Below the pieces are notes generated by a model. That model searched no databases. It saw only the letters and a program-made list of their open reading frames with translations, and was not told the DNA's origin. The position numbers and the translations under genes are program-made. Positions 1 to 35,759 of a stretch of 35,759 nucleotides of DNA are shown piece after piece; position 1 is the first letter of the stretch, and every line of letters starts with the position of its first letter. Source of the DNA: an uncultured Desulfomicrobium sp. (GTDB taxonomy: Bacteria > Desulfobacterota > Desulfovibrionia > Desulfovibrionales > Desulfomicrobiaceae); assembly GCA_937872685.1 (NCBI GenBank), contig CALMTS010000435.1, positions 1 to 35,759 on the forward strand, in the 5' to 3' direction.

Positions 1-632
1 TCGTCCAGGACCGCCGTGACCCTCGGGGAGTACGGCAGGATGATGTTGTGGTAGTAGTGGGAGCTGGCCGCCATGAGGGCCGCCAGATCCACCTCGTCGT
101 CGAAGCGCTCGCTCGAAGCGATGTTCTGCCCGAAGGCGTCATTGGAGATGAGGAGCTTGTCTTCGGGAATGTAGGAAAACATGGAGTCCGGCCAGTGCAG
201 CATGCGCGCTTCCAGGAAGTGCACGGTGCGCTTGCCCAGGCTCAGGGTGTCGCCGGTCTGGACCGGATGGTAGGGCCAGTCGGGCTGGTGGAAATGGTCG
301 AGCAGCATGCGGTGGCCCAGCTTGGAGCAGAAGACTTTCTCGGGCTGGATCTTCTCCATGAGGAAGGGCATGGCGCCGGAATGGTCGGGCTCGATGTGGT
401 TGCAGACGATGTAGTCGATCTTCTCCAGCGGAATGATGGAGCGGATCTGGTGGTACAGGTCCATCTGGAACTTGGCCGGGACGGAATCGAAAAGCGTGAT
501 CTTGTCGTCGATGACCAGGTAGGCGTTATATGTCGTTCCCTGGGGGGATCTGGAGTATCCATGGAAATCGTGGATATTCCAATCCACGACGCCTACCCAG
601 TAGATGTCTTTCTTGATTTCGGTGACAGGCAT
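1..632 (-). CDS. roo: Rubredoxin:oxygen oxidoreductase (flavodiiron protein), N-terminal part
   Basis: This is the N-terminal 210 residues of an A-type flavoprotein; the gene runs off the left edge, so the flavodoxin domain is not seen. Such enzymes reduce O2 to water (or NO to N2O) in the cytoplasm with electrons from rubredoxin. The metallo-beta-lactamase-like diiron domain is clear: the HxExDH motif gives H79, E81, D83 and H84, and H146 and D165 follow at the same numbers as in the Desulfovibrio gigas enzyme. The start gives MPVTEIKKDIYW, with an AAAGGGA-like ribosome site about 12 nt upstream. It lies 104 nt after rubredoxin, its electron donor, on the same strand, with a hairpin between them. 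The O2-reducing role is from family knowledge; NO reduction is also possible. Confidence 0.95.
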   Translation of the reverse strand, partial: MPVTEIKKDIYWVGVVDWNIHDFHGYSRSPQGTTYNAYLVIDDKITLFDSVPAKFQMDLYHQIRSIIPLEKIDYIVCNHIEPDHSGAMPFLMEKIQPEKVFCSKLGHRMLLDHFHQPDWPYHPVQTGDTLSLGKRTVHFLEARMLHWPDSMFSYIPEDKLLISNDAFGQNIASSERFDDEVDLAALMAASSHYYHNIILPYSPRVTAVLD

Positions 633-660
633 GGTTTGTAGTCCCTTTTGGATATGTTAA

Positions 661-675
661 CCCGCCTGGGGCGGG
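661..675 (-). other. GC-rich hairpin in the roo leader
   Basis: A 6-bp inverted repeat (CCCGCC, 3-nt loop, GGCGGG) lies about 28 nt upstream of the roo start. No T-run follows it on the minus strand. It could shape the 5' end of the roo message after processing, but this is only a structural observation. Confidence 0.3.
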
Positions 676-686
676 GGATATTGTTG

Positions 687-724
687 TATTGAAAACAACG
701 GCAGCCCAGTGAATCCGGGCTGCC
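687..724 (-). terminator. Hairpin between rub and roo (terminator or processing site)
   Basis: An 8-bp perfect inverted repeat (GGCAGCCC at 700-707, GGGCTGCC at 717-724, 9-nt loop) starts 13 nt after the rubredoxin stop. On the minus strand it is followed by a T-rich but interrupted stretch (GTTGTTTTC). It would act as a leaky terminator or an RNA-stabilising stem, allowing more dfx-rub than roo message. Confidence 0.5.
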
Positions 725-736
725 TTGATGCTCTGT

Positions 737-898
737 TCAGCTTTCCTTGACGAAGTCTGACTTGCCTGCTCCGCAGACCGGACAGGTCCAGTCGTCGGGG
801 ATGTCCTCGAACTTGGTGCCGGGCGCGACGCCGCTGTCAGGGTCGCCGATGGCCGGGTCGTAGACGTAGCCGCAGAGAGTGCAAACGTATTTGTCCAT
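737..898 (-). CDS. rub: Rubredoxin
   Basis: A 53-residue one-iron electron carrier of the cytoplasm. Two CxxC knuckles bind the iron: C6/C9 ([11 protein letters not shown]) and C39/C42 (CPVCGAGK), the standard spacing and length for the family. The start at 898 follows an AGGAGA ribosome site. It begins 12 nt after the desulfoferrodoxin stop and precedes roo, so it most likely passes electrons to both the superoxide reductase and the flavodiiron oxygen reductase. No alternative function is likely. Confidence 0.97.
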
Positions 899-910
899 TT
901 GAGATGTCTC

Positions 911-1291
911 CTAGTTTTCGGTTTTCCATTGTCCGTGCAGATTGCAGTATTCGCGAGCCGTGACCTTTTCGGCCTGGATGCAGAATTCGGCTTCGGGGGC
1001 CTGGCCGGGGTTCAGGTACTGGCGATAGACCTTGCCGTCGGCGATGAGTTCGATCCATTCGATCCAGTGGGTATCGATCATGGGGTGGGCGACGGAGCCG
1101 ACCACGACCTTGTAGCCGTTGGCCGTCTTTTCGATGACCGGGACGTGTTTTTCCCGCGCCGCATCAACGGTCCCTTCGACCATGAGCTTCATATCCTCGC
1201 CGCAGCAGACCAGGGTTCCGCCTCCGCCATGCATGACTTCAACAATATTGCCACACAGTTCGCATTTGTACACTTCAAGTCGTTCAGCCAT
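911..1291 (-). CDS. dfx: Desulfoferrodoxin (class I, two-iron superoxide reductase)
   Basis: A 126-residue cytoplasmic superoxide reductase that turns superoxide into hydrogen peroxide without releasing O2. Both iron sites are visible. The desulforedoxin-like centre I uses C10, C13, C29 and C30. Centre II uses H49, H69, H75, H119 and axial C116, with the conserved E47-K48 pair beside H49. Length and residue numbers match class I enzymes. The start follows a GGAGG site 7 nt upstream. A sigma-54-type promoter lies at 1323-1338, so transcription of dfx-rub-roo may start here and not only from the perR promoter. Confidence 0.97.
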
Positions 1292-1322
1292 TTTTAACCT
1301 CCGCGTTTAATAAATATGGATA

Positions 1323-1338
1323 CGCAACGACTGTACCA
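1323..1338 (-). promoter_or_regulatory. Sigma-54-type (-24/-12) promoter of dfx-rub-roo
   Basis: The minus strand reads TGGTAC, five bases, then TTGC. GG and GC are separated by exactly 10 nt, as sigma-54 promoters require (consensus TGGCACG-N4-TTGCW). The predicted transcript start is near 1312, which gives a leader of about 21 nt carrying the GGAGG site of dfx. The site lies in the 110-nt gap between perR and dfx. A specific activator site was not identified. Confidence 0.65.
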
Positions 1339-1401
1339 GAGAACGACGCACTGTTCCAGTCATTATTCCGATTGAGATATGTTTGACACGAAATGATGGG
1401 G

Positions 1402-1815
1402 TCATTGCTCGGGATTGCCTGACTTCTGGCATTCGGGGCAGACGCCGGAAAATTCCAGCGTGTACCCGGTGATCCGGAAATCGGTGGCGAGCGCATTTTC
1501 GATCCCCGAAATGTCCGGGGCGTCGAAAATGTCGCCGACCTTCCCGCATACGTCGCAGCGGATGTGGTGGTGGGGGGACATGTCCCCGTCGAAGCGCTTC
1601 TGCCCGGCGGCGTTTTCCAGCTTCCGGACCAGCCCGAGGGAGCTCAGCACTTCAAGGTTGCGGTACACGGTGCCAAGGCTGATGCGCGGCATCTTCTCGC
1701 GGACCATGCCGTAGATTTCATCCGCCGTGGGGTGGCTTGTGACGGACTGGAGCTGTTCCATGATCATCTTGCGCTGGTTGGTCAGGCGCATGTCTTTTCC
1801 CAGTAGTTCTTTCAT
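1402..1815 (-). CDS. perR: Fur-family peroxide-sensing repressor (PerR-like)
   Basis: A 137-residue DNA-binding regulator. The winged-helix part includes the recognition-helix signature PRISLGTVYRNLEVL (about residues 43-57). The metal site shows H28, D76 (in RFD), H82, H84 and D95; aspartate at the RFD position is typical of PerR, whereas Fur usually has glutamate. The structural zinc site is two CxxC pairs, C87/C90 and C126/C129. It sits immediately upstream of dfx-rub-roo, which fits a peroxide or iron stress regulator of these genes. A Fur/PerR-like inverted repeat overlaps its own promoter, so autoregulation is likely. The peroxide-sensing function is inferred; a Fur or Zur role is less likely. 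Confidence 0.88.
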   Translation of the reverse strand: MKELLGKDMRLTNQRKMIMEQLQSVTSHPTADEIYGMVREKMPRISLGTVYRNLEVLSSLGLVRKLENAAGQKRFDGDMSPHHHIRCDVCGKVGDIFDAPDISGIENALATDFRITGYTLEFSGVCPECQKSGNPEQ

Positions 1816-1836
1816 GGGGGCACCTCTGTCGTAATT

Positions 1837-1874
1837 TGATAATTATTACTAATAAAATTTGAATTCAGCGTCAA
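1837..1874 (-). promoter_or_regulatory. perR promoter with PerR/Fur-like box
   Basis: On the minus strand a -35-like TTGACG (1869-1874) is followed 17 nt later by an A+T-rich -10 region. Overlapping that region is a 7-1-7 inverted repeat (1837-1851, TGATAAT-T-ATTACTA; 5 of 7 positions pair), the layout of PerR and Fur operators. Binding there would block the promoter. The match is imperfect and the -10 hexamer is weak. Confidence 0.5.
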
Positions 1875-1887
1875 GAAAAACGGGGAA

Positions 1888-2901
1888 TTAGTTCATGGAT
1901 TGCAAAGAATCAAGGAGTTCAAGAAGAAGCGTTGCCGAAACGCCCTTCATGCAGGCATTGTCGAGGGTGCAGGCGTGCTGGCCGTGCAGGGAGCACGGCG
2001 CCTGGGGGCAGGGAATCTGATGGACGATGTCGCGCGGGCCCGAAGGGTAGAAGCCCCATTCACCTGTGGTGGGGCCGAAGAGCGCGATGGCCGGGGTTCC
2101 GACTCCCGTGGCCAGGTGCATGGGGCCCGAGTCGCCCGTGATCAGGCAGGAGCAGCGGGCGATGATGGCCGCTGTGGAGCGCAGATCGGTGGAGTTGGTC
2201 AGGTCCCGCGGGGACCCGGGGAGCAGCGGGGCGGGATTGCGCCCGAGGATCAGGACTTCCCGGCCGCGGGATTCGAGCTCCTGCACGGCCTTTCTCCAGA
2301 CTTCGGCATCGGGGCTTTTGGCCGGGTGCGTGGCATAGGGATGGATGGCCACTGGGTTGGCGAGACCCAGGCGGGCCAGGGTCGCCTGGGCCCGGGCCTG
2401 CTCGTCTTCGCTCAGAAAGATGCGGGGCCTGAGGGCCGCGGCGTCCGGGGCCGTGCGTTCCAGGGCCAGGCTGTAGCGTTGGGGCACGTTCTCGCGGCGG
2501 AGTCTCCCGGCGAAGAAGGGATGGCGTGTGGCCAGGAAAAGCCGGCGTGTCAGGGAGCGCTTGGCGTAGGCCCGGACCGGTCCGGTCCACAGGGTGCGCA
2601 GGATCAGGGTGCGCAGATTGGCGTGCAGGTCGATGAGCGGGATGCGTCCGTACGCCTGGGCAAGTTCGCGGCAGAAGCGCGGCCAACGCAGGCCGTGCAG
2701 GTCGCCTTCGTCGACAGTGATGACCTGCCGCACGGCCGGGTGATGATCGAAGACCGGCGCCAGGGCCGGCCTGGTCAGCACATGGAAGGTCAGGCCGGCG
2801 TGCTCCCGCCAGTATTCGAGCACGCCCGTGGTCAGGATGGCGTCCCCCAGGGCGCTGAGGCGCACGGCCAGGCATTCGCGGTTGGTGAAGGGGAAGGTCA
2901 T
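1888..2901 (-). CDS. Glycosyltransferase family 9 (heptosyltransferase-like)
   Basis: A 337-residue GT-B enzyme of the family that adds ADP-heptose (or a related sugar) to the LPS inner core on the cytoplasmic face. The N-terminal domain opens with the VRLSALGDAI motif (residues 13-22). The C-terminal nucleotide-sugar domain has GDSGPMHLATGVGTPAIALFGPT-type sequence at 256-278. A Cys cluster follows near the C-terminus, as often seen in this family. Its start overlaps the stop of the upstream GT4 gene by ATGA, so the two are translationally coupled. The gmhB-GT4-GT9 order supports LPS core assembly. The exact acceptor cannot be told from sequence alone. Confidence 0.88.
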   Translation of the reverse strand: MTFPFTNRECLAVRLSALGDAILTTGVLEYWREHAGLTFHVLTRPALAPVFDHHPAVRQVITVDEGDLHGLRWPRFCRELAQAYGRIPLIDLHANLRTLILRTLWTGPVRAYAKRSLTRRLFLATRHPFFAGRLRRENVPQRYSLALERTAPDAAALRPRIFLSEDEQARAQATLARLGLANPVAIHPYATHPAKSPDAEVWRKAVQELESRGREVLILGRNPAPLLPGSPRDLTNSTDLRSTAAIIARCSCLITGDSGPMHLATGVGTPAIALFGPTTGEWGFYPSGPRDIVHQIPCPQAPCSLHGQHACTLDNACMKGVSATLLLELLDSLQSMN

Positions 2902-4037
2902 GGGGCCTCGCTGCCCGCGACGAGTTCGGCGTAGATCTGCATGAGTCTCTCCGAAGTGCGCGCGGTATGGAAATTTTCGGCGTGGCGCTGTCCGCGCTCG
3001 ATCATGCCTTGGCGCAGAAGTTCGTCGCCCAGCACCCGTGCCAGCGCCGCGGCCAGTTCGGGGGCGTCGCCGGGCGTGGTATAGACGGCCGCATCACCGC
3101 CCGCTTCGGCAAAGCATGAACCCGTGGAGGTGATGACGGGGGTCCCGCTGGTCTGGGCCTCCAGGATGGGGATGCCGAATCCCTCGCCCACGGAAGGGTA
3201 GGCGAAGGCGCTGGCCAGCCGGTAGAGGCCGGGCAGGTCGGGGCCGGGCACCTGGCCGAGGAAGCGGGTCTGGCTTTCAAGCCCGGATGACCGGACCTGT
3301 TCCCGCAGGGCAGTCTCCAGCGGGCCCTTGCCGACGATGACGAGACCCGGGCGGTCGGCCGGGGGCATCAGGGACAGGGCGTCGACCAGAGTCCGCACGC
3401 CCTTGCGTTCGATCAGGGAGCCCACGAAGAGCACAAACCCGGCAGGGAGGTTGTGACGGCTGCGCAACCTGTGGCGCTGCGCGTCGTCGAGGGGGGCCGA
3501 GAATGCCGGGTCGCAGCTCTGGTATGCCACGCGGATCCTGTCCGGGCTCACGCCGAAGACCTCCTGCACATCCTCGGCGGTGCGGCGGCTGATGGCCACG
3601 ACCAGGTCCGCCTTCAGGCAGCTGCGGCGGTACTTCCAGGCGTAGAGCTGCCGGTCCGCCCACGGATAGAGGTGCGGGTGCGTGAGGAACAGGAGGTCGT
3701 GCATGGTGACCGCGGTGCGGGTGCGGGGCGTGAAATTCGTCAGGGGCAGCTCATGGGACAGGCCGTGGTAGATGTCGAGGCCGTCGGCCCGGGCCGCCCG
3801 CGGGATGGCCAGGCTGCGCCACAGCGCCGGGAGTCTGCGTCCCGCGGGGCACGCTTCCTGCACATGAAGGGCGGGCGGAAGGGCGAGTGTGCAAAACGGT
3901 CCCGATACGCGCGGCGCGTACAGAGTGTATCTGTGTTCCGGAAAGTGCCCGGCGAGGCCCAGGACTGTGCTGCGAGCGTAGTTTCCCAGGCCCGTGACGT
4001 TCTGGAAGAAGCGTTTGCCGTCAAATCCGATGTGCAT
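2898..4037 (-). CDS. Glycosyltransferase family 4
   Basis: A 379-residue retaining GT-B glycosyltransferase, likely acting on LPS core or O-antigen sugars. The N-terminus MHIGFDGKRFFQNVTGLGNY matches the usual start of this subgroup. The C-terminal half carries the E-x7-E nucleotide-sugar motif in SVGEGFGIPILEA and the preceding FLGQVPGPDLPGLYRLA segment. I chose the ATG at 4037 because it has an AAAGGGAC site 8 nt upstream; an in-frame ATG at 4061 would add eight residues. The start lies inside the end of gmhB (17-nt overlap), and the stop overlaps the GT9 start. Donor and acceptor are unknown. Confidence 0.87.
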   Translation of the reverse strand: MHIGFDGKRFFQNVTGLGNYARSTVLGLAGHFPEHRYTLYAPRVSGPFCTLALPPALHVQEACPAGRRLPALWRSLAIPRAARADGLDIYHGLSHELPLTNFTPRTRTAVTMHDLLFLTHPHLYPWADRQLYAWKYRRSCLKADLVVAISRRTAEDVQEVFGVSPDRIRVAYQSCDPAFSAPLDDAQRHRLRSRHNLPAGFVLFVGSLIERKGVRTLVDALSLMPPADRPGLVIVGKGPLETALREQVRSSGLESQTRFLGQVPGPDLPGLYRLASAFAYPSVGEGFGIPILEAQTSGTPVITSTGSCFAEAGGDAAVYTTPGDAPELAAALARVLGDELLRQGMIERGQRHAENFHTARTSERLMQIYAELVAGSEAP

Positions 4038-4635
4038 GCACAAGTCCCTTTTTTTGCACAAGCATGTCCAGATAGGCGCCCAGGTCCCGGCTCAGCCAGT
4101 CCGGCCGGCCAGGCCCAGCCGGGCAGGCCTGCACGGTGCCGACGGAGGGGTCGAGTCCCAGCTTGATCGCCTCATCCCGGCCATGCCCGGTCAGCACCAG
4201 GACCGTCTCGGCGCAGCCGATGGCCCGGCCGAAAGCGATGTCAGCGGCTTTGTCGCCGATCATGACCGTGCTTTCCGGGTGCAGCCCGAAACGGGCCGAA
4301 AGCTCCGTCCACATCCCCGTGAGGGGCTTGCGGCAGGAGCAGTCATCAGCCGGGCCATGGGGGCAGAAGGCCGCGCCGGCCAGCGTGATCCCTTCGCTCT
4401 GCAGAAGCGCTTCGAGCCTGGCGTGGACGGCCAGGTAGTCGTCGGTTGTCAGCAGTCCGCGGCCGATGCCGCTCTGGTTGCTGGCCAGGAAGAAGCGGCA
4501 GCCGAGCGCTGCCAGGCGCCGCATGGGTTCGGCCACGCCAGGGACGAGGACGACCTGCTCCGGGTCGCGGAGGTAGTGCCGCTCCTCGATCAGGGTGCCG
4601 TCCCGGTCGAGCAGGATGGTTTGGATGCGGGTCAT
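4021..4635 (-). CDS. gmhB: D-glycero-D-manno-heptose 1,7-bisphosphate 7-phosphatase
   Basis: A 204-residue HAD-superfamily phosphatase that removes the 7-phosphate in the ADP-heptose pathway. Motif I is DRDGT (D10, D12), motif II is the SNQSG segment near residue 52, and CRKP gives the motif III lysine. Motif IV is GDKAAD (D127, D131). The structural zinc residues C91, H93, C99 and C101 are typical of GmhB. The start at 4635 has an AAGGAT site upstream; a longer start at 4695 would add 20 residues without family similarity. It heads a minus-strand operon with two glycosyltransferases, consistent with supplying heptose for LPS core. Confidence 0.9.
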   Translation of the reverse strand: MTRIQTILLDRDGTLIEERHYLRDPEQVVLVPGVAEPMRRLAALGCRFFLASNQSGIGRGLLTTDDYLAVHARLEALLQSEGITLAGAAFCPHGPADDCSCRKPLTGMWTELSARFGLHPESTVMIGDKAADIAFGRAIGCAETVLVLTGHGRDEAIKLGLDPSVGTVQACPAGPGRPDWLSRDLGAYLDMLVQKKGLVHAHRI

Positions 4636-4863
4636 GTATATCCTTGAAGAATGCTTGCGATGGGCTTTTTTGATCGGTTCGCGCAGGCAGGTCAAGAAAG
4701 GAAATGGAACCCGGGCCCCTCTGCCGGCCGCCGGGTCCGCCGGATGAAAATGTTGACGAAACCGGTCTGGTTGTGGATAGCGCGTGCGACGAGCGCGCTT
4801 CGCGTCGTGACAGGTGGAGCCGGTTCATGGTAGGAGCCGGGGCACAATGAAATCGGAGATTGA
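4636..4863. promoter_or_regulatory. Divergent intergenic region between gmhB and ccmE
   Basis: These 228 nt must hold the promoters for the leftward LPS operon and the rightward ccm operon. A -35-like TTGACG on the plus strand near 4753 has no convincing -10 partner. No clear operator or terminator was seen. The stretch is non-coding: short open frames through it lack ribosome sites and recognisable products. Confidence 0.4.
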
Positions 4864-5307
4864 ATGAGTACTTCCAAGAATCAGAAATGGGTCTATCTGG
4901 CCGCCGTGCTGCTTGTCGGGGCCGGGGTCGGCTATCTCATTTTCAGCGGCCTGTCCCAGAATTCAGTCTATTTCCTCAACGTTTCCGAGGCGCTGGCCAT
5001 GCCGGCCGAAAAGCTGGCCCAGGCCCGCCTTTTCGGGACAGTCTCCGCCGACGGCCTGGTCCACGAGCCTTCGGCCATGGGCGTGGACTTCAATGTCCTG
5101 GACAAGGACGACCCCTCCAAGTCCATCCGGGTAACGTATCGAGGCGCCGTGCCCGACACCTTCAAGGCCGGAGTGGAGGTGATCCTGGAAGGGTCTTTCA
5201 AGGCCGGCGCCCGGCAGTTCGAGGCGACGACCCTGCTGACCAAATGCCCCTCCAAATACGAAAAGAACGCAAGGGGCCAGATGCGTCCGCCCGGATCCGA
5301 GGGCTAG
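4864..5307 (+). CDS. ccmE: Heme chaperone CcmE, Cys-type (CxxxY) variant
   Basis: A 147-residue periplasmic heme chaperone tethered by one N-terminal membrane segment (about residues 9-29), followed by the small beta-barrel. Classical CcmE binds heme covalently through a histidine in an HxxxY motif. Here the equivalent motif is C128-P-S-K-Y132, so cysteine replaces histidine. This variant is known from Desulfovibrio and some archaea, in Ccm systems that also lack CcmG and CcmH. The start follows a CGGAGA site. It is the first gene of the ccmEFABC(D) cluster. Heme loading by cysteine is from published work on the family; the residue change is seen directly. Confidence 0.95.
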   Translation: MSTSKNQKWVYLAAVLLVGAGVGYLIFSGLSQNSVYFLNVSEALAMPAEKLAQARLFGTVSADGLVHEPSAMGVDFNVLDKDDPSKSIRVTYRGAVPDTFKAGVEVILEGSFKAGARQFEATTLLTKCPSKYEKNARGQMRPPGSEG

Positions 5308-5360
5308 GACCGCGTCCCGTTCCCTTCCGCAACCAGAACCCCGCGAGGATACCCCTTTTC

Positions 5361-7244
5361 ATGCACGCCATCAGTTTCACCGCACTTCTCCTGAGCATGC
5401 TGGCCGCCGTCGGGCTGACCGCCCTGGCCGGGATGAAGGCCCTCAAAGATGACTACGGCACCGTAGCCCTGTTCGAAAAAGGCCAGGTCCTCCTGACCAT
5501 CGTGGTCCTGGCGGTCTCGGCGGTCCTGCTGCAGGCCCTGGTCGTGCGCGACTACTCCTACGTGTACGTCCGCGACTACACCGACAATCTCCTCCCCATG
5601 TTCTATGCCGTGACGGCGTTCTGGGCAGGGCAGAACGGGTCCTTCCTGTTCTGGTACCTGTGCGTGGCCGTCATGGGTTGGTGCATGATATACACTCCGG
5701 GCTATTCACACCTGGACAACCGGACGAAGGTCTATTTCTGGATCCTTTTCTTCCTGACCGAGATTTTCTTCCTGTTCGCCCTGACCGGACCGAGCAACCC
5801 CTTCACGAAGCTCGACCCCGTTCCGGCCGATGGCCGGGGCCTCAACCCCCTGCTGCAGAACCCGGGCATGATCTTCCACCCGCCGTTGCTGTTTCTGGGC
5901 TACGCCGGCTATACCATCCCGTGCTGCCTGGCCCTGGCTTCGCGCCTCTCGGGCAACGGGCGCGAATGGCTGGACCTGTGCCGCAACTGGAACATCGTGG
6001 CCTGGATCTTCCTGACCGCCGGCATCATTCTCGGCGCGTGGTGGTCGTACATGGAACTGGGCTGGGGCGGTTACTGGGCCTGGGACCCGGTCGAGAACGC
6101 CTCCCTCATCCCCTGGCTGGCCGGCACCGGCTTCATTCACACGGCCATCGTCGGGCGCACCCGCAAGACCTTGCTGCGCACCAACGTGTTCATGGTCGCC
6201 CTGACCTTCCTGCTCTGCTTTTTCGCCACCTTCGTCGTGCGCAGCGGCATGATCGAGTCCCTGCACGCCTTCGGCGGCAGCAGGATGGGCATCCCGCTGC
6301 TCGTCTTCCTCGTCGCGGGGCTGGTCCTGACCTTGTACGTCTGCCTGGTGCCGCGCAAGGACGACACGACCAGCATCGATGATTTCACCAGCCGGCCCGG
6401 CATGCTCTTTCTGGCCTCCTGGCTGTTCCTCTGCCTGGCCGGCATCGTCTTTCTGGGCGTGCTCTGGCCGGTCATCAGCAGCCTGTGGAGCGAGAACCCC
6501 GTAGGGCTTGACGCAGGTTTCTACAACCGGGTCTGCCTGCCGCTTTTTGCCGTGCTGGCCTTCATCATGTCCGTCTGCCCCTGGTTCTCGCAGAAGAGCG
6601 GCATCGGCGACAAGGCGGCCTTGGGCGTGGTCCTGGGCGCGGGCGCCGGCACGGCCGCGGTCGTTTTCGCCCTGGGCTACAGGCAGCCGCTGGCGCTCTT
6701 CTCCGCCGTGTCCGGCGTCATGATCGCGGTGTCCGTGGTCATGGTATTCGTACGCAACAAGGGACTGCGGTCCTTCATGCCGTCCTGGGGCGCCTACGGC
6801 GTCCACCTGGGCGTCGCCCTCATGGTCGTGGGCGTGGCCTTCTCCGGCCCCTACAAGGTGGAGGCGGAGGCGGTGCTGACCAAGGGACAGTCCATGGCCG
6901 TCGGGCCCTACGAAGTGCGCTTCGAGGAGTTGCGGCATGATCACGGCAACCCGGCCATGGACACGCATGCAGCCATTCTTACGGTCCTGCGGGACGGCCG
7001 CGAAGTCGGCCGGCTGGCTCCGGAAAAACGCCTCTACGCCAGCTTCCAGCAGTCCACCTTCGCCGAGGTCTCGGTCATCCCGTCCCTGGGCGAGGAGATT
7101 TATTCCACCTTGCTGGGCTTCAACGAGGAGGGCGCGGTCAGCCTCAAGGTCAGCATCAACCCGTTGGTGAACTGGATCTGGATAGGGGGCACCCTGTCCT
7201 GCCTGATCGCGTTTCTGTGCTGGAGAAAGATCGAGCGTCGATGA
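5361..7244 (+). CDS. ccmF: Cytochrome c heme lyase subunit CcmF
   Basis: A 627-residue polytopic inner-membrane protein that receives heme from CcmE and attaches it to apocytochrome c. The periplasmic tryptophan-rich WWD signature is at residues 234-246 (GWGGYWAWDPVEN). Many hydrophobic helices and a C-terminal periplasmic domain before the last helix match the family. The ATG at 5361 is preceded by GAGGAT; the reading frame stays open back to 4860, but that part overlaps ccmE and is not coding. The stop overlaps the ccmA start. No CcmH, the usual partner of CcmF, is encoded nearby. Confidence 0.94.
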   Translation: MHAISFTALLLSMLAAVGLTALAGMKALKDDYGTVALFEKGQVLLTIVVLAVSAVLLQALVVRDYSYVYVRDYTDNLLPMFYAVTAFWAGQNGSFLFWYLCVAVMGWCMIYTPGYSHLDNRTKVYFWILFFLTEIFFLFALTGPSNPFTKLDPVPADGRGLNPLLQNPGMIFHPPLLFLGYAGYTIPCCLALASRLSGNGREWLDLCRNWNIVAWIFLTAGIILGAWWSYMELGWGGYWAWDPVENASLIPWLAGTGFIHTAIVGRTRKTLLRTNVFMVALTFLLCFFATFVVRSGMIESLHAFGGSRMGIPLLVFLVAGLVLTLYVCLVPRKDDTTSIDDFTSRPGMLFLASWLFLCLAGIVFLGVLWPVISSLWSENPVGLDAGFYNRVCLPLFAVLAFIMSVCPWFSQKSGIGDKAALGVVLGAGAGTAAVVFALGYRQPLALFSAVSGVMIAVSVVMVFVRNKGLRSFMPSWGAYGVHLGVALMVVGVAFSGPYKVEAEAVLTKGQSMAVGPYEVRFEELRHDHGNPAMDTHAAILTVLRDGREVGRLAPEKRLYASFQQSTFAEVSVIPSLGEEIYSTLLGFNEEGAVSLKVSINPLVNWIWIGGTLSCLIAFLCWRKIERR

Positions 7245-7900
7245 TGGGCTCCGGTTCACTCCTCGACCTGCGTTCGGTCAGCCACTTCTTCGGGTCCCGG
7301 CTGATCTTCAAAGGGGTTTCCTGCGTCCTGGACCCGGCGAGCATCATGCTCGTGGCCGGCCCCAACGGCGCGGGCAAGTCCACGCTGCTGAAGATCATGG
7401 CCGGGCTCCTGGCCCCGCGGGCGGGTTCGGTCCGGCGCGGGGTGCCGGACCGGTCCATGGCGTTCATGGGCCACCAGACCTTCGTCTATCCGGCCCTTTC
7501 CGCCCTGGGCAACCTCGAGTTCTGGAACAGCGTCTACGGCCGCGGCCTGGACGACGCGGGGCTGCTCGGGCTGCTGGACCGGGTCGGGCTCAAGGGGTTC
7601 GCCCTGGAGGCGGCGGGAACGTTTTCCAGGGGCATGGCCCAGCGCCTGTCCCTGGCCCGTGTGCTCCTGGTCGAGCCGGAACTCCTGTTCCTGGACGAGC
7701 CGTCCACGGGCCTGGACACGGCCTCCCAGGCGCTGCTGCACAACGAACTGGAAGCGGCACGGGCCAGGGGGGCGGGCGTTGTCTGGATCTCCCATGACCT
7801 GGAGCGCGATCTGGGCCGGGCCGACACGGTCCTGCAACTCTCGGGGAGGGCCATGGCCTATTTCGGACCTGCGGGCGAATTTTCCAGGGAGGCTCTGTGA
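7241..7900 (+). CDS. ccmA: Heme exporter ATPase CcmA
   Basis: A 219-residue cytoplasmic ABC ATPase that works with CcmB and CcmC to release heme-loaded CcmE. Walker A is GPNGAGKST at residues 40-48, the signature is FSRGMAQRLSLA and Walker B is LLFLDEPSTGLD. The start is either ATG 7241 or the adjacent ATG 7244; both overlap the ccmF stop. The stop overlaps the GTG start of ccmB, so the three genes are translationally coupled. Confidence 0.92.
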   Translation: MMGSGSLLDLRSVSHFFGSRLIFKGVSCVLDPASIMLVAGPNGAGKSTLLKIMAGLLAPRAGSVRRGVPDRSMAFMGHQTFVYPALSALGNLEFWNSVYGRGLDDAGLLGLLDRVGLKGFALEAAGTFSRGMAQRLSLARVLLVEPELLFLDEPSTGLDTASQALLHNELEAARARGAGVVWISHDLERDLGRADTVLQLSGRAMAYFGPAGEFSREAL

Positions 7901-8571
7901 TCTCGTCCACTCTGGCCATCGCGCGCAAGGACCTTCGACTGGCCTTCGCCGGCGGGCAGGGGCCCGTGCAGGCCGTGCTCCTGGGGCTTCTGCTGGTCTT
8001 CATCTTCAGCCTTTCGGCGGCGCCCGGCGAGCGTTTCTCGCCCCAGCAGGCCATGGCGATATTCTGGCTGTGCAGCTCGTTCGCGGTGGTGCTCATCTTT
8101 TCCCTGCTCTTCCGCTTCGAGGAGGAGAACGACACGGCCACGGCCCTGCTCCTCTCTCCGCTGCCGGTGCAGGGGCTGTGGCTTGGCAAGACCCTGGCGG
8201 GACTTGTCCTTCTGCTCCTGTGCCAGGTCTTCTTTTTTCCGGCGGCCCTGGTTTTTCTTGGCCTCGATCCCGGCGGGAACCCTGGCGGGCTGGCCCTCAT
8301 GGTGCTCGGCGTGGACCTCGGCCTGTGCGTTTTGGGCGGCCTCATCGGCGCCATGGGGCATGGGCAGGGAGCCAAGGACGCGCTGCTGACCATCATTGTG
8401 TTTCCCTTGCAGGTTCCCCTTCTTCTGGGGGGCATCCGCATCGGCGTGGGCCTCATGCAGGGCGTTCCCCTGGCGGCCTTGGGTGACTGGTTCGGGCTTG
8501 TACTGGCGTTCGATGCGGTTTTTTCGGGCGCGGCACTTTTTCTCTTCCCCCATGTCTTCCGCGGGGAATAA
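7897..8571 (+). CDS. ccmB: Heme exporter membrane protein CcmB
   Basis: A 224-residue, mostly hydrophobic protein with about six membrane helices, the permease-like partner of CcmA. It starts with GTG (GTGA overlap with the ccmA stop) after a GGGAGG site. The N-terminal IARKDLRLAFAGGQG and the FRFEEENDTATALLLSPL segment are typical of CcmB. Placement between ccmA and ccmC supports the call. Confidence 0.9.
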   Translation: MISSTLAIARKDLRLAFAGGQGPVQAVLLGLLLVFIFSLSAAPGERFSPQQAMAIFWLCSSFAVVLIFSLLFRFEEENDTATALLLSPLPVQGLWLGKTLAGLVLLLLCQVFFFPAALVFLGLDPGGNPGGLALMVLGVDLGLCVLGGLIGAMGHGQGAKDALLTIIVFPLQVPLLLGGIRIGVGLMQGVPLAALGDWFGLVLAFDAVFSGAALFLFPHVFRGE

Positions 8572-8581
8572 AGGGGCTGGC

Positions 8582-9277
8582 ATGTTTCGCATCTATCCTA
8601 AAATGCTCATGTTTCTGGCCGCGGCCACAATGCTGCTCATGGCTGTGGGGCAGTATGCCATCTGGGTTTACGCACCCGAAGAGATGACCATGGGCCTGGT
8701 GCAGAAAATCTTCTATTTTCACCTGCCGCTGGCCTGGTGGTCCTTCGTGGCCTTTTTCGGGGTCTGTGCGGCCAGTGTGCTGGTGCTGTGGACGGGAAAA
8801 GAGAAATGGGACGTCCTGGCCGGGGTTCTGGCCGAGGTCGGCGTGCTCTTCAGCGGGCTGGCCCTGGTCACCGGTTCCATCTGGGGCCGTGCGGCCTGGA
8901 ACACGTGGTGGACGTGGGACCCGCGCCTGTCCACGACCCTGGTGATGTGGTTCGTCTACGCCGGCTATCTTGTGCTGCGCGCCGCCGACGCGGGCGGGGC
9001 CAAGGGCGCGCGGATGCGGGCCGTGCTCGGGATCGTCGCCTTTGTGGACGTCCCGCTGGTGTTTCTTTCCGCCCGCCTGTGGCGCTCCATCCATCCGGCC
9101 GTGCTCGCGTCCAGGAGCGGAGGGCTGGAGCCGGAGATGTGGACAACTGTATGGATCAACGTCGTGGCCTGGGGGGCGCTGTTCGCCGCCGTGGTTCTGG
9201 CCCGCTATCATGGCGCCGGGTTTGCGCGCCGGGTCGAGGCCGCCCTGGTCAGGATTCAGGAAAAGACCTTGCAATGA
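8582..9277 (+). CDS. ccmC: Heme exporter protein CcmC
   Basis: A 231-residue inner-membrane protein with six predicted helices that loads heme onto CcmE. The WWD signature is at residues 101-117 (WGRAAWNTWWTWDPRLS). I chose the ATG at 8582, 11 nt after the ccmB stop, because the product then starts MFRIYPKMLMF as family members do; the open frame extends upstream into ccmB but that part is not coding. The ribosome site AAAGGGG precedes it. Confidence 0.93.
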   Translation: MFRIYPKMLMFLAAATMLLMAVGQYAIWVYAPEEMTMGLVQKIFYFHLPLAWWSFVAFFGVCAASVLVLWTGKEKWDVLAGVLAEVGVLFSGLALVTGSIWGRAAWNTWWTWDPRLSTTLVMWFVYAGYLVLRAADAGGAKGARMRAVLGIVAFVDVPLVFLSARLWRSIHPAVLASRSGGLEPEMWTTVWINVVAWGALFAAVVLARYHGAGFARRVEAALVRIQEKTLQ

Positions 9278-9287
9278 GGGGAGAGTC

Positions 9288-9419
9288 ATGAATTACCTTT
9301 TTATCGCCAATGTGTGCATCTGGGTCGGAGTGGGCGGCTACGTCCTGTTCCTGGCCCGGCAGCACAGTGCCCTGGAGCGCCGCGTACGGCAGCTGGAGAT
9401 TCTCGATGCAGACGAATAA
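9288..9419 (+). CDS. ccmD: CcmD-like small membrane protein
   Basis: A 43-residue peptide with one N-terminal membrane helix (about residues 3-23) and a short charged helix. Size, topology and position directly after ccmC fit CcmD, the adaptor that helps release holo-CcmE from CcmABC. Sequence similarity in this family is weak, so the call rests on context. A GGGGAGAG ribosome site precedes the start, and its end overlaps the next gene by 14 nt. Confidence 0.72.
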   Translation: MNYLFIANVCIWVGVGGYVLFLARQHSALERRVRQLEILDADE

Positions 9420-9987
9420 CGCCTTTCCCCTCGCCGCCCGCCGGTGGACCCTGATGTTCCTTCTGGCCTGCCTTGGCGCCATGCTCTTTGCCGCGGTGGC
9501 GTACAGGGTCGAGAACCCATCCATCGTCCAGCATGAAGAGCGGCAGGAGATGCCGGGAGGCATGGGACAGATGGGCGGCGACATGTCCGGCATCTCGGCC
9601 ATGATGAAAAAGCTCCAGGACAACCCCGACGACGCCGAGGCCATGCGCGCCCTGGGCATGGCGTTCATGGAGATGCGGGCCTGGGACAAGTCCATGTCCT
9701 TCTGGGACATGCTCCTCGAAAAGGATCCCAAGGACGTGATGGCTCTGAACCAGAAGGGCTTCTGCCTTTTTGAACTGGAGAAGTACGCCGAGGCCGCGGA
9801 ATTCTTCGAGCGCATGCTGACCATAGAAACCGGCAACTTTCACGCGCACTACAACCTCGGGGTCATCTACAAGCACTATTTGTCCCAGCCGGACAAGGCC
9901 TCGGCGCATTTCCAGGCCGTGATCGACGCTGCGCCCGACGACCCCGAGCTTGTGGACAGCGCCCGCCGGGAGTTGACCGGACAGTAG
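9406..9987 (+). CDS. Membrane-anchored TPR protein of the ccm cluster (CcmI/CcmH-C-like)
   Basis: A 193-residue protein with one N-terminal membrane helix (about residues 14-33), a Met- and Gly-rich linker (Met at 49, 53, 56, 60, 66, 67) and then tetratricopeptide repeats to the C-terminus. It resembles the periplasmic TPR part of CcmI, or of fused CcmH, that holds apocytochrome c for heme ligation. It has no CxxC motif, so it cannot replace the thiol chemistry of CcmG or CcmH. The start overlaps the CcmD-like gene; GGAGA precedes it. The role is inferred from domain and position. Confidence 0.75.
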   Translation: MQTNNAFPLAARRWTLMFLLACLGAMLFAAVAYRVENPSIVQHEERQEMPGGMGQMGGDMSGISAMMKKLQDNPDDAEAMRALGMAFMEMRAWDKSMSFWDMLLEKDPKDVMALNQKGFCLFELEKYAEAAEFFERMLTIETGNFHAHYNLGVIYKHYLSQPDKASAHFQAVIDAAPDDPELVDSARRELTGQ

Positions 9988-9999
9988 CCTGTCACGGCG

Positions 10000-10021
10000 G
10001 TGCGGCAGGCCTCGGCCGCAC
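10000..10021 (+). terminator. Hairpin downstream of the ccm operon
   Basis: A perfect 7-bp stem (GTGCGGC at 10000-10006, GCCGCAC at 10015-10021) with an 8-nt loop starts 12 nt after the TPR gene stop. Only a short TCGTGTTT follows, so it is a weak intrinsic terminator that probably ends ccm transcription. Confidence 0.5.
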
Positions 10022-10027
10022 TCGTGT

Positions 10028-10057
10028 TTGACACCGGCAATGCCCTGATGCTAACGG
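10028..10057 (+). promoter_or_regulatory. Candidate sigma-70 promoter of livJ
   Basis: A consensus -35 hexamer TTGACA (10028-10033) is followed 17-18 nt later by CTAACG/TAACGG, a poor -10. It lies just after the ccm hairpin and about 90 nt before the livJ start, which is a plausible place for the promoter. Confidence 0.4.
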
Positions 10058-10142
10058 GTTTCGATTCGTTTCTGTGAGAACAAGGGGCTCGGCACCGAGC
10101 CATGATTCGTTTGTCCTTAACTCGAACATTGTGGAGGAACTG

Positions 10143-11255
10143 ATGAAACGTTTTTCTGGTCTCGTGATCGCTGCGTGTCTGACCCTGCTGACCAGTTCAG
10201 CCTTTGGTGCCGACACCATCAAGATCGGCGTTGCCGGCGCCCACACCGGTGACTTGGCCTCCTACGGTCTGCCCACCGTCAACGCCGCCAAGCTCGTAGC
10301 CAAGGACGTCAACGCCAAGGGCGGCATCGACGGCAAGCAGATCGAACTCCTGGTCCAGGACGAAGAGTGCAAGCCCGAGAAGGCCACCAACGCCGCGACC
10401 AAGCTGGTCTCCGATGGCGCCGTCGTCGTGGTCGGACACATCTGCTCCGGCGCCACCAAGGCCGCCCTGCCCATCTACACCGAGGCCAAGGTCGTGACCA
10501 TGTCCCCCTCGGCCACCAACCCCGAACTGACCCAGAGCGGCCAGTACCCCACATTTTTCCGCACCATCGCTTCCGATGACGCCCAGGCCAAGCTCGGCGT
10601 GGACTTCGCCATCGACAAGCTGGGTGCCAAGAAGATCGCCGTGCTGCATGACAAGGGCGACTACGGCAAGGGTTATGCCGAATACGCCCAGAAGTTCATT
10701 CAGGAAGGCGGCAAGGCCGAAGTGGTCCTCTTCGAGGGCGTGACCCCCGGCGCCGTGGATTACTCCGCGGTGGTCCAGAAAGTCCGCCAGTCCGGAGCTG
10801 ACACCGTCATGTTCGGCGGCTACCATCCTGAAGCCTCCAAGATCGTGGCCCAGCTGAAGAAGAAGCGCGTCAAGGTGCAGTTCATCTCCGATGACGGCGT
10901 GAAGGACGACACCTTCATCAAGGTCGCCGGCGCCGACGCCGAGGGCGTGTACGCTTCCGGTCCTCAGGACGTCAGCGGCCTCGAAATGAACAAGGCCGCC
11001 AAGGCCGCTCACATGGCGGAATTCGGCACCGAGCCCGGCGCCTTCTTTGATGCCGCCTATGCAGCCATGCAGGCCCTGGTCAACGCCATCGACAAGGCCG
11101 ACTCCACCGATGCCGACAAGATCATGAACGTGCTGCGCACCGAAAACGTGGACACCACGGTCGGTACCATCAAGTTCGATGCCCGCGGCGACGCGGAGGG
11201 CGTAGGCTTCTCCATGTACCAGGTCCAGAACGGCGCGTACGTGGAACTCAAGTAG
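10143..11255 (+). CDS. livJ: Branched-chain amino acid ABC transporter, substrate-binding protein
   Basis: A 370-residue periplasmic binding protein of the LIV type (leucine, isoleucine, valine or similar). A Sec signal peptide covers residues 1-22 with cleavage at AFG/AD. The mature start DTIKIGVAGAHTGDLASYG is typical, and the cysteine pair C76 and C101 matches the conserved disulfide. The start at 10143 has a GGAGG site; a longer frame starting at 10074 lacks one and would spoil the signal peptide. It heads livJHMGF, and a strong palindrome after it would favour high expression of this component. The actual ligand is not readable from sequence. Confidence 0.93.
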   Translation: MKRFSGLVIAACLTLLTSSAFGADTIKIGVAGAHTGDLASYGLPTVNAAKLVAKDVNAKGGIDGKQIELLVQDEECKPEKATNAATKLVSDGAVVVVGHICSGATKAALPIYTEAKVVTMSPSATNPELTQSGQYPTFFRTIASDDAQAKLGVDFAIDKLGAKKIAVLHDKGDYGKGYAEYAQKFIQEGGKAEVVLFEGVTPGAVDYSAVVQKVRQSGADTVMFGGYHPEASKIVAQLKKKRVKVQFISDDGVKDDTFIKVAGADAEGVYASGPQDVSGLEMNKAAKAAHMAEFGTEPGAFFDAAYAAMQALVNAIDKADSTDADKIMNVLRTENVDTTVGTIKFDARGDAEGVGFSMYQVQNGAYVELK

Positions 11256-11280
11256 AGGTCTTCCGGATTAAGCAGTTACA

Positions 11281-11316
11281 ACCGAGGGACAGGCTAGCCT
11301 GTCCCTCGGTTCTTTC
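11281..11316 (+). terminator. Perfect palindrome between livJ and livH (partial terminator)
   Basis: Positions 11281-11310 form a perfect 30-nt palindrome (two 15-nt arms, ACCGAGGGACAGGCT and its complement), starting 25 nt after the livJ stop. A short TCTTTC follows. The very stable stem would stop part of the transcripts and protect livJ mRNA from 3' decay, so more binding protein than permease is made. Confidence 0.75.
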
Positions 11317-11333
11317 AACAGGCCGGCAAGGAA

Positions 11334-11350
11334 CGATCCGGGCCGGATCG
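11334..11350 (+). other. Palindrome just before the livH ribosome site
   Basis: Two 8-nt arms (CGATCCGG and CCGGATCG) flank a single base, 11 nt before the livH start region. It could form a stem next to the GAGGAA ribosome site and lower livH translation, or it may be a protein-binding site. No known operator is recognised. Confidence 0.4.
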
Positions 11351-11361
11351 GACGAGGAAAC

Positions 11362-12270
11362 ATGGACTGGCAATATTTTTCCGAACTTTTTCTGGGCGGA
11401 CTGACCCGCGGCAGCATCTACGCTCTGATCGCCATCGGCTACACCATGGTCTACGGCATCATCGAGCTGATCAACTTTGCCCACGGCGAGGTCTACATGC
11501 TCGGGGCCTTCATGGGCCTCATCGTGGCCGGGGTCCTTGGCATCATGGGCTTCCCCGCGCCGGCCATTCTGGTCATAGCCGCCGTGGTGGCCATCATCTA
11601 CTGCGCGGGCTACGGCTACACGATGGAGAAGATCGCATACAAGCCCCTGCGCGGGGCCGGACGCCTTTCGCCTCTGATTTCGGCCATCGGCATGTCCCTT
11701 TTCCTGCAGAACTACATCATTCTGGCCCAGACCTCTGACTTTCTGCCCTTCCCGCGCCTCATCCCGGATTTTGAGTTCATCGAGCCCATCGCTCATGTCT
11801 TCGGGTCGTCGGATTTTGTCATCGTCGTCACCAGCGCGCTGTTCATGGCCGGGCTGACGGTCTTCATCAAGTACACCAAGATGGGCAAGGCCATGCGCGC
11901 CACTGCGCAGAACCGCAAGATGGCCATGCTGCTCGGCGTTGACGCGGACAAGGTCATTTCCATCACGTTCCTTCTCGGATCGTCCCTGGCGGCCCTCGGC
12001 GGCGTGCTCATCGCCTCCCACGTCGGCATGGTCAACTTCGCCATCGGGTTCCTGGCCGGCATCAAGGCCTTCACCGCCGCGGTCCTGGGCGGCATCGGCT
12101 CCATTCCCGGCGCCATGCTCGGCGGGTTGTTCCTCGGCCTGTCCGAGAGCTTCGCCACCGGGTACATTTCGAGCGATTACGAGGACGTCTTCGCGTTCAC
12201 CCTGCTGGTGGTCTTCCTGATCTTCAGGCCCTCGGGCATCATGGGCAAGGCCAAGGTGGAAAAGGTATGA
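11362..12270 (+). CDS. livH: Branched-chain amino acid ABC transporter permease LivH
   Basis: A 302-residue inner-membrane permease with about eight hydrophobic helices. The N-terminal GLTRGSIYALIAIGYTMVYG and the INFAHGEVYMLGAF segment are family hallmarks, as is GVDADKVISITFLLGSSLAALGG in the cytoplasmic coupling region. The start follows GAGGAAAC. It pairs with LivM and the LivG and LivF ATPases encoded next. Confidence 0.94.
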   Translation: MDWQYFSELFLGGLTRGSIYALIAIGYTMVYGIIELINFAHGEVYMLGAFMGLIVAGVLGIMGFPAPAILVIAAVVAIIYCAGYGYTMEKIAYKPLRGAGRLSPLISAIGMSLFLQNYIILAQTSDFLPFPRLIPDFEFIEPIAHVFGSSDFVIVVTSALFMAGLTVFIKYTKMGKAMRATAQNRKMAMLLGVDADKVISITFLLGSSLAALGGVLIASHVGMVNFAIGFLAGIKAFTAAVLGGIGSIPGAMLGGLFLGLSESFATGYISSDYEDVFAFTLLVVFLIFRPSGIMGKAKVEKV

Positions 12271-12307
12271 TCGGCGGGCGAAATTTTTTCGAAGGACGGA
12301 GACGATA

Positions 12308-13531
12308 ATGAACGAACTCAAAAAATCCATCCTGGTCAGCATCTGGTTCATGTTCCTGACCTTTCCCATCATGGTCATCCGCGTGAACTCCATCGAGAAG
12401 ACGGTGGTCTGGCGGTGGGAGAATCTGGCCCTGATCGGCATCGGCAGCTTCGTGCTGTCCTTTGTCTGGCGCTGGGCCCTGCGCCGCAAGGAGGTCAGCG
12501 ATGCCGTGGCCGACTCCGGGTCGAAGGAGACGGGGAAATTTTCCCGGATGCTGGACAACCCGGCCCTGCGCTTGCCGCTCCAGATCGGCTTTCTGGCCCT
12601 TTTCATGGCCATCCCGTGGGTTGTGACCACGTACCAGACCAACATCCTGATCTCGTTCCTGCTCTATGTGGTGCTCGGCCTGGGGCTCAACGTCATCGTC
12701 GGAGTGGCGGGCCTGCTGTTTCTCGGACATGCGGCGTTTTACGCCATTGGAGCCTATTCCTACGCCCTGTTGAATCAGTACTTCGGCCTCGGCTTCTGGA
12801 TCTCACTGCCCATCGGCGGCATATTGGCCGCCCTGGCCGGCGTGGCGCTGGCCTTTCCGGTGCTCAGGCTGCGCGGCGACTATCTGGCCATCGTCACCCT
12901 GGGTTTCGGTGAGATCGTCCGCCTGCTGCTCGAGAACTGGAGCAACCTGACGGGCGGCCCTTCGGGCATCTCGAACATCCCGCGTCCCGGCCTCATGGAT
13001 GCGAAACTGTCCGTGGCCGACGCCAACATCTACATCTACTACATCGTGCTGGCCCTGGCGATCATCACCATCATCGCCGTCTCGCGCCTCAAGGATTCCC
13101 GCATCGGGCGTGCCTTGCAGGCTCTGCGTGAGGATGAGGTGGCCTGCGAGGCCATGGGCATCGACCGCGTCGGCGTCAAACTCATGGCCTTCGGCCTGGG
13201 CACGGCTTGGGCGGGTTTTGCCGGAGTCGTGTTCGCCGCCAAGACGACTTTCATCAACCCGGCGAGCTTCACCTTTTTCGAATCGGCCATCATCCTCTCC
13301 ATCGTAGTTTTGGGCGGCATGGGCTCCAATTTGGGTGTCATCCTCGGATCGGCCTTCCTGGTGCTGCTGCCCGAGTACATGCGCGCCTTCTCCGAGTATC
13401 GCATGATCCTCTTCGCAACGGCCATGGTGCTCATGATGGTCTTCCGTCCCCAGGGTCTCATCCCCGAAAAGAGGAGGGTCTATACGGTGGTTGATCCCGA
13501 ACTGAACACGGCCAAAGGAGGACAGATCTAG
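12308..13531 (+). CDS. livM: Branched-chain amino acid ABC transporter permease LivM
   Basis: A 407-residue inner-membrane permease. The core begins near residue 95 with NILISFLLYVVLGLGLNVIVG and includes GDYLAIVTLGFGEIVRLLLENW and the EDEVACEAMGI coupling segment. The roughly 90-residue N-terminal part contains two extra helices, as in long LivM forms. A GGACGGAG ribosome site precedes the start. The stop codon directly abuts the livG start. Confidence 0.93.
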   Translation: MNELKKSILVSIWFMFLTFPIMVIRVNSIEKTVVWRWENLALIGIGSFVLSFVWRWALRRKEVSDAVADSGSKETGKFSRMLDNPALRLPLQIGFLALFMAIPWVVTTYQTNILISFLLYVVLGLGLNVIVGVAGLLFLGHAAFYAIGAYSYALLNQYFGLGFWISLPIGGILAALAGVALAFPVLRLRGDYLAIVTLGFGEIVRLLLENWSNLTGGPSGISNIPRPGLMDAKLSVADANIYIYYIVLALAIITIIAVSRLKDSRIGRALQALREDEVACEAMGIDRVGVKLMAFGLGTAWAGFAGVVFAAKTTFINPASFTFFESAIILSIVVLGGMGSNLGVILGSAFLVLLPEYMRAFSEYRMILFATAMVLMMVFRPQGLIPEKRRVYTVVDPELNTAKGGQI

Positions 13532-14320
13532 ATGGAACCGGTACTCGACGTCACGGCTGTGTCCATGAACTTCGGTGGCCTGAGGGCCTTGAACGACGTG
13601 GAACTCAAGGTCAGCTCCGGTGAGATCGTAGCCCTCATCGGCCCCAACGGAGCGGGCAAGACCACGTTCTTCAACTGCATCACAAGCATCTACACCCCCA
13701 CGGAAGGCGAGGTCTGGTTCACGCCCAGGAAGGGCGTGCGCACCAGGGTCAACGGCATGAAGCCCAACCTGGTCACGGCCCTGGGAATGGCCCGAACCTT
13801 TCAGAACATCCGTCTCTTCAAGAACATGAGCGTGCTGGAAAACGTCATGATCGCCCGCCACTGCCGCACCAAGGCCGGGATTCTCGGGGCGCTGCTGCGC
13901 TCCCCCGCCGTGTGCCGCGAGGAGAAGGAGATCGTGGACCGCAGCTACGAACTGCTCAAGTACATGGGGCTGCACAAATTCTACGATGAACAGGCCTGCA
14001 ACCTCCCTTACGGCGCCCAGCGCCGTCTCGAGATCGCGCGAGCCCTGGCCACGGAACCGACGCTTCTGCTTCTGGACGAACCCGCAGCCGGCATGAACCC
14101 CCAGGAAACCGAGTCACTGAAGCAACTGGTCCTGCGCATCCGGGACGAGATGGATATGGCCATCCTGCTCATCGAACACGACATGAGCATGGTCATGAGC
14201 CTGTCCGAACGCATTTACGTCATGGAGTACGGGTGTCTCATCGCCCATGGCACCCCCGCGGAGGTCAGCAGCGATCCCCGGGTCATCAAAGCCTACCTCG
14301 GGGAGGACGCCCATGCTTGA
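13532..14320 (+). CDS. livG: Branched-chain amino acid ABC transporter ATPase LivG
   Basis: A 262-residue cytoplasmic ATPase. Walker A is GPNGAGKTT (residues 37-45), the degenerate signature YGAQRRLEIARAL is the form usual for LivG, and Walker B is LLLLDEPAAGMNP. The insert after Walker A with MARTFQNIRLF is also typical. The start immediately follows the livM stop, with AAAGGAGG upstream. The end overlaps livF by 8 nt. Confidence 0.94.
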   Translation: MEPVLDVTAVSMNFGGLRALNDVELKVSSGEIVALIGPNGAGKTTFFNCITSIYTPTEGEVWFTPRKGVRTRVNGMKPNLVTALGMARTFQNIRLFKNMSVLENVMIARHCRTKAGILGALLRSPAVCREEKEIVDRSYELLKYMGLHKFYDEQACNLPYGAQRRLEIARALATEPTLLLLDEPAAGMNPQETESLKQLVLRIRDEMDMAILLIEHDMSMVMSLSERIYVMEYGCLIAHGTPAEVSSDPRVIKAYLGEDAHA

Positions 14321-15017
14321 GCTCAGAAACGTCAGCACCTTCTACGGCAACATCCAGGCTCTGCACGGGGTCTCCCTGACCATCGGAAAGGGCGAGATCG
14401 TGACCCTCATCGGAGCCAACGGCGCGGGCAAGAGCACCACGCTCATGTCCATCTGCGGCGGCGTCCCGCCCCGTAGCGGCGAGATCATCTTCGAAGGGCA
14501 GCCGATCCACACCCTCAAGGCCGACCGCATCGTGCGTATGGGCATTTCCCAGGTGCCCGAGGGCAGGCTCATCTTTCCCGACATGACGGTCATGGAGAAC
14601 CTGGACCTTGGCGCCTTCCTGCGCAACGACAAGGCCGGCATCGCCCAGGATCTGGAATACGTCTTTGAACTCTTTCCCATCCTGGCGGAACGCCGCAAAC
14701 AGCTCGGCGGCACCCTGTCCGGCGGCGAGCAGCAGATGCTGGCCATCTCCCGCGCGCTGATGGCCCGCCCGCGCCTGCTGTTGCTGGACGAGCCGTCCCT
14801 GGGTCTGGCACCCATCATCATCGCCCAAATTTTCGACATCATCCGCAAGGTCAACCAGTCCGGAACCACGGTCTTCCTGGTCGAGCAGAACGCCAACCAG
14901 GCTCTCAAGGTCGCGCACCGGGCCTACGTCATGGAAAACGGCCGTATCACCCTGGAGGATTCCGCCGCAGCCCTGTTGGCCAACGAAGATGTCAAGAAGG
15001 CCTATCTGGGACTTTAA
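14313..15017 (+). CDS. livF: Branched-chain amino acid ABC transporter ATPase LivF
   Basis: A 234-residue ATPase. Walker A is GANGAGKST (residues 34-42), the signature is [15 protein letters not shown] and Walker B is [13 protein letters not shown]; the [14 protein letters not shown] segment is typical of LivF. I chose ATG 14313 over an earlier in-frame ATG at 14247 because it has GGGGAGGA upstream and fits the family start. It ends the liv operon. Confidence 0.94.
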
Positions 15018-16529
<1,512 letters not shown>

Positions 16530-16574
16530 AATTTTCGAGAACATAACCATCCGCAAACCGGATGGAGGAAAAAC

Positions 16575-18122
16575 ATGGATATTCAAGATAAAGTCATCAT
16601 CCTCGACTTCGGGTCCCAGTATACCCAGCTCATCGCCCGGCGCACACGCGAATCCGGGGTCTATTCCGAGATTCACCCCTGCACCATCACCGCAGAGGAA
16701 CTCAAGGACCTGCAGCCCAGCGCCATCATCCTGTCCGGCGGTCCTGCCTCGGTCACGAGTTCAGATTCCCCGGGTGTGGACCCGGTCATCTTCAGCTGGG
16801 GGCTGCCGGTCCTGGGCATCTGCTACGGCATGCAACTCATGGCTCATGTCCTGGGCGGCAAGGTCGCTCCGTCCCTGGATCGCGAGTACGGCCGCAGCGA
16901 ACTGTTCTTTCAGGATAAGTCCCCCCTGTGGGACCGTGTCGCCGACGCCGAGAAGCTGACGGTCTGGATGTCTCACGGCGATCATGTCCTGGAAGTGCCC
17001 CCGGGATTTTCGGTCACGGCCAAGACCCAGAACATCGAAATTGCGGCCATGGCCGACGTCGAGCGCCGGATGTACGCGCTGCAGTTCCATCCTGAAGTGG
17101 CCCACACCGAACAGGGTGACGAGATTCTGCGAAACTTCCTTTTTCATGTCGCCGGGCTCAAGTCGACCTGGACCATGTCCTCCTTCGTGGACTCCATGCT
17201 CCACAACCTGCCGTTGCAGATCGGCGACGACAAGGTGGTCTGCGGCCTGTCGGGCGGCATCGACTCCACTGTGGTGGCCGTGCTCCTGAACAAGGCCATC
17301 GGCAAGAACCTGCACTGCATCTTCGTCGACAACGGTCTGCTGCGCGCCGGCGAGGGCGACGAGGTCATCGGCTACCTGCGCGAGCATTTCGACCTGAACC
17401 TCCATTACATCAAGGCCCAGGACAAGTTCCTGTCCCGTCTCGAAGGCCTCGATGACCCGGAGCAGAAGCGCAAGATCATCGGCTACACGTTCATCGAGGT
17501 ATTCGAGGAAGAGGCCAAGAAGATTCCCGGCGTCAAATACCTGGCTCAGGGGACCCTGTATCCCGATGTCATCGAGTCGGTCAGCTTCAAGGGCCCTTCG
17601 GCTGTCATCAAGAGCCATCACAACGTCGGCGGACTGCCTGAGAAGATGGATCTTGCTCTGGTGGAGCCCCTGCGTGAACTCTTCAAGGACGAAGTTCGCA
17701 AGGTCGCCCAGGAACTGGGCCTGCCCGACTTCATCGTCTGGCGTCATCCCTTCCCCGGCCCGGGTCTGGCCATCCGCGTCATCGGCGAGATCACGGACGA
17801 GCGTCTGGAGATCCTGCGCCAGGCCGACAAGATCGTGCAGCACGAGCTCATGGCATCCAACTGGTACTACAAGGTTTGGCAGGGCTTTGCCGTTCTGCTG
17901 CCGCTGAAGACCGTGGGCGTCATGGGTGACGAGCGGACCTACGAGCACGTCATCGCCCTGCGCATCGTCGACTCCATCGACGCCATGACAGCGGACTGGT
18001 CCCGCATTCCTACGGAGATCCTCGGGCGCATGTCCAACCGGATCATCAACGAGGTGAAAGGGGTGAACCGGGTCGTCTACGACATTTCGTCCAAGCCGCC
18101 GAGCACCATCGAGTGGGAATAG
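16575..18122 (+). CDS. guaA: GMP synthase (glutamine-hydrolysing)
   Basis: A 515-residue enzyme that converts XMP to GMP using ATP and glutamine. The class I amidotransferase domain occupies about residues 1-195 with nucleophile C83 in GICYGMQ and the FHPEV histidine-glutamate pair. The ATP pyrophosphatase loop is SGGIDS at 226-231. The C-terminal dimerisation domain contains [15 protein letters not shown] and ends in the usual [19 protein letters not shown] site precedes the start. Confidence 0.97.
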
Positions 18123-18156
18123 GCGTCCGCAACAATCCATTTTCGGAGATGCGCAT

Positions 18157-18489
18157 ATGTTTGGAATCGGTTCCACGGAACTTATTGTCATTCTCATTGT
18201 TGCCCTGATTGTCATCGGTCCGGCCAAACTGCCCGAGATGGCCAAAGCCCTGGGCAAGGCCCTGGGCGAGTTCCGCCGGGTCAGCACGGACGTGAAGCGG
18301 ACCATCGAAATGGAGGCCGAGCAGGCCGACCAGAAGGCCCGCACCGAGCAGGCCAAGAAGGAACTCTTCCCCGACAATGCGGCGGCCCCGTCTCCGTCCA
18401 AGCCGGCTGACGCCGCGGCCGAGGGGCAGGCCGCCCCCGCAGCGCAGCCCGAGGCGGCCCCCGCCGGGGCCGACAAGGAAAAGGCATGA
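18157..18489 (+). CDS. tatB: Sec-independent translocase TatA/TatB-family protein
   Basis: A 110-residue protein of the twin-arginine translocase. It has one N-terminal membrane helix (about residues 7-21, ELIVILIVALIVIGP), the hinge and an amphipathic helix (KLPEMAKALGKALGEFRR), then an Ala/Pro/Glu-rich tail. Glutamate at position 8 is the TatB form; TatA usually has another polar residue there, so TatB is favoured, but in two-gene systems one protein may do both jobs. Its stop overlaps the tatC start (ATGA). Confidence 0.85.
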   Translation: MFGIGSTELIVILIVALIVIGPAKLPEMAKALGKALGEFRRVSTDVKRTIEMEAEQADQKARTEQAKKELFPDNAAAPSPSKPADAAAEGQAAPAAQPEAAPAGADKEKA

Positions 18490-19592
18490 GCGAGGACCGG
18501 CGTACGGATGAGGAAAGGGCCGACGTTCCCGAGCAGGCCGAAGGGCTGGAATCCGAAGGCATGATTCGCGAAGGCGGGGATGCTCCGGTTTCTGAGGTTG
18601 AAGACGGGGGTACCGTTTCCGAAGCGGCCGGCGAATCCCCGGAAGGGGAAGAGGCCCGGCCTGCCGAAGCGGATGCCACCGGCGGCGCTTCGGATGCCGG
18701 TCCGGACGGCGCGGACGCGGCTTCAGGCGCCGAGCCGGCCGATCCTGAAAGCGCTCCTCCTGCGCCCAAGGCCGAATCGTCCCTGTCGAGCGAGCCCGCT
18801 GCCGACCCCAAGGACTCTGCTCCGGAAGAGCCTGTCCACGAAATGACGTTCACCGAGCATTTGAACGAGCTTCGTGTCCGTCTGGTCCGTTGCGTCATCG
18901 CCGCGTTTGTGGGCTTTCTGGCCTGCTACGCCTTTGCCGAGGATCTGTTCAAGATTCTCATGAAACCGCTTATGGACCTGCTGCTGCCCACAGGCGGGGC
19001 GCTCATCTATACGGGCTTGCCCGAGGCCTTTTTCACCCATCTCAAGGTCGCGGCCATTGCAGGCCTTTTTGTGGCCAGCCCCTACATTTTCTACCAGCTG
19101 TGGATGTTCATCGCCCCCGGACTTTACGAGGGCGAGCGCAAGTACATGATCCCCATCGCCCTGTGCTCGGCCCTGTGCTTCGTTACGGGCGCCCTGTTCG
19201 GGTATTTCATCGTCTTTCCCTTCGGCTTTCAGTTCTTTCTGGGGTATGCCTCGGATTTCATTAAACCCATGCCTTCGGTGAAGGAATACTTCAGTTTCTC
19301 GACGAGCATGCTTTTTGCCTTCGGGTTCATTTTCGAACTGCCGCTTTTCATGTTTTTTCTGGCAGTGATGGGCATGGTGACCCACGTCTCGTTGCGCAAG
19401 TTCCGCAAGTTCGCCATCCTGGGCAGCTTCGTGGTGGCGGCCATTCTTACGCCCCCGGATGTGGTCTCTCAGTGCCTCATGGCCGGCCCGCTCTGCCTTC
19501 TCTACGAGATCGGCATCTGGGTGGCCTACGTGTTCGGGAAGAAACCCAAGGAGCCCGTGGCCGAAGAGGAAGAAGCCCCGGCCAAGGGATGA
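18486..19592 (+). CDS. tatC: Twin-arginine translocase subunit TatC with acidic N-terminal extension
   Basis: A 368-residue protein whose TatC core starts at about residue 120 ([17 protein letters not shown]) and holds six membrane helices; the core alone is the usual length of about 250. Residues 1-119 form a low-complexity Glu/Asp/Ala/Pro/Ser-rich cytoplasmic extension. The core recognises twin-arginine signal peptides. The start overlaps the tatB stop by ATGA, which supports translation of the extension; an internal ATG at 18843 has a GGAAGAG stretch 11 nt upstream and could also be used. The extension's function is unknown. Confidence 0.92.
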
Positions 19593-19598
19593 CCATGC

Positions 19599-19624
19599 GG
19601 GCAGGTCGCGAGGCCTGCCCTTTT
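19599..19624 (+). terminator. Intrinsic terminator after tatC
   Basis: A 7-bp stem (GGGCAGG at 19599-19605, CCTGCCC at 19614-19620) is followed directly by TTTT. It ends gua-tat transcription, but the hisB start is only 17 nt beyond the T-run, so some read-through may feed the his genes. Confidence 0.75.
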
Positions 19625-19641
19625 CATTGCAAGGAGGCTCT

Positions 19642-20232
19642 ATGGACGTTCGTACTGGCAGGATCGATCGCGAAACCCGCGAGACGAAGATCAATGTGGC
19701 CGTGAACATCGACGGTACCGGAACGTGTTCTGTTCGCACAGGATTTGGTTTCGCCGACCACATGCTTGAGCTTATGGGGCATTGGGCCGGTTTCGATCTG
19801 GAAATTTCCTGCGTCGGCGACATGCATATAGATGCCCATCACTCCCTGGAGGACGTCGGGCTGTGCCTCGGCAGCGCGCTGAACTCGGCTCTTGGGGATC
19901 GCAAGGGCATAGCCCGCGTCGGTTGTGCCAAGGTGCCCATGGACGAAGCTCTGACGGAAGTTTGTCTGGACCTTTCGGGCCGCTCGTATCTGGTGTATGA
20001 GGAGGTCGTGTTGCCGGCGGTGATCGCAGGGCAGGAGAAGGACCTCTGGCGCGAGTTCTTCAAGTCCCTGGCCGCCAAGGCTGGCATGAACCTGCACGTG
20101 CGCATGTTTTACGGGCAGAACGGCCATCATCTGCTGGAATCGGCCTTCAAGGGCCTCGGTCTCGCCCTGCGGCAGGCCGTCCGCGTGGAACGTGATTCCG
20201 TGCTCAGCACCAAGGGAGGTCTGGACGCATGA
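19642..20232 (+). CDS. hisB: Imidazoleglycerol-phosphate dehydratase
   Basis: A 196-residue monofunctional HisB that catalyses step 6 of histidine synthesis. The manganese-binding repeats are visible: [10 protein letters not shown] in the first half and [12 protein letters not shown] in the second. There is no fused phosphatase domain. An AAGGAGG site lies 6 nt before the start at 19642; the open frame upstream overlaps tatC and the terminator and is not coding. The stop overlaps the next gene by ATGA. Confidence 0.95.
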
Positions 20233-20852
20233 GATATCTGATATTGATGATTTTTCTTCTGTGCGCAGCCTGCGCAAAACCGGCGCAATGGCAATCCATC
20301 CCGCCGACATCAACCCTGGCGGTGGCTCAATTCGTCCATCCGCAGCATGACTGGGAACTGATGGCGGGGGTCCTGCCCGAAGAGGTGTCCGTTATTTCCG
20401 ACGAGTCCCTCAAGGCTCTTGATGATTTGACCATCTCCACCCTGAAGAAACTGCCCGCGAGAGAAGTGCTGAGTCAGGCCATGGTCCGTCAGTGCGAGGA
20501 GATCGTCACCGCCAGCAAGGAACGGAACCGTTTCGAGACGGTGGAGTACTGGAAGGCCGTGGGCCAGTGCATGAAGGCCGACTTTCTGCTGGTGCCTTTT
20601 GTTTCGCGCTGGCAGGAACGCGAAGGCGGCGAGTGGGGCGTGACCCGGCCGGCCAGCGTGACCATGGACCTGTATCTGATCGAGACGGCCAGCGGTCAGG
20701 TGCGGAGGTATCATTTCGAGGAGGAGCAGCGGGGCCTGGCCGAGAACCTGCTGCAGGGAAGGCGTTTCGTGAAGCGCCAGGGACGCTGGGTCACGCCGCT
20801 GGAGATTGCGGCCGAGGCCCTGGAAGAAGGAACGAGGGCGCTTGGCTTATGA
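20229..20852 (+). CDS. Putative lipoprotein within the his gene cluster
   Basis: A 207-residue protein of no family I recognise. A short signal peptide ends in the lipobox LCAAC (Cys15), so it should be a lipid-anchored envelope protein. The mature part has a conserved-looking folded region with [13 protein letters not shown] and a late [14 protein letters not shown] strand; this pattern is reminiscent of outer-membrane assembly or activator lipoproteins, but that is a guess. It overlaps hisB upstream and hisA downstream by ATGA, so it is co-translated with histidine enzymes. No histidine-related function is evident. Confidence 0.8.
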
Positions 20853-21580
20853 ATATCTTTCCGGCGGTTGACATCAAGGACGGCAAATGTGTGCGCCTGC
20901 GCCAGGGCGTTGAGGATCAGGTCACGGTCTTTTCCGACGATCCCGCGGCCATGGCCCGGCAATGGGTCGATGTCGGGGCCAAGTGGCTGCACGTCATCGA
21001 TCTGGACGGGGCGTTCAGCGGCACGCCGCGCAACATGGACCTGATCCGGGAATTGTGCGCTTCCGTTTCGATCCCGGTGCAGCTTGGCGGCGGCATCCGC
21101 AGCGTGGAGATCGCGCAGAAATATCTCGAGGCCGGGGTGACCCGGCTTATCATCGGCACCGTGGCTCTTGAGGACCCGGCGCTTTTCCGGGAACTGTGCG
21201 CCGCCTTTCCGGGGCGCATCGGCGTTTCCCTGGACGCGCGAGACGGCCGTCTCAAAACCAAGGGCTGGGTGGAGGACGCCGGCAAGACCGTGGCCGACGT
21301 GATCCCTGAACTCGAAGCCGCGGGTGCGGCATTCTTCATCTACACCGACATCAGCCGCGACGGCATGCAGTCCGGGGTGAACATTCCGGCCCTGGAGGCC
21401 TTGCTCGGCATGACCGACAAGCCGGTACTCATTGCCGGGGGCATATCCACCCTGGAGGACGTGCAGGCCGTGTTCCCCCTGCGCGAGAAGGGTCTGGCCG
21501 GGGTCATTACCGGCAAGGCCATCTATGCCGGCAGCTTGGACCTGAAAGCCGCACTCGCCTGGCTTGCGGCTCAGTCCTAG
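20849..21580 (+). CDS. hisA: ProFAR isomerase HisA
   Basis: A 243-residue TIM-barrel enzyme of histidine synthesis (step 4). The start [20 protein letters not shown] gives catalytic D8; the second acid is D129 in SLDARDG, followed by KTKGW. The C-terminal phosphate-binding loops are TDISRDGM and [10 protein letters not shown]. The start overlaps the lipoprotein stop by ATGA. A convergent terminator follows. Confidence 0.95.
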
Positions 21581-21599
21581 CCCGTTTCTTTGCCTTCAA

Positions 21600-21631
21600 A
21601 AACAAGAACGCCCGGTCCTGGACCGGGCGTT
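21600..21631 (-). terminator. Intrinsic terminator between hisA and upp (convergent)
   Basis: A perfect 11-bp stem (AACGCCCGGTC at 21607-21617, complement at 21621-21631) has a 3-nt loop. On the minus strand it is followed by TTGTTTTTG, so it mainly ends upp; the same stem may also slow plus-strand transcription from hisA. Confidence 0.8.
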
Positions 21632-21665
21632 CGGCGTTTACAGCACTGGGCTTTCGAAGCGAATC

Positions 21666-22292
21666 CTATTTGGTGCCGAAAATCTTGTCGCCGGCATCGC
21701 CCAGTCCGGGCAGGATGTATCCGTTTTCGTTGAGGCGTTCATCCACGGCGGCGACATAGATATCCACATCAGGATGGGCCTCCGTGATGCGCTTGATGCC
21801 TTCGGGGGCGGCTACCAGGAAGAGTCCGCGGATGCTCGTGCAGCCGGCCTTCTTCAGGCAGCGGATGGTGGCGTCGAGGGTGCCGCCCGTGGCCAGCATG
21901 GGGTCGAGGATGATGGCCATGCGCTTGTTGATGTTCTTGGCCAGCTTTACGTAGTACTCAACGGGCTGCAGGGTCTCCTCGTTGCGGTAGAATCCGACGA
22001 CGCTGACCTTGGCGCCGGGAACCAGGTCCAGCACGCCGTCCTGCATGCCGAGCCCTGCTCGCAGGATCGGCACCACGGTGATCTTTTTGCCCTTGATGAC
22101 ATCCACTTCCACCGGCCCGGCCCAGCCCTGCACGGTCTTCTTTTCCGTTTCCAGGTCCTTGGTGGCCTCGTAGGTCAGCAATCTGGCAATTTCCGAGGCG
22201 AGTTCACGAAAGTTTTTCGTGCTTATGTCGTGTTTGCGCATAAGCCCGAGTTTGTGCCTGATCAGGGGGTGTTCCGCCACGTATACTGCCAT
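21666..22292 (-). CDS. upp: Uracil phosphoribosyltransferase
   Basis: A 208-residue salvage enzyme that makes UMP from uracil and PRPP. The PRPP-binding loop DPMLATGGT is at residues 130-138, and PILRAGLGM (75-83) and the C-terminal [16 protein letters not shown] uracil-site segment are diagnostic. The start at 22292 has AAGGAGA upstream; the frame is open for 59 more codons upstream but without family similarity. Confidence 0.97.
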
Positions 22293-22462
22293 GAGTGTCT
22301 CCTTGCCTTGACTGAAGGGTGGTGTGCCTGGACGCTGCAATTGCGTGCCCTTTCCTATGCTTCGTCCGTCGCATCGGTCAAGCATCCCTGGGGCCGCTTT
22401 CCGTTCAGGTGCGGCGCTGGCCGCGGGATCAGGATGGACCTTCAGCGTCGGGGGGACGCAAC

Positions 22463-22500
22463 GGCGCAATGATCAGTTCCGGCCGGCCGGCGCATTGATC
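22463..22500. repeat. Direct repeat GGCGCAWTGATC with central palindrome
   Basis: Two 12-bp copies (22463-22474 and 22489-22500), differing at one base, are spaced 26 bp. Between and partly inside them lies the 12-bp palindrome CCGGCCGGCCGG (22479-22490), and GATCA/TGATC can pair across it. This looks like a regulator-binding site or a stem structure; nothing known is matched. Confidence 0.5.
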
Positions 22501-22557
22501 TTCCTCGTGGAATAAAGAGGCTGTGATTGCAACCGGTTCGTTTTGGATCGCCTCGAT

Positions 22558-22587
22558 TGCGGGTTACATGGGGGCATCGAACCCGCA
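22558..22587. other. Inverted repeat, 8-bp stem
   Basis: TGCGGGTT and AACCCGCA flank a 14-nt loop. No T-run follows on either strand, so it is not a standard terminator. Function unknown. Confidence 0.4.
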
Positions 22588-22690
22588 GTGCGGGACGGAA
22601 TCAGAATATCATCGAATCTGGTGGAGCAAACTGCGGCTGGATCATGAGGAACACAGCCACTGAAGTGAAAGGTTGTCCAGTTTGAAGCGG

Positions 22691-22731
22691 GATAAAAAAC
22701 TGTTCAAGTGCAAAATAATTGCGTAATGAAC
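22691..22731 (-). terminator. Probable terminator of engB
   Basis: On the minus strand GTTCA and TGAAC (22702-22706 and 22727-22731) enclose a second short stem (GCAA/TTGC), and AGTTTTTTAT follows. The stem has internal mismatches but the T-run is good. It starts 14 nt after the engB stop. Confidence 0.55.
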
Positions 22732-22744
22732 TCTGCACAGGCCC

Positions 22745-23341
22745 TTACTCATGGCTGGATACTGCGGCGAATTTGTCGAGAAAGGATTGCCAAAGCTTGT
22801 CGATATTCATACCGGAGTGACTGGAGATGAGCATGGGCGGTTTCTCTGTACCCAGGAGACGTTGCCATGCGGCCTGGGTTGCGCTGCGGACAGGCTGCTT
22901 GCATTTGTCGGCCTTGGTCAGCACGGGGATGACTTCGATGCCCAGCGCTTTGATGTAGTTGATCAGGTCGATGTCCAGTGTCTGAGGCGTGAGACGAGAA
23001 TCAAGCAGGGCGACGACTCCGAACAGCCTGGCATTGTTCTTCAGATACCGTGTAGTGAGCGCGGCCCATTTGTCCCGCTCGGTCTTGGAGCAGCGGGCGT
23101 ATCCGTACCCGGGCAAATCCACGAGGTAAAAGCCTTCGGGCTCTACCTTGTAGAAGTTCAGGCTGCGAGTTTTTCCCGGGGTGGAACTGGTCTTGGCCAG
23201 GTTTTTCCTGCCGGTCAGCTTGTTCAGCAGGGAGGACTTGCCGACATTGGAGCGGCCGGCGAGTGCAAGTTGGGGTAGCGGCATTTCGCCCAATTGATCG
23301 ATGGTGTAGACTGTCTTTTCCAAAATTACGGTGCTGGGCAT
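22745..23341 (-). CDS. engB: Ribosome-biogenesis GTPase EngB (YsxC/YihA)
   Basis: A 198-residue GTPase needed for large-subunit assembly and cell division. G1 is GRSNVGKSS (residues 29-37), G3 is DLPGYG (75-80) and G4 is TKAD (142-145); the TSSTPGKTRSLNFY switch segment is typical. Length is normal. The ribosome site before 23341 is weak (GGAAATGG). It is divergent from the lipoprotein gene at 23446. Confidence 0.95.
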   Translation of the reverse strand: MPSTVILEKTVYTIDQLGEMPLPQLALAGRSNVGKSSLLNKLTGRKNLAKTSSTPGKTRSLNFYKVEPEGFYLVDLPGYGYARCSKTERDKWAALTTRYLKNNARLFGVVALLDSRLTPQTLDIDLINYIKALGIEVIPVLTKADKCKQPVRSATQAAWQRLLGTEKPPMLISSHSGMNIDKLWQSFLDKFAAVSSHE

Positions 23342-23385
23342 GAAACTACCATTTCCAGGAAACAGGGTTCTTGACGAAATACGTT

Positions 23386-23425
23386 TTGATCAGGCACTGA
23401 TAGAAAGAATTGTCTTGGTGATCAA
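23386..23425. promoter_or_regulatory. Inverted repeat in the engB/lipoprotein divergent region
   Basis: TTGATCA (23386-23392) and TGATCAA (23419-23425) are separated by 26 nt in the 104-nt gap between two divergent genes. A -35-like TTGACG lies at 23371-23376 but no good -10 was found. The repeat could be an operator; this is only a suggestion. Confidence 0.3.
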
Positions 23426-23445
23426 TAATTAATTGGAGGCATACT

Positions 23446-24258
23446 ATGCGTGCGTTGCTCGTGCTCTTGAGCGCCGTTTTTCTGTTGAGCGCGTGTTCCA
23501 AGGAAGTGAAGGTCGTTTCCACCGGCAGCGGCATCGAGTCAACCGTTGTCAGTGAACAGGCCAACGTCGAACTGCGGCTCAGCAAAACCGACCTGCTCAG
23601 GTATACTGATGTCGAAGAAGGCGTATGGCGTGAGGCCAGAACTGCCGGGCTGATCAAGGTCGGCAACAAGATTCTGAACAAGGATCTCATCATCGTGCCC
23701 GTGGCCGGCGTAGCTGCCCTGGGCGGGGGCTTCGGCGAGTATACCCAGAGCGGTGTGCTGGCCTCCGAAGGCGACCCCGAGACGGGCGATCTCGTTCAGA
23801 ATTTCATGGTCACGGCAAGGTTCGCCGGAGATCTCTCCCTGGGCGGGCAGATTGTCACCCTGGAAGAAGACCGCTTCATCGCCGGGTCCAATGACATCGC
23901 GTACGCCATGCTGTACCAGGCCGTGCCCGACACCCTGCCTGCCCATGTCGTCATCGCCGAGCCGGCCAAGGAACTGGGAAGCAGCTTCCTGCGGGTCATC
24001 GGAATGGCCGAGGTCAAGCAGGTCAAGCAGGGTATCGTCGCCCTCCCCAAGGAACAGGGCGGAGCCACGGGCACCCTGTGTACCCTGGAAGTCCTGGTCA
24101 GCAATCGTGAGGTCGAGTCGGGCGACCGCATCTTTCTCATGAACGTCGATGTGGCCGCCTTGGATTCCGAAGCCATTCAGGCCGAGGGCGAGCCCGAGAC
24201 GGTGGTGGTCCTTCCTCCGCATTCGGACAAGGTGCAGGAGCCCAAGGAAAACAAGTAG
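23446..24258 (+). CDS. Putative lipoprotein of unknown function
   Basis: A 270-residue protein with a signal peptide ending in the lipobox LSAC (Cys17), so it is likely a lipid-anchored envelope protein. I do not recognise the family. The mature part contains a Gly-rich segment (about residues 87-97) and a long beta-rich stretch in which DTLPAHVVIAEP and REVESGDRIFLM resemble the repeated modules of surface or flagellum-associated lipoproteins. The last 25 residues are charged and probably disordered. TTGGAGG precedes the start. aroQ follows after 3 nt, so the two are co-transcribed. Confidence 0.8.
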   Translation: MRALLVLLSAVFLLSACSKEVKVVSTGSGIESTVVSEQANVELRLSKTDLLRYTDVEEGVWREARTAGLIKVGNKILNKDLIIVPVAGVAALGGGFGEYTQSGVLASEGDPETGDLVQNFMVTARFAGDLSLGGQIVTLEEDRFIAGSNDIAYAMLYQAVPDTLPAHVVIAEPAKELGSSFLRVIGMAEVKQVKQGIVALPKEQGGATGTLCTLEVLVSNREVESGDRIFLMNVDVAALDSEAIQAEGEPETVVVLPPHSDKVQEPKENK

Positions 24259-24261
24259 GGC

Positions 24262-24720
24262 ATGGATATTCTCGTCATCAACGGGCCTAACCTCGGGTTT
24301 CTCGGGCAACGCCAACCCGAGGTCTACGGCTCTCAGGGCATGGACGCGCTCCCCGGGCTGGTTGAACGCCTCCTCGGAGACAATGCCCGGCATATTCGCC
24401 TGACACTGTTCCAGTCCAACAGCGAAGGCGTCCTCATTGATCGTCTCGAAGAGGCCTGGAAGGCCAAGGTTGACGGCGTGGTGCTGAATGCCGGGGCGTA
24501 TACGCACACCAGCCTCGCCCTGGCCGACTGTCTGGCCTGGATCAGGATTCCCTGCGTGGAGGTGCATCTGAGCAACGTGCACGCCCGCGCATCGAGCCTG
24601 CGCCATACGAGCCTTATCGCGCGGCACTGCATCGGGGCTATTGCCGGTTTCGGCATTATGAGCTATGCGCTCGCAGTCCAGGCGCTTTGGCAGCGTCTGG
24701 GCAGCCCTGAGGCCGCTTGA
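24262..24720 (+). CDS. aroQ: 3-dehydroquinate dehydratase, type II
   Basis: A 152-residue enzyme of the shikimate pathway. The N-terminal NGPNLGFLGQRQPEVYG holds R17 and catalytic Y22; FQSNSEG, NAGAYTHTS and EVHLSNVHAR (H102, R109) follow in order. The usual REEFR segment after HAR is replaced by ASSLR, keeping R109 and R114. Length matches the type II family. It lies between a lipoprotein gene and efp, an order common in related bacteria. Confidence 0.93.
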   Translation: MDILVINGPNLGFLGQRQPEVYGSQGMDALPGLVERLLGDNARHIRLTLFQSNSEGVLIDRLEEAWKAKVDGVVLNAGAYTHTSLALADCLAWIRIPCVEVHLSNVHARASSLRHTSLIARHCIGAIAGFGIMSYALAVQALWQRLGSPEAA

Positions 24721-24759
24721 TCGGCACCCGGGACAAATCTATGGAGGACCAAGGCAAGC

Positions 24760-25317
24760 ATGTTAGCGACAAGTGATTTCAAGAAAGGCAAGAAAATAGA
24801 AATTGACGGGGCTCCCTGCGAAATTCTGGAGTGCAGTCATTACAAGCCGGGCAAGGGCGGGGCGTTCATGCGAACCAAGTACCGCAACCTGATCACCGGC
24901 GCAGTGGTCGAGCAGAACTTCCGTTCCGGGATCAAGTTCCCCCGGCCCGACCTGGAAGTCCGTGAGATGCAGTATCTCTACAACGAAGGCGACGGTTATG
25001 CCTTCATGGATATGACCACCTTCGAGCAGATCTCCATTCCGACCTCCATCATCGGCGACAAGGGTGGTTTTCTGAAGGAAGCCCAGGCCTACAAGGTCAT
25101 GCTTTACGAAGGACGCCCCCTGGACCTGGAGATGTCCGGTTCTGTGGTTCTGGAAGTGACCATGACCGACCCCGGCATGAAGGGCGACACGGTCACAGGC
25201 GCCTCCAAACCGGCAACCCTGGAAACGGGCCTTGTGGTCAACGTCCCGCTCTTCGTCGAGATCGGCACCAAGATCAAGGTCAACACGGAAACGGGCGAAT
25301 ATCTCGGCCGCGAATAG
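24760..25317 (+). CDS. efp: Elongation factor P
   Basis: A 185-residue translation factor that helps ribosomes through polyproline stretches. The loop HYKPGKGGAFMR places the conserved, often modified Lys at K32. The three beta-barrel domains and C-terminal GTKIKVNTETGEYLGRE are typical. GGAGG stands 13 nt upstream with AAGG closer. No EpmA or EpmB modification gene is in the window. Confidence 0.96.
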   Translation: MLATSDFKKGKKIEIDGAPCEILECSHYKPGKGGAFMRTKYRNLITGAVVEQNFRSGIKFPRPDLEVREMQYLYNEGDGYAFMDMTTFEQISIPTSIIGDKGGFLKEAQAYKVMLYEGRPLDLEMSGSVVLEVTMTDPGMKGDTVTGASKPATLETGLVVNVPLFVEIGTKIKVNTETGEYLGRE

Positions 25318-25339
25318 CCTCTCGGCGCGAATGCACACC

Positions 25340-25376
25340 AAAGGCCATGGAGAGCGCTCTGTGGCCTTTTGTTTTT
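25340..25376 (+). terminator. Intrinsic terminator of efp
   Basis: A strong stem (AAAGGCCA at 25340-25347 with TGGCCTTT at 25362-25369, plus an inner AGAGCGCTCT palindrome) is followed by TGTTTTTC. It starts 23 nt after the efp stop and ends 28 nt before ftsK. Confidence 0.88.
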
Positions 25377-25404
25377 CGTCGCCGCCCAGTATGGAACAAT
25401 TCGA

Positions 25405-27579
25405 ATGACAACAGACGGCAACAAGCTCGTACGGGAAATTTGCGCCCTGCTCTTCGCCTGTTCATTGGCGCTGGTGACGATGGCCCTGTATTCCTTCTCC
25501 CCTGCAGATCCAAGCTTCAACCATCAGGCTGTGGCCGGCCACAGGACCCAGAATCTGGTTGGCACCCTGGGCGCGTACGTGGCCGGAGGGCTGGTCGACC
25601 TGTGCGGTGCGGCGGCATGGCTGTGGCCGGTGTTCTTCGCTCTGGCCGCCGGCATGCTCTTCTTTCCGCGCTTCAGGCCGTCCTGGCTGCGCTGGAGCGG
25701 CGGTGGACTGCTGGCCGTGCTGCTGCCCGTCTGGGTGCATTTCGCGGGCCTGCAGCTGGGGTGGCCCGGTACGGGCATTGCCGGGGGCGGGTTTGTGGGG
25801 CGGTCACTCTACAATCTCTTCCATCGGATCTTCGGCGAGTACGGCTTCGTGCTGGTGGGCGTCTGCCTGACGCTGATCGGCCTGCGGCTTTTGATCGGCA
25901 TGCCGTACCACGCCGCCCTGGACATGCTTCTTGGATGGGTGCGCCTGATCCGCGGTTTCGCGGCGCGGATGACGCAATGGATGCGGATCTCGGCATCCCC
26001 GACCGAGGCGCCTGCGCCCAAGGTCGAGGCAAAGCCCCGTCCCAAGGTCAAGGTGGTTGCGGAAACGCCGCGCAGGGAGGCCCCCAAACCTTCCGTTCCC
26101 AAGGAACCGAAGCCGTTCACCCCTCCCCGGGTTGCGGTCTCAGGCTCCAGCCTCCCCCCCATCGACCTGCTTTCACCGGTGCCTGCCACGCGCATCACGG
26201 TCTCAAAATCCGTTCTGGACCGGCAGGCCCAGTCCCTCACCGCCTGTTTCGCCGATTTCGGCATCCAGGGCGAGGTCCAGGGCGTGCAGCCCGGTCCCGT
26301 CATCACCATGTTCGAGTTCAAACCCGCGCCGGGCATCAAGGTCAGCCGCATCGCGGGCATGGGCGACGATCTTGCCCTGGCCCTCAAGGCCCGGGCCGTG
26401 CGCATCGTCGCCCCGTTGCCGGGCCGCGACACCGTGGGCATCGAAATTCCCAACGAACAGCGCCAGACCGTCTATCTGCGCGAAATTCTCGACGACCCGG
26501 CCTTCGCCGATTCCAAGGCGCAGCTGCCCCTGGCCCTGGGCAAGGATATCCAGGGCAACACCAAAATCGCCGACCTGGCCAAGATGCCGCACATGCTCGT
26601 GGCCGGAGCGACCGGTGCGGGCAAGTCCGTCTGCCTGAACTGCCTGCTGCTGAGCATCGTCTACAAGCACGACCCCGAGCACGTGAAGCTCCTGCTGGTG
26701 GACCCCAAGCGCATCGAGTTGGCCGTGTATGGAACGCTGCCTCATCTCGTGCACCCGGTGGTCACGGACATGCATCTGGCCAAGAACGCCCTGGAGTGGG
26801 CCGTTTACGAGATGGAGCAGCGCTACGAGGCCATGGCCCGGACCGGCGTCCGCCACATCACCACCTACAACCAGAAGCTGGCCGAGATGGGCGACGACAT
26901 GCCCGAGGACATGAAGGACCTCAAACCCTTCCCCTACCTCGTCATCGTCGTCGACGAACTGGCCGACATGATGATGACCGCGGCCAAGGAGGTCGAAGGC
27001 AGCATCGTCCGCCTGGCCCAACTGGCCCGCGCCTCGGGCATCCACCTCATCTTGGCCACCCAGCGGCCGTCCGTCGATGTCGTCACCGGCATCATCAAGG
27101 CCAACTTCCCTTCGCGCATCGCCTTCCAGGTCAGCTCCAAGCACGACTCCCGGACCATCCTCGACGGCATCGGGGCCGAATATCTTTTGGGTCACGGAGA
27201 CATGCTTTTCAAGCTCAGCGGCGGCAATATCCAGCGCGTCCACGGCGCCTTCGTGGGCGACGAGGAAATCGCCCGCGTGGTCAAGTATTGGGAGAAACAG
27301 CGGCCTCAGCGTTTCGAACTGGATTTCGCGGAGTGGAACACGGCCGGGGAGAACGGCGTCGAAGGGAACGGCGGGTCCAGCGACGTTCTGGACGATCCCA
27401 AGTACGCCGAAGCCATCGAGTTCGTCACCGATCAGGGGCGCGCCTCCATCTCCATGATCCAGCGCCGGCTGCGCATCGGCTTCAACCGGGCCGCCCGCTT
27501 TATCGAACAGATGGAGATGGACGGCGTCATCGGGCCCCAGGACGGGAGCAAGCCGCGGCTGGTGCGCAAGAAGGATTGA
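25405..27579 (+). CDS. ftsK: DNA translocase FtsK
   Basis: A 724-residue septal DNA pump that moves and resolves chromosome termini during division. About four membrane helices lie within residues 12-165, then a Pro/Lys-rich linker of about 60 residues. The motor includes Walker A GATGAGKS (residues 401-408) and Walker B VIVVDELADMMM, and the C-terminal winged-helix gamma domain (DPKYAEAIEFV...ISMIQRRLRIGFNRAARF) reads KOPS-like sites. The start at 25405 is after the efp terminator; an in-frame start at 25369 would lie within it. The linker is short compared with E. coli FtsK. Confidence 0.95.
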   Translation: MTTDGNKLVREICALLFACSLALVTMALYSFSPADPSFNHQAVAGHRTQNLVGTLGAYVAGGLVDLCGAAAWLWPVFFALAAGMLFFPRFRPSWLRWSGGGLLAVLLPVWVHFAGLQLGWPGTGIAGGGFVGRSLYNLFHRIFGEYGFVLVGVCLTLIGLRLLIGMPYHAALDMLLGWVRLIRGFAARMTQWMRISASPTEAPAPKVEAKPRPKVKVVAETPRREAPKPSVPKEPKPFTPPRVAVSGSSLPPIDLLSPVPATRITVSKSVLDRQAQSLTACFADFGIQGEVQGVQPGPVITMFEFKPAPGIKVSRIAGMGDDLALALKARAVRIVAPLPGRDTVGIEIPNEQRQTVYLREILDDPAFADSKAQLPLALGKDIQGNTKIADLAKMPHMLVAGATGAGKSVCLNCLLLSIVYKHDPEHVKLLLVDPKRIELAVYGTLPHLVHPVVTDMHLAKNALEWAVYEMEQRYEAMARTGVRHITTYNQKLAEMGDDMPEDMKDLKPFPYLVIVVDELADMMMTAAKEVEGSIVRLAQLARASGIHLILATQRPSVDVVTGIIKANFPSRIAFQVSSKHDSRTILDGIGAEYLLGHGDMLFKLSGGNIQRVHGAFVGDEEIARVVKYWEKQRPQRFELDFAEWNTAGENGVEGNGGSSDVLDDPKYAEAIEFVTDQGRASISMIQRRLRIGFNRAARFIEQMEMDGVIGPQDGSKPRLVRKKD

Positions 27580-27589
27580 GGGGGGAAAA

Positions 27590-27655
27590 GGATGCCTCCG
27601 GCGGGCAGGGGACGCGTCCCCTGCACCCCTTTTGGGGGTAGGGGAAGTCCCCTGC
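27590..27655 (+). repeat. REP-like GC-rich element with three stems
   Basis: After ftsK lies a 20-nt perfect palindrome (27605-27624, GCAGGGGACG and its complement), then CCCC-TTTT-GGGG (27627-27637) and AGGGGA-AG-TCCCCT (27640-27653). The start GCCTCCGGCGGGCAGGGG resembles intergenic repeats I recall from Desulfovibrio genomes. It probably also ends ftsK transcription. Copy number cannot be judged from one window. Confidence 0.55.
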
Positions 27656-27677
27656 GCCAGTGCGCGCTGACCCGGCT

Positions 27678-27917
27678 TCAGCCCTGTTCCATGAAGGTGA
27701 AGCGGGGCTGCATCTTTCCATCGCGCTCCACGTTTTCCAGGAACATGGATACGGGCCTGACCCACAGGCCCGTATCGTTGTAGAGGGGGCGGTAGACGAC
27801 CATGTCTTCCAGCCCTTCGCTGTGCCGGGCCACTCCCAGCACCTCGTACTCGCCGCCCTTGAAGTGCCGGTAGCGGCCCGGGCGCGGCCTGAGGCCGCCT
27901 GCATCCGGTTCAGACAT
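27678..27917 (-). CDS. DUF1653 family protein
   Basis: A 79-residue cytoplasmic protein with the DUF1653 pattern: PGRYRHFKGGEYEVLG, ARHSEGLEDMVVYRPLY and LWVRPVSMFLENV. Function is unknown for the family. AAGGAG precedes the start, and its first 8 nt overlap the end of the large GH94-like gene, so both belong to one transcript. Confidence 0.88.
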   Translation of the reverse strand: MSEPDAGGLRPRPGRYRHFKGGEYEVLGVARHSEGLEDMVVYRPLYNDTGLWVRPVSMFLENVERDGKMQPRFTFMEQG

Positions 27918-30900
27918 TGTTTTTCTCCTTTCCGCGAAAGACTTCCTTCCCGTTCATCCACACCTTGCGTACATGCAGGACTCCGTCGGCTTCCAGGACG
28001 GCCGTGTCCAGATGCGGCTGTCCGTCGCGCATGCCGATGCCGAGCAGCCCGTAGGCGGCCCAGAGCATGCGCGCCGCGGCGCCCGTATACCAGCTCCATC
28101 CGCCGCGGCCCTCGAAGCCGGGGCCGTGGAAGATGTCCGCGGGTTGCTGGTGGGGCGGCAGCCCGTAAACCTGCAGCTCTTCCGCCCGGGCGTGGGCCAG
28201 GGGCGAGATCTTGAGCCAGACCCGCAACGCGTCCCGGCGCCAGCGCGCTGCCCCGTCGGCGTCTCCGGCCTCCGACGCCCGGCTCGCCAGGGCAGTCAGG
28301 GCGTCCACCAGCCAGGATGCGCCGTGGGAATACTGGCCGCCGTTCTCGCGCACCCCGGGGGGGTAGTCGGCGATGCGTCCGGGATAGGGACGTGACTCCT
28401 CATCGAAGAACGGGGTCAGGAGCAGCACCAGGTTCTCCTTTTCCAGTCGCCTGAGGCCGGACATGAGGGCCGCTTCCCCCTTGACCGGGTCCGTGGCGCC
28501 GGAGAGCAGCGGCCAGGCGGAACAGAGGGCGTCGGCGTAATCCAGGATTTCGCCGGTGTCGGAGACGGCCCGGACGAAATGATCCCCGGTCCACATCCTG
28601 TCCAGGGCTTCGCGCAGCCGAGCCGCCCGGGACCTGTACTCCTCGGCCTTGGCCTTTCCGTATCGTTCCTCAACCAGCGGAGTGAGTGTCCGCAGCACGT
28701 CGTGCAGGAAGAAGCCGAGCCAGACGCTGGTGCCCTTGCCGCCCGTGCCCACGGCGCTCAGGCCGTCGTTCCAGTCATGGGCGCCCATGAGGGGCAGTCC
28801 GTTCTGCCCCAGTCGCGACAGGGTCAGGTCCACCCCTCGCACGCAGTGTTCCAGCAGGGTCCCCTGGTCGCGAGAGAGGCGCGGCACGAAGGCGATGCCT
28901 TCCTGGCCCCGGGGGATCGACGGACCTTCGAGGAAGGGTATGGGCTCCGCCAGGATAGACCGGTCGCCGGTGACCTCGACGTAACGGCTGGTCATGTAGG
29001 CCAGCCACAGGTGCGGGTCCGAGGCGCGGTTGCGGATGCCCAGCCCGGTGCGCCCGTCCCATGTCTGGTGCCACCATTGCAGCACGTCTCCGCGCAGGAA
29101 CTGCTGGCGCGCGTGGAGCATGATCTGGGCCCTGGCCAGACGGGGCCGCAGCATGGTCAGGGGCAGCACGTCCTGGAGTTGGTCCCGGAACCCGAAAGCT
29201 CCGCTGCGCTGGTGGGGGCCAAGGCGGCCCCAGAGGCGGGCCGTCAGGGTCTGGTAGGGCAGCCAGATGTTGACCATGCGGTCGAAAGCCGGGCTGCTCG
29301 TCTCGATGCGGATCGTTCCGAGCATGTCGCGCCACATGGCCTTCGTGCGCCTGAGGGCGGCCAGCACATCCTCGGTTCGCCGCAATGACGCCATGAGCCG
29401 GCGGCAGTCGCCCTGTTCGGGCGCCTGGCCGATGAGCACGTGCATGAAGGCATCGCCGCCGGGCGGCACGGTGATTCTCCCGGAGAGGGCCGCTACGCGG
29501 TAGCCGTCGTCGTCCTGGGACGGGTCGGGCGCGCCGTTTTCGACCATGCAGGGGTTGGAAACGGTCCGGCCGGAACCCATGAAGCGGTTCAGGCTGGTTT
29601 CCGTGGCGGTGCAGGGCAGGCTCGTGGCCACGAAAGCCCAGCCGCGCTGGAATCTGTTTTCGGGACGGCTGAAGAAAAGGACTCCGGCCTCGCGGTCCTC
29701 CTCCGCGACGATCTGGCCTACGGAATCGATGGCCACGTCGGCCAGGATGATCTGCGCGAAGAACGTCGCGTCGTAGGTCACGGGCCGCTGCCCGGCGTTG
29801 GAGATGCGCAGGAGCCGGGCCTCCATGGGCTGGTCGTGGAGGACGAAGGCCGTCATCTCGGTGGTGATGTCCCGTCTCGTCTTGCGGAACACGCAGTGGC
29901 CGAGCCCGAAGGTGACGGTCAGGTCCGCGTCCTTTTCCCGGAAGGGGATGTAGGTCGGCGACGTGACCTCGCCCGTCTCGGCTTCTCGCAGGAAGAGCAC
30001 CTGCCCGGGGTCCTGGGTGGTCATGGAGTCCGGCGCGAAGGGGGTGAGGGCGTTCTGCTGCGAGTTGCCCATGAACGAGGTGAAGGCGCCGTCGTTGGTG
30101 GCAAGCGCCCCGTACCCCAGTTCATTGACCATGAGATGGGCCCATCGGCGCGGGGTTTTCCAGCCCAGGTGCAGTTCTTCGCCGTTTTCGGAGAAATGGA
30201 AGCTGTTTTCCGGCGCGGGGTGGAGCATTTCTTCGAAGGAAGGCTCCCGGATCTCCCGCGGCTTGCGCGACGGCTTGACGGGGTGTGCATCCAGCCCCCC
30301 ATCCAGACCGAAAATGCGGCGCAGCACCCGCGATCCCTCGGCGGCTGATCCGGCGTAACCGTCCACCAGAACCGCTTCGGCCGACTCTCCGGGTTGAAGT
30401 TCGAAGCGCAGGCGCAGGCTGGCGATGGGATCGAACGTGTAGTGCAGGTCCGTGTCGTCAAGGCCGAGGGGTTTGCTGCCCAAGCCTGCAGGGTCGCGCA
30501 GGGTTCCGTCGCCGATAAAGGCGATGCGGCTGTCCTGAAAGCCGTCCAGAGAGGTTCGGTCCCTGTCCAGGATCTGCGCGGCGTGAAAATAGACCTCCGG
30601 CGAAGGCCTCGGGCCTGCGGATGCCGAACCAGGCGTCTTGAGCATACGGTTGCGGGCGAAGACGGCCTGCAGGTCCGGGACGAACCACGTGGCGACATGC
30701 TGCCGGTTGTAGAAGGGATGGCGCAGCTGTGGGTTGGGATCGTTGAGGCATATCTCCCGGTACGAGGTCAGCTCGATCCTTCGCGCGTGGCTGCCCGTGT
30801 TCGTGACGCTGATGCGGGAAATCTCGGCGGTCAGGCCTTCCGGCACGGTGACTTCGGCGATGGTCTCGATGTCCCGGCACCGGCTGGAGAGGCGGACCGA

Positions 30901-33414
30901 GAGGGCGCCGGTCCGCTCCACGCAGGTTTCGGCGTCGTCGCGCGTGATGGGGCGGAAGCCCAACGACCATGCCGGCGCGCCCTCTTCGCGCAGATAGATG
31001 AATTTTCCGGCGTTGTGGGCGCGGGAGGTGGGACGGTTGGTCAGGTCGAGTTCGGCCCCGTGCCGCGCGGAACTGAAGACCCTGCTGTACCCGCGGCCGT
31101 CGCCGGTGAGCACTGCGGTGTACACGCCGTTGCACAGGACGATCTCGTCCGCAGGGCGGAAACCGGGGCGCTGCAGGCCGCAGGCGACGCACATGTCAGC
31201 GGTCGGCTGTTTGCGGAAGCGCACCCTGACCAGGGTGATTCCCACGGCGGTTACGGCGAAGAGAACGATGATCACCGCCAGGGGCGATGCCTGCCCTTGC
31301 CCCGTTTTCTGGATGGCCTCGGCCCCGTCCCAGACGTGGGCCCAGTCCGCGCCCATGGGCAGGAAGAAGGGGATGAGAAGCGGGGCCCACGTGGCGAAGC
31401 GGCGCAGGGCTTCGGGGATGCAGCGCGTGCGCCCGGCGTGTCCCTGGAAACGGGCCAGCAGTTCGTCCAGGGCGTCGCCGCCCACGAAGGACAGGTTGAC
31501 CAGGGTGGCCACGCGCAGGCCCATGTGGTCGAACCAGATGAGGATGCGCACCCAGTCGTAGGCCAAAAGGCTCAGGAACGTCTCGATGCTCCAGCTGCGG
31601 AAGGCCTCGGGCGTGAGGGCGAAGCTCTGCCAGATGGCGGCCATGGTGCGGAAGGCGCCGTCCTGGTTGTACCATGTCGGGTCGGGGGAGATGCGCAGCA
31701 GGGAATAGATGACCGGCGCCATCCAGAGCCCCCAGCGCAGCACGCGCACGGTCTGTTCGGCGATGGCGATGACGCCCTGGCGGCTGGCCATCAGGCGCAC
31801 CGGGGCCCAGCTGCGGGCGAAGAGGGCCGTCAGGAAGAAGAAGTTGACGCTGAACAGAGGCGCGGCCAGGGACCAGTTGATGACGCCGGAGACGGATTCG
31901 TTGAAGAGGATGCGCGAGCTCCCCGAGTGGGGCCCCAGGTTCATGGCCCCCCATTTGCTGAACAGCGGGTAGATGACGTAGTCTTGCGGGTTCTGGATGT
32001 GCAGGGTGACGTAGAGGCGGAATTTGTTCAGCACGATGGCGGACTGGCTGGGGTCCACATACCAGGCAATGGCCCCGCCCACGAAGCCGCCCAGGAGCGT
32101 CCCGTTCAGATAGACCCGCCAGCTCTGCAGACGCTGACGCCTGCCGCGCAGTTTCTCCACGAAATCCATGGTCATGCTCGCACCGGCGTAGGCCATGGCG
32201 CCCATGCCCGCGCCCAGCAGGAAACGGTCGCCGGGGGCCTTGTGCATGAGGGCCTGGACCGGGACGAGATGCAGGCCCAGGCCCAGCAGCGCACCGCGCA
32301 GGTAGAGGTGCGGCCGGCAGGCGTTGCCCAGGAGGCGTGAGAAGAACGGTGGGCTGCCATCGAAGGTTTCAAGGATGGTTTTGGCCAGGGGCATGAACGC
32401 GGCGCCGACGGCCAGGTGGGTCAGCAGCGGGATGGTCAGGAGGGCTGCGTCCAGCAGGGAGGAGCCGGCCAGTCCCTGAGCCAGGAAGAGCAGGCCCAGG
32501 AAAAGGGCGCTGTACACGGCTCCCTTGCCCAGCCCTTCACGGAAATAACGGGCGCCCCAGTACCCTGCGGGCCTGCGGCCTTTGAGGGCGTCCATGAGCA
32601 GTCCGGTCAGAAGGAAGGTCTGACTCCACAGCCCGGCCTGGGCCACGGCCACGGAAGCCATGGCCGCGAGAAAGCCCGCGCCTGCGGGCAGGCTGGCCGC
32701 GGCCTGCGTCGAACCCAGGTCGGCCGCCAGCGGACTCAGGCCCGCCAGGGCGGCGCTCCCGGCCAGCAGGGCGTAGGTGCGCGGCTCGCGCAGCAGTCCG
32801 CCGATGCACAGGGCATTGAGCGTCATGGCCGCGGCGGTATTGAACGCGGCGAGAACGATCACCCGCCCGCCGAGTTCCATGGCCCGCGGAGCGAAGACTT
32901 CGTCGACGGGCCGCAGCATCTCCTGGAGCAGGTGCGGCGCCTGGAGCAGCAGAAGCCAGTTGAAGGCAAAGGGCACGGCCAGCAGGCTGGCCTGGGCCAG
33001 CAGAGAAGGGTGGCGTCCCGTCCGGGCCAGGGAAAAGGCCACGAGGAGAATCTGGGCAAGGGCCATGAAAGAGGCGCACAGCGGGCCGAGCCGGAGCAGG
33101 TCGCTCCAGCCGGCAGGGGCTTGCCAGAGGGTGATCTGCGGGCTTGCCGCCAGGGCAAGGAGGAAGGGGATTGAGAAATTTCTCAGTGCTTCGAAGACAC
33201 GTGGGAGGCGGCGGCCGGAGATCAGGGTGAGTCCTGCCGTGCAGAGCAGGCCCAGAGATCCGGCAGCTAGCGCTTTGGCCAGGGGGGCTGCGAGCAGGGC
33301 CGCGAACCGTGCCGGCTGTTCTCCGTAAATGAGGGCTGCCGCGGGAGAAAAGAGCAGCAGGGCCGCACAGAATCCAAGCCTCGAAGATACGGGCCGGGCA
33401 GGGGGTATGTTCAC
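27910..33414 (-). CDS. Large membrane protein with GH94 (NdvB C-terminal-like) module
   Basis: About 1834 residues. Residues 1-740 form a membrane region with fifteen or so hydrophobic helices and no GT84-like glycosyltransferase signature. From about 750 the protein follows the C-terminal half of cyclic beta-1,2-glucan synthases: two beta-sandwich modules (first near VYTAVLTGDGRGYSR, second near 1060-1280), then an alpha/alpha barrel with GAFGFRDQLQDVL, YVEVTGD and the DWNDG signature (D1547-G1551), which holds the GH94 phosphorylase acid. It may trim or phosphorolyse a periplasmic or exported glucan. I chose GTG 33414 with GCGGAC upstream; the open frame continues to 34191 but overlaps pncC. 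An ATG near 33531 is an alternative. Confidence 0.82.
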   Translation of the reverse strand: MNIPPARPVSSRLGFCAALLLFSPAAALIYGEQPARFAALLAAPLAKALAAGSLGLLCTAGLTLISGRRLPRVFEALRNFSIPFLLALAASPQITLWQAPAGWSDLLRLGPLCASFMALAQILLVAFSLARTGRHPSLLAQASLLAVPFAFNWLLLLQAPHLLQEMLRPVDEVFAPRAMELGGRVIVLAAFNTAAAMTLNALCIGGLLREPRTYALLAGSAALAGLSPLAADLGSTQAAASLPAGAGFLAAMASVAVAQAGLWSQTFLLTGLLMDALKGRRPAGYWGARYFREGLGKGAVYSALFLGLLFLAQGLAGSSLLDAALLTIPLLTHLAVGAAFMPLAKTILETFDGSPPFFSRLLGNACRPHLYLRGALLGLGLHLVPVQALMHKAPGDRFLLGAGMGAMAYAGASMTMDFVEKLRGRRQRLQSWRVYLNGTLLGGFVGGAIAWYVDPSQSAIVLNKFRLYVTLHIQNPQDYVIYPLFSKWGAMNLGPHSGSSRILFNESVSGVINWSLAAPLFSVNFFFLTALFARSWAPVRLMASRQGVIAIAEQTVRVLRWGLWMAPVIYSLLRISPDPTWYNQDGAFRTMAAIWQSFALTPEAFRSWSIETFLSLLAYDWVRILIWFDHMGLRVATLVNLSFVGGDALDELLARFQGHAGRTRCIPEALRRFATWAPLLIPFFLPMGADWAHVWDGAEAIQKTGQGQASPLAVIIVLFAVTAVGITLVRVRFRKQPTADMCVACGLQRPGFRPADEIVLCNGVYTAVLTGDGRGYSRVFSSARHGAELDLTNRPTSRAHNAGKFIYLREEGAPAWSLGFRPITRDDAETCVERTGALSVRLSSRCRDIETIAEVTVPEGLTAEISRISVTNTGSHARRIELTSYREICLNDPNPQLRHPFYNRQHVATWFVPDLQAVFARNRMLKTPGSASAGPRPSPEVYFHAAQILDRDRTSLDGFQDSRIAFIGDGTLRDPAGLGSKPLGLDDTDLHYTFDPIASLRLRFELQPGESAEAVLVDGYAGSAAEGSRVLRRIFGLDGGLDAHPVKPSRKPREIREPSFEEMLHPAPENSFHFSENGEELHLGWKTPRRWAHLMVNELGYGALATNDGAFTSFMGNSQQNALTPFAPDSMTTQDPGQVLFLREAETGEVTSPTYIPFREKDADLTVTFGLGHCVFRKTRRDITTEMTAFVLHDQPMEARLLRISNAGQRPVTYDATFFAQIILADVAIDSVGQIVAEEDREAGVLFFSRPENRFQRGWAFVATSLPCTATETSLNRFMGSGRTVSNPCMVENGAPDPSQDDDGYRVAALSGRITVPPGGDAFMHVLIGQAPEQGDCRRLMASLRRTEDVLAALRRTKAMWRDMLGTIRIETSSPAFDRMVNIWLPYQTLTARLWGRLGPHQRSGAFGFRDQLQDVLPLTMLRPRLARAQIMLHARQQFLRGDVLQWWHQTWDGRTGLGIRNRASDPHLWLAYMTSRYVEVTGDRSILAEPIPFLEGPSIPRGQEGIAFVPRLSRDQGTLLEHCVRGVDLTLSRLGQNGLPLMGAHDWNDGLSAVGTGGKGTSVWLGFFLHDVLRTLTPLVEERYGKAKAEEYRSRAARLREALDRMWTGDHFVRAVSDTGEILDYADALCSAWPLLSGATDPVKGEAALMSGLRRLEKENLVLLLTPFFDEESRPYPGRIADYPPGVRENGGQYSHGASWLVDALTALASRASEAGDADGAARWRRDALRVWLKISPLAHARAEELQVYGLPPHQQPADIFHGPGFEGRGGWSWYTGAAARMLWAAYGLLGIGMRDGQPHLDTAVLEADGVLHVRKVWMNGKEVFRGKEKNNV

Positions 33415-33684
33415 GAAATGTCCGCTGTGTCTAAAAGTGCAAGGGAGAACTGCAAGCCTCTGAAGCGAGGGGGAGACATCCCCGTGATTTGGCTTCTTGT
33501 CACCGCTTTGTTCCGAATTCAAGACTTGCATTGGGCCTGATTGCGCGGATACATGCCGAGGATATGGCCGGGGCCGTGCAGGGCCTGGGTTTTGTTCGCG
33601 GGCACGGACTGGAATATTTTTGCCGCCGGCTCCGGGCCGGTCTTCGCGACCGGCATGAGGACGCGGCGCGCCGAGAGGGGAAGC
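33415..33684. promoter_or_regulatory. Divergent intergenic region before pncC and the GH94-like gene
   Basis: These 270 nt separate divergent genes. A perfect 7-bp hairpin (GCCGGTC/GACCGGC, 33636-33654) lies in the presumed pncC leader and GGGG-7-CCCC near 33464-33482 is another small stem. No convincing promoter was found on either strand. Confidence 0.4.
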
Positions 33685-34161
33685 ATGGAGCTGGATATGC
33701 AAGCCACGGTCGAGGCTTTGGGTGACGTTCTGCGCGGGCGGGGATGCCGCATGGCCACGGCCGAGTCCTGCACCGGGGGGCTGGTGGCCAGTACGCTGAC
33801 CGACGTCTCCGGAAGTTCGGAGTGGTTCGAGGGCGGCGTGGTGGCGTACGACAACCGGATCAAGATGCGTCTGCTGGCGGTACCCGAGGAGGTTCTGGCA
33901 CGGCATGGCGCGGTGAGCAGGGAGTGTGTGGAGGCCATGGTCCGCGGCGTGTGCGATCTCATGAACGTCCCGGTGGGCCTGGCGGTTTCGGGCATCGCCG
34001 GACCCGGGGGCGGAACCCCGGAGAAGCCCGTGGGCACGGTCTGGATGGCATGGAGATGTTTCGACCGGATCTGGAGCCGCGTCTTTCACTTTCAGGGCGG
34101 ACGCGGACAGATCAAGCTTCAGAGTGTTCATGCCGCCATTGCGGAGCTGGCCCGGACATGA
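33685..34161 (+). CDS. pncC: Nicotinamide-nucleotide amidase (CinA C-terminal family)
   Basis: A 158-residue stand-alone CinA C-terminal domain, which deamidates NMN to NaMN in the pyridine nucleotide cycle. Motifs in order are AESCTGGLVAST, GSSEWFEGGVVAYDN, HGAVSRE and SGIAGPGGGTPEKPVGTVW. The start at 33685 has GAGGGGAA upstream; an open frame from 33541 lacks similarity. There is no N-terminal MoCF domain, so it is not full-length CinA. Confidence 0.92.
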   Translation: MELDMQATVEALGDVLRGRGCRMATAESCTGGLVASTLTDVSGSSEWFEGGVVAYDNRIKMRLLAVPEEVLARHGAVSRECVEAMVRGVCDLMNVPVGLAVSGIAGPGGGTPEKPVGTVWMAWRCFDRIWSRVFHFQGGRGQIKLQSVHAAIAELART

Positions 34162-34188
34162 AAAAACGGCGCCTCGTTCGAAGCGCCG
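34161..34188 (-). terminator. Intrinsic terminator of the 154-residue gene
   Basis: CGGCGC (34167-34172) and GCGCCG (34183-34188) pair, with TCG/CGA inside. On the minus strand a run of six T follows. It begins 35 nt after the stop at 34223. The plus side has A residues instead, so it does not act well for pncC. Confidence 0.8.
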
Positions 34189-34222
34189 CAAAAAAACGGG
34201 AGAAGTGGCCCGGAACCGGGCG

Positions 34223-34687
34223 TCAGTTCAGATAGTCGCCGCGGTTGAATTTGAATTCTTCCGTGGTGGCCAGGATGTCCAGTTCCTCGACCATGTTTTC
34301 GAGGCCTTGCGCCTGACCTGGATTCAGAGCCATGTCCGACTTGACTTCCCGGATATCCTGCCGGATGTCCGCGAGCAGGGTGTAGCCTTCGCGCAGATCG
34401 CCGTCCGCCTCACCGATGATTTGGGAATAATTTTCCCATTTGGAAAGCAGGGAGTTCATTTTGTCCATGATCGTCTGCTCTGTGGGTTTGTTCAGCATGG
34501 CGGCCTGCAAGGCCTGATCGAGCCGCACCATGGGGCCGGCCGGGGTCATGGCCGCACCCGCCTTGGCTTCGGAGCCGGAATCCAGCTCTTGGGCCAGGGC
34601 CTGCGCAAATCCGTCATCGGGACCGTTCCGGGCCTTGTTTTTTTGTTGGAGCTGCAGGGCAGCCAATTGATCCGAGGTGATTTTCAT
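34223..34687 (-). CDS. Unrecognised 154-residue protein under a sigma-54-type promoter
   Basis: A soluble, probably mostly helical protein with no family I recognise and no signal peptide. The N-terminal MKITSDQLAALQLQQKNK and FAQALAQEL are reminiscent of flagellar export or hook-length type N-termini, but this is a weak impression. The C-terminal third (VEELDILATTEEFKFNRGDYLN) looks well ordered. The start is ATG 34687: AAAGGAAGGAG lies 6 nt upstream, while ATG 34693 directly abuts that site. It is a single-gene transcript with its own -24/-12 promoter and terminator. Motility is a guess only. Confidence 0.78.
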   Translation of the reverse strand: MKITSDQLAALQLQQKNKARNGPDDGFAQALAQELDSGSEAKAGAAMTPAGPMVRLDQALQAAMLNKPTEQTIMDKMNSLLSKWENYSQIIGEADGDLREGYTLLADIRQDIREVKSDMALNPGQAQGLENMVEELDILATTEEFKFNRGDYLN

Positions 34688-34716
34688 GGCCATCTCCTTC
34701 CTTTTTCATCCTGAAG

Positions 34717-34733
34717 AAGCAAAGTCCCTGCCA
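34717..34733 (-). promoter_or_regulatory. Sigma-54-type promoter of the 154-residue gene
   Basis: The minus strand reads TGGCAGG, four bases, TTGCT: GG and GC are 10 nt apart and only one base in the -24 element differs from consensus. The predicted start near 34707 gives a 20-nt leader that contains the ribosome site. A perfect 18-bp palindrome lies 8 bp upstream. Confidence 0.75.
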
Positions 34734-34740
34734 AGATTTG

Positions 34741-34758
34741 AGTATGTTGCAACATACT
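34741..34758. promoter_or_regulatory. Perfect 18-bp palindrome upstream of a sigma-54-type promoter
   Basis: AGTATGTTG and its complement meet with no spacer. It sits immediately upstream of the -24 element at 34732. Perfect dyads of this size are typical regulator sites. It is closer than usual for an enhancer, so it could serve an activator or a repressor. Confidence 0.65.
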
Positions 34759-34880
34759 GAAATTCCATTTCATCGTGAGGGTGCGTGGGCAAGGTTTGCC
34801 GGGGACGTCCTTCGTTGTCCCTTTTTTTCGTGTACCAGCCGTGCGGGACAGCGGTCAATGCGCCCAGGGGGGCCCCTTTC

Positions 34881-35492
34881 ATGACATTCATTTGGGAAAC
34901 AGGAGTCCGTGAACTGCTTCGCGGCGGCCTGGTGGTCTATCCGACGGAGACTTTTTACGCCTTGGGTTGTCTGGCCACCCTGCACGCAGCCGTGGAGCGC
35001 ATCGTGGCGGTCAAGGGCAGGCCAGGAGACAAGCCTCTGCCGTTGATCATCGCTGATTGGTCCATGGCCGGACGGTACGTGCGCCTGGAAGGGACAGCCC
35101 TCGATCTGGCCCGGCGTTTCTGGCCCGGTCCCCTGTCCATTGTCGCGGACGTCGACCCCGCCGTCAGCCCTCTGGCCCGCGACGGGGAGGGACGTTCGGC
35201 CGTGCGCATGAGCCCTCATCCCATCGCCGCGCGTCTCTGCCTGGAGGCAGGAGGGCCATTGGTTTCTTCCAGCGCCAATATCAGCGGCCGCCCTCCCGTC
35301 TGCCGGCCTGCGGACGTGGACCCCGAGCTGCTGCGCGCTTCCGGGGCCGTGGTCGTGGATTCTGCGCCGTGGCCTGCCGGGGGGTTGCCTTCAACCCTGG
35401 TGGCGGTCGAGGACAGGATCGTCCGCGTGCTGCGTGTCGGGGCCGTGCCTGCCCGTGACATCGCGGCCTGCGGATTCGAGGTGCGCGAGTAG
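34881..35492 (+). CDS. tsaC: Threonylcarbamoyl-AMP synthase (Sua5/YciO/YrdC family)
   Basis: A 203-residue enzyme for the t6A37 modification of ANN-decoding tRNAs. Motifs are VYPTETFYALGC (about residues 18-29), KGRPGDKPLPLII, SSSANISGRP and PSTLVAV. The start at 34881 has a G-rich AGGGGGG upstream; an open frame from 34785 adds unrelated residues. There is no C-terminal Sua5 domain, so the TsaC form is favoured, although YciO-type paralogues of unknown function exist. Confidence 0.85.
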   Translation: MTFIWETGVRELLRGGLVVYPTETFYALGCLATLHAAVERIVAVKGRPGDKPLPLIIADWSMAGRYVRLEGTALDLARRFWPGPLSIVADVDPAVSPLARDGEGRSAVRMSPHPIAARLCLEAGGPLVSSSANISGRPPVCRPADVDPELLRASGAVVVDSAPWPAGGLPSTLVAVEDRIVRVLRVGAVPARDIAACGFEVRE

Positions 35493-35562
35493 TACAAAAA
35501 ATTTTCTTGCCGATGGGCCAGTCCGGGGCTTGCCGATTGGGTGGTTAAAAAAATTGAATTTT

Positions 35563-35584
35563 TCCGGTCTGGCCGGACTGTTTT
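35563..35584 (+). terminator. Weak terminator of tsaC
   Basis: TCCGG-TCTGG-CCGGA (35563-35577) is a 5-bp stem followed by CTGTTTT. It is 70 nt after the tsaC stop. CCGGACTG (35573-35580) can instead pair with CAGTCCGG at 35519-35526. Confidence 0.45.
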
Positions 35585-35596
35585 CGCAAGCAAATA

Positions 35597-35631
35597 AAAA
35601 TTAATTATAACATGGATTTGTAATTAATTTT
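35597..35631. promoter_or_regulatory. A+T-rich inverted repeat upstream of sigma-54-type promoter
   Basis: AAAATTAATTA (35597-35607) and TAATTAATTTT (35621-35631) are perfect 11-bp arms with a 13-nt spacer; their centres are 24 bp apart. They lie 28-62 bp upstream of the -24 element. Possible roles are binding of an activator or of a bending protein such as IHF. Confidence 0.55.
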
Positions 35632-35657
35632 AAGAAAATTTAGTGTTGTTTTTTGTT

Positions 35658-35673
35658 TGGCCCGCTCCTTGCT
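35658..35673 (+). promoter_or_regulatory. Sigma-54-type promoter at the right end
   Basis: The sequence TGGCCCG-CTCC-TTGCT has GG and GC exactly 10 nt apart and matches the -24/-12 consensus except at two bases of the -24 element. The predicted start is near 35684. No coding region begins within the window after it. Confidence 0.72.
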
Positions 35674-35683
35674 AATAGCTAAA

Positions 35684-35745
35684 TAACTTCCTCTTTTTGC
35701 CAAAATCGGCTCCCGTACCGTCAGGTGCGGGGGCCGATTTTGTTT
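35684..35745 (+). ncRNA. Candidate short sigma-54-dependent RNA or terminated leader
   Basis: From the predicted start to the terminator the transcript is about 60 nt. Its unpaired 5' part contains CTTCCTCTTTTT (35687-35698), complementary to ribosome-binding sites, followed by the terminator hairpin, the layout of a small regulatory RNA. It could equally be the attenuated leader of a gene beyond the right edge. Confidence 0.35.
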
Positions 35746-35748
35746 GGG
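35702..35748 (+). terminator. Strong intrinsic terminator at the right end
   Basis: AAAATCGGC (35702-35710) pairs with GCCGATTTT (35733-35741), with CCG/CGG and ACC/GGT inside. TGTTT follows on the plus strand. The minus side has no T-run beyond the stem, so plus is the likely direction. Confidence 0.75.
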
Positions 35749-35759
35749 ACCCGAAAATT

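Follow-up and report, generated by a model that had tools for sequence, protein, structure and literature searches.

A conserved family of predicted sigma-54-dependent small RNAs in the Desulfovibrionales and its putative link to the major porin

The locus and its features

The window analyzed here is a stretch of 35,759 nucleotides from an uncultured Desulfomicrobium sp. and makes up an entire contig (G000:C435) from a 506-contig assembly. Its end falls shortly after a predicted small RNA, which is preceded by a -24/-12 promoter, two dyads, and the tsaC gene (Table 1), the start of which was assigned by inspection to the ATG at 34881. In relatives the gene order is tsaC - RNA - NUDIX - glgA, and the presence of glgA 362 bases into another contig of the same genome is consistent with this order. 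Elsewhere in the window, a very long open frame on the minus strand (27910-34191, 2093 aa from a TTG start) resembles a multi-domain glycan synthase/phosphorylase.

Table 1. Features of the RNA locus, in window coordinates
Feature	Position	Strand	Remarks
tsaC (L-threonylcarbamoyladenylate synthase)	34881..35492	+	TIGR00057, E 4e-40; conserved upstream neighbor
Distal putative activator-site dyad GTACAAAAAATTTTCT	35492..35507	.	6/8 to GTnnAAnnnnTTnnAC; 52 bp from proximal dyad
Proximal putative activator-site dyad GTTAAAAAAATTGAAT	35544..35559	.	7/8 to GTnnAAnnnnTTnnAC; upstream conservation
A+T-rich inverted repeat, 13/14	35597..35631	.	arms 35597-35610/35618-35631; not conserved, not counted as functional
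Sigma-54 (-24/-12) promoter TGGCCCGCTCCTTGC	35658..35672	+	conserved at genus and order level
Predicted small RNA, ~62 nt	35684..35747	+	predicted 5' end ~35684, 3' end ~35743-35747
Single-stranded 5' pairing region AACTTCCTCTTTTTGCC	35685..35701	+	C/U-rich, invariant in genus
Intrinsic terminator hairpin	35701..35742	+	19 pairs, 4-nt loop; arms 35701-35719/35724-35742

A preliminary description of this DNA proposed a small terminated transcript running from about 35684 to about 35745, and nearly the same ends are predicted here (about 35684 and about 35746). The locus is matched by the covariance model R2, described below, with a score of 67.8 bits (E 7.8e-14). The terminator, called strong in that description, is far stronger than shuffled sequences of the same region (MFE -36.7 kcal/mol, z = -7.0), none of 200 shuffles being equally good, and it is followed by the tail UUUUGUUU, with a short, interrupted U tract. 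The 5' region AACTTCCTCTTTTTGCC is unpaired in the predicted fold except for its last base, and all 17 nt are identical in the 15 of 15 genus sequences of the alignment, while the flanking intergenic DNA is otherwise poorly conserved.

The pattern TGGCNNGN4TTGC occurs twice in the window, where 0.61 occurrences would be expected by chance, and the promoter TGGCCCGCTCCTTGC is one of them. A single local match of this kind says little by itself. The promoter was accepted because it is conserved across relatives: TGGCC..TTGC lies 13-15 nt ahead of CTTCCTC in 15/15 same-genus loci, and a correctly placed sigma-54 promoter is found at 57 of the 63 R2 matches that were fetched, the promoter lying outside the model. 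The well-spaced -24/-12 element described earlier is thus kept at both levels. A second sigma-54 promoter, TGGCAGGGACTTTGC, lies on the minus strand at 34719-34733 and is kept in 11 same-genus loci; the gene behind it (34226-34693, product beginning MAMKITSDQLAAL) is small and has no assigned function.

The dyads were found by aligning the upstream regions of single genera, which gave the 16-mer consensus GTnnAAnnnnTTnnAC, scored over 8 positions. RNA loci carry such a dyad at 7/8 or better in 32/32 cases and at 8/8 in 25/32, compared with 8% and 0.8% in shuffled DNA. There are usually two, with a spacing of 52-53 bp, and they lie about 110-240 bp ahead of the start; in the window the first base of the distal one is also the final base of the stop codon of tsaC. 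Within 2.4 Mb of sequence, strict pairs spaced by 51-53 bp occur at RNA loci and upstream of one porin gene. The sigma-54 promoter and the distance of the dyads suggest that the protein bound is an enhancer-binding protein, and a single such protein would occupy both dyads. The A+T-rich inverted repeat nearer the promoter, originally regarded as perfect, matches at 13 of 14 positions and is unconserved in relatives, which rules it out as the activator site.

Distribution and covariation of the RNA family

The distribution of the RNA was probed using a combination of sequence and covariance searches. A 280-base query against 40 relatives aligned in most genomes of the genus over about 90-110 nt, with 80-88% identity. 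The covariance model R1, built from 14 genus sequences, recovered full-length homologues in other families, nearly all of which have GG-N10-GC 10-18 nt upstream and most of which have tsaC upstream. The model R2, built from 41 sequences, has matches in 110 of 348 Desulfovibrionales genomes and in 40 of 59 genera, with tsaC upstream at 44 of the 63 matches fetched; these counts include related genomes, whose loci are not independent of each other. The other 238 genomes have no R2 match at E <= 1e-3, which reflects either loss of the RNA family or an overly strict model.

Compensatory changes in the stem, named as a check in the preliminary description, are present: in the 41 sequences, both partners have changed in 12 of the 14 outer pairs, and the share of paired cells is 97.4%, compared with 82% in shuffled and at most 58% in slid alignments. 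Several genomes contain two or three RNA units in tandem, and each unit generally has a promoter to itself. Tandem copies of this kind, mostly with separate promoters, are found at L148, L153, L154, L159, L191, L212, L231, and L244.

Searches of Rfam at gathering and relaxed thresholds returned nothing credible for the RNA, and no family fits. A phylum-wide covariance search beyond the order gave weak matches only, which, taken as a set, are mostly hairpin-driven. In an exact-seed scan of genome contigs, the matches outside Desulfomicrobium-like genomes do not have the combination of hairpin and promoter. The 18-mer AACTTCCTCTTTTTGCCA also opens an interspersed hairpin repeat (CACGGAG...CTCCGTG) in Endozoicomonas and in a genome labelled Salinisphaera (L027, L028, L031-L033, L036, L041, L046, L051, L052, L054, L055, L057, L062-L066, and L069-L072), which is unrelated to the RNA.

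Sequence comparison confirms a conserved family of predicted RNAs of about 62 nt with a sigma-54 promoter across the Desulfovibrionales. Its members resemble sigma-54 small RNAs in having a GG-N10-GC promoter at the right distance from the transcript, a conserved structure with compensatory changes and a terminator, and paired dyads about 100 bp or more upstream, where a protein would bind. The proposal of an activator-controlled sigma-54 small RNA is consequently strongly supported by the order-wide conservation, the stem covariation, the recurrence of the promoter, and the paired dyads.

The porin as predicted target and competing readings

Complementarity to GAGGAAG alone is common, and three separate target tests were therefore applied. 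Candidate targets were ranked in 1.2 Mb of sequence sampled in stretches from a same-genus genome (G011) and comprising 957 genes with starts called by a simple script. The start region of a porin gene ranks first of the 957 (GCAAAAGGAGGAAG, -22.2 kcal/mol). The encoded protein matches NF033939, outer membrane homotrimeric porin (E 9e-134), the family to which DVU0799 of D. vulgaris is presumably also assigned. The paper on DVU0799 as the D. vulgaris major porin (PMC5686591) makes no mention of small-RNA control of the porin. The match to the porin is moderate in most Desulfomicrobium genomes, at about -15 kcal/mol with one mismatch, and the porin found in the genome of the window is a diverged copy that forms 11 pairs with the RNA and has no dyad.

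In other families, the porin start regions track the RNA of their own lineage. In G217, the RNA AUCCUUCUUUGUUUUGC is complementary to the porin leader GCAAAACAAAGAAGGA over 16 nt without GGAGG, and the RNA/porin pairs of G029 and G026 resemble this pattern. Pairs drawn from the same genome have a mean of -20.6 kcal/mol, compared with -17.3 for swapped pairs (p = 5e-5 for 28 genomes and 1e-4 for 10 distinct seeds), in tests from which shared ancestry is not fully removed. As porin start codon, the one pairing best with the genome's own RNA was used; in nearly all cases this is also the obvious codon ahead of the signal peptide. The match to the start of porin translation is kept by co-variation, a property that likens this RNA to MicF and RybB. 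The C/U-rich unpaired 5' part, first noticed as complementary to ribosome-binding sites in general, thus has a co-evolving match to the porin start region.

The upstream regions of the porin genes provide a second line of evidence. The dyad is present at 7/8 or better in 23 of 28 porin loci and at 8/8 in 19 of 28, and a second dyad lies exactly 17 bp away at 16 of 28. Among 901 other upstream regions of G011, used as a control, 59 reach 7/8, none reaches 8/8, and none has the 17-bp pair. With few exceptions, the porin upstream regions have no sigma-54 promoter. In G023 (L385, 1385-1453), the porin gene is immediately preceded by the 53-bp dyad pair typical of RNA loci, which replaces the 17-bp arrangement. 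The shared predicted operator and the co-evolving complementarity are independent arguments tying the RNA to the porin. The major trimeric porin is most likely its target and is the best supported of the candidates, and porin translation would most likely be shut off by pairing of the RNA at the ribosome-binding site.

It was also considered whether the sigma-54 small RNA regulates many messages through generic anti-Shine-Dalgarno pairing, with the porin as just one target among them or an incidental one. The CUUCCUC core can pair with any strong ribosome-binding site of the GAGGAAG type, and other matches exist. A 12-nt match to the start of Pal recurs in the genus; Pal as the main target was rejected, as the difference between own and swapped pairs is not significant (p 0.12 on the distinct-seed set). 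In the genome of the window, the start of pspC forms 19 contiguous pairs with the RNA (one G-U, -30.9 kcal/mol); this match lies in a pspF-pspABC locus (L076, G000:C184, near 1483-1520 on the minus strand). No pspC start was recognized among the same-genus matches whose context was inspected, and pspC is consequently regarded as a possible additional target specific to the lineage. When compared with controls that retain the CUUCCUC core, the predicted targets show no excess of secreted proteins as a class, a result that would fit a generic regulator and owing to which targeting of the class is not claimed. However, the predicted pairing with the porin reaches past the core, tracks lineage changes, and in one lineage involves no GGAGG, and the porin promoter has the operator of the RNA itself. 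A generic regulator therefore appears unlikely.

The preliminary description offered as its alternative that the transcript is an attenuator or leader gating a gene beyond the contig edge. The terminator does lie near the promoter, and the gene that follows in Desulfomicrobium (NUDIX, then glgA) is co-directional. In other families, however, the next gene is heptosyltransferase-like and convergent, on the opposite strand, and the downstream gene varies (it is rubrerythrin-like in G015). Attenuation is rejected, and in a large part of the order it is already refuted, because the next gene is convergent in several families and many genomes and the downstream genes differ; the existence of tandem copies of the whole unit and the lack of any visible alternative antiterminator also argue against it, leaving it a very small probability. 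It is just as improbable that the hairpin, which lies 3' of tsaC on the same strand, is merely the tsaC terminator beside a chance -24/-12 match with no independent transcript, as the promoter, its spacing to the start, the 5' part, and the dyads are all kept across families and duplicate units have their own promoters.

Proposed circuit and comparison with known systems

The features above suggest a mechanism in which the RNA acts as a trans-acting antisense RNA against the porin. First, an enhancer-binding protein would bind the two GTnnAAnnnnTTnnAC dyads about 52 bp apart and activate the -24/-12 promoter. The product of about 62 nt would end at its own terminator hairpin, leaving the 5' part (CUUCCUYCUUUUGC and variants) free to pair with the Shine-Dalgarno region of the porin mRNA and perhaps of a few other messages. 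This pairing would cover the Shine-Dalgarno sequence and repress the porin by blocking ribosome loading without Hfq. Hfq was not found in 31 of 31 genomes, in a search that detected its positive controls, suggesting that pairing would be unaided or would proceed via another chaperone. Finally, since the porin gene is preceded by the same dyads, its transcription is probably also under direct control of the regulator, in a feed-forward loop; the arrangement suggests a single regulator for the anti-porin RNA and for transcription of the porin. At the porin promoter this regulator may repress or activate, and repression would yield a coherent feed-forward shut-off.

The explanation as a whole, a sigma-54-driven antisense RNA acting in trans on the porin under a regulator shared through the dyads, is considered probable on the basis of these comparisons. 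The broader version is put forward tentatively, with somewhat less than even expectation: an order-wide, Hfq-independent circuit in which one envelope-sensing sigma-54 enhancer-binding protein would use dyads 52 bp apart at the RNA and 17 bp apart at the porin to turn the porin off at both transcription and translation. Envelope stress as the physiological signal is a guess, made because of the porin, the pspC match in the genome of the window, and DVU1419 of D. vulgaris, a regulator that is annotated with envelope stress and controls an ncRNA (PMC4641369).

Among the closest known systems are those of D. vulgaris Hildenborough, a member of the same order, in which four sigma-54-dependent ncRNAs are described as controlled by DVU0653, DVU0679, DVU1419, and DVU2359 (PMC4641369; one also in PMC3333781). 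As proposed for the RNA described here, these have a sigma-54 promoter and an enhancer-binding protein, and the available text of both papers gives no target for them. The existence of the RNA in one species may already be noted among these ncRNAs. A search for its family, structure, operator, and target did not find them in the papers covered.

MicF, RybB, and MicA of enterobacteria are short RNAs that pair with the translation starts of porin mRNAs, the kind of target predicted here. These RNAs require Hfq and are under the control of OmpR/SoxS/Rob or sigma-E, whereas the RNA described here would be driven by sigma-54 in a clade without detected Hfq. The same wiring of sigma-54 and an enhancer-binding protein is found for Qrr of Vibrio and GlmY of Enterobacteriaceae, and Qrr is multi-copy, like the two to three tandem copies seen here. 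Sigma-54 dependence is described for QseF-glmY in PMC6075780. Qrr and GlmY differ from the present RNA in sequence, length, and targets; the RNA has no Rfam match, and no sequence relationship to MicF/RybB/MicA or Qrr/GlmY was detected. If the proposed circuit is correct, it would provide a defined small RNA family in a clade without detected Hfq, with a very abundant outer-membrane protein as its predicted direct target and with the operator of the controlling activator defined. Every step can be tested in genetically tractable Desulfovibrionales, and the circuit would represent a third solution to porin shut-off beside those of the OmpR/MicF and sigma-E/RybB types.
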